Assembly (NCBI GenBank): GCA_963971405.1
Contig: OZ020485.1
Location: 42,963,469-43,027,468 of the forward strand
Reading direction: 5' to 3'
Source of the DNA: Psococerastis gibbosa
Lineage: Eukaryota > Arthropoda > Insecta > Psocodea > Psocidae
DNA length: 64,000 nt
The notes beneath the pieces are model-generated. The model ran no database searches. It was not told the DNA's origin and worked only from the letters and a program-made list of their open reading frames with translations. Below, piece by piece: positions 1 to 64,000 of the stretch. Made by a program: the position numbers and the translations under genes. The stretch's first letter is position 1. Every line of letters starts with the position of its first letter.

Positions 1-146
1 TACAATACGGTATTGTATCGTATCGTATGAGTTTGTTAAGTTGATTATATTAATATGCCATTTTCCATATTAACATGAATAAGTGTTGTAGTCTATAGAA
101 TATTAATTTGTTAGAATAATTAATTAATTAATAATGACTTTAATTA
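1..146. other. AT-rich sequence, nothing recognised
   Basis: Short AT-rich stretch with TTAATTAATTAAT-type runs before the first repeat. No coding signal or repeat homology seen. Confidence 0.4.
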
Positions 147-357
147 ATAATGACTTTTTGTTTTATTACTTAGCCAACCTAGTGGAGTTAGGGCTATAAA
201 GCCCTCTCTTACACTCAACTAGGAAAGCCCGGGACCGTCTGCTTTACATGCTCTCCAAAGCTGGCCAGAAAATGTAGCTAGTGTAGGACTCGAACCAAAA
301 ACCTTTCTGGTGAAAGTCAGAGTCCATTCCACTAATACTCTGCACGTCCTGATATGC
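147..357 (-). repeat. tRNA-derived SINE, family A, copy 1
   Basis: Member of a family seen at least seven times here. On the minus strand it opens with a tRNA-like head (Glu-like core CTTTCACC, then a B-box resembling GGTTCGAGTCC) and continues through a conserved body with CCCGGG and the word TAGGGCTATAAAGCCCTC. It ends in an AT-rich tail. Copy 1 is moderately diverged from copies 2, 3 and 7. Confidence 0.75.
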
Positions 358-717
358 ATAGATGCAGAGATGGTGTCAAGCATACCAAATTTGAACTGAA
401 GCCTATTTTATATGATAAAAAGTTTATCTTTATCATCGTGATTTATTTTTGTACGCTATTGCTGTGGGGAAATTTTGGAGCACCTATAGTACGGGGCTGT
501 CGTGATAGATTAGCCTGAAAGCCATTTAGGCGGGGCTCAGACCACTTCTCTTGAAATTTGGGGGTACCTACTTGAATAAGTTTCAACTCGAAATTATCGG
601 TTATACCTACTCAAGGTTTCTTTCTTACAGTATAAGCTTCTCCCTACTTAGAAATACGAGCAGGGATGCATATCGGGCGAGAATTTGAATTTGAAATTTG
701 ATCATGCAGTTATTGCA
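358..717. other. no gene seen
   Basis: About 360 bases with no open frame of note and no match that I can see to the repeat families elsewhere in the window. Confidence 0.4.
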
Positions 718-1112
718 GTACACCACGGTCGGAGTTAGCGCCAACGGCCTTACCAAGTTGAATCTACGAGAGCCGAGCGTGTTTTAAACTGCAACAAACT
801 ATGCAGTGTACACAGCGTTGGCTGGGGGACATGGTGGGACATGATAACGTGTTGAGACTACCAGTCAGTCTATGTGCGTGTCGGGTCCTAGTCACCTCCT
901 AATTACTCGTGTGACTTTACTATGTTCCCGAAGTGGTTCGGAATCCACTATAATCAGGAGGTTCACCTTGTCAGTCAACTCCCATTCTCCCCGAGGTGAA
1001 GGAGTCTGCCTTTAGGTTGCCACAAGTTAATAAACGGATTCGCTCTCCCCACCAGGCTGACAGGGTTGCTTAAAGCAGAAATGCTGAAAGCAGGCGTTAA
1101 AAAAATAACCGG
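718..1112 (+). repeat. interspersed repeat family C, long form
   Basis: Shares long blocks with 23610-23935 (opposite strand) and 39800-40330. These include AAGTGGTTCGGAATCCACTA, the CCCGAGGTGAAGGAGTCTGCC block and the end GCTTAAAGCAGAAATGC. A peptide containing SGSESTII is readable in the aligned frame of most copies, but all copies are broken by stops. Confidence 0.7.
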
Positions 1113-2290
1113 CCGGAGTTAGCTGATAAAGAAGTAGAAACCGGGCTGATGGGCCGTGGTCGATTTTAAATCGTATCCTTCTAAACGTATCACCAATATC
1201 AGCTGTCCACAACCTCTGCAGCACAATGTATTTTTTAAGATTGTATCTCGTAGGTTTGACAGCAACATAAATATTTGTTCATGTCTGCTAACTCGGGTAG
1301 TCTTTTTACATACATTTTGCGCAACCCCAGTACGGAAGCGAGTCAAAGCTAACACCTAATGCCAGAGGCTAGGCTTCTCAGCGTCTTTTGAACGAAGTAA
1401 TGAATAACGGGTCACTGGGCTGATTTCATACTTAAAGATTGCTTTAAGCTGTATCCATTGTGTGTTACTTAACGAGTACTTACGAACAAGAGTGGTCCTA
1501 AATGTACTGATGCCTCAAGAGCTCTCAAGAGCTTGGCATGGGGCTGGCTACTTAGATAGGGCGTCACTCGACGCAAATACTACGAGGTATTGTTGGAATA
1601 AATGTCCTAAATCATCTAAATTTTCAGCTTTACTTTTATCAGACGGTGATTTACTGTACGCCATATTGAGATAGGAATAGAAGATTTAGTGTTAGTGTTA
1701 GTATTGGTGTTAGTGTTACAAAAACAGGAAAAAATTCCAATAAAATTGAAGAAAAAAAATGTGATTGAGATACAAAGGAAGCGCAATCAATCTGGGCTAG
1801 GTATCCGTTGTCAAAGAGAACCGTAATAAATTGCTTTTTGGTTCCAAAGCCCAAATTTTCTTGCTAAAAAATTGATTCAAAAATAACATTTTTTCAGGAA
1901 ATACTATACGTACTGTGTGTGCCTAGGTATCTACATTCTCTCACCTGGAATACAATTAACGCGGTAAAAATGGTATAAGGTAGTAAATCCGTTGGGTAAA
2001 TGTTCTGCTTTTTGAGAAAGTTTGTATGTTTTATACATTTTTCATTTGCTCTCTTACGAATAACTATTGCGGCTGTGGAACGAGAAATCAAAATGTCACG
2101 TTTGATTGTAACAAATAGCTTGTTTTCTAATAATTTATGAGGCTTTAATAATTGAATAATTTAGCCTACAGGATTTTTATTCATTCGGAAATCAAGTTTA
2201 AAACTCAATAAGCGACCAAAGACTCACCAAATCTAAATCTTTGGCTAATTAGCCCAATTGAAATAAAAATATTGAACCGTGTTTTGTAGC
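1113..2290. other. no gene seen; small TTAGTG repeat
   Basis: No exon-like segment found. The only structure noted is an imperfect hexamer array of GTGTTA/TTAGTG units around 1687-1720. Short open frames are in the range expected by chance. Confidence 0.4.
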
Positions 2291-2293
2291 CTA

Positions 2294-2430
2294 TTATCTT
2301 GTTGTTGTCCTTTTTCTTCTTCTGCTTATATACTGCCCTTGATGGGGTTTGGCGTGCAAAACAATATTCCTCCAATAATCTCGATTTTGTACGAATCTAC
2401 GGACTCCCAACTCGCCGAGGTCGGTTTCTG
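2294..2430 (-). pseudogene. LINE 3'-end coding remnant
   Basis: On the minus strand a frame reads TDLGELGVRRFVQNRDYWRN and then a basic KPHQG region that runs into RRRK. This is the typical last stretch of a non-LTR retrotransposon reverse-transcriptase ORF (tail with a conserved Trp and basic end), followed by a GAA-rich terminus. A similar tail is at 55836-55965. Only the C-terminal ~45 residues remain. Confidence 0.5.
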
Positions 2431-2454
2431 TTTCGTCATTTCCCCATAATGAGA

Positions 2455-2470
2455 GGGGGGGGGGGGGGGG
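2455..2470. repeat. poly-G tract (16)
   Basis: Uninterrupted run of 16 G on the plus strand, one of many such tracts in the window. Confidence 0.9.
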
Positions 2471-2530
2471 TTCAGTCAAAATTACATTTGGGGTAGTGAT
2501 TGGCTCATCCTGAAAAATCCACGGCACGGC

Positions 2531-3030
2531 CCTGTTTTGTCCTTTAGGGGTTGGAAGTAAAAATGAGGTAGGCCTAGTCCGGGCCCCGGGGTATTACTTA
2601 GTAACAAAGAAAGTTCTTTTTATCTCTCTTTTCGTCGTATACAGTACCGGTATATATTATTATAATCCAGTTAAATAAAATCTCAGGAAATTATCCCCCT
2701 CTCGGCATCCCTGGTGCTTTTGACCCTGAGGAGGTCGCCTCACCACCTCAGGGCCATAGAGAGGGTGGGTCTTAAAATTTTACATGTTGAAATACATGCG
2801 TTGAAAAGGTTCAAAAATATGTATTTTAGACCCCTTACTATAAAATATATATTTGAATGACCCTGATTACAGAAACTAAAATTTATATGATCGAAAAAAT
2901 ATTTGGAATGAATATTTGGAATCTGAATGAAGGTAAAATATTATCTTTCCAATTTTTCTTAGACCCATATTTATTGGATGGTTCCAATAATATTATTCGG
3001 ATGTGCAATAGAGGGAATTGTTAGATTTTT
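2531..3030. other. no gene seen
   Basis: AT-rich sequence without recognised coding or repeat content. Confidence 0.4.
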
Positions 3031-3034
3031 TTAA

Positions 3035-3178
3035 TGTTAAATCGCATACAAACAATTTAATGAATGTATCCGATTGACCTCTTCAGTAGATTCTGTAAGT
3101 TAGTTCCCGCGTTGAGTTACAACATGGCGTGTAGAGACTTGCACAAGCACGCTACCAAGCACCTGGCCATCGAAGTCA
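3035..3178 (-). repeat. SINE-like family G, copy 1
   Basis: On the minus strand it reads TGGCCAGGTGCTTGG, then an ACACGCCATG block, and ends in CATTAAATTGTTTGTATGCG. Related copies are at 17425, 32803, 34066, 41853 and 43650. The head resembles a tRNA A-box (TGGCCAGGTGG in better copies). No clear B-box is seen. Confidence 0.7.
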
Positions 3179-3280
3179 ATGAAGAATATTGTGGATTTCT
3201 GCGATAGCTCAGTAAAAATGGTCAGGGGGTCAGGTTTCATATTTTTTTTGCTCCCCAGTATAAAATCCCATTGTGTGAGT

Positions 3281-3298
3281 GGGGGGGGGGGGGGGGGG
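3281..3298. repeat. poly-G tract (18)
   Basis: Uninterrupted run of 18 G. Confidence 0.9.
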
Positions 3299-4483
3299 CA
3301 CTGGTTTCTCAACAGGCCTGCACCGTCTTATAGCACCTCAAGGACCCATTGTGCAGGCCCATTTTCTGAATAATGAGTAGGTACCGAACTTGATAAACTT
3401 AGTTGGTTCTGAACTCGATTATGATCCGTAAGATCGAGGAATTTATTTTATTTATTATTTATTTTAATTTTAATTTTTTAATTAAATAGAATTGGGTATG
3501 CTAAGGTAGGTTCTCATAGGATCCCGTATATCAACCTACAAAACTTTCTAGCTTGCCTAACTTTTTAATTTCACCACTGTGTGCAGTCGATTTAATAACA
3601 TTAATACTGTAATACAATAATAACTGACACCTAGTACCTTTAGGGGGGGGGGGGGGGCATAAATTACGTGGCCAAACACAGCCCATATGGAAAAGTTAGG
3701 GGAAAGCAGGTGAACCCTGGAAACATAATGTGTTCCAAAATTTTTGAGGGATGCTACACTCAAACTTCTGGAAGAAATCACCAAAACTTCTGGCACTGAA
3801 TGTCAAATAGTAGCTACTCGTCATCACTATGGTTACCAGCGTAAAAGCTCATCAATCTATGCAAAGAGAATCCGATTAATAAGCTTACTGCTGATGTGAA
3901 GCAGCTTTTTAGGAACTTGGAGCTGTCGGCGCGACTCTGGGTGTGAAGAGAATGTTTCGGAGCTTAGTTTAACATGTGCATAGTTATTTTTCTTATAGTG
4001 AGCCCTTAGATGGACGGGGAGAGGTTATCTTTACCTTATGGCCTTGAGTGAGGATACTACTACGTACGATGGGTGCGACCACCCCAGAACGCCGGGACTC
4101 CAGCCCCAAGGTCATCGGCTAGCAAGGACGGACGTTTAACTTCGCAGTATAATGCTGTTGCACCCGACAACCCTTGATAAATGTATAGTCTACTCAATGC
4201 CTTTTTGTAAGGGTATTCATGCAACTGAGAAAAGTGTATCTCTATACCCGATATGGATCGATACGTCACTAATAGGCGTCAAACTGATAAAAGATTAAAA
4301 GTTTTAAAGAAGGTAGTGCCATGTTTTACATTTTCGGATCGAAATAGGGTACGGTATTTACCTAGGTAGAACTGAAGCCGAAGGTTATTTACAGAAAACT
4401 TGCAAAAATGTGAAAACCAATAAAATAATTAAATCGAACCTAATTTTCTAAATAATTTCTGTACATCTAGGGGAGGAAACGGC
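3299..4483. other. no gene seen; poly-G tract at 3643-3657
   Basis: No exon-like signal. Contains a 15-base G tract at 3643-3657, with no recognised TIR around it. Confidence 0.4.
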
Positions 4484-4505
4484 GGGGGGGGGGGGGGGGG
4501 GGGGG
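4484..4505. repeat. poly-G tract (22)
   Basis: Longest G homopolymer in the window, 22 bases uninterrupted. A proline-rich frame on the other strand is an artefact of this tract. Confidence 0.9.
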
Positions 4506-4807
4506 CTACCCACCCTCCCAATAGTTGACGATGCCGACGGACGGATTGGACTTTGATTTCGTTGGAAAGTCCAATCCATCCACAAAGAAAAGTCCGATTG
4601 ATTAATAGATTAAATCTGATAAATTTTGTCGGTGCGCCAGGCACTTGTCGATATAACATCGGAGAGGGCATGAACAGGGGGAGCTGTCTAGAGCTGCCTA
4701 CAGGGGGCAAATAGTACTTACATACGTCCATGATTCGACTTAGTGAAGAAAGGATAGCTCCGATAGTGCCAGATTAACCCTTGTGGGGACCCTGAGGCCC
4801 ACCCAAT

Positions 4808-4867
4808 GGGGGGGGGGGGGTCCTCCTATCTACAATGTTTCATTAAAAAAAAAAAAAAAAAAAAAAA
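4808..4867. repeat. poly-G (13) and poly-A (23) tracts
   Basis: A 13-base G run at 4808-4820 and a 23-base A run at 4845-4867 lie close together. The words GGGGACCCTGAGGCC (4785) and GGGGCCCTGAGGCC (5086) bracket the region as direct repeats, suggesting an old insertion of uncertain type. Confidence 0.6.
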
Positions 4868-6176
4868 CGTAGTTGGCTGCCTTACCGTATTGGTTAGTTG
4901 AATTTCCGCACAGCTTTCCTTTGAAAGTTTTTATTGCAAGCAGAACAGCACACATAAAATTAGTGCCACTTTTCCCCGCCAATTTCAATAGTTTTTTTTT
5001 TTTGTTTTTTTTAGAAATTTTCAATGAAATGATTATTTTGCTTGCGCCTATTAATTGTGGGGGCCCTTTTTAACGGTTTTTGTGTGGGGCCCTGAGGCCT
5101 GGGTAGCTCCGATTAAGCTACGTAATTAGACCCGCTCTCAGCGAAGTTTTGTGGGTTTCTATAGGTATACTTCGAGTTTATTACCATATCTACGGAACGA
5201 TACTTAAAGCAAATTGAAATTGGTTAGAACAGCAGTTGTATAGCATTCACCTCAAGGCTCAATCCAAGTTTCTAAGTTTCATTTTAACACACAATACGTC
5301 TCTTGGGGTATATACAGTATACCAAGTATACCGTATACTTGGTTGCTTTCACCCACATCTGGGTTTTCTATTTTTCCCAAATCTGGCATTAAAAATTAGT
5401 TACTGTTTTTAATATGAGTAGGCTATATAAACAATAATGTGTCCTAATGCATTCTTACACTACAATATAGAAGTGGGATTTTTAAAAGAATGTAGCCTAT
5501 TCTACTAGTATTTTATATTTTAATAGAATTTCTGCTTTTGTCGCTGTGAATTTAAAATCTATATTTTTGGTGAGCTAAAACTTTATTGTACTAATCATCG
5601 CTGTTTTGTGGCATTTTTTGATGAGCCGTCATGCGATGGTTCCCTTTGATACCCCACCCCGCTGATTGCTTCAATGTGTGCATAAGAAAAGAAAGAAAGG
5701 ACATTTTATATATTTTCCATAATAGGTAAATTTTGGACCTTTCGACCCACTTTTACCATTTTTTGTATTCTTTCAAAGAACCATCAATGTTATCAGAATT
5801 ATCAATGTTTTTGCCTGTCTGTTAATACATTATTTTATTTATTTATTTATATGCATATTAAGTTATGATAGTAGGATTAACATTTTGGGAAAACCGTCTA
5901 ACGGTAATAAACATCGGACTCCGCTATCAAGTATCAACACTTAAAAATCAGTCCAAAACATAGAAAAAAGAAAAAAATGTGAATTATCTTGAAAAAGCCT
6001 GTAAAAGGAGGAGCCGCCAGCCAGTCATCTAACATCAACAGAGCGGTTCCAAGATGCATTAAATATACGAATAATGTCCAAAAAGGGCTTGGTTATGTTT
6101 GACTGTCAGGTTTTTAATTAGTGGGTACTATACTACTGTACTCCACCATTACTTTTTACTTTTAGTGATATATTAT
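4868..6176. other. no gene seen
   Basis: AT-rich. A short palindrome with CCAAGTATAC/GTATACTTGG lies around 5317-5342. No coding or named repeat content recognised. Confidence 0.4.
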
Positions 6177-6375
6177 TTAGGCGGCAATTCCACCGGTGTT
6201 TTTTGTATTGTTTTGTTTTAATGAGACTATTATGTAGATACTTAACTTATCTATTATAAATTAAGTTATTATATGGTAGAGACTTATTAATGATGTCGGC
6301 TACCATATTATAACTTAACGTATAATAGATAAGTTAAGTATCTACATAATAGTCTCTTTAAAACAAAACAAACAC
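6177..6375. mobile_element. MITE family E, copy 1 (partial)
   Basis: Begins with TTAGGCGGCAATTCCAC, matching the TIR of complete copies at 44018 and 57062. Inside are two long inverted arms (6222-6268 and 6309-6356; core TATGTAGATACTTAAC) that would fold into a hairpin and recur at 44.1 kb. The right TIR is lost or diverged. Confidence 0.65.
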
Positions 6376-6409
6376 GACGACGATGACGATTGTGCGAAAT
6401 ATGTCCCAG

Positions 6410-6650
6410 CAAGCACGTAGCCAGGATTTTATTTCGGGAGGGGCTAACTACCTGGGGGTTGGGGAACAGTAAAACGGCGGGTCAAGTCTTCCTTAATCTG
6501 CGGAAGTATCTTGCACTATCGAATCTACTGTATATACACTGGATCGAGCGTGAACAAATATAAATAAACTAAAAAATAATTTCCCCCCCCTTTTTTTACA
6601 TTCTGGGAGGGGCTTCAGCCCCCAAAGCCCCCTCCCTGGCTACGTGCCTG
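6410..6650. mobile_element. hAT-type MITE
   Basis: Left end CAAGCACGTAGCCAGGA and right end CCTGGCTACGTGCCTG are inverted. Flanking 8-mers TGTCCCAG (6402-6409) and TGTCCTAG (6651-6658) match 7 of 8, as expected for a hAT target duplication. Subterminal GGGAGGGG/CCCCTCCC blocks. No ORF, so non-autonomous. Confidence 0.8.
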
Positions 6651-7072
6651 TGTCCTAGTGTATACTTTAATGGTGCTAGATGTTATCATTTATAAGAGAA
6701 AGAGAAACCGCCGCCGCCCCACGAAGCGGGGTCGGTGCATTTATGGAATCTTCTTACACCTGATCGGCCAGAGCTGAAATCCACATTTTGACTGCAAACA
6801 GGGGGCCCGAGGTGTCTCTTCCAATGGAAGCATTTCGAAAAAATAGGCGCAAAATAGCGGAGTTTCTTGATTCACAACATTAGGCAAAGCCTACCAAAGC
6901 GCGAGGCCTTAAGGGGTTACGTAATTCTCCTTACAGGTGGGGCTCCTCTCCTGCTGCAAATAATTTTGTTTGATGATCTGTAGAACTAAAATTGGTTTTG
7001 CTTGTTCCTATTCTAAGGATTGAACATTTTATTGGATTGAAAGAACTTAAACAAGAGAATGGGCGAGTTCGA
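6651..7072. other. no gene seen
   Basis: No exon-like or repeat content recognised. Confidence 0.35.
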
Positions 7073-7077
7073 TTAAA

Positions 7078-7195
7078 TTCTTCTTTTTCTTCTCCTTAAG
7101 CCAACGCCCGTCCTTGGCTGGTAGACCATTTGACGCCGTGCCGCATAGTAGAGTTGGGCCATTTCCTCCTGTGTCATAGTTCGGTTTTCTACTGT
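7078..7195 (-). pseudogene. possible LINE 3' remnant
   Basis: A minus-strand frame contains EEMAQLYYAARRQMVYQPRT and then a basic RRRK terminus with a GAA-rich 3' end (plus strand TTCTTTTTCTTC). That is the layout of other LINE tails here. The family is not identified. Confidence 0.35.
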
Positions 7196-7835
7196 ACCTC
7201 TATGCCATTGTAGCTGAATTGATGATCGGCGTATCCTAAATTGCAGGTAAAATATAATAAACTGAATATCTTTCGACACTCAAATAATATTCCGTACCGC
7301 GTATGCGGTGCATAGTACAATTGTTGCATGCGTAAATATGGGGAAGTGTAATTTTGAAAATTTTGAAATGGGAATTGATGAGAGAGAATCCGTCTATTGG
7401 AGCCTGGCCGTGTGACTGAGGTCAAGGTCATTAGGAGGGCAACTCAAGGTCAACGTTGCTTATCTCTACACCCCGTTCCAGTTAACCCTTACCCAGCAGC
7501 CCTTATGATTATTGTTTAGTTTTATTTCTATTCGTTTTATTTAGCGTTATAATCATTGCCGCTTGTGTGAATATATTCAAGTAAACTTATTATACAATTT
7601 ATTATTAATTAGTAAGCCATAATTGGTAAGCCATTTTCAAAATGAAAATGTTTTAAGACTCTAACTCAAGTCTTCAATTTTTTAGGTCCAAAAATATTAG
7701 TGTTTTATCTAGATAAATATAGCTTGTATCTACTTACAATATATAGGTAATAGGCTAAGAATTTCCAATTGGGTAATGTTTGAGCATCTTCGCCACTGTC
7801 TTCTATTTTTTCCTTTTTTTGGATAACTTCACTGT
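7196..7835. other. no gene seen
   Basis: AT-rich with no recognised features. Confidence 0.35.
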
Positions 7836-7839
7836 AGGG

Positions 7840-8310
7840 GTTACATACCACACCACCAATTAATTAATGTTCATGAAAAATGACTAAAAACCATTCTTCA
7901 AGTAAAAATTTTACTTTTCATTGCTTTCAAGCGTCAGGTATGTTGTAGGTGCTAAATACAGTAATAAATCAAATAAATAAATGACCGTGTGTTTCGTTTA
8001 AAACAATTTTTATCCAAATACAAATATACAGTTGATGTGCTGAAGAAGAAAATATTTTTTGAATATATTATTTATATCCTGAGCCCCAATACATTGCCTA
8101 AGATACCATTAATATTGTGAATATGATGTTATTGGCCTGCCAATTCTATCCTATGCAATTGTCCAATCGATCAATACAGTACTTTAGGACAGGATATTTT
8201 ACCACGGGACAATAATGGAACTATTATGGTAATTTATAAATATGAAAGCATGTACGGGTACACTCGTACCGATTCTTCCATGATGGTTTGGTTGGGGGGT
8301 GGGGGGGGGG
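7840..8310 (+). repeat. diverged copy of repeat F (F2), with G tract
   Basis: Weak but ordered similarity to the F elements at 13.4-17.0 kb: the AATGACTAAAAA block, TTTCAAGCGTCAGGTATG, and the terminus GAAAGCATGTACGGGTACAC. A poly-G tract lies at 8294-8310. Confidence 0.55.
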
Positions 8311-8540
8311 GAATAAAAAGAAAAAAATGACTTTAAAAAATCATAACACCTTCTTCTATGATAAAATCTGGGGGGTTGATTATGGGCTTAACCCCGTTCT
8401 CTTAAATTTATTGGTGAATATTCACTTCTATAGTGCGGTCGCAATAAGCACACACTATAATTGTTTTGCTTCCTACATGCTTGATGATGATGATGATTGG
8501 TTTTTGGGGAAACAAAATATAAAATAAATAAAAATGAATA

Positions 8541-8757
8541 AATATTGACTTTTTGTTCTATTACTAAGCCAACCTAGTGGAGTTAGGGCTATCTAAAGCC
8601 CTCTCTTACACTCAACTAGAAAGGCCCGGGGCCGCCTGCTATAGTACATGCCCTCCGAAGCATGGCCAGATAATGTAGTACCTATAAGAGTGGGACTCGA
8701 ACCAACAACTTTTCGGGGGAAAGCTGGAGTCTGTACCAATACACTACGTATCCTGAC
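8541..8757 (-). repeat. tRNA-derived SINE, family A, copy 2
   Basis: Near full length. Shares the GCCAACCTAG, TAGGGCTAT and GGCCCGGG blocks with the other family A copies. The tRNA-like B-box (complement of GGGACTCGAACC) is well preserved. Confidence 0.8.
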
Positions 8758-10357
8758 AAAATATATGCTGTAGACTGCTTATTTATTTATCCCTTTTTCG
8801 GCCCCTTATATTGTGGATCAACCCAAATACGGTAGGTACATATTTTATAGGAGAAAATTATGGGAGATAATTACTGACAGGTTGACAATATTTGCGCCCT
8901 CGCATTTGCCCTAGTTACAAAGTTGATCGGAAACAGGTAATTATTTCCAGGTTTTAATGAGAACGCCTACACACCCTACCAACCGATTCAGTTTACACCA
9001 CATATAAAGTTTGCAAAGTTACAGCTTTGAGGCTTTGAGTAAGTACTACAGTATCGTATTCCAATATTGTGGAAACAGTGTCTATCAATATGCCTTGCCT
9101 ATCGCATAGTACGATGATCAATTCTTCCGATATCGACTCCATCAATTCACGTGTTATGGAATGCTTATCAAGGAAAGTCAAAAGTGCTTTTTGAATTTGT
9201 GTGTAAATTACAAATTATTAATTTGTTAGTGGGTGCAAACGCCCCCAAAATTCATAAATAATCTTGGCACTCTCCTCTCATTTCCCGCCAAACAAAGTTT
9301 TGAAATTGTCTTCAACTTTTATATTTTTTTTATTATTATTAAAAAAATCTCGTTTTAGGGGGCCGGAAATTTAGGCATTTCTGTGGTGGGTCCTGCCCCA
9401 AGTGCCCGTGGGTTAATCCGGAACTGCTGCAACTTATTCCATCTTGCGGATACCGACGCCACCTCTCACTTTATACAGTTAGGATGGATTCTATTCAACG
9501 ACGTCGAGTCATCTCTTTCTTAGTCTACTGCCCTAGTCCTACTGGGAGTCATTGGCCTTCCGGCTTCGATGTGAAGGTACGTTTTTGAATTTATACTTCT
9601 TTACGATCGAGAGTGAATTTTGAGGATGCGCGCGCAGCTCACAGAAAAAGTTCACAGACAAAGTTCACAGAATGAAGCTGCCATTTTACGTACCCGTGTT
9701 TTAGTTCTATCCGTACGTATTATTTCTTGATAAAAATCATGTTATTTGTATTTAATATAATTATTAACACTCAATATATTATTAAATTATTACTGTTAAA
9801 TATTTTTTAATACCTAACCTAACCTGGTTATTTAATATTTACAAAATAATGGATTAAATTTAATAAAAAGTTTGTGATAAAAATTACAATTGAACGTCAA
9901 ATGTGTTTCAGTTCTATCCGTACGTAGCCTATTATTTTTATTTTTAATGATGGCAAAGAAGTATAACTTCTCACGCGTGTACAAAAGTACACACACCCAC
10001 TATTTTGTTCGACCTAATCCAGGTTAGAGTTTCTACAGTGACTTCGTGGAAGCGAAACATTATAAATTAAAATTTATAACTTAAATTAAAATTTATTACT
10101 TAACCTAACCTAAACTAACATATCTTTTTTATTCTTATTTATTTGCCTCTTCAAGCGAATATTGGCGACCAACATGGCAATTTGGATCTCGGAGAATGCT
10201 ACTTTGAAAAGGGACTAAAGGAGGTCGTACTGTTGCCAAACCAATGCCTCAGGTTTTGTCAAACAGGATATTCTTCTTTTTTCGGGAGCCCAAAGTCGTT
10301 CTATCTTCCCTTGTATTAATACATGAAGAAGGCGATAATTTTAGCTCCTTATAAATA
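8758..10357. other. no gene seen
   Basis: About 1.6 kb without supported features. The words GTTCTATCCGTACGTA recur at ~9701 and ~9911, a partial direct repeat, in AT-rich sequence. Confidence 0.35.
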
Positions 10358-10560
10358 AATAAATATCGACTTTTTTTGTTGTATTACTAAGCCAACCTAG
10401 AGGAGTTAGGGCTATAAGCCCTCTCTTACACTCAACTAGGAAAGCCCGGGACCGCCTGCTTTACATGCCCTCCGAAGCATGGCCAGAAAATATAGCAAGT
10501 GTAGGACTCAAACCACCAACCTTTCGGGTGAAAGTTGGAGTACGTTCGACTACTATACAT
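10358..10560 (-). repeat. tRNA-derived SINE, family A, copy 3
   Basis: Closely similar to copies 2 and 7. On the plus-strand right side it abuts a LINE tail fragment (10561-10721). The combined minus-strand frame crossing the join is therefore not one gene. Confidence 0.8.
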
Positions 10561-10721
10561 GCCCTTATCACACGGCCAAAGTATGTTAGTTTCCGTTCCT
10601 TAACCGTCATCAGCATCACAGCTCGCCTCGGGGCCTCAGCATTAAAGAAACGATCTCTCCTTGATATGCGCACCATTCGTCTGTAAATCCACAATTCGAA
10701 TGCACTGCTTCTGTTCTTCAA
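10561..10721 (-). pseudogene. LINE reverse-transcriptase C-terminal fragment
   Basis: Minus strand reads FELWIYRRMVRISRRDRF and then KLTYFGRVIR. This is colinear with the 30.9-31.1 kb LINE, which has FEMWCYRRMLRISWRD and KWMGHLLR. Only ~50 residues remain, so it is a dead fragment. Confidence 0.65.
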
Positions 10722-11387
10722 TTACCTTGGGTCAGCGTCCGTCCATCCATACCATTTCCTCCATTTTGCATACATAATAATGTATAGTATATTATTGTAT
10801 AATAGACAATTTTTTAATGGCCACAGGTCCAGATTATATTGTACTAGACATTCTGTTTATATAGTTACAGTATTTTTTTTTCTTTAAGAAATAATGTTTA
10901 ATAATAAATATGTTGACTCTTCAAAAAATAGTTATAATAATCTTATTCAGCCTGTACAATATATTGTGAAAACATAAATCGGTACAAAAGTCGGCTAAAG
11001 ACCATTGGGAAGCCATCTATTAGAAAAGGCGGACACGACAGAGAAGTTGATTATAAAGCGATCAATACCCTAACTTTCATTTCACTGTTTTGGGGGCAGC
11101 ACCTTCCAGGCAGATTAAATGTGATTAGACTATACCTAATGTATATGTTTAGTGTATACACTATAGGCTAGTACAATACATAATTATGTACTTAATATGT
11201 TCTGTTAGGAGACATATGTCACAGAAAAACTTAACCGATTTCCAGGATTTATATATTCAATTTATTATTTCATTATGATTTAATAATTTATTTGCATTTA
11301 CTTTTATTATGTGAGTGGTTAAAATCAAAATTTAACACATTTCGCATAATCCCCTTATTACACACTCTAATAGTCATCAGCCCCAAA
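10722..11387. other. no gene seen
   Basis: AT-rich, no recognised features. Confidence 0.35.
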
Positions 11388-11662
11388 TCGAGCGTCACCG
11401 AGGAACGAAGAGTACGAAGACTCCAATGGAGCGGTCACCTTTCAAGGATGCCAGGGCCGCGTCTAGGGTGTGGCATGCCCAACCGACAGGCAACCAACCA
11501 CAGGGGCGACCTATGGAGAGATGGTCGGACCAGCTCTCAGAGGATCTGAGAGCCTGCAGCATCCATTTCGACGGATGGAGGGAGTTGGCGGAGAATCGCG
11601 CACTTTGGAGGGGCTCGGTGCGACAGGCGAGAGGTCCTCACGGGCCGATGGAGCCACCTTAA
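11388..11662 (+). pseudogene. LINE C-terminal fragment
   Basis: Frames on the plus strand read RRLQWSGHLSRM, then GRPMERWSDQLSEDL and WRELAENRALWRGSV. This is the canonical end of a non-LTR retrotransposon ORF2 (RLxWxGHxxRM, GRPxxRWxD, ADRxxWR). The parts sit in different frames, so it is frameshifted, and the 5' part is missing. Confidence 0.7.
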
Positions 11663-11863
11663 TATAATAATAAAAAAATATATATGCCTCCAGGGAGCGC
11701 CAAAATCATTCAGGTGAAAATTACCAGAAGAGGTCACGCGAAGGAAAACTGTAAACCGGAACCAGGTTGGTTGATTGGTACTAAAAACAAGACAGTAATA
11801 CTTTTACTTACTTCTACATCGCCTTTGTCCTCAAGGAGGGTTGGCGGCACGGCAGCGGCGTTT

Positions 11864-12160
11864 CTATGCAACTCTAACTCTGTTTAGAGCGTCTTCCTTG
11901 TTTAGAGCGAGAGTCCTTATGTCTTCTTCGATTTTTCTGGGCAGTGTCATTTTCAGTCTTCCCCGGGGGCGGGACCCAGGGAGTGTCATGTTCTGTATAC
12001 GCTTTAGGAGGGATGTTTCCTCACTCCTCTGGACGTGGCCCCTCCAGCTGAGTCTTCTTTCCCTCAGTTTTAGTGCGACATCACCAGTTTTCATCTCCAA
12101 ACTTATGTCCTCATTTCGGCGTCGGTCTTGCAGGGTCGCTCCACACGACCTTCGCAGCAT
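11864..12160 (-). pseudogene. LINE C-terminal fragment, different family
   Basis: Minus strand reads RNEDISLEMKTGDVALKLRE, RRLSWRGHVQRSEE and PRGRLKMTLPRKIEEDIRTL, ending at EDALNRVR. It is an ORF2 tail distinct from the 11.4 kb copy. Open over 98 codons but truncated and lacking the RT domain. Confidence 0.7.
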
Positions 12161-12164
12161 TCTA

Positions 12165-12647
12165 AGTAGCCCCCCCCCCGCCCTTAAAAAATCCTAGGCT
12201 GCTAATAGTGTTCCAATATTCAATCCAATAAATATGGGTCAATGAAGAATTGGAGCGCTTACAGGTAATAACAGAAATTCCGATTCAATCATATATGCTA
12301 TATTCAAAGCAAACGATCCAATTATTAGATTGTGCAAGAAGGGAATTCAAATATTTAAAGCAGTACCTACCTACCTGTATATAAACATTTATAATAGCTG
12401 TTAACTGATCCGAAAGCATGGCACAAACTTCAGCTGCATTCCAAATGTCCGAAGTATAGTACAGGGGGTCGTGCCATCAATACTTACCTAAAAATACTGA
12501 ATGATACCCATAGCTCTTTATTTTCCTCTGGTAAACTTATATAATATCATATATTTATATATTACTACTTATAGTATTCTTAGTCACATGATTACCCCTG
12601 ATTAGAGCTAGGCAGTGGTTTGAGTTTGTTAGTTCTCAAATTATAAT
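12165..12647. other. no gene seen
   Basis: Short C tract at 12170-12179, then AT-rich sequence with no recognised features. Confidence 0.35.
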
Positions 12648-12655
12648 ATAACCTA

Positions 12656-12829
12656 CAAGGCCGTAGCCAAGGGGGGTTAATGGGGTTCAACCCCCCCCCC
12701 CCCGAAATGAAATGGCTTGATACTAGATAGAATCGGTTTTTGAGAGGAAAAATGAAAACCACTATGTAATACCCAATGAAATTTCTAACCCCCCCCCCCC
12801 CCCCGAAAAAAATCCTGGCAACGGCCTTG
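12656..12829. mobile_element. hAT-type MITE with poly-C tracts
   Basis: TIRs CAAGGCCGTAGCCA and its complement ending GGCCTTG. It is flanked by a perfect 8-bp duplication ATAACCTA at 12648-12655 and 12830-12837. Two poly-C tracts (12690-12703 and 12789-12804) lie just inside the termini. Non-autonomous, 174 bp. Relatives at 20329, 36546 and 53908. Confidence 0.9.
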
Positions 12830-12948
12830 ATAACCTATAGGAATTACTAATAATAAGATACTAGAATTGAACTCATGAATTGCCCCGATAGTCGTAATAA
12901 TATTGAAAGCTTGATTACTTATATATAGTTCATATAGTACACATAGCA

Positions 12949-12956
<8 letters not shown>

Positions 12957-12980
<24 letters not shown>
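12957..12980. repeat. poly-A tract (24)
   Basis: Uninterrupted A run. It could be a retrotransposed tail, but no body was recognised upstream. Confidence 0.8.
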
Positions 12981-13360
12981 ACGGCTGTTTGGTGATACTA
13001 AAAAATTATGAATTTAAAAAATTTATTTTTATATATAATTTGATTACAAATTCTACAAAAACTAAAATCTGAGGTACTATTATAGGTATATTATGCCATT
13101 GAATATATAACACTATAGAATGGTCACGACGGTCAAATATTGCAAACAGGCTTTTCTGGTGAAAAACCTACAAACTAGAAAAAAGGTCGGACGTCCCGCT
13201 GGTGTCAGCCCATTGTGTAATTCGTCAGGGTCCAACTCGTCACATCTTTACCAGGGACGGTCTAAATACCCTCACTTTGCAATACTCTCAATTTCTTCCT
13301 GCCCCTTCAATTGGCTGCCTACTTTAATAATGGCCAGTGGTATATACTGTACATATTTTA

Positions 13361-14216
13361 TTGCTTTCCAATTTATACGTAGTAAAAGGAAAGCTTTGTG
13401 ATGGTCGATATTTTCGATTCCGAGATTTCAACGGATTTACACGTTTTCAGGAACCCAAAAAAGTGTTTTTTTACGAAATGTCTGTCTGTCTGTCTGCCTG
13501 TGCATCGATTTCCGGCAAACTAAGCAGATGATTTTGATGAAATTTAGCATGTAGGTTTACAAAAATCATACCTCGGAATCGTTTTTTTTTATTTTGGGCC
13601 AATTCAGTTTCGGGGGGGGGGGGGGTTTATTCACAAAAAACTCCCAAAAAACGTCTAAAAAAATAATTTCTCAATAACGGCTCCAATGATTTCTTTTAAA
13701 TTCTCATATATTGTAGTTGTTGTTAATGCTGACAAATTGCGGGGGGTCGCTTGCCCCTTGATAGTTTGCTTCTGGGGGTAAAAAAATAAAAATAACTAAA
13801 TTTTAATGAGAAATGACTAAAAAATAATTTTTTTGCGAAACCTTTCTATCGTTGATTTCTACCTTCAGGCATGTTTTAGGTGTTAAATTGAGTAACTAAA
13901 CCGGATAGGTTGCTCTCCCAAAAAAATATTTGATTTTGCACAAAAAATTATTTTTTGAAAAAATGATAGAAAATTCGCGCTCAAATGCCTTGCGTGTTCT
14001 GCCATTATTGCTGTGTGGTAATTAATTTGTTGGTCTGACCTATCTAGAATTTATCTCACTTCCAGTGACGTCAGGTGGACAACCCCCCCCCCCCTCCCCC
14101 GAGATATCGGAAATTTAACAACTGGAAAATCATTTACCATGAAATTACACATATTCCCTATCTACTTATGTTGATAAATTGGAAAGCATGTTCGAGTAAA
14201 CTCGGACCGGTTCTTT
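13361..14216 (+). repeat. repeat F, full-length copy 1 (~860 bp)
   Basis: Starts TTGCTTTCCAATTTATACG and ends with an inverted echo ATAAATTGGAAAGCATG before a terminus containing GACCGGTTCTT. Internal landmarks are a TGTCTGTCTGTCTG run, the word ATGATTTTGATGAAATTTAGC, a G13 tract at 13613-13625, GGGGGTCGCTTGCC, and the AAAATGATAGAAAATTCGCG block. No ORF is seen. It behaves as a non-autonomous element with short internal-terminal inverted repeats; class unknown. Confidence 0.75.
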
Positions 14217-14390
14217 TATTTGACCTAGCATGGTACTTCTGCTCAGCATAGGCTTTCCAACAATAGCTTATTTTAAAATTGCAGATGATTTAATTAGACT
14301 TAATGGATCTACTGTAAAATACTAAATCTACCTATTATTATTTTGAAGCCGTATATGAGAGTTTTTTCAAATTCAAATTGGAATAATGCT

Positions 14391-14470
14391 AAGGCGACTA
14401 TTCCACTGGTCAATTATACTTCAAATTTGATTTTGTCATTGACGGAAAATCTTCAATGATGCTTTATTTA
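14391..14470. mobile_element. MITE family E fragment
   Basis: CTAAGGCGACTATTCCACTG matches the left TIR of family E, followed by the TTGATTTTGTCATTGACGG block. No right end found. Confidence 0.5.
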
Positions 14471-14524
14471 TTTTTACACCACATTCCACTGGTTTTCAAC
14501 AATTGATCATTTTCATTTTCAATT

Positions 14525-14877
14525 TTTTCCAAATTTGTAAATTTGCCCGCAGTCTTTCTCAAAAAACTAAAAATAAAACGTTTAAAAAAATTATTTCTCA
14601 AAAGCGGTTCCAACGATTTCTTTTAAATTCATATATATTGTAGTCAATATTAATGTTAATAAAATGCGGGAGGTCGCTTGCCGCAAGATAGTTTGCTTCT
14701 GGGGGTAAAAAATATAAAAAAAAAAATTGAGGAAAAATAACTATAACAAATAATTTTCGATGATTTCTACTTTCAGACATGTTTAAGGTGTTATATTGAG
14801 TAACGAAACCGGACAGGTTGCTTTCCCAAGATAATATTTATTTTTGTGCAAAAAATTATAAAAGATGATAGAAAAAA
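14525..14877 (+). repeat. repeat F, internal fragment
   Basis: Colinear with the middle of copy 1 (GCGGTTCCAACGATTTC through TTGAGTAACGAAACCGGAC). It lacks the 5' part and breaks at 14878, where an inverted piece begins. Confidence 0.7.
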
Positions 14878-15076
14878 ACGGTCACGAGGTATGATTTTTG
14901 TGAACCTACATGTTAAATTTCTTTTAAGTTAACCCAGAAATCGATGAACAGACAGAGTGGCAGACAGGCTCCTGGGACCTCAAAACGTGTAAATCTGTTG
15001 AAATCTTGGAATCGAAAATTTCGACCATGACAAAGCTTTCCTTATATAGGTACTACGTATAAATTGGAGAGCAATA
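14878..15076 (-). repeat. repeat F, inverted 5' fragment
   Basis: The minus strand repeats the 5' third of F (TATACGTAGTA, AAAGCTTTG, GATTTCAACAGATTTACACG, CAGAC repeats), joined head-to-head with the preceding fragment. Confidence 0.7.
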
Positions 15077-15083
15077 AATAAAG

Positions 15084-15205
15084 AATTTTGTTGTTGTTTC
15101 TATGACTAAACCAACCTAGCGGAGTTAGGGCTATAAAGCCCTCTCTTACACTCAACTAGGAAGGCCCGGGACCGCCTGCTTCACATGCCCTCCGAAGCAT
15201 GGCAA
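15084..15205 (-). repeat. SINE family A, 3' fragment
   Basis: Contains CCAACCTAGCGGAGTTAGGG through CCTCCGAAGCATGGC but lacks the tRNA-like head. Inserted inside the F cluster. Confidence 0.75.
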
Positions 15206-15285
15206 TCCACTCATTACATCACCTTTCAATTACCAACAGATTTTTAGCAATTATGAGTTAAACGTTTGGTTTAATTTCGCATATC

Positions 15286-15977
15286 TCGGGGGGGGGGGGG
15301 GGGGGGTACACCTGACGTCACTGGAGGTGGGGTAACCTCAATAAATTTAGAAATCTACAAAACTCCATTCTATCTAGTGTACGCTGTAACCATTTGGGAA
15401 GGGGGGGGGGGGGGTCCGGGACCCAAGGACCCCCTCTGGCAATCGCCTAGGATATCACCTATCCCAAAGCACTGAATTAATCGATGGCATTGCCTATTCT
15501 AGACCGGTCAGACAACACATTACCCCACAGGAGTAATGGCAGGGCACGCAATGCATTTGACCGTGAATTTTCAATCATTTTTTCAAAAAAACATTTTTTT
15601 GCCCAAAAGAAATACTTTTTTGGGAAAGCAACCTTTCCGGTTTTCTTTACTCTTTTTAACACCTAAAACATGTCTGAAGGTAGAAATCATCGATAGAAAG
15701 GTTTAGCAGATTTTTTTTTTTAGTCATTTTTCATTAAAATTTAGATATTTTTATTTTTTACCCCCCCCCCCCCCCCCGAAGCAAACAATCAAGGGGCAAG
15801 CGACCCCCCACATTTTATTAACATTAATAAGGGCTACAATATATGTGAACTTAAAGAAAACGTTGGAGTCGTTTTTGAGAAATATTTTTTTTTAGACGTT
15901 TTTTTTGGAGTTTTTTGAGAATAAAACCTCCCCAAATTGAGTTAGCCCAAAATAAAAAAATTGTCCCAAGGTGTGAT
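15286..15977 (-). repeat. repeat F, inverted copy with long G and C tracts
   Basis: Minus-strand copy of the 3' two-thirds of F. Carries a G19 tract (15288-15306), a second G tract at 15401-15414 and a C16 tract near 15762-15777, at positions where other F copies have shorter tracts. Confidence 0.75.
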
Positions 15978-16169
15978 ATTTATACGTAGTCTAAGGAAAG
16001 CTTTGTGATGGTTGAAATTTTCGATTCCGAGATTTCAACGGATTTACACGTTTTTACGAAATGTCTGTCTGTCGCTCTGTCTGTCTGTTCATCGATTTCC
16101 GGGCAAACTATTCGGCCGATTTTGAAGAAATTTTGCATGTGGGTTCACACAAATCATACCTCGAGACAG
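15978..16169 (+). repeat. repeat F, 5' fragment
   Basis: Repeats the first ~190 bp of F (TTATACGTAGT to the ATCATACCTCG block) directly before another full copy. Confidence 0.75.
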
Positions 16170-17021
16170 TTTTTGCTTTCCAATTTATACGTAGTATAAG
16201 GAAAGCTTTGTGACGGTCGAAATTTTCAATTCCGAGATTTCAACGGATTTACACGTTTTAAGGTCCCAGGAACCCAAAAAAGTGGTTTTTACGAAATGTC
16301 TGTCTGTCTGTCTGTGTCTGTGCGTCGATTTCCGGGTAAACTAGTCGGTCGATTTTGATGAAATTAGGCATGTAGGTTCACAAAAATCATACCTCGGGAC
16401 CATTTTTTTTTATTTTGGGCTAACTCAATTTGGGGGGGGTTTTAATTTCAAAAAAGTTCAAAAAAACGTCTAGAAAAATTATTTCCCAGAAACGGCTCCA
16501 ACGATTTCTTTTAAATTCACATATATTGTAGTTGTTGTTAATGTTGATAAAATGCGGGGGGTCGCTTGCCTCTTGATAGTTTGCTTCTGGGGGTAAAAAA
16601 ATAAAAATGACTAAATTTTAAAGAAAAATGACTAAAAATTTTTTTTCCTGTGACACCTTTCTATCGATGATTTCGACCAGGTATGTTTTATTTGTTAAAT
16701 TGAGTAACGAAACCGGACAGGTTGCTTTCCCAAAAAAGTATTTTGTTTTGTACAATTTTTTTTTTTTTTTAAATGATAGAAAATTTACGCTTAAATGCAT
16801 TGCGTGCCCTGCCATTATTGCTGTATGGTATTGTGTTGGTCTGACCTATCTAGAATTTAACTCATCTCCAGTGACATCAGGTGCTACAACCCCCCCCCCC
16901 CCCCCCGACATATCGGAAATGTAACTATAGGAAAATTATTTACTATGAAATTATTCATTTTCTCTATCTGCTAATTTTGATAAATTGGAAAGCATGTTCG
17001 AATAAACTCGGACCGGTTCTT
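16170..17021 (+). repeat. repeat F, full-length copy 2
   Basis: Same landmarks and ends as copy 1 (13361-14216), including the TGTCTGTCTG run, GGGGGGTCGCTTGCC, a poly-C tract near 16890-16906 and the terminus GACCGGTTCTT. Confidence 0.8.
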
Positions 17022-17424
17022 AGAGATGTAAAGAAAAAAACACACACAGTAATGCACGTATTGGACTTATAATTATCTTGAAACATTTAAGTAGGCTATA
17101 AATGAACGAGGCCCGTGAACTGCTCAATGCTTTCTAAATGAGTAAATGCTATACCTGGCCCTGTTCTGAAAGAGGGATAAGGAAGTGTACAATGTGGCTT
17201 GCAACCCCTAGCTGGACCCAGGTACGAAGCTCCGCGGGTGGTGCTTGCGTTGAGCAACAGTTCGCTGCCAAGTATCATCTTAGTTCGCGTTTCTATAGAA
17301 TGGAATCGTAAATGCAGGGGCCTTTCTATAGTGTTATATATTCAATGATTATGCTATAGTACTATAGTACACCTCACTATCTAACGATCTAATAATAATG
17401 TCAATAATTATTCACTCTTAATCG
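17022..17424. other. no gene seen
   Basis: No recognised features in ~400 bases. Confidence 0.35.
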
Positions 17425-17613
17425 ACTTAAATGGCCAGGTGGTAACGTCCTTGCATTTGTGCGAGTCTTTACACGCCATGCGATCGGAGACGTGTCGTAA
17501 CTCAACACGGGTAGGTACTAACCTAGAGAGGCGACTGAAGATCGAGATCAATCGGATACATTCATTAAATTGTTTGTATCGTATGCGGTTAACTTTAAAA
17601 AAAAAAAAAAAAA
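17425..17613 (+). repeat. SINE-like family G, copy 2
   Basis: Reads AATGGCCAGGTGGTAACG, TTGTGCGAGTC and ACACGCCATGCG, ending CATTAAATTGTTTGTA and a poly-A run of about 15. The poly-A end sets the orientation. Confidence 0.75.
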
Positions 17614-18368
17614 GCGCTAGGTATTAATGTAATATACGTGTGTACCTACTATGGCCAGCTGTCACAATTGTGCGTCATTATTAGCCAATCAGAGCGCTGG
17701 ATACATATCTCTTAGACTACTGATGGGTAGACCCCTTGAGTGATTAAAGACCACTGCAAGTAATCAATTTTTCCATGTCCTCTATCTCTAATTATTCTGC
17801 CTGTTAAATAGTTAAATATGTAGGTATACTTTATAACTCCAATTGTTATACAATAACATAGGTAACTTATTGAAATGTCTCATTTCTGTTGGTGCAGACT
17901 TGTCTAGAAAAAGCCACAGCAGGCCGAGAATGAATATATGTTGGGGTGAATAGTTGCTGCCACTAAGTAAGCCACCATTTCTAGGGCACTCTTTTGTCCT
18001 GGGGTTGGGCCCTGAAGGTGGAGGAACGCAATGAAGAGACAACGGCATGAGGATGCAGAAGACAACGTGAAACCACTGCATTACAATTCCCAGGACTGTC
18101 ATCATGACTATAAGTACATTCGATTCTCTACATAGCCTGCTTGACTTTCTTTTGGGGAGTCCGAAGTACGTTATAATTTCTCTTCAATGCTACTTAAATG
18201 CTAGTTGCTGGTGGAGTATTTTTTTTTCTGGACACGATATTATTTCTTTTCTGGGCACGACATGACAAAAACAGTTTAATCTCGTCTGCATTGGAGTGAT
18301 TTATGTTGATTCTTCTCCTTTTTTTCCTCACTTTTATCCCTAAGAGGGGTCAGCGATACGCCATGTTC
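17614..18368. other. no gene; short tail shared with 54.9 kb element
   Basis: The segment 17775-17815 (TCCATGTCCTC, CTCTAATTATTCTGCCTGT) matches the tail of the tRNA-like element near 54871-55030. A 97-codon minus-strand frame at 17812-18105 shows no motifs and is probably chance. Confidence 0.35.
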
Positions 18369-18402
<34 letters not shown>

Positions 18403-18586
18403 CTTTATTTTCATTACATAAATGAATCTTCCACTCCTTACAATTCTGTGCTTCGACTGCAGTTGCTCCTACAATCCTGACGTCTTGGCGGACCTTTGCC
18501 TCTACCGTTAGCCTGGACCGTCTTCGTCTTCTTTTTCCTTCAGCTTCGATATGTTTTATCCGCCTTAACAGGTCATCTGTCTTCAA
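18369..18586 (-). pseudogene. LINE 3' remnant with (TAA)n tail
   Basis: A (TAA)n array at 18369-18401 is adjoined on its right by a minus-strand coding remnant (DLLRRIKHIEAEGKRRRRRS, later EWKIHLCNENKG). A basic ORF end immediately followed by a trinucleotide array is typical of LINE 3' ends. Confidence 0.5.
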
Positions 18587-18801
18587 TAATGTATTTAAAT
18601 GATTTTGAATAATTCCCCTGGTAACTTATTCCTTTACTTATGTCATTGCTGTCTATTATAAGATAAGATAAGATGGGGAAAATAATAATTATCGATACCC
18701 TATTTAGCAAACCGCTTAACTCCAAAATGGTGAATTTTCGAAGAGACAGAAACGTACCAACATACGCAAGAAAGATTATCTCAGTAATTTTCCATTCATG
18801 C

Positions 18802-18829
18802 TAATCAATCAATCAATCAATCAATCAAT
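18802..18829. repeat. (AATC)n microsatellite
   Basis: Seven near-perfect AATC/CAAT units. May be the 3' tail of an RTE-like element, but no body was recognised. Confidence 0.8.
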
Positions 18830-19381
18830 ATATTCAAAATTAAGAATACAATACAAAATATACATATATGAAAATGAACCCAATAGGCCATGTGGCCCGT
18901 GATGGGTTCTGTCTTAGTTGCTAGGTTAGTATTATAAGATGCTAATATTAATTATAGAATAATAATTAAATAATAAAACTAGGTATGCGGTACATTATAC
19001 ATTATTTGGCAAATTGGCATTCTCTTCGTTAAGCTATTCTCCCGGATATATTATGTTTATAAACTGTGCATTACTATGCAGAAATTGCTTAATTGTTTTA
19101 CGGCACTTCTCATCTGGCATTAATGTTTTAAGATCAGTTGGTAGTGCGTTAAAAGCTAAAATCCCTAAATATAAGTGGGAATGTTTGTACGAGGCTGTTT
19201 TAAAAGTAGGTATTTGGAGATTTGGAGATTTGGAGAGAATGTTTAGTAACTATAAGCAGTAGGTATATGTGAAGGTGTCATAAAAAGTTTCTTTGCTTAC
19301 TGCTGGAGTTAATGCTATTTCCGCGCCAAATCAAACACCTTGGAGTTAGGTTCTTTTCGATTTCAACTATTTCAGCGTACA

Positions 19382-19480
19382 CTAGATAGAATGGAGTTTT
19401 AAATGTATGGAGGATACCTCACCTCCGGTGAAGTCAGATGAACCCCTCCCGAAAAAATTTCCGGCTACGGCCTTGGATAT
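19382..19480. mobile_element. hAT MITE remnant
   Basis: Half of the CAAGGCCGTAGCC family: CTAGATAGAATGGAG, a reduced CCCCTCCCG block and the right end CCGGCTACGGCCTTGG. It lies ~130 bp beyond the CRF-BP stop codon, in the probable 3' UTR or flank. Confidence 0.6.
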
Positions 19481-19607
19481 CAACAACTCATTTTCGATTT
19501 TTTTGGAGTTGGCGGTTTGCTGATTAGGGTATCGATGTGTCTGATTACGGTAACTGGATACGGTAATGCTTCTAATTTGCCTAAACATGGATGAGACATT
19601 GATTGGC

Positions 19608-19756
19608 TTAGGGTTGACAGAAAATTGGAATATCACTCTCTTGATCATCTCCTTCTTCTGCTAAGTGGATGGACACGGTGACCGCGTTATCGCTCCTGCC
19701 GCTGCTGACCAGCCTTACTGAAGACATAGGACAGACGACCACGGTGTCGGAGTCAT
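19608..19756 (-). CDS. CRF-BP: CRF-BP terminal exon
   Basis: Last coding exon. The acceptor is TTTACAG before 19756, entered in phase 1, so the split codon with the upstream exon gives Asp. It reads DSDTVVVCPMSSVRLVSSGR, then a short acidic tail (AEEGDDQESD) and ends FCQP before TAA at 19608-19610. The RLVSSG block and a Cys just before the C-terminus are hallmarks of CRF-binding proteins. They supply the ninth and tenth cysteines of the family's paired pattern. No canonical AATAAA was found immediately downstream. A MITE remnant follows at 19382-19480. Confidence 0.9.
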
Positions 19757-20328
19757 CTGTAAAGTTAATAAGCGTTCATGAGAACCTCCTATTATCTACG
19801 TAAACTGTACTGAGAAGAAAAAGTGGCTTGGCCCAAGATATTAGGTGTCTTCAAGCCACTTTTTTTAACGTTTGAAGAAAGAGAAGTTGTTGCGAAGAAT
19901 TGTGTTGTGCTAAGGCTGTCAACGCAAGACGCATTATTGGCTTAGCGCAAACAAGTGGCAACCTCCCCTTTTCCGGTATCTTATCTGCGTTTTCAAATAA
20001 GGTACTTGATAAAGCAAGACACTACAACTTCTTGGTGATGCCAAGATATATAGTGGATTTTAAAAGTCTAACCTTATACTTGTAAAAAATGTGCAATTCA
20101 AGAAAACAAAGAAGTGGTTTCATGTGCCAAGCAAAAGCTGTCAAAGACACCGAGTTTCTTACGATTTTTCACTCAGTGTGACAAAAATTAATTTTAGGTT
20201 TTTAGGTTTAGGTGGCCTATACAGTAGCTCTTCTTATTCTTTATTAAAGAGAAAGAATCTACATGAGTAACTACCAATTAATTTTGTTATTTTGCTATTA
20301 GACGATAATTTTAGGTATGGTTCCAGCC
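19757..20328. other. CRF-BP intron, nothing else recognised
   Basis: Intronic sequence between the last two CRF-BP exons. Small chance frames only. Confidence 0.6.
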
Positions 20329-20508
20329 CAAGGCCGTAGCCAGTATCTTTTTTCGGGGGGGGGGGTTCAGAAATTTGATTGGATATTATACAAAGTAGTT
20401 TTTATTTTTCTTCTAAAAGTTCGATTCTATCTAGTATCAAGTCATTTCATTTCGGGGGGGGGGGGGGGGTTGAACCCCCATGAACCCCCCCCCTTGGCTA
20501 CCGCCTAG
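20329..20508. mobile_element. hAT-type MITE beside a CRF-BP splice donor
   Basis: Left end CAAGGCCGTAGCCAG, G tracts at ~20347-20356 and ~20455-20469, right end GGCTACCGCCTAG. Flanking TTCCAGCC (20321-20328) and TACCAGCC (20509-20516) match 7 of 8. The element ends 14 bases from the GT donor of the exon at 20524. Confidence 0.8.
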
Positions 20509-20523
20509 TACCAGCCTAAATAC

Positions 20524-20632
20524 CTGATTTGGAATCGAGCCCGCAAAAATCCCTAGTCGCCGTCATGCGTGAGGTCTCCAGTCCCATCGTCCCACCGATT
20601 TCGACATAGTCTTCAATCCCACGTTTCTTGCA
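20524..20632 (-). CDS. CRF-BP: CRF-BP penultimate exon
   Basis: The acceptor TTTTTCCAG precedes 20632 and the donor GTATTT follows 20524. Phase in is 0 and phase out is 1, both matching the neighbouring exons. It reads CKKRGIEDYVEIGGTMGLET and later DFCGLDSKS. The CxxxGI-D-[FY]-VE-[IL]-x-GG-GL-[DE] pattern and the two cysteines match the second half of CRF-BP. The exon is 109 nt. The downstream intron starts inside a region disrupted by a MITE. Confidence 0.92.
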
Positions 20633-20727
20633 CTGGAAAAATCGTATACGATTATTTATTTGAACATTAAACCTAAAGAATAAAGATTTAGGAATACCGG
20701 GGCTGCAAGACTCTCAACCTATACACT

Positions 20728-21115
20728 AAGGCGCCCATTCCACCGACCGACTAGGGCTATTTACAAAAACGGTGACGTGGTAGCAGACATTCAAGACTTA
20801 GGCTGGGTTTCCACCGACCTCGCATTGCAGAATCGACGGAAATGTTTATTTTCCACTATGCCACAGTTTAAATTGATCAATGATCATACAGTAAAATCAC
20901 AAATAAACAATCTAAAATTAAAAAATGGCGTCATGGGATATGTTAAGCTCAAACATTTTAATAGATTTCTATAAAAAGAAAAATTCTAATTTCCGTCAAT
21001 GTCATTTGCATTCTGCAATGCGAGGTCGATGGAAACGCCACCTAAGTCTTGAATGTCTGCTACCACGTCACCGTTTTTGTAAATAGCCCTAGCCGGTCGG
21101 TGGAGTGGGCGCCTT
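20728..21115. mobile_element. MITE family D, copy 1
   Basis: Starts AAGGCGCCCATTCCACCG and ends with the inverted complement. TIR-like arms extend ~140 bp and include TAGGGCTATTTACAAAAACG. The centre has TTGATCAATGATCA and an ATGGCGTCATGGGATATG block. Other copies at 46026, 47269 and 60899 and a fragment at 46830. Non-autonomous. Confidence 0.85.
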
Positions 21116-21264
21116 ACTGATATAATCCAGACATTCCTAACTGTTGAACATTTTGCATATCTTGACGTTGAAGTGAGCAACATGGGTAAAGTCAGCAGTG
21201 ATGTAAAGAATAGAAAAATAGCCGGCAAGGTTCCTATATTCATCAGCAACATAAGCTCAGGCAT

Positions 21265-21485
21265 GGGCGATTAAACTGTTCTATCGATGATTTCTAACTT
21301 CAGGTATGTTTGGAGTAAAAAAACAGAACAGGGTGCTTTCCAGAGCAAGCTTATGGTGTTGAAGAAAAAAATTAAAAAATCATTTTTTACATACCATGCC
21401 ATTATTATTTTGAACTATTATATTATTGGCCTGACCATTCTATATGCTATGGCATTGTCCCTTTGATCAATCTAGTGCTTTTGGA
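21265..21485 (+). repeat. diverged F2 repeat
   Basis: Partial match to the F 3' half (ATCGATGATTTCTAACTTCAGG, GTTGCTTTCC-like, ATGCCATTATTATTTTG). The remainder appears at 21650-21745, after an intervening LINE tail. Confidence 0.5.
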
Positions 21486-21489
21486 TAGG

Positions 21490-21628
21490 GACGGCAGAGG
21501 AAGAAGTACCTAGAGGATGTCATGAAGGACCTAGGGTGCGACACCTATGAAGGACTGAAAAGGACTGCACAAAACAGACAAGAGTGGAGGAGAAGAATAC
21601 AACATTCGCTGCAAACCAGTCCCTAGAT
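21490..21628 (+). pseudogene. LINE ORF2 tail fragment
   Basis: Plus strand reads GRGRKKYLEDVMKDLGCDTY, EGLKRTAQNRQEWRRRIQHS and then a stop. This is a standard LINE ORF2 end (EGLKRTAQDRxxWR). Inserted inside the diverged F2 repeat. Confidence 0.7.
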
Positions 21629-21779
21629 TGCAACTCGAGAAGAAGGCAGATGATATTTTACCACAGGCCCATTACTTCCCATGGAAGTACTACCTCCTAT
21701 TACGGTACCCATTAATTAGGAAACCATGTGTGTCATCACTCGTACCCTTTTTTTATATTTTTTAATAATGAATTAGAAC

Positions 21780-22125
21780 AAACAGCTGCAATGGTTTGGA
21801 TGGGCGAGAATAGGACCACCGGAGGTTGGCGGAAGAAAGGCCACAAGGTAAAAGACCCATTAGCAGACCGAGGAAAGAAGTGGAAAGAAGTGAACAACTC
21901 GCAGGCACAAGAGGAAAAACAATGGCCAAACTCGAGGCGTTGGCGTCCGACTGGGTGGTGTAGGTTACAAAAAATGGGTCCAGGGTGACCCCCTCACCCT
22001 GCGCACGCGGCACAAAAAGATGAAGAAGAAGAAGAAGAAGAAGAAGAAGAAGAAGAAGAAGAAGAAGAAGAAGAAGAAGGAGAAGAAGAAGGAGAAGGAG
22101 AAGAAGAAGCTGGAATAAGAAGAAG
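21780..22125 (+). pseudogene. LINE ORF2 tail with (GAA)n 3' end
   Basis: Frames read MVWMGENRTTG, then KVKDPLADRGKKWKEV and WRRLTKM-like residues, ending near APGDPLTL and a (GAA)n array at 22017-22125. The conserved motifs are split between frames. The trinucleotide tail marks the 3' end of the element. Confidence 0.65.
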
Positions 22126-22174
22126 AAGCGGCTAATTAATTAAGCTTAAGCTAGAGGTAGGTAGTTTATCTTAC

Positions 22175-22347
22175 TTTGTGCAGTATTCCAGTCTCAATTT
22201 CACGATGGGGAAATGGTAAAATGCCCACAGATAATGCCAGAACTTTAATTCTAGCAGAAAACATGGTTGTTACAGTGCAGTTGACATTTTTTCCGTAGTT
22301 GCGTAGCGTGTAGATGTCCGTGGATCCTTCGGAGAGAATGTTGCAAG
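22175..22347 (-). CDS. CRF-BP: CRF-BP middle exon
   Basis: The acceptor TTCATTGTAG precedes 22347 and the donor GTAAGA follows 22175. It is entered in phase 1 (the split codon gives Pro, producing NPT-P-CNILSEG across the junction) and left in phase 0. It reads CNILSEGSTDIYTLRNYGKN, then VNCTVTTMF and an IKVLALSVG core, ending at GILHK. The PCN start and the NC pair are the fifth and sixth family cysteines. It lies 50 bp from a LINE (GAA)n tail. Confidence 0.93.
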
Positions 22348-22620
22348 CTACAATGAATAAAAGTTTGGATATTTTATTATTCGCATTCGGATGGCACATA
22401 AACTTGCTTAACGAATAGACAACGGGATATTACCCTGAGAACAATTTGATTAAACTGGACTATACTACTATTGTATATAATATGTTACTAGTGCTGTTCA
22501 CTCTATAACATGTTTTTTATTGGCCAGGTTAATTACGGACAGATAAAGTTGTGAAATTCCAAATTACTACACCAAAAACAGAATATTCCCTCTGATTCAA
22601 TATCAACTCAATACAATTCG

Positions 22621-23003
22621 TTAAGAGGAAGCCATTGGCCACCCCTGGGCCACCCCAAACTAGGTTGGTTTAGATGTTTTTGTTTAAATTTTTAATTAAG
22701 TTACGTTACAAATATTGGGTCGAATTAATTGGTAGAGAACAATTTTATACACCCTATTTATAAGGTACTTTTCATCTTGGTTGTTACGCCGATAATGTTT
22801 CCATGAATAAGAAAATTCGGTAAATTTCTGTCACCTTTCAGTTTCACGGGAAACCCCCTGCCCTAAAACTAAATAATCGTCGAAGCATCATATCCTCTGC
22901 CAATTGAGTGGACCAAATATTTAGAACCGAAATAAAAAATATAGCCCACCCTTTATTAGGATGATCCAAGGGTGGCCAATGTGTATGGTCAGCTTCGTCT
23001 TAA
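22621..23003. mobile_element. piggyBac-like MITE, copy 1
   Basis: Bounded by TTAA on both sides, with inverted ends TTAAGAGGAAGC and its diverged complement GCTTCGTCTTAA. Subterminal GGCCACCCCTGG recurs inverted as CCAAGGGTGGCC. A 393-bp relative is at 43099. No ORF. Confidence 0.8.
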
Positions 23004-23065
23004 AGATAAACCCAGAATACTATACCACTTTTAATCGTGTAGCAGTTTGTCAATGGCCAAAATCT

Positions 23066-23375
23066 CATGCGAAAATAATACATTATATTGTAGTATTATA
23101 TGGTATATATAACACTGACATTAAATTAACTTTGGTTGAAGAGGTAACCTCCCCGTAATAACCGAAATTAGAGGATTTAGTAAAACGGGGCATGGCAGGA
23201 TTCGAACCCACGATCTACGCTTAACCGAGAGACCTAAGTAGAGGATATACATCAACTGTTCTTGTGCGGGCTTGTGGTCCAGCGCTTAAGACGATGCCCC
23301 GGTCAGACGTAGATCGTGGGTTCGAATCCCGCCAAGCCCAGTTTTTCTATATCCTCTAATTTCGGTTATTACGTA
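23066..23375. repeat. SINE family B pair (inverted)
   Basis: The left part (23066-23260) is a minus-oriented copy with GGATTCGAACCCACG. The right part (23262-23375) is a plus-oriented copy with a tRNA-like head: GTGGTCCAGCGCTTAAGA (A-box region), GGGTTCGAATCCCGCC (B-box), then the shared tail TCCTCTAATTTCGGTTAT. The two copies are close and head-facing. Other copies at 38392, 38716 and 62095. Confidence 0.8.
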
Positions 23376-23587
23376 GCGAAAATAATACCCATAATGTAGG
23401 GAAATCCATGGGATCATTGGAATTGGACACGGATCAATATACATGCCAATATAAATAGGTCTACCATCAATAAAACTATACATTCAAATAATATTAATAA
23501 AAATAATAATAATATAAAGCACCTACAAAATTAATTAAATTACAGTATATGGACATTCACATTTTAATATATTTTAGATAGTTTCAA

Positions 23588-23611
23588 ATGTTGTTGTTGT
23601 TGTTGTTGTTT
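23588..23611. repeat. (GTT)n microsatellite
   Basis: About seven TTG units abutting the 3' edge of the following family C copy. Confidence 0.75.
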
Positions 23612-23935
23612 CTAACGCCTGCTTTCAGTATTTCTGCTTTAAGCAACCCTGTCAGCCTGGCGGGGGGAGTGAGTCTGTTTGTTACCTTGAAGCACCCTAA
23701 GAGCAGACTCTTTCACCTCGGGGAAATTGGAGTTGACTAACAGGGTGGACCTCCTGATTATAGTGGATTCCGAACCACTTGGGGAACATGGTAAAGTCAC
23801 ACGATTAAATCGGAGGTGACCAGGACTCGACTTATACTGCCTAAGCGAGTTATCATGTCCCACCAGGTTCCCCTGCCAACGCTGTGCACACTACCAAGTT
23901 GCCGCAGTTTGAAACATGCTCTGCTCTAATGGAAT
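23612..23935 (-). repeat. interspersed repeat family C, long form
   Basis: Minus-strand copy of the family seen at 718 and 39800. Contains TAGTGGATTCCGAACCACTT (plus strand) and the CCCTGTCAGCCTGGCGGGG end. Confidence 0.75.
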
Positions 23936-24692
23936 CAACATGGTGAGGCCGTTGGCTAGTAGTAGTATAGGTAGGTATCATACGTCATTTAGAATTAGTT
24001 CCCTGCATAATAGTTTTAGCTTCTGTCAATACCATATATCCCCCAAGGGCAATAAATTACCATCAAATAATTTATTCCCCCTGCCAACACTTGAGGAATG
24101 GACGCATTTGTGTTAATGCTGTTGCATGCGTTCGTTCATTCCCTTGGGTCAGTATCGACATAAACACAGATTAACTGAATTATACGCGAATATGTTCATT
24201 AAATATCAATTTATCTCAAGGGCAAATCTTTTGAGTGTTATGAGGACGAACATAAGAGCAAAGGGACCAAATATTTGATATTTGCACAGGAGTAAATTTC
24301 ATCGATGCTCTGTAACAGATATTCATATCTGTCATTAGAGCTTTCAGCTTTGTGTCATATTAGATAGCTTTTAAGCTCATTTTGAAAGATACTTCAACCC
24401 ATTTACATTTTATACATTGTCCAAATTAAGCTTAAAGTGCTCCTTTGATAGTTACAGTATCCCTCATTTATAATTCATAATATCCTATTCTATAAAATTC
24501 AAATTTTTGCTTTCCTATTTTTAACATTAGGATCGAACTGATATTTTGAATCGGAATATAATTAAATATCACAACAATTTAATATAGGCTTACGATATAC
24601 GAGTATATTCCAGGCCAGTGTTCCCTTTCTTGTAACACTATACCCATTAAAGGAGTACCAGCACTGAAAAATAACCTATCCTAAAACCTAAA
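23936..24692. other. no gene seen
   Basis: No recognised features. Confidence 0.35.
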
Positions 24693-25520
24693 GCCTTGTC
24701 ACGACTGCAGCAGTGTAGGCTGATCATGGCGAATTTAATACCGGGGTTAATATAATACCATATCACTTGATGTTATTAATTCAATTGTTTAAAATAAATG
24801 AACAGCAAATTTCAGAATTTTTTACTTTTTGATGTTGGTAATCGTCGCAAGAGTGCTATAAGCGCGGAAAATTAAAATTGTGTCTATTTAAACAATTGAA
24901 TGATCTTCGGCTATATTTTCTTCATTTTTCTGCCTTAGATTTAGACAAATTATTTATAATCCTTAATATAAATATATATTTCTGTTAAATTATACAATAC
25001 AAGTACAGGGCTTAGTAGTATGGTTGGACACAGTCCCAGGCCACGGTGTGGGCCCATAGGACAGGGGACCTCCTGACTATAGTGGATTCCGAACCACTTG
25101 GGAAACACAGTGAAGTCACACGATTAGCTCGGAGGTGACCAAGACAAGTCCTACCATGTTTCCCTACCGGCACTGTGCACATTTCCAAGTTATCTGCATC
25201 TATGAACCTACTCTGGTCCGTTGGGTACAAGTACAAGTAATTGACAAGAAAGTATAAAGTAAAATCGTCAATATATTAATTCAAAATTAAACGTTGTTTA
25301 TTTCTAGGGCGATATGAGTTTTTTATTGCTATTTATATTTGCTACGGCAGCATCGGCTGCGTCACGTCAGTTCAGTTCTTCAGTTTTACCACCATCACAA
25401 TTTAAAAAAATCTGAAATTTGCTGTTCACTTATTTTAAACAATTGAATTAACACCATCACGTGACATGGTATTATATTAACCCCGGTATTATAATCGCCA
25501 TGATCAGGCTGCTGGAGCGG
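24693..25520. mobile_element. ~830-bp inverted-repeat element (family I)
   Basis: Inverted arms of ~120 bp: left contains TACCGGGGTTAATATAATAC and AACAGCAAATTTCAGA, right contains the complements. A family C copy (25013-25228) sits inside. Related sequence is at 40348-40735, 49150-49740 and 62935-63115. TSD not resolved. Confidence 0.65.
25013..25228 (-). repeat. interspersed repeat family C, short form
   Basis: Nested in the family I element. The minus-strand frame contains VPVGKHGRTCLGHLRANRVT and FPSGSESTIVRR, matching other short copies at 31873, 57355, 58772 and 61617. Confidence 0.8.
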
Positions 25521-25597
25521 CCAGTACTGTACTTGTAGAAGTGCTGCATTATATTTATTGACTCTATATTTAAAAAAAAAACATCATTGAAAACCTG

Positions 25598-25650
25598 CTA
25601 TCTCGGCGAAGTTAGGGCCATAAGGCCCTCTCTTACGCTCAACTGGGTGC
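25598..25650 (-). repeat. SINE family A fragment
   Basis: GTTAGGGCCATAAGGCCCTC and CTCTTACGCTCAACTGG match the A body. Only ~50 bp remain. Confidence 0.55.
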
Positions 25651-25654
25651 AACA

Positions 25655-25800
25655 TTAGTATGTTTCATACTTTGGCGCTCCCGTCCTAACCCTAAAACTT
25701 TCACGTATAGGATTGAATGTGTGGGTCTAACCGGAACTATAAACGAAATGCCTTGTCCCATCTGGAGCGGCCAATACGGTAGGCCTACCTGTGAGAGCGC
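25655..25800 (-). pseudogene. degenerate duplicate of CRF-BP exon end and donor
   Basis: On the minus strand the sequence follows the 3' end of the exon at 25852-26062, its donor and ~60 bp of intron. Both contain GGXCAAGGC-TTTCGTTTA, CA-ACATTCAATCCTA and AGTTTTAGG, then TATGAAACAT. Translation gives QMGQGISFIV against QAGQGFSFTV in the real exon. The copy lacks the upstream part of the exon and its donor reads GTGAAA. A smaller third trace is at 25506-25540 (GCTGGAGCGGCCAGTACTGT). Confidence 0.65.
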
Positions 25801-25851
25801 AAGCGGTGCATAGGAATGTTTCATATTTCGCGCACCTATCCTAAAACTTAC

Positions 25852-26062
25852 GCGTAGGATTGAATGTATGTTGAACCGTAAACGAAAAGCCTTGGCCCGC
25901 CTGGGGCAGTCGGTACTGGAGAGCGGCTGCATTTTGAGATGAGCGGAGTATTTTCTTTATTCTGCTGACGCCACAAAACTCGTCGAAGCGGTCATCAAAT
26001 GGTTTTTCATGATCTTGTGAACTGGGAAATACTTGGCCTTGCAGCTCCCAGCCATCAACAAA
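25852..26062 (-). CDS. CRF-BP: CRF-BP exon with FVDGWELQG core
   Basis: The acceptor GTGTTTTCAG precedes 26062 and the donor GTAAGT follows 25852. Phase in 0, phase out 1; length 211. It reads FVDGWELQGQVFPSSQDHEK, then RFDEFCGVSR, ILRSSQNAAALQYRLPQAGQ and GFSFTV. The xxDGWxLxGxxFPSSQDH block, a single Cys after it and RSSQNA are the most recognisable signature of CRF-binding proteins, conserved from insects to vertebrates. Family knowledge: the protein is secreted and sequesters CRF-like peptides, DH44-type diuretic hormones in insects. A damaged duplicate of the exon's 3' end lies 50 bp downstream. Confidence 0.95.
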
Positions 26063-27585
26063 CTGAAAACACGCAAATAATTACATATTAATGTTATTTG
26101 CACAATTATTGCCAATATTTGCTTCATGTGAATTACCCTGCGTTCTGTACAATTAATTCTATCAATTTATGTATTTAATACTACACTGTAAGTGATCCAA
26201 CAGAAAGGATAGTCTGCAAAACTATAAAATACATCGGTAACGCTACCATCCCAGCGATAGGTCAAAGGCTGTACTCTAAATATTCCGCAGACTACCTACA
26301 TGCACAACAGCATGCAAAATTATACATTTCATTTCTGATAAATTTTGAATTAGCTCATGCAGACATAAAGTACTATTTAAAAAGTTTCAACTTTGTTTTT
26401 TTATCAACGCTCTTTTCAATTTGGTTCTCAAAAGAGATTGAAAACTCGTAGGGCATGACCTTAATAATTTCCTTAATATAAAACTCCTTAGTTTAGCTAT
26501 ACGATGAAAAATTAAAATTGTAATCCATTTTGAAATCAAATTTGTAATACCGCAAATTCCTTTTGATGAGAACCATAAGTGGTTGGTTACTGTATAATGT
26601 AATATTACCCCTTGACATTTTTATATCTTTGAGTGATTTTTAGCGCTGCGCTCAATGAGTCGTCAAGATGTGTCGTTGACGGTTTCGCTAGTCAGTTAAA
26701 ATTAAAAATAAAGTTTAGTCGTTAGCCCGACTTAACTTGCTGGTTTCAAGCAGTCAAAAATCTCAAAATAATGACTGTGATTTGGTGAAGCAACTTGCAA
26801 ACTGCCAAGTCTATTTATTGGTTATTCCTAATTTATTTGAACGCGGCTTCATTTGACGAATGATGAAAACGAAATTTATGTCAAACTCCCAATCTTTATT
26901 AATCCTCTTAGTCACGGCCGTTATATACAATATTCATCCCTGAAATAGTGAAAAAAAATTCAATTTCGCTTTATGGCACACATCCAATGTTTTATTCTCA
27001 ATCCCCTATAATAATTGCGCCTGTTTTGCAATGGATGTAATTAGAGCTCTTTTAATCCAAGAATGCCCAAATTCGCGGGGCTTCAAAATACGATGCTGTT
27101 GCCTTTGTTGTAAGTATATACTGTAAACTAGGAAGAAAGAAAAAAGAAGGAAAACAGGACCCCTGTCTCGTCCTGGAAATGGTGCCAAGATCTGCACCTA
27201 AGCCCGGACCCTAGTTTCGACAAGTCCAAAATGTGAAATGGTAGGTGCCTTTATGTCTGCCCTCATAAGGGCATACTGCCCCGTATCGAAGAATCATAGC
27301 TTAGTGTTTTCCTCTGGCAAGGGATGAGGAGTAAGGAATACTTGCTCCTCTTCGCGTTCATCGAATAAATGTTTTGATTAGTGGAAAATAGTCAGGAAGA
27401 AAATAGAATATACCTGTAGTGTAGCAGAATTAGTTAGGGTAATACAGTTAACAGTTAACATATACTGTTAACCATTTGTTGCAGGCCATACTGCATTAAT
27501 TTGTGTGGCTGACGTCGTAGAAAGCTCAAGTAAGTAGGCCTTCATAACATAATTTCGGATAAGCAAAATTTTGCTATTCATTTAC
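26063..27585. other. CRF-BP intron
   Basis: 1.5-kb intron with no recognised repeat or nested gene. Confidence 0.6.
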
Positions 27586-27746
27586 CGCTGTCAGGCCCTC
27601 TCCTTCACAAGGAACATTAAAGTAGTCGAAATGAAGTTCTATGACTTTGTCGGGGTCACTCATGAAGTAGAGCCCGCATACTCGTTCAGAGCCTTCCTGT
27701 GCCTTCACGAAGAATTTGCCGTCATCTGACGTCACCAGCATACATT
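27586..27746 (-). CDS. CRF-BP: CRF-BP exon with first three cysteines
   Basis: The acceptor AAATTTGCAG precedes 27746 and the donor GTAAAT follows 27586. It is entered in phase 1 (two bases AA complete a split codon) and left in phase 0. It reads CMLVTSDDGKFFVKAQEG, then RVCGLYFMSDPDKVIELHFD and YFNVPCEGEGLTA. The cysteine spacing, the IS-[ED]-P-[ED] type strand and the acidic-rich turn before the next exon's VDGW match the N-terminal CUB-like half of CRF-BP. The next upstream exon must end with one base of a split codon. 34681-34807 satisfies this (G+AA = Glu) but is not proven. Confidence 0.93.
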
Positions 27747-27749
27747 CTG

Positions 27750-28735
27750 CAAATTTTCAAGATAACTATTAGTCGAGAAATCATAAGATATGCAAAGGCA
27801 GAATTGTGGGGAACTAACCAAATCCCTCTTGGCACGGAATTATCTTCCATGAAAAGGTTAATCAGAATTTTATTTTTTTATTTTATTTTATTTTTTCTTC
27901 TAAAACAAACTAATAAACTACAATATCAGGGGGTTATATTTTTCAGTCTATTACGTTCTGTTTACATTAATAATGTTTACGTAACATGTAAATTTAAAAG
28001 AAATCGTTGTGGTCGTTTTAGGGGATCAAATGTTTTAGTCGTTTTCGGGGAGTTTTTGGCAGGAAATGTTGATAACATACATGCCGAATTTCATCAAAGA
28101 CAATAGAGTAGATTAGGCGCAAGTCGAAAAGCAGACAAACTGACATTTCGTAAAAAAAAACCTTTTCGAGGTCCTTGTAGGCCTACCTAAAACCTAGGAA
28201 GCCCATTGAAATCTCGTATAAAAACTTTTGAACATCACCAAGCTTTCCCTGTACTCGCAAATTAATACGAAAGCCGTATTGGTTCATGCATGGGGAAATC
28301 ATGCCGCCTAATAGCCTATTCAGCTATATTGCATAATTCCTCGACAGAAGCAGCAACCGATACAGTATCATAGTCCCGTATACAAATTTTCATTCCTTCC
28401 GCTACTAGGCCCAGGAATCAACAATCTGTACTAAAAAATGTTATACTTTTATGAATGCGAGTATTACAATATTTTTACATTTTTCTTCCATATAAGATCT
28501 CCTTATGCGGTCACCCTTACTTTTGAAGAGAGTACATCTTTTTAGAGATTCCGCTTTTTTATGTCGATTTACGACCCACACACGATCTGAAGGCACAGAA
28601 GGAAACTGCTGACCGTCATAAAAGTTATGTGATATAAAATCAAAATACCATGACAATATTCCTAAGTGCCTCTAACTTATAACAGTGATGGCATTGTATC
28701 GATCTTCGATTTTCAGTATTTTTCTCACTTAGCAG
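27750..28735. other. CRF-BP region intron; old F2 repeat at 27930-28262
   Basis: 27930-28262 shows diverged minus-oriented F similarity (GCCGAATTTCATCAAAGA, GACATTTCGTAAAAA, AAGCTTTCC). The plus-strand frame over 27699-28106 is antisense to the exon and is not a gene. Confidence 0.45.
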
Positions 28736-29325
28736 CTGCTGTCTGCATTATCTGTGTATACAAACGAACTATTCGATAGAATTTTCTGAAATTCTGCATG
28801 TAGGTCCATAAAAATATTTTTTTTTGATATTTCAGTTTTGGGGATCTGGGGATTTTGAGGGGTTTAAGAAACCCTCCCAAAACCGCCACGGAAACAAATT
28901 TCCCCAAAAACGGCACCAATTATGTCTTTTAAATTCACACATATTGTAGTACTTATTAGTGTAAACAAACCCCACTAGGTTACATCCTCCTTGATAGTCT
29001 GGTTCCATTGATGCTTTCTAACTTCTGGTACGCTTTATATAGGTGCTAAATAGAGAAACATAACCGAATAGGTCGCTTCTCCAACCAAGGTTTTGGTTTT
29101 GCAAAAAAAAATTTTTTTGGAGATAGCCTATAATGAACAATTCGAGCCCCAATGAATTTCATATACCTAGCATACAATTATTATTGTGTTGTATGACCTA
29201 CACTATATATTATTGGTCTGCCCATTCTAGACTATGTAATTGACCCATTTATCAATCCAGCGCTATAGGATAGGGAAAAATCTATAGGAAGCCTATACGT
29301 AAGCCAATTATTTACGATTAAACTA
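28736..29325 (+). repeat. diverged F2 repeat
   Basis: Ordered matches to F: TTTCTGAAATTCTGCATGTAGG, AACGGCACCAATTATGTC, TTGATAGTCTGGTTCC, GGTGCTAAATAGAG and the ATTGACCC-like end. Clearly older than the 13-17 kb copies. Confidence 0.6.
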
Positions 29326-29340
29326 TTGTATTACAGTACC

Positions 29341-31308
29341 TATGGAAGTCCGAAACAATGATAGACCACAAGCACGAAAAGAATGGATCACAGAGGAAAT
29401 CCTGGAGCTAATTGGGCAAAGGAGGGAAGCCAAAAAGGACAAATCGGAAGCAGGCCAAAGAAGGTATAAAACCTTGAGAAACAAGATTAACAAAGAATCG
29501 CGGCTTGTCAAGGAGTGCTACTACAAAGAGAAATGTCTTGAAATTGAGGAGCATATGGCGAAAGGAAACACAAGAAGTACAAGATGGCTAAGAGCTTCTT
29601 TAAGAATAAAAAGGGACAGTCGTCGGTGATCGAAAGCGCAGATGGGAAAATACTGTATGATGCCGATGCCATAAACAAAAGATGACAGGAATACATTGAA
29701 CAACTGTATGATGGAAATAGTGTTGTCAATGAGAATGAAATACTAGAAAACGAACCAGACGACAGTGAGTTAGGACACAACATACTTAGAGACGAATTCG
29801 ATCTAGCGGTAAAAAAGTTAAAAGCTAAAAAAGCCCCAGGAGTAGACGATATACCAGCAGAATTGTTAAAAAATATTGGGGAGAACTGCATGGAAGAGCT
29901 CTATAGACTGGTTTGTAAAATGTACAACACTGGCTGGATACCATGAGACTTTGAGAAGTGCGTTATTGTGGCACTGCCTAAGAAGGATGGGACCACCAAA
30001 TGTGAACAACATAGAACGCTCAGCCTAATCTCCCATGCGTCCAAGATCCTGACCAATATAATTCTAAAGAGAATAAATCCGATAATTGAAGAGCGATTAA
30101 CCCCAGACCAATTTGGGTTCCGCAATGGCAGAGGAACACGAGAAGCGATTGTATCACTAAGAGTACTGCTAGAAAGACTAAGAAGAAACCGTAGAACTTA
30201 TATCGGTTTTATTGACCTGGAGAAGGCCTTTGACAAAGTCCAATGAAAAAAGCTCTTCGAAATACTAAAAAAGTCTGGAGTCAAGCACAAGGACAGGAAA
30301 ATCATATGGACGCTATACAAGAATGAAGCGGTAGTCATAAGGTCTGGGACAGAAATTGGAGAGGCCAGAATACGTCAGGGGGTAAGACAGGGATGTTCGT
30401 TATCTCCGGCACTATTTAATATATACATACAAATGGCCTTAAACGAGATGAGAGAATCGCTGCTTGACGTATGAGGTGTGAGAGTGCAAGGGGCAAAAGT
30501 TGACATGATACGTTTCGCTGATGAAATTGCACTTATCGCTGACGACGCAGAGGAACTACAGCGTGCCTTAGAAACAATGCAGGACATATTGACAAGAGGA
30601 TATAATATGACCATAAATAAAAGCAAAACCAAAGTCATGGTTGTGAAGAATAAGAATGACATTAGCCAAGCATATGCATCCCTTGACAGAGTAGTTCTCA
30701 GCAGTGTCAAGCAATTTAAGTACCTGGGCAGCACAATAACAGAAGACAATAGCTCAGCGATTGAAATAAACAGCCGTATCCAACAAGCCAAGGTGGCATT
30801 CAATAAAAAATCCAAGATTCTGGAACCCTATGACATAAAACTAACCACCAGGAAGCAATTTCTAAAAAATTGGAAAGCAAAAACATGTGCTGTGTGGAGG
30901 GTTTTATTGTACGGCTGTGAAACCTGGACTATAGCAGATAAGGAACTAAAGAAACTCGAAGCTTTCGAAATGTGGTGTTACAGAAGGATGCTACGGATCA
31001 GCTGGAGGGACCATGTGACAAATGAAAGAGTGATTGACGCTATCGGGGAAGAAAGACAGTTAGTAGCCCAGATACGAATCAGGAGAGCGAAATGGATGGG
31101 GCATTTGCTAAGGCACGAAAATCTGGTACACACTATTATCGAGGGCACAGTAGAGGGAAATAACCGAAGAGGACGGCCGAAGAAGGAATTCATGGATCAA
31201 ATAAAAGAAGACGCAGGAGCAATATCATATCAAGAACTGAAGAGGAAGATCGAGGGCCGAGTAAACTGGAGGACGATATGCAGGGAGTTGCTGCCAACCA
31301 ATCGCTAA
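29341..31308 (+). pseudogene. non-LTR retrotransposon (LINE) ORF2, decayed
   Basis: Covers the RT domain and C-terminal region. Recognisable blocks in order: KKLKAKKAPGVDDIPAELLK; ALPKKDGTTKCEQHRTLSLI; DQFGFRNGRGTREAI; GFIDLEKAFDKVQ; GVRQGCSLSPALFNIY; catalytic box FADE in place of FADD; KQFKYLGSTIT; YGCETWTI; FEMWCYRRMLRISWRD; RPKKEFMDQIKED. The last 276 codons (30478-31308) are open. Upstream there is one frameshift near 29590 and four in-frame stops, all TGA, each where relatives usually have Trp (KR-W-QEYI, IP-W-DFEK, KVQ-W, DV-W-GV). The endonuclease domain is missing. It lies in the interval between the candidate 34.7 kb exon and the 27.7 kb exon. Inactive. Clade not assignable by eye. 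Confidence 0.92.
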
Positions 31309-31309
31309 G

Positions 31310-31870
31310 ATTGTAACCTTAAGAAGACCTATACTAATTTATAAAAAGGACAGCAAGCACCGGTTCTTTTTATCAGAAAATTGGCGGGAGCGAATGTTCC
31401 ATGATTCCTATATAGAACTCTAGGGCAACCCTGAAACAATATGGCGGCCACTATTTGCATCAGGAACCTTAAAAAATGAAAATTATGTTTCTTTTTAAGA
31501 TAACGATATCCTAATACAGGCTCCGATTAAACCATGAGGGAAGAGCAATAGTTTTTTTTTAATCTCCACTGTTTTGTCTGTAGATGAATATGAAGAATAA
31601 TTTTCAAGAATACCGAAAGAGAACCCATGAGAAAATTTTAAACCACTACAATAGGCAAGTGGATGATATGGTACACAATATGTAGTTACAAGTATAAGAC
31701 CTATTAGCCCATACTGCCGGTGAAGCAAGCAAAGTTTCAGCTTTAGGGGCAATGTCGGGTTGGAGATAATGCTATACAAGTTTGCTAATGACCTGGTAAT
31801 CACGACCGTAGCCCAACCGTTTATAAAACACATTTTCCCCTTCGGCTTTTTCAATAACTTAAACCCTGAG
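31310..31870. other. no gene seen
   Basis: LINE 3' flank and unassigned sequence. No exon-like segment. Confidence 0.35.
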
Positions 31871-31872
31871 TA

Positions 31873-32405
31873 GTAGTATGGTTGGACACAGTCCCAGGCC
31901 ACGGTGTGGGCCGATTGGAAAGGGGACCTCGTGATTATAGTGGATTCCGAACCCCTTGGGAAACACAGTAAAGTCACACGATTAGTTCGGAGGTGACCAG
32001 GACAAGTCCTACTGTTTCCGCTCGTACTCGGCGTACGGGGAAGGGTTGTGCTCTTGGTGTTGGAGAGAAGGAACCACACAGGTTGGATTCAAAAACTCGT
32101 CTCATATATTTTACAATTATAATTACATGGGCAAACGCCCCAATTACAGTACTGTGAGCCGATTGGTCCCCCACTCCAGTGCAATACCAACCACTACGTC
32201 AGTGGAGAAGGCAGTGGCGGATTAAGGCCCACCACATTCACTAATTTGGTTTATATTATATGAGTTTGTATGTTAGGCCAATTCCTGCTGGAAGTTGGCC
32301 TTAACACCTACCATGTTTCCCTACCGGCACTATGCACACTACCAAGTTATCTGCATCTTTGAACCTGCTCTGGTCCGCTTGATTCATTTTGGTAAGGCGA
32401 CCGGC
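31873..32405 (-). repeat. family C short form, interrupted by a solo LTR
   Basis: The two halves (31873-32012 and 32307-32405) join into a continuous family C copy once the 294-bp insertion is removed. Confidence 0.85.
32013..32306. mobile_element. solo LTR (294 bp)
   Basis: Begins TGTTTCCG and ends TTAACA, the TG...CA termini of LTRs. It is flanked by an exact 5-bp duplication CCTAC (32008-32012 and 32307-32311) and interrupts an otherwise continuous family C copy. No internal retroelement genes nearby, hence a solo LTR. Superfamily unknown. Confidence 0.8.
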
Positions 32406-32795
32406 TAGCTTAAACCCTTAGACTTACCTTACTTTACCTACCGATGAGTTGTTCTTGTTCATAATGACCAAACTGATATATTAGGCCTAACTTATTACAA
32501 CTAGTAAAACCGGACGCTTTGAACATTGCCGGGGATTTCGAATAAAACTCATCTTCTTCTTTTATGCCTATTCAGCAGTGGCCCACTGCTCTGAAAAGGG
32601 AAGCCATGCTATTGCTACACCACTGCCGCAGGTATTTCAACCAGGATGTTCTCCTGCCTTAGATTATTATACATGCAGAAGTCGATACTTTTCTACTACC
32701 TATATATACCGCAATTCTATGACTGCAGGATTATTTGTAGCCTATTGTATTACAGCATTGTATTGTACGTGTCAAACAAGTAGATTTTTTATACT
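32406..32795. other. no gene seen
   Basis: No recognised features. Confidence 0.35.
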
Positions 32796-32974
32796 TTTTT
32801 TTTTTTTTTATAAAAGATTAATCGCATACAAACAATTTAATGAATGTATCCGATTGACCTCTTCAGTCGCCTCTGTAGGTTATTACCCGTGATGAGTACG
32901 ACACGTCTCCGATTGCATGGCGTGTAAAGACTCGCACAAGTGCAAGCACGTTACCACCTGGCCATCGAAGTCGG
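32796..32974 (-). repeat. SINE-like family G, copy 3
   Basis: Starts with a poly-T run on the plus strand (the poly-A tail of a minus-strand copy), then AATCGCATACAAACAATTTA and the ACACGCCATG complement, ending CCACCTGGCCATCGAAGTCG. Confidence 0.8.
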
Positions 32975-34063
32975 TTGTATATTGTATATTTATATTGTAT
33001 ATGTAGTAAGGCACTATATACCCGGGTATTGTCATCCTATAATTCCTATGGTAAGTATTGTATGAAAGTAAAAGATTGAAAATAACTAAAACACCTTATA
33101 GAATTTTTTATTAAACACTTTCCTAATTGGTAGAACGTTTTTTAAATAATAACAAATAAATAACGATAAATTTCTAAAAATAAATCGGTAAACACCCAAT
33201 GCTTTGCTTATAGACCAGACTTAAAATGGATACAACATGGCGGATGACAATACCTGTCTAATATAGAGCCCTAATATGTAGCTGTACCATATGGTTTTAT
33301 AAACAATTCCATTTCGAAATTTCAAATTCCCGAATAAAAAATGATAAAACATTATAGAAAGAAGCGACTGAAAAGTGAAAACAATATTGCATGCTACTTG
33401 GAATAATGGGAGGAGATAGATTTACCTCCGCCTATTCTATCTCTTCCCACATTGTTAAAGGGATAGAGACATCATTTTCAAACACATTTTAGAGGAGAAA
33501 GCACGTTTACATTAAGGAATATCAATGGGGGTGTTAGATGTATCTCAACAATAAATTTGAAACCTGATGTATACTGGAAGAAATGTACATCTCAGCGTTC
33601 TGGTTTCAATAAACTCATCACAATATGCCCTTGCTCTTCTGTGAGGGAATTAAATTTAACATTTGTAAGAATTTAAAGGAATTTTAAGGAATGTAAGAAT
33701 TTGATGTCGCTCAACTATGGTTGAAAATCGTCCAAATGGCTTATGCATGATGAACTTACACCGGAAAATTCTTTAAGATAATAGGGAAAAATTTTTAATA
33801 ATGTCCTCCGGAAATTTTCCCCAAAAAGAGACGCGTCAGCATATTGTCAAATAGTTTGACTTGTGGCTGAGACTATTTTCTTTAACTTTCAATTAAATTA
33901 TTTAAGTGTTGATTTTATGGCTATTCAGAACAAAGAACTTTTGCACCTGTTCCCCTGGATCCCCATCGTAGCTACGCCCATGCGGGTAGGTACTATCATT
34001 AAACATATGCTCAACTTATCAAAAATAAAATTGAGAGCATTGGTGAAACACGCTCAGGATTTC
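32975..34063. other. no gene seen
   Basis: About 1.1 kb AT-rich with no exon or repeat match. A 96-codon plus-strand frame at 33863 runs into a SINE-like copy and is probably chance. Confidence 0.4.
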
Positions 34064-34240
34064 GACTTCGATGGCCAGGTGGTAACGTGCTTGCACTTGT
34101 GCGAGTCTCTACACGCCATGCAATCGGAGATGTGTCGTACTCATCACGGGTAATAGCTTACAGAGGCGACTAAAAAGGTCAATAGGATACATTCATTAAA
34201 TTGTTTGTATGCGATTTATCTTTTAGAAAAAAAAAAAATC
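34064..34240 (+). repeat. SINE-like family G, copy 4
   Basis: Best-preserved head: TCGATGGCCAGGTGGTAACG, TTGCACTTGTGCGAGTC. Ends GTATGCGATTTATC plus a poly-A run. Confidence 0.8.
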
Positions 34241-34350
34241 ACATATTTCGATTTCTGGTAGGATATAATGTAGTTTGATATATTTATTGTATAACCTTAT
34301 AGTACAGTAAGATAGCATAGCTCCATAATTTACCAGGATGGCGAATAATA

Positions 34351-34632
34351 TTATATAGGTAGAAAGGGCTCGATCTGGGAGGATGTGTCATCGAGAGAGA
34401 CGTTGATCGGATCATTGGGCCAGTCTTTGGCCATGGGAAACTTGTCTTTGAGACTTTGCAGGAGTGCTTCGTTTTGGACATCGAGGGTGATCTCCTTAGA
34501 GACAACTTCGTCGAATATGGCCTGAGTGGAGTCATCTTCCTCGTAGCTGTCATCTAGGACCAGGTGGATGATGACCTCTTCGGCTAAGCCTGTATCCGCC
34601 ATAAGCGCCTTGCCAGCAAGTCCGTCGTCAGC
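34351..34632 (-). CDS. acidic C-terminal exon of an unidentified gene
   Basis: The minus-strand open frame runs from an acceptor-like ATGAATGTAG at 34633 to TAA at 34351. It contains an ATG at 34602 and reads MADTGLAEEVIIHLVLDDSY, then EEDDSTQAIFDEVV, a KDKFPMAKDWPND stretch and SQIEPFLPI at the end. Strongly acidic, no Cys, no signal peptide, looks coding. In the natural frame from 34632 it is phase 0, compatible with the 35951 exon but not with the 34681 exon, whose phase 1 end would create a TGA. An alternative acceptor ATACAG at 34590 would restore the frame with that exon. I do not recognise the protein. A short protein with a basic front and acidic tail recalls securins, but no KEN or D-box is visible. 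Confidence 0.5.
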   Translation of the reverse strand, partial: ADDGLAGKALMADTGLAEEVIIHLVLDDSYEEDDSTQAIFDEVVSKEITLDVQNEALLQSLKDKFPMAKDWPNDPINVSLDDTSSQIEPFLPI

Positions 34633-34680
34633 CTACATTCATAATTTATAATTTCCACATGCAAATCTTTCATGTCTTAC

Positions 34681-34807
34681 CTGTGACAATATGGACTGCA
34701 GATCTTTTGGACCGTTGCACCTTGGAGCTCAGTCTGGAATTGAAGGGTAAAGTTTTGATTGGTGTTCTCACGGGGGCCCCTACAGTTGGTTTCACGCCAT
34801 TATCAAT
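34681..34807 (-). CDS. candidate upstream CRF-BP exon (or exon of neighbouring gene)
   Basis: Clean splice sites: TTATTGTTTCAG before 34807 and GTAAGA after 34681. Only one frame is open: IDNGVKPTVGAPVRTPIKTL, NSRLSSKVQRSKRSAVHIVT, phase 0 in and phase 1 out. The terminal split codon G joins the CRF-BP exon at 27746 (AA) to give Glu, producing HIVTECMLVTS, which resembles the segment before the first CRF-BP cysteine. The RSKRS motif could be a furin-type cleavage site. Against this: a 6.9-kb intron is implied, and exon-like pieces on both sides could instead form a separate gene. The signal-peptide exon has not been found. Confidence 0.5.
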
Positions 34808-34811
34808 CTGA

Positions 34812-35142
34812 AACAATAAATATTGTAAATACGATATTGGAAATACGAGTAACACTCTAAAATATTATCCATTTAACTTAAAACAATTTTGTACCATTCA
34901 AATAGAATGAGCAATAATAATTCCTTGAAAATCCGATAGCATATTATTTTTAATTTAAATCCCTTGCAAGAATTCAGTGAATTTAAGCGACCGCATCTGT
35001 TAAAATCATGAAAATACCTACAGCTAGGGGTTGGAAATTGTAGCTTATAATGTATATATGCTAATGCTAATTGGCTATTACTAATGCAAAATAGGACAAC
35101 ACAGATCAACATACCATTAGTTACAAACAAACCATCGATATC
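34812..35142. other. no gene seen
   Basis: Intronic-looking sequence between candidate exons. Confidence 0.4.
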
Positions 35143-35150
35143 AACAGTAT

Positions 35151-35337
35151 AATGGCCGTGCCGAGAGGGGTGGTCCATGGGGTCCGGACCTCCCCCCACC
35201 CCCCCCCCCCCCCGAAATAAATGTTTGTATGTAAACCTGTATGGTTTGAAGAATTTATCCATTTATTCATTAATAAATTACGTTTTAAAAAAAATTGGAC
35301 CCCCCCCCCCCGGAATCAAAACCTGGGCACGGCCTTG
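35151..35337. mobile_element. hAT-type MITE with poly-C tracts
   Basis: Left end ATGGCCGTGCC and right end GGGCACGGCCTTG. Exact 8-bp duplication AACAGTAT at 35143-35150 and 35338-35345. C tracts at about 35200-35213 and 35300-35311. A relative with the same body is at 62578-62752. Confidence 0.85.
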
Positions 35338-35345
35338 AACAGTAT

Positions 35346-35640
35346 GACAATCTACTCTCAAAAGCAATCGACCTATGTTGGGAAAAAATATGTTAATGTT
35401 ATCTTAATTAAAATTTTCCTCCTAAAACTGGCAAAACTGTTCTTTTTGTACTATATATATATATAGTTTTGTAGCGATTGGAAATACATCATTCATTTGA
35501 CAATTTTTTCCAATTCTTAAGCTTGCTCACCGTCTTTGTTTTAATTTTATATAATCTACAAGAAATTTAATGAATTATTATTAAATAATTCTTTCGTTCT
35601 CAAGAAATTAATTCCAATTATTTATCATCTCCAGACGACA
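35346..35640. other. no gene seen
   Basis: AT-rich, including a short TATATATATATAG run near 35453. Confidence 0.35.
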
Positions 35641-35800
35641 CCATTGTTTAATTTAAGTTTGTTATTGTTTGCAAAGCGTGATTTTACTCTATGATCAATG
35701 ATCAATTTTAATATGTAGAAGTTAAAATAGGCAAAAGAGTAAAACAAAAATCTCATCGATTATTGACGCAATATGGACAAGTGGAACAGCTGCCTTACCG
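35641..35800. mobile_element. possible MITE D/E family remnant
   Basis: Contains TGATCAATGATCAATTTTAA, as in the family D centre, and AAATCTCATCGATTATTGACG with GGACAAGTGGAACAGC, as at the family E right end. The left end was not found. Confidence 0.45.
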
Positions 35801-35950
35801 GAAGTAACCTAAAATATACTGTATAGCATATATTGGTCTTACGTTACAAGTTGTATTTCGCTGCTGGTGACAGCATATTGACTGATATCTCGGGCAATCT
35901 TTATAAGTGATAGGCATTTTATTTCCAGGTCGCACGTCAGGGTAACTCAC

Positions 35951-36001
35951 CCTCGTCAGCCGATGATCTTTCACATTCTTTTTAAAAAGCCATTCCGCCA
36001 T
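35951..36001 (-). CDS. candidate first coding exon
   Basis: ATG at 36001 opens MAEWLFKKNVKDHRLTR and ends exactly at AGG before a strong donor GTGAGT. Phase 0 out, so it can join either 34807 (phase 0) or 34632 (phase 0). Basic, no signal peptide, which argues against it being the CRF-BP N-terminus. The open frame also continues past the donor, so intron retention cannot be excluded. Function unknown. Confidence 0.35.
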
Positions 36002-36194
36002 AAAAATTGAAAATATGAATTGATATTTATTCAGTTCCTTGGAGTGAATTATTTATGTGCCTTGAAACTTAGTGCAGGCATCAAAACAAGGTTGTATTTC
36101 CATAAAATATTCAATATATTTTTTTTAGCAACACGCTTTAACTCCAATTCTCATTTTTATATTACTTCATCTTTATATCTTTGATAAGACGTGT
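36002..36194. other. possible 5' flank of the candidate exon
   Basis: AT-rich. No TATA/Inr pair that I would defend. Confidence 0.25.
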
Positions 36195-36197
36195 TTA

Positions 36198-36472
36198 TTG
36201 CTTTCCAATTTACATGTTGGCCTTGTATAAGTAAAACCATTGTGAGGGTCAAAATTTTCGATTCCGAGATTTCAAAGGATTTACACGTTTTGAGGTCACA
36301 GGAATTGAATTGAATTGTAAACGACTTTATTGAAAAAGAAACAAAAGGCGAACAATAAGACTATAAAAATTCATGCTAACCCTAGGAACCAAAAAAGTGG
36401 TTTTTACGAAATGTCTGTCTGTCTTTCCATCGGTTTGCGGGAAAACTACTCGACTTTTTGAACCTCGGGGTA
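36198..36472 (+). repeat. repeat F 5' fragment with an ~83-bp insertion
   Basis: TTGCTTTCCAATTTACATG starts the copy. Between AGGTCACAGGAA and AGGAACCAAAAAAGTGG an A-rich piece (36303-36385; starts TTGAATTGAATTG) is inserted with AGGAA on both sides. Other F copies read straight through. Confidence 0.7.
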
Positions 36473-36545
36473 GCTAAAGAAAACCTTTGCCGAATATTTC
36501 TTTGACCAAATGAATAATGGATCGAATGGATAGTTGTGTTGTATG

Positions 36546-36702
36546 GGGGGGGGGGGGGGGGGTTACAGAAATTTCATTGGATATTACATACTGGTTTTTA
36601 TTTTTCCTCTCAAAATCCGATTCTATCTAGTATCAAGCCATTTCATTTCCGGGGGGGGGGGGGTTTAACCCCATGAACCCCCCCTTGGCTAAGGCCTTGA
36701 TA
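36546..36702. mobile_element. hAT-type MITE, left end eroded
   Basis: G tracts at 36546-36562 and 36652-36663, body TCTATCTAGTATCAAGCCAT, right end CCCTTGGCTAAGGCCTTG. Same family as 12656, 20329 and 53908. Confidence 0.7.
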
Positions 36703-36856
36703 CCTAGGTCAATTTGGCCAAGTTTAAGTGGTTTTGCCCGAACGGAGTTCCTCACTCTTAATACTGTAGACTTACTTGGCGAGAATCAATGTTATAATAT
36801 TGTTGAGATTAGTCAGCGTGCGTCATGTACATATTTGCTGAAGGTCGCCTGTCGCT

Positions 36857-37090
36857 GACGCCTCGAAGGCACTCCAGCTGGTTTGTTTAGGGATGGGTCA
36901 AATTTACACATTGCATCAATGTTTATTGAGCGACTGCCTGGCTATTCCCCAGCTCCTCAGGCCGTTACTTGTACGAGTTGGGATCTATCAGGATTCCTGT
37001 TCAAACTGCCCTGCTCTTGCATCTCTTGCATAATTTTATTATCGGCATTCTCGGGATTAAGGCACGAGAATATGCATATGTATTTTTTAT
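36857..37090 (-). other. possible terminal exon, unassigned
   Basis: The minus strand has a frame NADNKIMQEMQEQGSLNRNP followed by DRSQLVQVTA and a stop, with AATAAA ~60 bases later (plus TTTATTG at ~36919). An alternative frame gives MPIIKLCKRCKSRAV and a stop. Base composition differs from the flanks, but neither frame has homology I recognise. Confidence 0.2.
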
Positions 37091-37159
37091 TTTATTTTTC
37101 TGAGGGCGACTACAAGCTTGGGCTATCTATAGATACGCCCATCGAGTTAATATAATATA

Positions 37160-38010
37160 TACAATATTATAATAATTCGTGTATTTTTCTTAATTTTTTT
37201 TACATAAGTGGATAGAAGCTGAAGTGCCCCCTCATGTCAGTGGCGTCTGAGGGTGTGTCACTCGTGTGATGTGTTGGTATATTGTATGCTGTGTGAGGTA
37301 GCTTGTACTGCAAGGATGGATACAAGGGTGTAGCTACCCCCCCCCCCCAATGGAGTAACTCTGAATCATTGTACGACAATATTATCTACAGTATATATTT
37401 TTTTTTCAACGTAGGCTGGTACTCATAAGATAGTCATTGTCCTCGATGAATTCTGAAATCATTCATTAGATTGTGATGAAAATTGGTAGGTTGCTCTCTA
37501 TGGTTCCTTGACTTACTAACTATTTACTAATATATTGTATTCATTAAAATAGTATTGACATTGAAAGTATATTCATTAATAATTTGTTTGTACCTTTTTA
37601 AAACAAACAAAAAACAATATTATTGTATCCTATTCGAAGCACCCCACGTACCTATTGTACTCTGCGCATAGAAGGACCACATAATGGCCGTGCAACCCTA
37701 CGCCATTGCTGCTAACTTTATGATTCATAAAAAGTAAGCCATATTATCCGGAAAATCTTACTTCTGGCAAAATTGTGCGTCTAACTGCATATTGATTTTT
37801 TAATAAAACTGAGGAAACTGCTCGGAAATGACGGTTTCTAATTTGAATCTTTTATGAATGAAAGTTCTCTTCCAAAGTAATCTACCTACTGGACATCTTA
37901 ACATTTTATTATCTAAAAAGTAATTTAGAATTAGAAGCAGACGAATGGTACCTACATATTCCCTAATACAGATCTGGAAAGCTAAATGAGATTTCTATTT
38001 CGATTTTGCT
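37160..38010. other. no gene seen; poly-C tract near 37338-37349
   Basis: AT-rich, with one C12-type tract. No recognised features. Confidence 0.35.
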
Positions 38011-38018
38011 ATGGGACT

Positions 38019-38324
38019 CAGTGCCGGGTTTGGCTATGGAGCCATGAGGGTTATGGCCCCCACAAAATAGGGGACTTACAACAAGACGCAAATACAAAAT
38101 CGCTATAGATTAAATAAACAAAACAACAAACTACAGCAAATAAATAAACTTGTCGAAATATTTGGCGGGAAATTGGTATTAATAATTAACCGCCTTAATC
38201 AATTGTATTCCAATCTATTTTGCATCCTGTGCCTATATTTTATAAATGATAGTAGAATATTCGAGGAAGGGTGCACCCACATAATTCCGCCCCAGGGGCC
38301 CCCACAAGGCTAAAGCCGGCACTG
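38019..38324. mobile_element. hAT-type MITE
   Basis: Left end CAGTGCCGGGTTTGGC, right end GCTAAAGCCGGCACTG (inverted). Perfect 8-bp duplication ATGGGACT at 38011-38018 and 38325-38332. 306 bp, no ORF. Confidence 0.9.
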
Positions 38325-38391
38325 ATGGGACTACTCATTCGTACTGTATACATGCAATGCGATTAAAATTAGCTAGACCTAAGTAATATTT

Positions 38392-38585
38392 TGTAGTATT
38401 ATATGGTATATATAACAGTAACATTAAATTAACTTTGGTTGAAGAGGTAACCTCCTCGTTATAACCGAAATTAGAGGATATGGAGAAAACTGGGCTTGGC
38501 GGGATTCGAACCACGTTATAACGAGGAGGTTACCTCTTCAACCAAAGTTAATTTAATAACCATATAATACTACAATGTATTGAAT
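38392..38585. repeat. family B fold-back
   Basis: Left arm GTAGTATTATATGGTA... AACCTCCTCGTTATAACCG, right arm its near-perfect complement, with a shortened tRNA-like piece (GGGCTTGGCGGGATTCGAAC) in the loop. It would fold as a ~80-bp hairpin. Confidence 0.8.
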
Positions 38586-38715
38586 AAAGCATTGCCTTTA
38601 TGCAATTAAGTAAGCTCACAGACCTGTTCGGTTAGATAGTTGTGTAGTTGTGCTAACCTGTCTAGCAACACGAATCATGTCAAATTGAGCATAAGTAGAG
38701 GACTTGGTGATTACT

Positions 38716-38832
38716 GGACTTGTCGGGGCTTGTGGTCCTGCGGTTAAGACGACGCCCCGGTTAGGCGTAGATCGTGGGTTCGAATCCAGCCAAGCCCAGT
38801 TTTTTCCATATCCTCTAATTTCGGTTAGACCT
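38716..38832 (+). repeat. SINE family B, plus copy
   Basis: tRNA-like head: CTTGTGGTCCTGCGGTTAAG, then GTGGGTTCGAATCCAGCC, then the tail TCCTCTAATTTCGGTTA. Confidence 0.8.
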
Positions 38833-39065
38833 AAGTAACCAATAACTATCTGATTAACTAGATAAACATTGATATGTCTGTTAAAACTCGGCTCCTTCCA
38901 AAATTATTTTTTTTTCTAGTGGAACAAGTCTACAGAATGTATAGTACGACTACAGCCACAACTTGAAAAGTCTCGATAAGGAATATTTGCACCACCATGC
39001 ATTGGTAGATGGCAGTGCCATCCAAAGTTTCTTACCAATAGTTTTCAAACAATAATGGTGGGAAC

Positions 39066-39387
39066 CAGGGGCGTAAAGTTGGGGGGGGGGCACGGTCCAA
39101 CTTACCCCCTCCCCCCAGCTCCTTTGGGGGGGGGGGCTTTGCCCCCCCCCCCAGCCTCGAGCAGTGTAAGACGTGGTTCATACTTCATCGTCCCCTTTGC
39201 AGCAATATGAATATAAGCATTCCTTTTTTAGCTTTGTAAAATCTACAGCTATACTTTACAACTATTAAAATGCGTAAAATCGTACTGTTTCGCTCTTATA
39301 TTTTCAATTTTTCCTTATCCTGCCTGATGACGTCATAAGGTCTACTTAGTTATGCCCCCGCCATCATTCTAAAACTTTACGCCTCTG
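39066..39387. mobile_element. hAT-type MITE
   Basis: Ends CAGGGGCGTAAAGTT and AACTTTACGCCTCTG. Perfect 8-bp duplication GTGGGAAC at 39058-39065 and 39388-39395. Subterminal G and C tracts (39081-39090, 39126-39151). The CAGRGGCG start is typical of hAT termini. Confidence 0.92.
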
Positions 39388-39395
39388 GTGGGAAC

Positions 39396-39798
39396 TACCC
39401 TAACTTAAGAACTTGCTTTGGATCAGGCAATAGTGAGCAAAATGAGATTTTGTAGAAGTGTCATTGTGCGTCGCACGAGTGTAAGATGAAGAAGCAAGTG
39501 AAGCTGAACAAAAAAAAAAACTTTACGGAATCAAGGAATACGTATAACCGGTCAAATAGACATGCTCAGCATCACATATTATTGCGAAAAAAAATTCCTG
39601 CTTTGTAATATCAAATTCGAAGCAAGGCGTTGAGAAAAGATCTCAAGTCCTTGTCAAAGCTTTGAAAGGCAAGAGCTGGTACAAAAGCGCCTTTGTGAGA
39701 ACTAGGCAAAATTAAACTCCACGTTTGATCCATACCAAATAGTTCCGGTCTAAGACTTTCTGTGAATGGATTTATTTTCAATGCCTATACGACTTACG
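39396..39798. other. no gene seen
   Basis: No recognised features. Confidence 0.35.
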
Positions 39799-39799
39799 T

Positions 39800-40330
39800 A
39801 TAAACCGACAGCCAACGGCCAAGTTGAATCCTCCTGAACAGAGCCTGTTCCAAGCTGCGGCAAACTTGGTAGTGTGCGCAGCGTTGGCAGGGGGACACGG
39901 TGGGACATGATAACGTGCTGAGACTATACCAGTCAGTGTACAGGTAAGTGCGTGTCGGGTCGTGGACACCTCTGAATTAATCGTGTGACTTTACTATGTT
40001 CCCCAAGTGGTTCGGAATCCACTATAATTAAGAGGTACACCTTGTCAGTCAACTCCCTTTCTCCCCGAGGTGAAGGAGTCTGCCGCCCTCAAGGGCTGAT
40101 TTTAGGGGGGCAGGGGGTCTGGACCCCCTTAAATTAAATGAACTTACACTAGATAATATGGGTTTACAGTGGGAATTAAAAATAATAATGTTTTTTAATG
40201 TTATAATCTACTTAATCTGCCCGCTGCCCCCCCCCCCTAAATTGGAAGTAAAATCCGCCCTTGTCTTCCCTTAGGTTACCTCAAGTCAGGGTTGCTTAAA
40301 GCAGAAATGCAGAAAGCAGGCGTTGAAAAA
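39800..40330 (+). repeat. family C long form, interrupted by a MITE
   Basis: Same order of blocks as 718-1112. The CCCGAGGTGAAGGAGTCTGCC block is cut by an insertion at 40090-40263 and resumes as TTAGGTTACCTCAAG. Confidence 0.8.
40090..40263. mobile_element. hAT-like MITE nested in family C
   Basis: Ends CAAGGGCTGATTTTAG and AAAATCCGCCCTTG with subterminal GGGGGG and CCCCCCCCCC tracts. The target duplication is imperfect (GCCGCCCT versus TCTTCCCT), so the exact border is uncertain. Confidence 0.65.
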
Positions 40331-40347
40331 AAAACGTTTAAACCTAC

Positions 40348-40735
40348 AGCACTTCGGTTTTTATTACCTGTAGCCCTATTATGGCATTTTGGGATTAACG
40401 TAACACTGGGGTTTATTCAATTGTTTAAAAAAAAAATGAGTGCAAAATGCGAGAGAAATTCAAATTGATAAATTAAACCTCGGCTATATTTTTGGTGAGC
40501 TTTCAATTTTTTCGCCCTTAGATGTAGACACATTAATTAAAATTGTTATAAGTATATTTCATAATTTTACCGGTACATTTGAATGTTTATTAGTATTTTA
40601 TACAATAATAAAACAATGCAACTATACTCTTACATTCCAATAATTAATTAATTTTAATTCCCCGCACATATTTTAATGCCGTCACGTGACACCTTACTAT
40701 TCCCGCATTAAAAGATGAACCCCGATATTATGTAA
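40348..40735. repeat. family I-related copy
   Basis: Ordered matches to 49150-49740: GGGGTTTATTCAATTGTTTAA, CAAAATGCGAGAGAAATTC, TTTGGTGAGCTTTCAATTTTT, ATTCCAATAATTAATT. Confidence 0.6.
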
Positions 40736-41852
40736 GCTTATAATGTAAACTATAAACTTAATGTAAAATAATGTTACGTTAAATCTAAATCGCCTTAATT
40801 GGGGTGCTCCATCGTAGCCTATTTTTTTTTTTTTAATTATGTCACAGTTGCATTGTAATTAATTTTCTAACTTCAAACGCAGTTGCCCTAAAGGCGAAAG
40901 AACCGTAAAACTGTATGTCGTCCATCAAGCATTAGCCATATTATATAGCTAAGAACTTCAAGAAATGCCACACTAATTAAATTGTTCGTTTTGTCTCAGA
41001 GAAGATGTCATTAAATTGTCTCCATAAATGCATAAATTAAAGAGAGATAACTAAGCTGTTTAATGGGCTATGAACTTTCTGCAGACAAGCCTAAAATGGA
41101 AATTTTATAACTTATTATTACATATTATACAATAGTAAAGTATATTATACTACGCAATAACTTACTGTACCGTCTATAGATTGTGTGGATGGGATGGGAT
41201 CTGGGGATGCCAAAGTGTAGCCTATTGTAGTGGTACCTACTGTTTAGGCCTAGAATCTAGATACTTGATTCAAAAATGAAAAAAATGGAACTAGGTACAG
41301 TAAATAGCCATTATCCTGTTACGTACCTACTACACTTTAGGCGTATTCAAGATACGCATAGTAATGCTACTATAAAGACATACCTAAATGTTTATGACCG
41401 ACTGTTGCTGGAAATATCTGAAAAGAATAGATTTTTTACATTTCTGCCGTACCTGCATAAGCCTACTTCATGCTTTTTATGCTGTGGAGAAGTAAAAAAC
41501 TGAAATGTAAGCCATTAAAAATTTGCTGGTAGTTTCAACATGAATTGAATTAATTTTTTTCCCTCATAATAATATAAAGGTAGCAGAAAGAAAGTGTACA
41601 GCGACAATTAGTTGATGAGATGACCTCATAAGCCGTTGTTGGTGTTTACAAGATTACAAGCTTTCCTACTTTAGTACGATCCTGTCCATCAGACCTCTGG
41701 GTGATATTGTAGCTTTATTTGTTTAATTAACTCTTTGAGGTACACATTTACATAATGGTTTATTAATAAAAAATAATACAAGGTGATAGACTTTTCAATA
41801 AGATTGGCCGCCAGACTCGTCAAAGAAGTGCGTGGTAAAATTTTAAGTCATT
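40736..41852. other. no gene seen
   Basis: AT-rich, no recognised features. A 75-codon frame at 41276 has no motif support. Confidence 0.35.
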
Positions 41853-42013
41853 AAGGTGGTAGGATGCTTGGTCTTGTGCTAGTCTCTGCACGCCATACGA
41901 TCGGAGACGTGTCGTAACTCAACAGTCAACGCGGGTACCAACCTACAGAGGCGACTGAAGAGGTCGATTCGGATACATTCATTTACGAGTAATTCTTTGT
42001 ATGTGATTTATAT
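41853..42013 (+). repeat. SINE-like family G, copy 5 (diverged)
   Basis: TAAGGTGGTAGGATGCTTGG, CACGCCATACGATCGGAGAC, GAGGCGACTGAAGAGGTCG. The poly-A tail is lost. Confidence 0.7.
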
Positions 42014-42023
42014 AACCAACTTA

Positions 42024-42200
42024 TAATGGCCAATTGGTACTTGCCCAATGCCAACGACCACTTAGATTTTTTGGACATTTTTAATATTGCTTCCGTATCA
42101 ATTTTAGGTCATTGACAAACTGGTAAACGCCCTCGATGGAATCCTACACTAGTTACATCATAACATAATGGACAAGCAAAGCTGAGACGAGCTCATACCA
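42024..42200 (+). repeat. interspersed repeat K, copy 1
   Basis: TACTTGCCCAATGCCAACGA, ATTTTTGGACATT, CGTATCAATTTTAGG and AAAGCTGAGACGAGC align in order with 63812-64000. Two copies only; class unknown. Confidence 0.65.
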
Positions 42201-43098
42201 TTGACATAATGTAACAGGCGCAAGCATGACTTCCCCAAGTGTAGGTAAGATGCAAAAATAGTCCATAGCATAATATAATATGAAAATAATATGTACCTAT
42301 GCAATGCAGTAGACAATTCAAATTTCCTCCGCAGCCCACCATCACGACCTCAATAAGAAGATACGGTGTTTCCTGAAATCTATGTATACCTACTGTACAT
42401 ACATACATACGTGTACATATTATATATATAACATTTTGAACGGGGGTGATTTTAGGCTCAGAGCGCCATGAAATGAAAAATTGGGAAGAAATTTTCCGGA
42501 AGTCGAACATTGGTTGCCGTCTCAATAGGTAGATGAATCTTCCTAGAGGAGAACATTTTGGTTCGAGACGAGACCGAGAGCAACTACTTTCGGGACCGAG
42601 ACCGCCGAGTCTCGTCTCAGTCTTAGTCTCGGGTAAAGACTAAAGTAAGATAGTTTAAGTAGGGTGAAAAAAATCACTAATATAAAATTGGGACCTAACT
42701 GAAAGAGAATGATGAAAACGTGCAATAGGTACTTGATTTATATTTTTGTAATAATGCAAAAATACTGCATTTAATGACCGTAAAAATCTCAAAAGAATAA
42801 TAACAAGAGAGTGCTGAAACACAGCAGGTCATTACTGGCGGTCCTTTCATTTTTCCTGAGTGACAGAAAGTGTTGGTTGTTGTTTTACTGTTGCTGGTAA
42901 ACATTTTTAAATAGGCGCCCCTTGATTAGCCTTTGTGTACAGAACCAACAGTGAATATAATAAATTTTCTTTTGTGCTCACTTAATGCCTTAGAAATGAA
43001 ATTAGCACACCCTGTGGCGTTTTCTCTTAATTTTTTCCTTTGTCATTAATGAATAACGCGCCTGCAAGTGCTGCGAGTCTGGCTTACCGTGGATTTCA
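42201..43098. other. no gene; GAGACC-rich patch
   Basis: 42562-42635 is an imperfect GAGACC/GTCTCG-rich patch. Otherwise no recognised features. Confidence 0.35.
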
Positions 43099-43491
43099 TT
43101 AAGAGGATGCTGACCGTACACATTGGCCACCCCTGGATCACCCCGAATTAGGTTGGCTTACGTTTTTCACTTAAGTTAATACTTAAAGTTATAAAGATGT
43201 GGTCCACTCAATTGCTAGAGGACTACTACATACGCCCTATTACAAGGTGTTTTTCATTTTTGTTGGCATAATTTTTCCATGAATTCGATAAATGTCGCCT
43301 ATCATTTTCACGGAAAATCACCTTGACCAAAACTAAATAAATCGCCGTAGTACTATGTATGAAATAATCCTCTGTCAATTGAGTAAACCAAATCTTTATA
43401 ACTTGCGGTATTAACTTAAATAAAAAATATAAACCATCATATTTTAGGGTGATCCAGGGGTGGCCAATATGTACGGCCAGCTTCCTCTTAA
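43099..43491. mobile_element. piggyBac-like MITE, copy 2
   Basis: TTAA at both ends. Inverted ends TTAAGAGGATGCTGACCGTA and TACGGCCAGCTTCCTCTTAA, with inner GGCCACCCCTGGATCACCC inverted on the right. Better preserved than 22621-23003. Confidence 0.88.
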
Positions 43492-43644
43492 GCACTTTCA
43501 CGGTATATATATATTTTTGTAATTTTGCAAACCAGAAATAAAACCTTTTACTGCCAACTTTGGGAAACCTCAATACTCTTATACGAAAGTTACATGAAGT
43601 TTCACGACATTATATAACTAATTCAAGTAAAAGATTGGTATTAT

Positions 43645-43832
43645 TATTATTATTTTTTTTAAAAGATTAATCGCATACAAACAATTTAATGAATGTGTCC
43701 GATTGACCTTTTCAGTCGCCTCTGTAGGTTATTACCTGTGATGAGTACGACACGACTGCGATTGCATGGCGTGTAAAGACTCGCACAAGTGCAAGCACGT
43801 TACCACCTGGCCATCAAAGTCGATAATTTATA
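43645..43832 (-). repeat. SINE-like family G, copy 6
   Basis: A poly-T start, AATCGCATACAAACAATTTA and ending CCACCTGGCCATCAAAGTCG; minus orientation. Confidence 0.8.
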
Positions 43833-44017
43833 CTGTATGTAGGCATGTGACAGTAGAAAGAAATCCAGCCTCGCGTGAATTATGGAATTATAGGTTGATT
43901 AATAGAGAAGGATCAGTAGATGATGAGTCCCATACTCCCCTAATAAGATATTTTAATGCATGTTATATTTCATTTTTTCATGCCCCATGTCAGTGGTTGC
44001 CAAAGTGTGAACCGCGG
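43833..44017. other. no gene seen
   Basis: Unassigned. Confidence 0.3.
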
Positions 44018-44226
44018 GGACCTTAAGTGGCTATTCCACTTGTCGATTTTACTTCAAAATTGATTTGAGATTTTTTGTTTGTTTTATTTTAAGGAGACTA
44101 TTATGTAGATACTTAACTTATCTATTATAGATTAAGTATCTACATAATAGTCTCCTTAAAACAAAACAAACAGAAAATCTCAAATCAAATTTGAAGTAAA
44201 ATGGACAAGTGGAATAGCCGTCTTAG
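44018..44226. mobile_element. MITE family E, copy 2 with inner hairpin
   Basis: Ends CTTAAGTGGCTATTCCACTT and AAGTGGAATAGCCGTCTTAG. Long inner arms with GAGACTATTATGTAGATAC give an almost perfect hairpin, the same hairpin as in 6177-6375. GGGGAC flanks both ends. Confidence 0.85.
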
Positions 44227-44229
44227 GGG

Positions 44230-45500
44230 ACTGCGCTGACTCGTAAGAACTCTAAACATATTTTCAAAAATAAACATACAATAACATTGGTTCCGCATTC
44301 CAAAACATTTACATAATAACAAACAAGTGAAATTTTTTTTACTTTTCCCGCCCAAAAATGGTGCTAACTTTCCACTGGACTGTATTGCTCCGTGGGTGTG
44401 TCTTTCTTCGCCTACAGGTGGCAGTTTTCAACGGATTTTTTGATTTTTAAAAAACTTAGCCAATGGTTCCTCAATTTTATAGAATTGTTTTGTCGAGGGC
44501 AAATTTTTGATTGGGGGAAAATGGCGGAAGTTTGCTGTAGGGCCATTATTTAACTCACCCCGATCAAATTTGGTGAAAACCATGGATATTTGATTCTTAA
44601 CAAGTTCTTATGGAAAAATTTATGATTAGGAGGGAACGGGGTTCATTTGTGGCGTCATTTTGTAGATGGCAGCACCAGTTGCAATGATATCAAAGCGTTG
44701 ATTTTTCCATAAGCCTCAATACTTTTTTAAAATAATTTTTAATTACGTATTATTTTAAAGTGATATTTTTCTATAAATCATGGAGAATAGTAAAAATATT
44801 ATGAAAAATATTAAAAGAATTAATTAGATGCTAAGAGCTTAGTTTTCGCATGCAAACGGCGGCCATTTTGAATAATATGGATATTGGTTTGTCGTCAGCG
44901 AACCTAGTGACCACAACTGTCCCTACAGAACCTCACTGGGGCAAAAAGGGAGAACGCTTACACCATTTTTGAACTTACAGCGATGAAATTTGGTGAAAAC
45001 CATGAAAATTTGATTCTTAACAGGCCGCCGTGAAATTTTTATTTATATAGCTTAAATGAGGGCGCAAAAGTTGTAATGGAACAATTTTAGACCAGTGGGC
45101 AGGGGGGGGGGGGTTGTTGTGATAGCTCGCGGGGTCTATACTGTTCGTCCTCGTCCTGAACCACCAATTTCATAGGTAGATAGCCAGATAGGTATTAACA
45201 ATACAATAAATTTATATTTCCATAAAAAGTTAACAGTAATCGGAATATGCTGCAGGGCTCAGCCCGTGTGCAGCTTAAATTTGAAAAAATCGACGGGTAC
45301 TTGCCATAACTGCAATTGAATAGCTATGCAACTGATGCAAAAATTTTGAAAACCACTGCCCTATACTGTTCATCCTGAACCACTAGTTACATTGGTAGAT
45401 AGGTATTAACAATACGCGGTTATACTTGCCGTAACTGCACCAGCAATTGAATAGCTAGCTATATGCAACTGAGGCAAAAATTTTGAAAAGCACTGCCCTA
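44230..45500. other. diverged direct repeats, no gene
   Basis: Two ordered direct-repeat pairs: AAATTTGGTGAAAACCATG plus TTTGATTCTTAACA at ~44565 and ~44988; and CTGAACCAC, GGTAGATAGGTATTAACAAT plus AATTGAATAGCTA at ~45155-45360 and ~45370-45500. A poly-G tract lies at 45104-45113. Confidence 0.5.
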
Positions 45501-46025
45501 TGTTGTGTTACAACTTGATCGAGAAGTTAGGAGGAGCTCTTATAATTGTTACAAAAATGTCAAAGGAAAAACTGTCAATTTTGAGTTATTGATGACCGGA
45601 ACTAAACGGGAACAATTCCCTTTCACTGCGATCCCATTAACTGCAATCAGTGGCATTACTTTCAATGAAAGCGGAAGCTATTGGTTCGCAGTACCCGTTT
45701 TCCTCTCAATAGCCTATGGGGAATTGAGTTGTTGCACATTGCAAACCTTGACTGTTATTTCCACATCACATCATAGTGCATTTTCCAACAAAAAAATATG
45801 TTCATTTTACCGTCAGCCTACAAGAGCGACCCATAGAAGGCTATCACTAAAAAAATTTGGATTGCGATCGTCAACGGGTTTTAAAAACGACATGTTGAAA
45901 GAGTGAATTTCAGAAGAGGTTGTGTAATGAAAACTACCGTGTGTAAACTTCCATTATATTCAATATATTAACTTATGTGGGCTCTTGTCAATCTATAAAA
46001 TACTATCTGTCTATTATCTACTGCT

Positions 46026-46411
46026 AAGGCGCCAATTCCACCGACCGGCTAGGGCTATTTACAAAAACGGTGACGTGGTAGCAGACATTCAAGACTTAGG
46101 TGGCGTTTCCATCGACCTCGCATTGCAGAATGCAAATGACATTGACGGAAATGATTCTTTTTCTTTTTATAGAAATCTATTAAAATGTTTGTACTTAACA
46201 TATCCCATGACGCCATTTTTTAATTTTAGTTTGTTTGTTTGTGATTTTACTGTATGATCATTGATCAATTTTAACTATGGCATAGAGGAAAATAAACATT
46301 TCCGTCAATTCTACAATGCGAGGTCGGTGGAAACGCCACCTAAGTCTTGAATGTCTGCTACCACGTCACCGTTTTTGTAAATAGCCCTAGCCGGTCGGTG
46401 GAATGGGCGCC
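46026..46411. mobile_element. MITE family D, copy 2
   Basis: AAGGCGCCAATTCCACCGAC to GGTCGGTGGAATGGGCGCC. Full-length relative of 20728-21115. Confidence 0.88.
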
Positions 46412-46829
46412 ATACTATAGCAAATTTGTATGCAAGAAACACATGATTTACGCCGAAAATCTGAAATAATTTTCTTCCAAGTTTATTTATTAGTAAACAT
46501 ACAAAAACAAAAACTTAGTGTTTTAGCAAAACTTGTAATAACTACTATAACTAGAATTAGTAAAACCCTAATAATCGTTTAAAAAACCCACCCCTCCTTC
46601 CTCTCCCTAGTCACATTTTCATTGTCTCCTCGAGTTGAGCAAGTCTCAAATCGCAGATAAGGTACAACTACTGTGCTAGTGGGTTTCCCTCTGTATATGG
46701 TAGTTCTTGCCGAAAGCGCTCTGGGTTTTATACTAGTACCAGTGGGTTTCTTAGACAAAGTTAATTGTTTTTAGATTATTTGGGTTTTATTAATACCAGT
46801 TATAAGAGTTATACTAGTATAACAAGTTT
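46412..46829. other. no gene seen
   Basis: Unassigned. Confidence 0.3.
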
Positions 46830-46895
46830 TGAGTGTCTGCTACCACGTCACCGTTTTTGTAAATAGCCCTAGCCGGTCGGTGGAATGGGCACCTT
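46830..46895. mobile_element. MITE family D, right-end fragment
   Basis: TGTCTGCTACCACGTCACCG to GGTGGAATGGGCACC. Only the last ~66 bp. Confidence 0.8.
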
Positions 46896-47268
46896 ATTAA
46901 AATGAAATACCTAGCTACCACGAAGTCACGAGTAATTTAATTTTTTCTTATTTTCTTATTTTTCGTATTTGCTCTTCAAAGAACGATTTTCCTAATATTG
47001 GGGAAGTGATAAATTTATTTATTTCGTTAATTTGGCTCTTGAAAAATGTATTTTCAACGGTTCCCTTATGTGTATTGTGTTACTTGTGTATACTGGATAT
47101 GTTTTAATATAGTACTACCTACTATGAAGGGGGGGTTTATACGCGCCAGCAGCGTCATGTGTCAGGCCCGCAACCATGCAGGGGTACATGCCTGCATACT
47201 ATGGGATCGCAGCCCCCATTTAAAATTCTGGTTACGAGCCTGTCTGTATCATAGTGTAACGAGCCTTT
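46896..47268. other. no gene seen
   Basis: Unassigned. Confidence 0.3.
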
Positions 47269-47652
47269 AGGCGCCCATTCCATTGACCGGCTAGGGCTAT
47301 TTCCAACAACGGTGACGTGGTAGTAGACATTCAAGACATAGGCAGCGTTTCCACCGACCTCGCATTGCAGAATGCAAATGACATTGACGGAAATTAGAAT
47401 TTTTCTTTTTATAGAAATCTATTAAAATGTTTGTACTTAACATATCCCATGACGCCATTTTTTAATATTAGTTTGTTTGTTTGTGATTTTACTGTATGAT
47501 CATTGATCAAATTTAACTATGGCATAGAGGAAAATAAACATTTCCGTCAATTCTGCAATGCGAGGTCGGTGGAAACGCCACCTAAGTCTTGGATGTCTGC
47601 TACCACGTCACCGTTGTTGGAAATAGCCCTAGCCGGTCAATGGAAAGGGCAC
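47269..47652. mobile_element. MITE family D, copy 3
   Basis: AGGCGCCCATTCCATTGACC to GGTCAATGGAAAGGGCAC. Shares the diverged CATTGACCGG terminus with copy 4. Confidence 0.85.
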
Positions 47653-47934
47653 ATAAACTATACTAAAGTATAATTTCTGTCCGCAAATAATGTAACTTTT
47701 TGTACCATGAAACCCACAACTTTGCGCCTATTTTTTCAAAACGTTTCATTCGGGAGAAACCCCATGATCCTCCCTGATTGCAGTTTCATTAATAAGTCTT
47801 CGTCTATAAAATATCTATAATTTTCTAAACCCCAACTATTTCTGAACTATACTTTTTTAGCTTTTCCCCCGAACTCCCCTGTTTAGGGTAATTTCAATAT
47901 TAAAATGCATTAAAATCTTTAGATCAATGCTGTC

Positions 47935-48115
47935 AAAATAAGTGGTTCGAGTCCCACACTACCTACATTTTCTGGCCATGCTTCGGAGGGCGTGTAAAGC
48001 AGGCGGTCCCGGGTCTTCCTAGTTGAGTGTAAGAGAGGGCTTTATAGCCCTAACTCCGCTAGGTTGGCTTAGTAATAGACCAAAAAAAGTCCTTATTTAT
48101 TTATAAGTAAGCCAC
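47935..48115 (+). repeat. tRNA-derived SINE, family A, plus copy
   Basis: The only plus-oriented copy. Reads GTGGTTCGAGTCCCACACTA (B-box), TCTGGCCATGCTTCGGAGGG, CTAGTTGAGTGTAAGAGAGG, then an AT-rich tail. The A-box end is truncated. Confidence 0.8.
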
Positions 48116-49149
48116 ACTATTTCAGGCCTTCTTTTTCAAACAATTCCACAGGGAAGACTCGGTATCCTCTTCTTGAAGTTATACTCGTATGTGAATTTAG
48201 GGTGTACAAATTGAATCTATGCTATTAGTACTATCAATAGGCGTAAGCCAAATTATTAAAAAAAAATTCCCAGGCTCCAAATTTCCCCAAATACTTGAGT
48301 CGGTCCTGTAAATACAATATACCGTACCTACATAAAACTAACCCTCCCCCCATTGTTGAGATATCCTGCTCACGGGCCTGCTCTAAAAAAATATATATTT
48401 AAATAGGCTACAATATCGTACATTACCTAGAAAATATTAAACCCAACAGCGTCTTTATTTCTAAATTTTCCTTAGCAAAGCACCTTTTTTTACCTAAACT
48501 ATAAAAGATTAAACAATTTTTGACCTTATTTTTTGATCTTATTATTATATTAATTATTATATGTTTTATATATGCATAAATGTGTTTACTCATGCTAATG
48601 TATACGCTAAATAAACACTACAGGTATCTGTAAAAAGAAAAATGGCTTAAAAGCAGGTCTCTACCTATAATGAACAGTTAAAAGTAACACATTTACGTTC
48701 TTTTTTACCTATAACATAACATAAAAATTGTAATCTCTACTACAAGATGAGATGTCCATAGTGACCATCAGAACAAACGAAAGTATAAATTCACATTGTG
48801 AAATGTCTAGGGGGGGGGGGGGACGATTTTTCGGCAGCTTACCTTCTTTTGCGCGGAGGCCGTGGTACCCGCGGAGAGAGCGAGTAGCGCTAGTAGAAAC
48901 CTATTGCTTGGCATCGCGTGCGGTCAGCAACTCAAAAGAGAAATTGCTGAGGGAGGTACATGACGCTGCCGGCGCGCATATACACCTCCCCCGCAAGCCA
49001 ACCCATTCAGAAGATATCTTCTATTCGGAGGAGCGAAAAAATGGTTTTCATTATTATTATTATAGCAGACACAATCAATAATGCCTACCAATGAAAGATT
49101 GAGTTTGGCTTATTAATTTTTAATTCTCGTTTAATTTTACAATCCTGCA
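48116..49149. other. no gene; poly-G tract near 48790-48801
   Basis: The segment 48830-49030 is GC-rich, and a 109-codon plus-strand frame covers it (RRFFGSLPSFARRP, YCLASRAVSNSKEKL). It starts in the poly-G tract and shows no known domain. Treat as unassigned. Confidence 0.35.
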
Positions 49150-49740
49150 GCCCTATTAAGGCGATTTGGGATTACCGTAATAACGGGGTTTACTCAAATG
49201 TTTTAAACAAAGGGGTGCAAAATGTGCGGGAAATTAAAATTGATACTTTTGGTCAGTTTTCAATTTTTTCTCCCTTAAGTGTAGGCATATTAATAAAAAT
49301 TCTTATTATTTTCCAAAATTCCTGTACCTGTACATTTTAATGTTTATTAGTATTTCCTTCAATTATAAAACAATGGAACCATTTCTAATAACGAAGGCTT
49401 TCACCACCGGAGTCTAATAAGGGGACAGAAGAATCCGGGCTAATTGGCCAATCAGAAACGAGAACGCCTGCGCATCGAACAAAACCTGCACCAACTCAGT
49501 CAGTTGCTACGATACCTCCGTGATACAACCTTAGATGTGTACGTAGTGTCACTGAAGATGTCGACCGCAGTTGCTGACGAAACGTTTGGAAGCTTACTTT
49601 CAAATCTTCCACGGCCTAATAGCCCGGATTCTTCTGTCCCCTTAGTGGAACCATTCTTTTGTATTCCAATAATTTATTAATTTGAATTTCCGGGGCAGTA
49701 TTCTAATGCAGTATTAAAATATAAATTCCGTATTATTTTA
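49150..49740. repeat. family I-related copy, with nested insertion
   Basis: Aligns with 40348-40735 when the 263-bp insertion at 49384-49646 is removed. Confidence 0.65.
49384..49646. mobile_element. 263-bp insertion with inverted repeats and 9-bp target duplication
   Basis: Exact GGAACCATT at 49375-49383 and 49647-49655. Inverted arms AAGGGGACAGAAGAATCCGG (49419) and CCGGATTCTTCTGTCCCCTT. An inner segment TGAAGATGTCGACC...GACGAAACGTTTGG is of a type common in invertebrate repeats. Class unknown. Confidence 0.75.
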
Positions 49741-51865
49741 ATCCAAAATCACCATGGTTAAATATGTTATTAACCTGAATAATATTTCTTTAAATTTAGT
49801 TACAATTATTTACAGTACAGAGGCATAACTGTCGGCAGATCTCCCACCAGCTTCTTTTATTATGAATTCACTCCGTATGTGCGAATGACAGAACCTGCTT
49901 GCAGACGTCAATGACATACTGCAATAGTACATGCGACATACTGGGATGTACAATACAATACAATACAATACAATCATGCCCGGATTTACACAATTTTTTG
50001 GACTAGATCAAGAGACGAATTTGCGCCCCTCTCCCATAGACATATGTAACTTTCTTATGTTACTTTATTACACTAGTAGGTAATTATTAGCCTAATTTAG
50101 CAAGCAAAGGTAAACATTGATAGGCTAATTGACTCTCAAATATTGTCAAATATCCAATAAATTCTATAAATAATATTGTAAATGATACGAACTTTTTTAT
50201 TTTACATTTTCCATTAAAAATTGTGCTCTTTTGGAAATTGGGCCTAGGTCATCTGGGTTGTCCTTATGGGAGATCCGGCAAATCCGTATCAGAATACAAT
50301 ACAATTAAAATAAGTATCTTAATCAGGCTATCAATAATTTATCGCTGTTTTAGATTTCTTCAATAGTAGTAAGCCAATGCAATAGCCAATTTTTTTTCAT
50401 CTACCATAAAAAGAAAATGCCATATATACTGGTAACACGGTAAATTTATACGAAAAACAGCCTACTTCAGGAAAGTTTTGTTGGCTTCGAACTTTTTTCG
50501 TTTTTTTTTTAATGTTTTTTGGAGTGCTGAATTCACCCCAAAAAAAATTAAAAAAACAAAAAATTAAAAACATATAAACTAACTTTCAGTGGAAAAGTAC
50601 CTACTCATATACAGTATTATTGATGATCATTCCGCTAGGCTAGATTAAGTATACCTACCAACCTAACTCAAATGTATCACTTCACATCATACATTCTTTT
50701 TCCCCAAAATCATCTCAACGCTACGATAGTGCTAACATAGACTACTATTGGAAGGATTAGGCTCTGACTTTTAGAGCATCAAGCTGCTTGAGTCTGAAGT
50801 CCCTATTTATATTGAATTTATGTTTCATGGGTTTTGCCTCTTCTGGCTAATTTCATTATCTGTATAGAAATTGGATTGAATACGATTTCGACAAAACAAT
50901 ATGGTAATTATTATTCAATTCACGTGGCCAGCAAAGTTATGCATCTTGAATATTCCGTTTCAGCTTAAAATTTAGCATCAAATACTATCTATTTCATTCG
51001 TTTGGTCAAACCCGCTAAAATTAGTTACCGGTACAGTAAATATAGCCCTATCGGATTTGATTTAGTAAGCAACGAGACATTTGTAGTATGTGCCAGAAAA
51101 CTGGTCATTTACGATATGAAAAAAACAAATGAAGAGTATATTGTCATTTGGTGAGCTGCAATCAGTATTTGGTAAGATACGATATTTGGTAAACTTCCTC
51201 GTATGATAACTACTCTTCTGGCGTTTAATAACTTATTTGACCTTTTTATATTTTAATTATTAGGTACAGTAGGTAAGTAACTTATACTGTATCAGTCAAT
51301 GTCCAGGGTTTGCTCATTATACTGTTCTAGTGGTCTCGGTGAACTTTGAACCATCCATAACAGTCAATAAATATCGTGTTTGCAATTTCAATTGTCCCTA
51401 TTTCGCATTACATCCACTAATACACAGCTAAGATATATGTATAGACCTAACCCCAATCAGGCAACACTCCAAGTTCATGGGAGAGGTTGTCCAGTGATGT
51501 ACTATCAAAAATTAAAATGATATAGGCTACAAATTACAGGAGGGTAAAAACGCTAAACACATCGAATTTTAGATACGGTACCGCAGTTAATCCATTAAGC
51601 ATACAATATACCAAATACAACTACATTGATCAATTGTACAAGGATATCGAAATTTCGAATCATCGATAATTTTCATATGGGTAGGTATTCTCATAAAATT
51701 TAGGCAAATTTTCATACGGGTATATGAAAATATGAAATTTCTGCGTAAAACGATAATAAAACGTAATATCGACTTTTTGTGTTAATTATGCATTTGATAC
51801 TTTTTGGATGATCAACGCTCCGAGTAGTTCTTAACATTTTTGACATGACAAGGTAGACTTTAATT
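49741..51865. other. no gene; (AATAC)n at ~49956-49975
   Basis: About 2.1 kb of AT-rich unassigned sequence with a short AATAC pentamer array. Confidence 0.4.
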
Positions 51866-52060
51866 TATTCAACATAATAATGGACCTAGTTAGCGTTTCA
51901 ACCAGTTTGACAGTTTCAGATATTTCGTACACCCAATGCCACTGAAAGTTGCCCTAAAGAACTCAACGAATCTCGACGACGTCAGTGTCTTTGAAGATGC
52001 GCCAAAGCCAGAATGAGAGCAAACCAACGGCTTTGAGGACACCGTTAGTGAGGCACTAGC
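51866..52060 (+). pseudogene. inverted, decayed copy of Osiris exon 2 and its acceptor
   Basis: Plus-strand sequence repeats the intron flank and first part of the minus-strand exon at 59056-59404: TTCAACATAATAATGGACC, then the acceptor region GACAGTTTCAGATATT, then CACCCAATGCCACTGAAAGT and AACGGCTTTGAGGACAC. The copy lacks ~50 bp after GATATT and has an in-frame TGA (after GCGCCAAAGCCAGAA). It is cut off after GTTAGTGAGGC. It lies ~0.7 kb beyond the gene's own poly(A) signal and in opposite orientation. Nonfunctional by inspection. Confidence 0.85.
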
Positions 52061-52789
52061 AAAATGACAATGACAGAACTACTATACTAGAATTTGAAGA
52101 TATTTCAGCGATTTTACAGTATACTTTCTTGTCGATTACTTGATTGTATTTGTATGATTTAACAGAAATACAATACATATTTATTTATTTATTTATATTT
52201 ATGGTAAACGTCAATTCGCACTTGATTGTATAATTTAACAGAAATAATATATACAGCCTATATTTAATTATTTATAGGCTATTTATGGTAAACGTCAATT
52301 ATGATGTGTTTGTGAAAATATCCGGGCTTTCCTAAGCATTGGGGGTTAAATTCGGCCAATAACCATGCCTGCGAACAATGACGAAAAACAAATGGAATTT
52401 AAAATGAATAATAAGTAGGCAAAGTTGACGAAATCGAAAGAAAAAAATGTTGGTTATCTTTATTGTGTGGAAACATTTAAAAAATGTCAAACGTTTTTTA
52501 CTACAATTAACTATTACACCATACCAAACAAAAGGGTTTCCGCAATCAAACAATCATCACCCGTCACAATTTCAGTAGTAGGCCTATATAAGCATATGTC
52601 ATTAGCAGCCATTGCAGGTAATCAAAGTTTATGATGTGTTGCCACTCCCTACAAGAACAGGATATTCACTTAATACATTTTAATATTTGCCTGGCTGCTA
52701 TAGACATAGAGTACAAAAGGTATAATCTATATTAATTAAATATAACCGTAAAATTAATACAAAAAAAATAAATTATATTTACAAGACAA
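52061..52789. other. no gene; short direct repeat
   Basis: TTATGGTAAACGTCAATT and TTAACAGAAATA recur at ~52150-52215 and ~52225-52300. Otherwise unassigned. Confidence 0.4.
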
Positions 52790-52795
52790 TTTATT
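52790..52795 (-). terminator. Osiris poly(A) signal AATAAA
   Basis: AATAAA on the minus strand in GTGCAATAAATTG, 82 bases after the stop that ends the extension frame and ~490 bases after the first stop. Its placement favours a terminal exon containing the whole extension. Confidence 0.6.
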
Positions 52796-52877
52796 GCACT
52801 AACAATAACCACTCACACAAAATCAGTTTTTAGGAATAAGATATTTTGAAGGAAAACCCAAAATTTTGAATATACTT

Positions 52878-53285
52878 CTATCGGACTTGCGATAGAATCG
52901 CTGCAACATCAAGGCTCTCATCCTGCACTTTCTGTTCTTTATTCTCTGTTGCAGCTCCTTCCTGAACTTCCTCCTTTTCTAGGTCTCTTAGACTGATTCT
53001 TTCCGGCTGCGCTGGTTGATAAACCGGAAAAGGCGGGAAATTTGGATTTGGATTATATCCCGCAAAATTTGAAAGTCCATAATTGCTATAATACCCTGTT
53101 AGACTTGGATTCGTGAACTGGTTGTAATAATTTAAGTATGGATATTGAGGATTGAGGGACTGATAATAAGGGTTAAATAAATGTGGTCTAGGTTTAGGTC
53201 TACGAGGTCGGGAAAAACGAGAAGGTTCTTTTTCAGCAGAAGCAAAAAACGTCCAGTATATCCAGTCAAACAGGGAAAAATCTAG
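52878..53285 (-). CDS. in-frame extension after the Osiris TAG (readthrough candidate)
   Basis: Directly after the TAG at 53286-53288, the same frame stays open for 135 codons to TAG at 52878-52880. It begins LDFSLFDWIYWTFF, a hydrophobic aromatic stretch. Next comes a basic Pro-rich part (PSRFSRPRRPKPRPHLF), a Tyr/Asn/Pro-rich low-complexity part (NPYYQSLNPQYPYLNYY, NPNPNFPPFPVY) and a charged end (LRDLEKEEVQEGA, DESLDVAAILSQVR). The composition is protein-like, not intron-like. The stop context is TAG-CTA-GAT, i.e. stop followed by CTAG, known as readthrough-promoting for UGA in animals. A short intron removing the TAG was checked. The only passable donor (GAGTATCT) does not rejoin this frame at the available AGs. 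Alternatives: an allelic nonsense mutation, an assembly error or an unseen splice. Confidence 0.6.
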   Translation of the reverse strand, partial: LDFSLFDWIYWTFFASAEKEPSRFSRPRRPKPRPHLFNPYYQSLNPQYPYLNYYNQFTNPSLTGYYSNYGLSNFAGYNPNPNFPPFPVYQPAQPERISLRDLEKEEVQEGAATENKEQKVQDESLDVAAILSQVR

Positions 53286-53587
53286 CTATAGATACTCGCC
53301 GGGACTTCCTTTGATTTTGAAAAGTTTATCGTGGAAGCCGTGGTGATGATCGTGCTGGTGAGCCTCTGGTCCTGTATGGTAGAACCCGTAGCCCACCTGA
53401 CTGGTCGCAATTTTCTTAAGACCATTGATGGCAGACATAATAAGGGCCATTTTTGCCATCAAAAGTGATTTTCCCCCTAAAACTGTGAGGAATTGAAAAC
53501 CCATAGGAATCAAAATTGTTGCCATAACCATAAATCCCATGACCATCATGGCGAACATTTTGTATTCTCGTCTTCTTTTTCCTCGCC
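53286..53587 (-). CDS. Osi: Osiris-family protein, last main exon (DUF1676 core)
   Basis: The acceptor TTTGTTTACAG precedes 53587. The split codon with the upstream exon gives Gly (G+GG). It reads GRGKRRREYKMFAMMVMGFM, VMATILIPMGFQFLTVLGGK, SLLMAKMALIMSAINGLKKI, then a His-rich tail (HQHDHHHGFHDKLFKIK) and EYL before TAG. The basic G-[KR]-G-[KR] lead, Met/Ile-rich hydrophobic helix, LxxLGGKxLLxxKxAL and GLKK motifs are the core of the Osiris (DUF1676) family. These are insect proteins with a signal peptide and a hydrophobic segment, linked to cuticle-secreting epithelia and endosomal or secretory traffic. The typical C-terminal AQxLAY motif is absent before the TAG. Main-frame protein ~379 residues. 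Confidence 0.93.
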
Positions 53588-53659
53588 CTGTAAACAAAGA
53601 ATTTTCGGTAAGTAGGTACGATAGTTTGGTGTTAGTAAGTTTTGTGAGCCGAGGCCTCA

Positions 53660-53899
53660 CTACTTACTTATACCTTGACAGCACTACGGCAGAACATTAC
53701 TGAATACCGTCCAATATTATGGTTTCAAAACTGGACGTATAAACTTATTTGTAGCACCGTTAGCTTTTAGTTTTTATATAGGTTTCTCAATAGAACGTAC
53801 TGTATGTCCACTACAGCTATTGTCAACAAAGCGAACTTTGTAAACTTATATATCAATAGTAGAGACTCAAGAGGGCAGTTTCATACTGTATTGACATTC
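53660..53899. other. Osiris intron sequence
   Basis: Intron upstream of the last exon. No features. Confidence 0.5.
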
Positions 53900-53907
53900 A
53901 GAACGGC

Positions 53908-54091
53908 CAAGGCCGTAGCCTGGATTTTTTTCGGGGGGGGGGGGGGGGTCTCAAAAATTTCATTGATATTACATAGTAGTTTCTATTTTTTTTTCCTCTC
54001 AAAATCCGATTCTATCTAGTGTCAAGCCATTTCATTTCGGGTGGGGGGGGGGGGATTTGAACCCCCATGAACCCCCCTGGCTACGGCCTTG
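53908..54091. mobile_element. hAT-type MITE with poly-G tracts
   Basis: Ends CAAGGCCGTAGCCTGGA and TGGCTACGGCCTTG. Exact duplication AGAACGGC at 53900-53907 and 54092-54099. G tracts at about 53934-53948 and 54042-54053. Lies in the Osiris intron between exons 3 and 4. Confidence 0.92.
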
Positions 54092-54099
54092 AGAACGGC

Positions 54100-54870
54100 A
54101 GGTGTTACCGTAGAAAGTTAAAATTCCGATATAGATTGGACCTAAACAAGCCTAAAACACTAAATTTGACTTATAAAGTTTATAGGGGTTGACTTATGAC
54201 ATCAAAATTATTTTCTAAGCTTCGAACGAATGGACCTTTCAAAATCCAATACACGCAGCTTAATAAAAAATCCCTCAGCCCAATAAAAGTTACAAAGTAA
54301 TAAGGAACAAAGCTCTAGCCCAACTAATTGCATACTTGGATTTCTCATTTTGTTTCGTTACGCCCAATAAATTTCTAGCGTTGATAGTCTGTAAGTTAGT
54401 CCACGAAAAAAATGTCATTTTAAAATTGTACGGCCTATTGGAATGAGACGATTTTGATACAATACAGAAAACATGCATTACAATTAAAAAATAGGTACAC
54501 TAGATATCTGACCAATAATTTGTTATCTCGTAATATTGAAGCTTGGGCTATACCGAATGTACAATGGGTCCATGGATGGATTTACAATTTATTATTATAC
54601 TGTAGATTATTTTGAATTTTCCGTATATTATCGCAGATCCTTTTCAATGGGCCACGCAGGCCCAACGAACAATAAATTAATCCATGAAAACATGGAAAAG
54701 CTATTTGCAACCAAATGCAATTCATTTTCAATAGCTTCGGGAGTTGTCGCTTGGTTAATTCCAATTGCAAGCTAGCTAGCAAGCTGTACCCATAAAATGA
54801 CGTCAAACAAGATCTTTTAATCCTTTAGGGTTAAAAATAAATGCAGACATAAACTCTTTTCACTGACATG
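54100..54870. other. Osiris intron, nothing recognised
   Basis: AT-rich intronic sequence. Confidence 0.4.
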
Positions 54871-55030
54871 GAATGAAGACATGAAAAAATAGGTTGGATT
54901 TGTTGCAGTGATCAGCATACCATCTCGACAAGGTGCGAGGCTCGAGTATGAATCCCGCTTCCGTTTATTTTTCCATGTCTTCTTTTCTCTAATTCTCCTG
55001 TCAGTAGAGGTGGTCTACAAATTTAACTAG
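54871..55030 (+). repeat. tRNA-like SINE fragment, another family
   Basis: TGATCAGCATACCATCTCG (A-box-like), AGGCTCGAGTATGAATCCCG (degenerate B-box), then the tail TTTTCCATGTCTTC and TCTAATTCTCCTGTCAGT, which recurs at ~17775. Confidence 0.45.
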
Positions 55031-55835
55031 GTGGTTACTCCGTACCTGTAATTGAATAGGTTGGAAGCCAGTGTGTATTTAAGTGACATTTATTACTTTT
55101 GAGATAAGTGCACCATGAGTGCAATCTCCGAAAACTAATTCTTTTGAGCATGTCTGTGTATGTACAGTATGTGTGTTTGTGTAGGTATACCTAATAGTTA
55201 GAATGACATTTAGAACATAAAACACTTATAAAAATCGAATAAACTCCGCTTGTATGCAAGTTTTTGAATAAACGAACTGTTCCAAATGTCAATCTGTCGT
55301 GGTCGTGTGGTATAGTAGGTGTTGAGTGATAATTTAATTGTAAGAGTGGGTCGAAAGATCAAAATAATCGCCCACAAGGAAAATAAAGATAATTTTCTTT
55401 TTATCTTTCTTTCTTTCTTTATATGGGGTTGAAAATTTCATATACCACTTAGCCTTTGGGGAATGTATTTTTGTTTTTATTTATTTATGAATATTCATTA
55501 TATATCCGATATTTTAATAGAAATTTTACTATTTGGGGCGAAGATGAATCCAACGAATTAGAGATAATTGAAATTGGTACCGTACAGAGGTTCTCGAGTT
55601 AAAAGATTTCTAAACAACCCGATTTCATTTTATATAATATGTACTGTATATGCCAAATGAGTTCGATATTGAATTATACAACAACCATCCTAGATGTCTT
55701 CATAATAAAATACCTACACATTTCACCTTAAATACCTAAGATTAACTCATTTTTAATGTATGCGTGCACAGGAGTTTGATATGCAGCCTATACTTTATGC
55801 GTCATTCCAAAAAACCGATGGAAAAACGAATTAGA
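55031..55835. other. Osiris intron; (TTTC)n at ~55396-55420
   Basis: Short TTTC microsatellite. No other features. Confidence 0.4.
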
Positions 55836-55965
55836 AACTGACCTCCGCGAGTTGGGAGTCTGTAGATGTAGTACAAAATCGAAATGTTTGGGAGGCTGTT
55901 GTTGAGCCCATCAAGGGCTGTAGAGCTAGAAGAGGAAGAAGACGAACTGTATACGTTGTAAATAA
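55836..55965 (+). pseudogene. LINE ORF2 tail remnant
   Basis: Reads RWKNELETDLRELGVC and then a PIKGCRARRGRRR-like end (AHQGL/GLxSxKRKK in frame), ending GAGGAAGAAGACGA. Same tail type as 2294-2430. Confidence 0.5.
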
Positions 55966-56087
55966 GCCATACCTTACATATTAATTTTACAGCGTACAGT
56001 ATTGAAAATTTGCTACTTTTCTGCCTTCCTGGAACTGTAATTTTATGGCTTCGAAGACCACAGCTACCAAATTAAATTAAATGAATA

Positions 56088-56292
56088 AATAAATTTTGAC
56101 TTTTTGTTGTTCTATTACTAAGCCAACCTAGCGGAGTTAGGGCTATAAAGCCCACTCTTACACTCAACTAGGAAGGCCCGGGACCGCCTGCGCTTTACAT
56201 ACCCTCCGAAGCATGGCCAGAAAAGTGTGGGACTCGAACCAACAACCTTTCGGGTGAAAGTCGGAGTCTGTACCACGACTCTACATGTCCTG
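56088..56292 (-). repeat. tRNA-derived SINE, family A, copy 7
   Basis: Full length with the best preserved head: minus strand GAGTCGTGGTACAGACTCCG, then CTTTCACCCGAAAGG and TTGGTTCGAGTCCCAC. It sits ~30 bases inside the intron from the Osiris exon 3 donor. Confidence 0.85.
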
Positions 56293-56325
56293 ATTATTAA
56301 ATTAATTATTATTAAATTAACGTAC

Positions 56326-56615
56326 CTTCCATAGCAGTGTCTTTAAGTGAAAACTTCATAGTGTGCGACTCGAGGAGTTTCGCCATCCTGTCCAGCAGCA
56401 GTGTGCTCCAGTCGTTGTCGACTATCTCCGAGACGTATTGACTGCTGACACGACCGTTTTCATGATGGTGCCACGGTAGATTGAGCCTGCCATTGATGGC
56501 GCTGCTACCCAAATTAAAAATCTGAGACTCTCTGTCCAACGACCGACCGTCCCGAACGAGGTCAGCAAATTCAGTTACGGGAATTCTATCTTCTTTGATG
56601 ACGTTATCGAGGTAC
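56326..56615 (-). CDS. Osi: Osiris-family protein, exon 3
   Basis: The acceptor ATTTTCTGTAG precedes 56615 and the donor GTACGT follows 56326. Phase in 2, phase out 1; both junctions keep frame. It reads YLDNVIKEDRIPVTEFADLV, RDGRSLDRESQIFNLG and a WHHHENGRVSS patch, ending LLESHTMKFSLKDTAMEG. The [FY]-LD-x-[AV]-I-x-x-D-x-I-P-[LV]-T-[DE]-x-x-x-LVRDG motif directly after the upstream CLK block is diagnostic of Osiris proteins. The KFSL-D segment leads into the basic and hydrophobic core of the next exon. Confidence 0.93.
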
Positions 56616-56639
56616 CTACAGAAAATGAATACATTACAA

Positions 56640-57061
56640 TTTAATCTTAAGAGAACATGCTTCGTTGAAAATTAGCACCCCGAAATTAATTTTATTGTTT
56701 TTATTGTTTTTTTTTTTTTTAATTGACAAAGCAAGTTAGAATGATTTGGCCCATGTAAGTTTTAGAAGTCTACTCCATTCACCAGATAATAGGAAATGTT
56801 AAATTGTTTGTACCTTAATTCTGTCATAAAAACCATTGGGGACTAAAATTTCGGGTAAAATATAATTTTTGGAAAAACTACAAAACCGAAAAGTAAAAAT
56901 ACCCAATGCATGAACAATTAGTTTCTACAACTTTCATGAGCCAAATTTTTAATAACCTACTGAATTAATGAAATAAAACATGAAATGTATTTAATGTTGG
57001 GGTGCCAATTTCCTACGTAGCTCTTAATGATTATGAAAGTAAATTCAAAATTGAGGTTTCG
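56640..57061. other. Osiris intron, nothing recognised
   Basis: AT-rich intronic sequence. Confidence 0.4.
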
Positions 57062-57190
57062 CTTAGGCGGCTATTCCACTTGTCAATATTCCGTCATTTG
57101 TGCATCAATAATTGATGAGATGACATAGAGTAAAGAAAAAATCTCATCAATTATTGAAGAAAAATTGACAAGTGGAATAGCCGCCTTAGC
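57062..57190. mobile_element. MITE family E, complete copy
   Basis: CTTAGGCGGCTATTCCACTT and its complement AAGTGGAATAGCCGCCTTAG bound ~130 bp, with inner inverted TCAATAATTGATGAGAT and ATCTCATCAATTATTGA. In the Osiris intron. Confidence 0.88.
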
Positions 57191-57354
57191 TACTGATAAA
57201 AAGAAGAAATCGTCACATAAATGACAATCAGGAAGGTGTTCGAAAGCTACCTATCGTATAAAAACTGGTACGGTAGGTAGTCTAGACCATACTTATAACG
57301 AAAAAAAAAAATAAAACAGCAGTACAATGAGGGATGACGTAATGCAATCTAATA

Positions 57355-57600
57355 GTAGTAGTAGCATGGTTTGACACAGTCCCAGGCCACGGTGTGGGCC
57401 CATAGGACTCCAGTGGACCTCCTGATTATAGTGGATTCCGAACCACTTGGGAAACACAGTGAAGTCACACGATTACTTCGGAGGTGACCAGGACAAATCC
57501 TACCATGTTTCCCTACCGGCACTGTGCACACGACCAATTTATCTGCAGCTCTGAACCTGCTCTGGTCCGCTGGATTCAACTTGGTATGGCGGCCGGCTAG
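57355..57600 (-). repeat. family C short form
   Basis: Contains TAGTGGATTCCGAACCACTT and CCTACCATGTTTCCCTACCG. Its right end runs into a 243-bp tandem array. Confidence 0.82.
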
Positions 57601-58085
57601 GACAAATATTAAGTAAGTTAAATAATTCTGGTGCTATATATTGGTAGGATTTGGTAAAATTTGCTATGTATGCACTTGGTACTACAAGGTGCTCAATTCT
57701 TCTAGTATTTGCTGGTCTAGGCCCATAAAGTAAATTCACCTGATGTTTTATTATAGGCTTATTTATATGCACACGACCAATTTATCTGCAGCTCTGAACC
57801 TGCTCTGGTCCGCTGGATTCAACTTGGTATGGCGGCCGGCTAGGACAAATATTAAGTAAGTTAAATAATTCTGGTGCTATATATTGGTAGGATTTGGTAA
57901 AATTTGCTATGTATGCACTTGGTACTACAAGGTGCTCAATTCTTCTAGTATTTGCTGGTCTAGGCCCATAAAGTAAATTCACCTGATGTTTTATTATAGG
58001 CTTATTTATATGCACACGACCAATTTATCTGCAGTTTTGAACCTGCTCTGGTCCGCTGGATTCAACTTGGTATGGCGGCCGGCCA
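57531..58085 (-). repeat. 243-bp tandem duplication (2.3 units)
   Basis: Units 57531-57773 and 57774-58016 appear identical base for base. A partial third unit at 58017-58085 differs at a few sites. Each unit encodes on the minus strand YGPRPANTRRIEHLVVPSAY and then SYQYIAPELFNLLN. This resembles the C-terminal tail of CR1/Jockey-type reverse transcriptases (xxLVVP...F..APxLWNxLP). A single related module follows the family C copy at 61617. Confidence 0.85.
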
Positions 58086-58223
58086 ATGTAATCTAACTAA
58101 GCCTGAGGACTATATTAGAGGATCCTCTCTCTCAGCCACTGCTCTATTTGAGATGTTGTGGTCAGCAACATGAAACATGCCGCGTTTTTGCCTTGGCAAT
58201 TAAGGAATGGTTCCCATAAGGGT

Positions 58224-58548
58224 CAGGGCTGGATTTATGTTTTCTCCGCCAATGGGCACATGACAGGCTGCCCCCCCCCCCCGTACGCCCCCCGACACAA
58301 CCCCTGCTAAAACTTTTGTTAATAAGAAAATATTATAATTTACTGAAAGCTCACTCACACCGCGCTGAGCGGCCGCCGCTGCTACTTCTTGCGTTAGCAT
58401 CATTAGCACCAGCGCCGCATCCAAAATGCTCAAAATTGCCCCCTAAAATTTGCCGCCCTTAAAATGTGCCACCCCTAAAATGTGCCGCCCTTAAAATGTG
58501 CTACCCTGGGCACGTGCCCATGTTGCCCATGCGGTAAACCCGGCCCTA
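58224..58548. mobile_element. hAT-like MITE with internal short repeats
   Basis: Ends CAGGGCTGGATTTATG and GTAAACCCGGCCCTA. Flanks ATAAGGGT (58216-58223) and ATTAGGGT (58549-58556), 7 of 8 matching. Internal AAAATGTGCC units recur three times at ~58460-58500. A poly-C tract lies at ~58270-58281. Confidence 0.75.
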
Positions 58549-58589
58549 ATTAGGGTTAGGTAGACCCAGGCCAGGAGTAAAAAATTATT

Positions 58590-58668
58590 AATTTACTGTC
58601 GTGTCTTGAACCTCGGCCTTCCGTTTCATAATCTAATTCTCTACCGACTGGACTGTCCCTGACCATAG
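58590..58668 (-). repeat. tRNA-like element
   Basis: Minus strand reads AGTCCAGTCGGTAGAGAATT (A-box) and GCCGAGGTTCAAGACACGAC (B-box) at tRNA spacing. The arms do not close well, so it is a tRNA-derived repeat and not a functional tRNA gene. Confidence 0.5.
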
Positions 58669-58771
58669 ACCTACCTACAGGGTTACTTGTACATTCGTAA
58701 TAATCCTAGATTGAAAGAATTTCTATGCGACTACACTATTATTAATAAGCTACTCTCATATACAGGTACAG

Positions 58772-59013
58772 CCGGCCGCCTTACCAAGTTGAATCCAGCT
58801 GACTAAAGCAGGTTCAAAGATGCAGATAACTTGGTAGTGTGCACAGTGCCGGTAGGGAAACATGGTAGGACTTGTCCTGGTCACCTCCGAACTAATCGTG
58901 TGACTTCACTGTGTTTCCCAAGTGGTTCGGAATCCATTATAATCAGGAGGTCCCCTGTCCTATGGGCCCACACCGTGGCCTGGGACTGTGTCCAACCATA
59001 CTACCTCTACATA
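58772..59013 (+). repeat. family C short form
   Basis: Plus-strand copy: VPVGKHGRTCPGHLRTNRVT and FPSGSESIIIRRS, then WAHTVAWDCVQPYY. Ends ~40 bp from the Osiris exon 2 donor. Confidence 0.82.
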
Positions 59014-59055
59014 TACAGGTACAGGTACATAGCCAAACTCAAGAAGCATTCTTAC

Positions 59056-59404
59056 CTGAAAGACTGGACCTTAAGACAATGATACAACAGGACAACGTAT
59101 TCCTTCAGCTGTATTAGGTCTTTTTCAGTACTGCCTTTAGAAAACTTCCAGTTAAGGACTGACTCCACCCTTTTGCTGATTTTGTGGCTACATTCTTGGT
59201 ATATGTCGGCAAATGTCGTGACAGTGTCCTCAAAGCCGTTGGTTTGCTCCCTCTCTGGCTGTGGCGCGTCTTCAGGGACACTGACGTCGTCGAGATTCGT
59301 CGAGTTCTTTAGGGCAACTTTCAGTGGCATTGGGTGTACGATGATGGGCTTGAAATCCTTAATAATATCATTGTCTTCTACAGCATTGTCATTAATATCT
59401 GAAA
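59056..59404 (-). CDS. Osi: Osiris-family protein, exon 2
   Basis: The acceptor GGTTTTACAG precedes 59404 and the donor GTAAGA follows 59056. Phase in 1 (G+TT = Val), phase out 2 (AG+G = Arg). It reads VSDINDNAVEDNDIIKDFKP, PLKVALKNSTNLDDVSVPED, an acidic linker, then TFADIYQECSHKISKRVESV and LLYHCLKVQSF. The paired cysteines (ECS... HCLK) followed by SFRYLD across the junction are the two-Cys region that precedes the LxRFLD motif in Osiris proteins. The stretch before the first Cys is longer and more acidic than usual. A decayed inverted copy of the first half lies at 51866-52060. Confidence 0.9.
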
Positions 59405-60582
59405 CTGTAAAACCGTTTTAAACTCTAACTAGGTCCATTATTATGTTGAATAAATACTTTGATTGTATTGCATATAAGGTGCAGGTACACCATGGCATTT
59501 AATATGAGAACTGTAAAAAGCATAAGCTACAAGGTAACCGGTATAAACAGGGGCTCGTTGTTGTAAGCAAATGAGGCAGTGACTCAACTAATTTTCAAAT
59601 GTAATACGAGGGCCGATAGATTAAAGCAGTTTCTTTTTTGAACATTAAAAATGTAGGCTATCCAAATTACAAAAATTGTAGAAGAAAAAGTTAAAACTTT
59701 CAAAATACCGTGAAAAAGAGCTATGAAGAAAATTAGCTCAAAAAATCACATGTTCAATAGCGTTGATGTGGTGCCTACTGTCTATCTATTGCTTTGAGGC
59801 ACTCACAATGTTAGGTTGCAAAGTGCTCAAAAGTCGTGAATACGTTTTTGTAATGTTTTTTTGGACTTAAACGATGAGGCTGCTGAAAATATTGCCTCTT
59901 AAACATACCCTATTAGCTTAACAAACACTCATTCCACCCCCCCCCCCCCCATTAAGCTAACTTGAATTCTCAACAATTCTTGAGGAATACGTAGATTAAC
60001 TAATTCATTCAGTTTTTGGAGGATTTTGTCAGCAGAGGAAGCTTATGAACTGTACAGTTCATACCATCATTTCCATTTTATGATGGAATAAGTGACTAAG
60101 GGCTTCTCAAAATTAAAGTACACTGTATCAGGCTAAGATACAAGGAGGGAGGATTTCTAATCAAATGCTCAACTTTTTCTCCATCCCCCCCCCCCCCCAC
60201 GCGACACAAATATTTCTAAATCCACACTTGTATTGTAGTCCTATCAATTCCAAGTATATTTTACCTTTACGTCAGCACACCAGTTACTCGTATTACCAAT
60301 CTCAATCGAGTTGAGTGATTTTCCGCTTTCAAATTATTCCAAAACCAGCTCATTCAAACACTCCTATTATATTATTACTTGAAGAAGCCTACCTATACTA
60401 TAAGGTTAGAATTTCTAGACGCATTTTTTTATACCTATACTGGGCAATACATTGATTTGAAATGGAACCCTCATTCTTTTTGTTGCATAGCAGAAAATTG
60501 CGGCCTTTCTCTTTTTCAAACAATTTATGCTATCATTCTAAGGGGTAATTTCTATGATATAAAATCGATGACGTAGTCCCAC
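59405..60582. other. Osiris intron 1
   Basis: No recognised gene. Poly-C tracts at 59937-59950 and 60185-60199, neither with a recognisable TIR. Confidence 0.5.
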
Positions 60583-60781
60583 CTTCACTGCGTAAAGATT
60601 TTCCAACAACTTCCTTCCTAACAGGGCTCTGTAGTAAGGTATTGACGACGCTGTAATTCACTGTATCCAACGAAGGTTCTCCTGCCACGACACAAAACAC
60701 CACTACTGCCACTGCTGTGGACACTAGCATTGCCACCCGAACCATAGCCAGCACCGAACAGACTGTTGAAAACGTCAACAT
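60583..60781 (-). CDS. Osi: Osiris-family protein, exon 1 (signal peptide)
   Basis: ATG at 60781 opens MLTFSTVCSVLAMVRVAMLV. A second in-frame ATG (Met13, 60745) gives MVRVAMLVSTAVAVVVFCVV followed by AGEPSLD, a textbook signal peptide with cleavage after the hydrophobic run. The rest (VNYSVVNTLLQSPVRKEVVG) leads to donor GTGGGA after 60583, phase 1 out. A TATAAAA at 60792-60798 places the likely transcription start near 60767, downstream of the first ATG. I therefore prefer Met13 as the real start. Confidence 0.85.
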
Positions 60782-60798
60782 GGCAACGAGGTTTTATA
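60767..60798 (-). promoter_or_regulatory. Osiris core promoter (TATA plus Inr-like)
   Basis: TATAAAA spans 60798-60792. 31 bases downstream of its first T is the A of TTTTCAACA (60767), fitting the TCA initiator rule of arthropods. The promoter overlaps the first in-frame ATG, which is why that ATG is probably not used. Inference from spacing only. Confidence 0.5.
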
Positions 60799-60898
60799 AT
60801 CTCGGTTCGTATTTTCCACTGACCGCTTCGTTCAGTTCCACTGAATTGGAACATGTAGGACTAGTGGTGATGATTCTAAAAATGGTAACTCCATTAAT

Positions 60899-61286
60899 AG
60901 GGTGCCCATTCCATTGACCGGCTAGGGCTATTTCCAAAAACGGTGACGTGGTAGCAGACATTCAAGACTTAGGTGGCGTTTCCAACGACCTCGCATTGCA
61001 GAATTGACGGAAATGTTTATTTTCCTCTATGCCATAGTTAAAATTGATCAATGATCATACAGTAAAATCACAAACAAACAAACTAAAATTAAAAAAATGG
61101 CGTCATGGGATATGTTAAGTACAAACATTTTAATAGATTTCTATAAAAAGAAAAATTCTAATTTCCGTCAATGTCATTTGCATTCTGCAATGCGAGACCG
61201 GTGGAAACGCAACCTAAGTCTTGAATGTCTGCTACCACGTCACTGTTTTTGGAAATATCCCTAGCCGGTCAATGGAATGGGCGCCT
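60899..61286. mobile_element. MITE family D, copy 4, in the Osiris upstream region
   Basis: Starts GGTGCCCATTCCATTGACCG, ends CGGTCAATGGAATGGGCGCC. Its near edge is ~100 bp upstream of the TATA box. Confidence 0.88.
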
Positions 61287-61325
61287 ATAAATGGTAACTC
61301 CATTGGTTGCAGTAGGGAAGATATG

Positions 61326-61341
61326 AATGAATGAATGAATG
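61326..61341. repeat. (GAAT)n microsatellite
   Basis: Four GAAT units. Confidence 0.7.
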
Positions 61342-61612
61342 TATTAAATATAGAACAATTTAAATACAATAATTGTAAAGCCCCACATGAAGGCCTATAA
61401 CAATTTACTGTACTCTAAAACTAAAGAAAAAAAATGCAATTAGACTTAATTTAACTTATTAAACTACACTTACATATTAATAACAGATCTCTCGTAAACA
61501 CATAACAGTCTAGTCCACTATTTCAAATAAAGATTCCACCTCTTCCCGTCTCATCAGCCATTCCCGGACGAATTTGGAAAATTTATTTATTGACCGCGAC
61601 CCAGGACAAATA
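61342..61612. other. no gene seen
   Basis: AT-rich upstream flank. Confidence 0.3.
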
Positions 61613-61616
61613 TTAG

Positions 61617-62018
61617 TAGTAGTATGGTTTGACACAGTCCCAGGCCGCGGTGTGGGCCCATAGGACTCCAGTGGACCTCCTGATTATAGTGGATTCCGAA
61701 CCACTTGGGAAACACAGTGAAGTCACACGATTAGTTCGGAGGTGACCAGGACAAGTCCTACCATGTTTCCCTACCGGCACTGTGCACACGACCAATTTAT
61801 CTGCAGCTCTGAACCTGCTCTGGTCCGCTGGATTCAACTTGGTATGGCGGCCGGCTAGGACAAATATTAAGTAAGTTAAATAATTTTGGTGCTATATATT
61901 GGTAGGATTTGGTAAAATTTGCTATGTACTTGGTACTACAAGGTGCTCAATTCTTCTAGTATTTGCTGGTCTAGGCCCATAAAGTAAATTCACCTGATGT
62001 TTTATTATAGGCTTAACT
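61617..62018 (-). repeat. family C short form plus LINE-tail module
   Basis: 61617-61860 is a C copy and 61791-62018 is a single unit of the module that is tandemly duplicated at 57531. Here it is colinear and unduplicated, the likely ancestral arrangement. Confidence 0.82.
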
Positions 62019-62094
62019 TAGTCAAAAACAAAACATTATAAAGTACTACCCGGCCACGATAAGATGACATTTGGAACCGAAATTAGACCAAATG

Positions 62095-62325
62095 GAAAGG
62101 ACTAGACTTGGTGGGATTTGAACCCACGATTTACGCCTAGCCGGGAATTGTAGTCCAGAGGCTAAAAGGCGACGCCCCGGTTAGGCGTAGGTCATGGGTT
62201 CGAATCACGCTGAATCCAGTTTTTTCATACCCTCTAATTTCGGTTATAATGAGGAGGTTCAACCAAAGTTGGTTTTAATGTCAGTGTTATATATACCATA
62301 TTATACTGCAATGTAATGACTTTTA
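62095..62325. repeat. SINE family B, paired diverged copies
   Basis: A minus B-box region TGGGATTTGAACCCACG and a plus copy CATGGGTTCGAATCACGC, then TCTAATTTCGGTTATAATG and the arm AACCAAAGTTGGTTTTAATG. Confidence 0.75.
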
Positions 62326-62329
62326 GAAC

Positions 62330-62577
62330 ACTTGGTTTATAAGTGTTCGCCAAATGTGCCGGGTAGTGTCCGTACAAAATATCATGTACCGTAAATCAAA
62401 CTCAATGACCTAATTATGTAGATAACTTTGTCGACTCAGGGAACTTTTTATCGCCTCAAATTTTTAATTTGGTACCTATAGGTACAATACGGGATTTCCC
62501 CTTTCCACATTTTTTATTTATTAGTAATAGAAACAATAAAAAAATCCTTATTTATTTATTTATATATAATACAAAGC
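62330..62577. other. no gene seen
   Basis: AT-rich. Confidence 0.3.
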
Positions 62578-62752
62578 CCATGGCCGTGCCCAGGGGGTTG
62601 GTTCATAGGGTCCGGACCCCCCCCCCCCCGAAATAAATTTTTGTAATGGTAAACTGTATGGTTATAAGAATTTACCCATTAATTCATTAATAAGTTACGT
62701 AAAAAAAAATTTGGACACCACCCGAAATCAAAACCTCATGGGCACGGGCATG
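62578..62752. mobile_element. hAT-like MITE
   Basis: CATGGCCGTGCCCAGG start, CCCCCCCCCC tract at ~62618, body CATTAATTCATTAATAAG as at 35151, end GGGCACGGGCATG. The target duplication is not clear. Confidence 0.65.
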
Positions 62753-63811
62753 ATTGAGCCCTACTATACACTTTCAGTGTCGACAATATATTTTCAAGGA
62801 AAACAATTAATTATATTATACCTGTATTTATAAATACAATTTACAATATATTCTATTTTATAACTTTTTTGGGCCAGGAATCCACTGAAACCGTACTATG
62901 GTGATTTGGGATTCTCTTTGACACCGGGAATAGGATTAAATTATTGTAAGTAAACCCCAAGGTGTCTCTGACTTTATTATTTTGAATTTCCCGGGCATTT
63001 TGGATGCACTCTTTTGTTGTTTAAAACAATTGAATCAATGCGAGTTAATAGCTCACACCTTGAGGTTTATTATAACACCGTCACATTATACCTTGGGGTA
63101 TATTTACAATAATTTAATCCTAATCTCTAAATAATAATAAAACTAGTCCTAAATTGCCGTAGTATGGCTACAGTAGCGTCCTCAGGACATCCCTAACGTA
63201 TAAGGTATCAGAGTTTCACCACAATCTGATTAATGGCTTTGGAATACATATAGGGAAAAAAACGGGGTTATTTATAAGCTGTATTCTGTAATATGATTCT
63301 GTAGATAGCTAGGCTTCATTACATTAGATTATAATATATTATATCCATCCATTAAGAACAATGCACTGTACTGTACAATAGCCATCGGCAAGGGTGACAC
63401 CAGGGGCAGTTTCCCCATAGAGAGCCGCTGCCCTCCCCCTTGAGTTTCGAAAATGGTTTAAATGAATTTCAGTTATCATAATATGCTGTCCATATACTGT
63501 ATATATTGTATATATAAACTAAGCTTGAAGAAACGAAATACATTTATTATTTATTTATTTATTTATTAATTAGTTAGTGTTGGCTACATCAGTTAATATT
63601 GAATATTAAAGATCCACTGATGGTTGGACAACAATTTTTGACGGACCAAATCTTCGTATCTTCTTCAGGTATGTAGGTTATTAAACAGTCTTGTCACAAG
63701 AAGAAGATAAGCTTATTTCGTTTAAGCCAGTTGCTCAGAAAAATTTTACTATTTCAATAAATTTTCTATTTGTTTTAATTTTTTTAATGACTTTAATGGA
63801 CCCAGGCCTGC
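62753..63811. other. no gene; family I-related patch at 62935-63115
   Basis: 62935-63115 resembles family I (TTTGAATTTCCCGGGCATTTT, CAATTGAATC, AACACCGTCACATTATACC). A (TTTA)n array lies at ~63549-63568. No exon-like segment. Confidence 0.4.
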
Positions 63812-64000
63812 TAATAGTGGCCCATAGGCACTTGTCCAATGCCAACGACTCCATGGATTTCGGACATTATTTGTATTGTTTCCGTAGGAATTTTGGGCCA
63901 TTAGCAAACTGGTATACGTTCTCGATTTCAACCTACACTGGCTACAAGTGATAATGGAGAAGCTGAGACAAGCTTACCAGTTACCATCAAACAAGCGAAA
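63812..64000 (+). repeat. interspersed repeat K, copy 2
   Basis: CACTTGTCCAATGCCAACGA, TTCGGACATTATTTG, GGAATTTTGGGCCATTAGCA and GAGAAGCTGAGACAAGC align with 42024-42200. Continues past the window end. Confidence 0.65.

Follow-up and report, generated by a model that had tools for sequence, protein, structure and literature searches.

UAG readthrough has been proven in the Drosophila gene drifter/vvl (dfr), where the UAG is decoded as glutamine and a 286-residue extension is added to the protein (PMC8417969), with a stem-loop aiding the process (PMC13170385). That gene is intronless, its stop lies in a CAAUCA context, and its readthrough is kept across Diptera and backed by mass-spectrometric proof. 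The vertebrate genes OPRL1, OPRK1, MAPK10, and AQP4 carry UGA directly followed by CUAG, a motif that four human genes require for their UGA to be read through, and the extensions of MAPK10 (13 residues) and AQP4 (typically 28) are short (PMC4132726). Swapping the OPRL1 stop from UGA to UAG in the human CUAG context lowered readthrough ~3-fold (PMC4132726), and in leakiness UAG is intermediate between the other two stop codons, UGA and UAA (PMC13170385, PMC8417969). Insect readthrough candidates mostly end in UGA; in flies and mosquitoes, 49-63% of candidates have C as the next base, and for 9% of the mosquito set a conserved RNA structure is predicted in the first 100 nt after the stop (Jungreis et al. 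2016, PMC5100048). According to FlyBase curators, most extensions measure 8-300 residues, the longer among them often with low-complexity, disorder-like regions, and in many species only UGA readthrough has been observed, which is unhelpful to a UAG case (PMC4528330).

The locus described here belongs to a different setting, the Osiris family, whose proteins shape insect cuticle nanostructures (PMC12755865, PMC11151929). Five features of Osiris proteins were listed by Shah et al. (PMC3284338): a signal peptide, a two-cysteine feature, DUF1676, a putative transmembrane domain, and an AQXLAY motif with nearby tyrosines. Literature searches, and the main texts of readthrough and annotation papers, turned up no link between Osiris genes and readthrough.

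Within the 64,000-nucleotide stretch of Psococerastis gibbosa DNA analysed here (the window), we found an Osiris gene on the minus strand, in which four exons, connected with phases 1, 2, and 1, give a 377-aa open reading frame (ORF1) ahead of a TAG stop. Exon ends were deduced from phase, and all junctions had GT and AG ends with compatible phases. Exon A (60583-60781, minus strand), reconstructed in phase and with hydropathy, contains the start ATG and the signal peptide and ends at the donor GAAG/GTGGGA. The in-phase reconstruction also gave exon B (59056-59398, minus strand; donor TTTCAG/GTAAGA), which carries Cys136 and Cys174, and, together with Pfam, exon C (56326-56615, minus strand; donor GGAAG/GTACGT), which encodes the bulk of the first two thirds of DUF1676. 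Exon D (53286-53587, minus strand) encodes the end of DUF1676, two hydrophobic helices, and a His-rich tail, and includes the TAG.

Four of the five Osiris features were present in this protein. DUF1676 (PF07898) matched residues 172-336 (E=8.2e-30; 104.5 bits against a cut-off of 24.3) and was already recognizable in the single 125-codon stop-to-stop frame ending at 53289 (E=1.6e-14). Hydropathy placed a putative N-terminal hydrophobic signal peptide in residues 1-42 (KD19 peak 2.63). The two cysteines are separated by 38 residues, one shortly before DUF1676 and the other at its start. A putative transmembrane domain peaked at residues 285-322 (KD19 2.16) in a hydrophobic region spanning 285-337, and a single-sequence structure model placed two helices there with block-mean pLDDT of 71-96. 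The missing feature was AQXLAY, which had no strict or relaxed match in ORF1 or the sequence that follows it, so Osiris membership rests on DUF1676 and the layout. Compared with family members such as Gore-tex/Osi23, the gene shares the signal peptide, the two cysteines, DUF1676, and the membrane region, but lacks AQXLAY and has a stop codon ahead of a Tyr-rich tail. We consider its identity as a complete Osiris-family member well supported. No solved structure resembled exon D convincingly (best E=0.033). Among prokaryote contigs, which are not expected to contain insect genes, exon D found only a 20-residue match over its His-rich stretch, in a bacterial bin, and this was taken as chance.

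ORF1 closes with the residues ...GSPGEYL and a TAG (53286-53288, minus strand) that is directly followed by CTAG. The same frame then stays open for 135 codons (52881-53285, minus strand) until a second TAG (52878-52880, minus strand), and an AATAAA polyadenylation-type signal (52790-52795, minus strand) begins at 52795, 82 bases past this second stop. A further AATAAA occurs within the extension at 52943. The extension has no Met and no Cys, includes 16 Pro, 12 Tyr, and 11 Asn, and contains the peptide sequences EEVQEGAATENK and VQDESLDVAAILSQVR. It begins with a hydrophobic/aromatic part and continues through a basic Pro-rich part and a Tyr/Asn/Pro-rich part to an acidic end. The preliminary description, which had reported an Osiris gene whose DUF1676 exon ends in TAG-CTAG, the open codons beyond it, their layout, and the nearby AATAAA, is correct on these points. 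Among the 1966 TAG triplets in the window, 380 are directly followed by C, 32 by CTA, and 9 by CTAG. A Pfam search of the extension returned nothing up to E=10, TRF gave a single row (a 6-base unit repeated 2.5 times), and Rfam gave one sub-threshold match (E=0.11). Neither the extension nor exon D had relatives in viral contigs, a collection not expected to hold insect genes. When exon D and the extension were modelled together from the single sequence with the TAG as Gln, mean pLDDT was 57.5, most extension blocks fell below 60, and helices at 103-118 and 199-233 had low confidence; the extension is probably mostly disordered.

The intron that separates exons B and C has, as noted by eye, an inverted repeat at 57060-57190 in which AAGGCGGCTATTCCACTTGTCAAT and its complement flank an AT-rich centre; it looks like a small mobile element. 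Also noted by eye in this intron were near-identical direct copies of a ~240-base unit starting GGCCGCCATACCAAGTTGAATCC at 57600-58100. A ~105-base repeat at 58900-59004 recurs at 25015-25119, 31873-31977, 57355-57468, and 61610-61726, with shorter matches at 911-962, 23740-23800, and 39985-40036. The intron upstream of exon D contains, at 53900-54090 and also noted by eye, two long G runs between AAGGCCGTAGCC and its complement GGCTACGGCCTT. Farther away, a reverse transcriptase ORF of a LINE-like element lies on the plus strand at 30475-31305 (RVT_1, E=2.1e-10), and open pieces at 29303-30243 (plus strand) may belong to the same element. An inverted, degenerate partial copy of exon B and its acceptor region (~92% identical) is found on the plus strand at 51863-52045, ~0.7 kb past the gene's AATAAA; it matches 59455-59394 and 59341-59221, lacks the 52 bases between these pieces, and has an in-frame stop. 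A transcript extending beyond the polyA site would carry both inverted-repeat arms.

To judge whether the extension is coding, we compared it with simulated open frames and with the gene's own codon usage. Its period-3 asymmetry (chi-square 26.8 vs. a null mean of 7.3) was reached by only 1 of 3000 open frames simulated from non-coding DNA and by 0 of 3000 simulated from the extension's own composition. Amino acid composition pointed the same way under both nulls. Pro, Tyr, Asn, and Gln together numbered 48, compared with 25.2 expected under the non-coding null (0/3000) and 29 under the own-composition null (1/3000). Pro by itself (16) exceeded the 6.9 (P=0.002) and 9.8 (P=0.03) expected, respectively, and the complete absence of Cys and Met compared with 6.5 (2/3000, P=0.0007) and 3.9 (P=0.02). 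The period-3 signal differed along the extension, with P=0.13 for codons 1-42, 0.03 for codons 43-95, and 0.003 for codons 96-135, although this test is weak at block length, as exon D, which is surely coding, reached only P=0.10. The last block also scored 0.405 bits per codon in frame 0 vs. 0.016 and -0.027 in the other sense frames.

Other measures did not separate the extension from its non-coding surroundings. Its GC3 (41/135, 30%) was lower than that of ORF1 (196/377, 52%; p=1.4e-5) and exon D (46/99; p=0.014) and lay near the non-coding GC of 37%. A codon model trained on ORF1 gave the whole extension -0.154 bits per codon, not distinguishable from non-coding DNA (mean -0.196, sd 0.093, 515 windows), and two of the extension's five other frames scored higher (-0.061 and -0.021). 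This codon test was itself weak, since left-out exons scored in frame were also low for A (-0.18) and D (-0.17), with B at 0.09 and C at 0.08. The coding signal was strong in the last 40 codons and did not reach significance in the first 42. Overall, we regard the extension as very likely coding, a conclusion that is moderately supported.

The single reading that ranks first, before alternative splicing, a nonsense mutation or faulty assembly, and chance, is that the locus is a candidate for UAG readthrough, a view that we hold tentatively and as nearly evenly balanced. ORF1 would then end at a leaky UAG-CUAG, where a minority of ribosomes would insert an amino acid, glutamine by analogy with dfr, and the longer product would carry 135 further residues, probably mostly disordered, as a tail after the membrane region. 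Like dfr, the gene has UAG followed by C and a long in-frame extension. It differs from dfr in its CUAG context and its lack of stable structure, and it is known from a single sequence. With the vertebrate genes it shares CUAG directly 3′ of the stop, but the stop here is UAG, the less leaky codon in the OPRL1 swap, and the extension is far longer than those of MAPK10 and AQP4. The context has the C and CTAG of leaky stops, but with TAG rather than the typical TGA. The length and the low-complexity, disorder-like character of the extension fit the FlyBase curators' account. No stable RNA structure was predicted 3′ of the stop (z=+0.85; 161 of 200 shuffles folded at least as well), which is the usual situation because so few mosquito candidates have a predicted conserved structure; readthrough does not require one. 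The readthrough isoform proposed in the preliminary description gains from the open frame, the coding signal, and the C/CTAG context, and loses from the missing structure, the UAG stop, and splice pairs that could remove the TAG.

These splice pairs underlie the strongest rival, which we nevertheless judge unlikely: an intron in the last exon would remove the TAG from some mRNAs, and no readthrough would be needed. The likeliest intron runs from a donor at 53396 to an acceptor at 53159 (intron 53160-53396, minus strand; 237 nt; CAG/GTGGGC ... TTATTATCAG/TCC), after which the tail would be translated normally from SLNPQYPY onward. Both sites are canonical and keep the frame, and their scores under generic, untrained matrices sum to 8.6 (3.5 + 5.1); on this scale the three introns inferred for the gene itself reach 6.3, 12.8, and 11.0. 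This intron would also explain the poor coding signal in codons 1-42, as it would cut them out and leave the remainder, which has the signal. However, an in-frame GT-AG pair scoring at least 8.6 also arose when the codons were shuffled synonymously (226 of 1000) or in their order (86 of 1000), so the pair is weak evidence. The stretch of exon D before the TAG that would be lost encodes a protein-like His-rich tail beside the membrane region; both this tail and the openness of codons 1-42, expected by chance in ~9% of cases in non-coding DNA, would need another reason.

Two GC-AG pairs share a donor at 53299 and would likewise keep the frame. The longer (53012-53299, minus strand; 288 nt; CCG/GCGAGT ... 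CAACCAG/CGC) resumes at 53011, has the top raw score of all in-frame pairs listed (9.55), and retains approximately codons 92-135, where the coding signal is strongest. The shorter (53228-53299, minus strand; 72 nt) resumes at 53227 with a raw score of 7.2. However, GC donors make up ~1% of introns, and the raw scores ignore this rarity. A GT donor at 53295 was poor (-3.0), and a U12-type reading of its GTATCT, judged by eye against the consensus, was rejected because the acceptor that would suit it, at 53159, does not keep the frame. We also rejected a splice from exon C to a different last exon, as the best phase-1 acceptor (53011; 3.76) would remove both the membrane region and the greater part of the extension.

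A recent nonsense mutation, a polymorphism, or an assembly error is an improbable explanation, in which the ancestral protein was continuous at ~513 residues and the TAG is new or wrong. The openness and coding signal would then remain just as seen, and the planthopper Nilaparvata lugens has some long Osiris proteins, among them Osiris23 (495 aa) and Osiris15 (448 aa), for which DUF1676 is the sole listed domain (PMC12825958) and whose lengths are not far from the 513 codons here. However, the CTA context, so scarce after the window's TAGs, and CTAG, scarcer still, would be a coincidence under this explanation, and the low GC3 suggests that the extension evolved differently from ORF1.

We give a similarly low, and no higher, probability to chance, under which the extension would be 3′ UTR sequence, untranslated and open by accident. 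How surprising 135 open codons are depends on the model. The probability was 1.5e-4 in a second-order Markov model of the gene's introns and 3′ flank (20,000 simulations) and 0.0045 under a model of the extension's own composition. In the window itself, counting both strands, all frames, and mobile-element ORFs, 7 of 7656 stop codons were followed by at least 135 open codons. Open runs of at least this length followed 0.15% of 62,052 non-exonic starts on the minus strand and 0.40% of the 16,629 that were GC-matched, where start positions overlap and include mobile-element ORFs. Given the spread of these estimates, the length of the extension by itself is suggestive rather than conclusive, and at 0.15-0.40%, a genome with many thousands of genes will hold some such cases. 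GC3 and the ORF1-trained scores, which look non-coding, also suit this explanation. Against it stand the period-3 asymmetry, the lack of Cys and Met, the coding-like acidic end, and an enrichment in Pro, Tyr, Asn, and Gln that was almost never simulated even under the stricter null. An independent downstream ORF was rejected because the extension has no Met, which excludes AUG initiation inside it, and an antisense gene was rejected because the antisense frames contain 8, 11, and 6 stops.

If the UAG is read through, the location of the added tail bears on its possible function. In HA-gox-Flag, a tagged Gore-tex/Osi23, the C-terminal Flag side is labelled cytoplasmic and the HA side ER-luminal (PMC12755865). 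By analogy, the extension would probably be a cytoplasmic tail, which makes matrix or cuticle binding unlikely and argues against the new binding properties of this kind that the preliminary description had suggested. A tracheal study described Osi proteins with a cytoplasmic domain, the AQXLAY motif, and a YXX-hydrophobic targeting motif (PMC9870157). The extension contains four motifs resembling YXX-hydrophobic tyrosine-sorting signals (YWTF, YQSL, YPYL, and YNQF) and one resembling an acidic dileucine signal (DVAAIL), compared with no YXX-hydrophobic motif in the 40-residue tail of the short form and four elsewhere in ORF1. Still, the four motifs were not significantly enriched over shuffled extensions (2.5 on average, P=0.23), so a trafficking switch is a hypothesis only.

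The most likely effect of the long isoform would be to alter the trafficking or the protein contacts of the short cytoplasmic tail. A more specific version seems quite doubtful, namely that cuticle-secreting cells use a conserved UAG-CUAG readthrough switch to append a cytoplasmic tail bearing several tyrosine-based sorting motifs and so reroute the membrane protein. A fraction of the protein would then take another ER, plasma-membrane, or endosome route during the formation of cuticle nanostructures.

At present, the locus is one more single-sequence candidate in a group of animals where readthrough is already known to be abundant. If real, readthrough would diversify an Osiris protein in a novel manner, through a long-tailed isoform, and would provide an extra UAG example among insect candidates that mostly use UGA.
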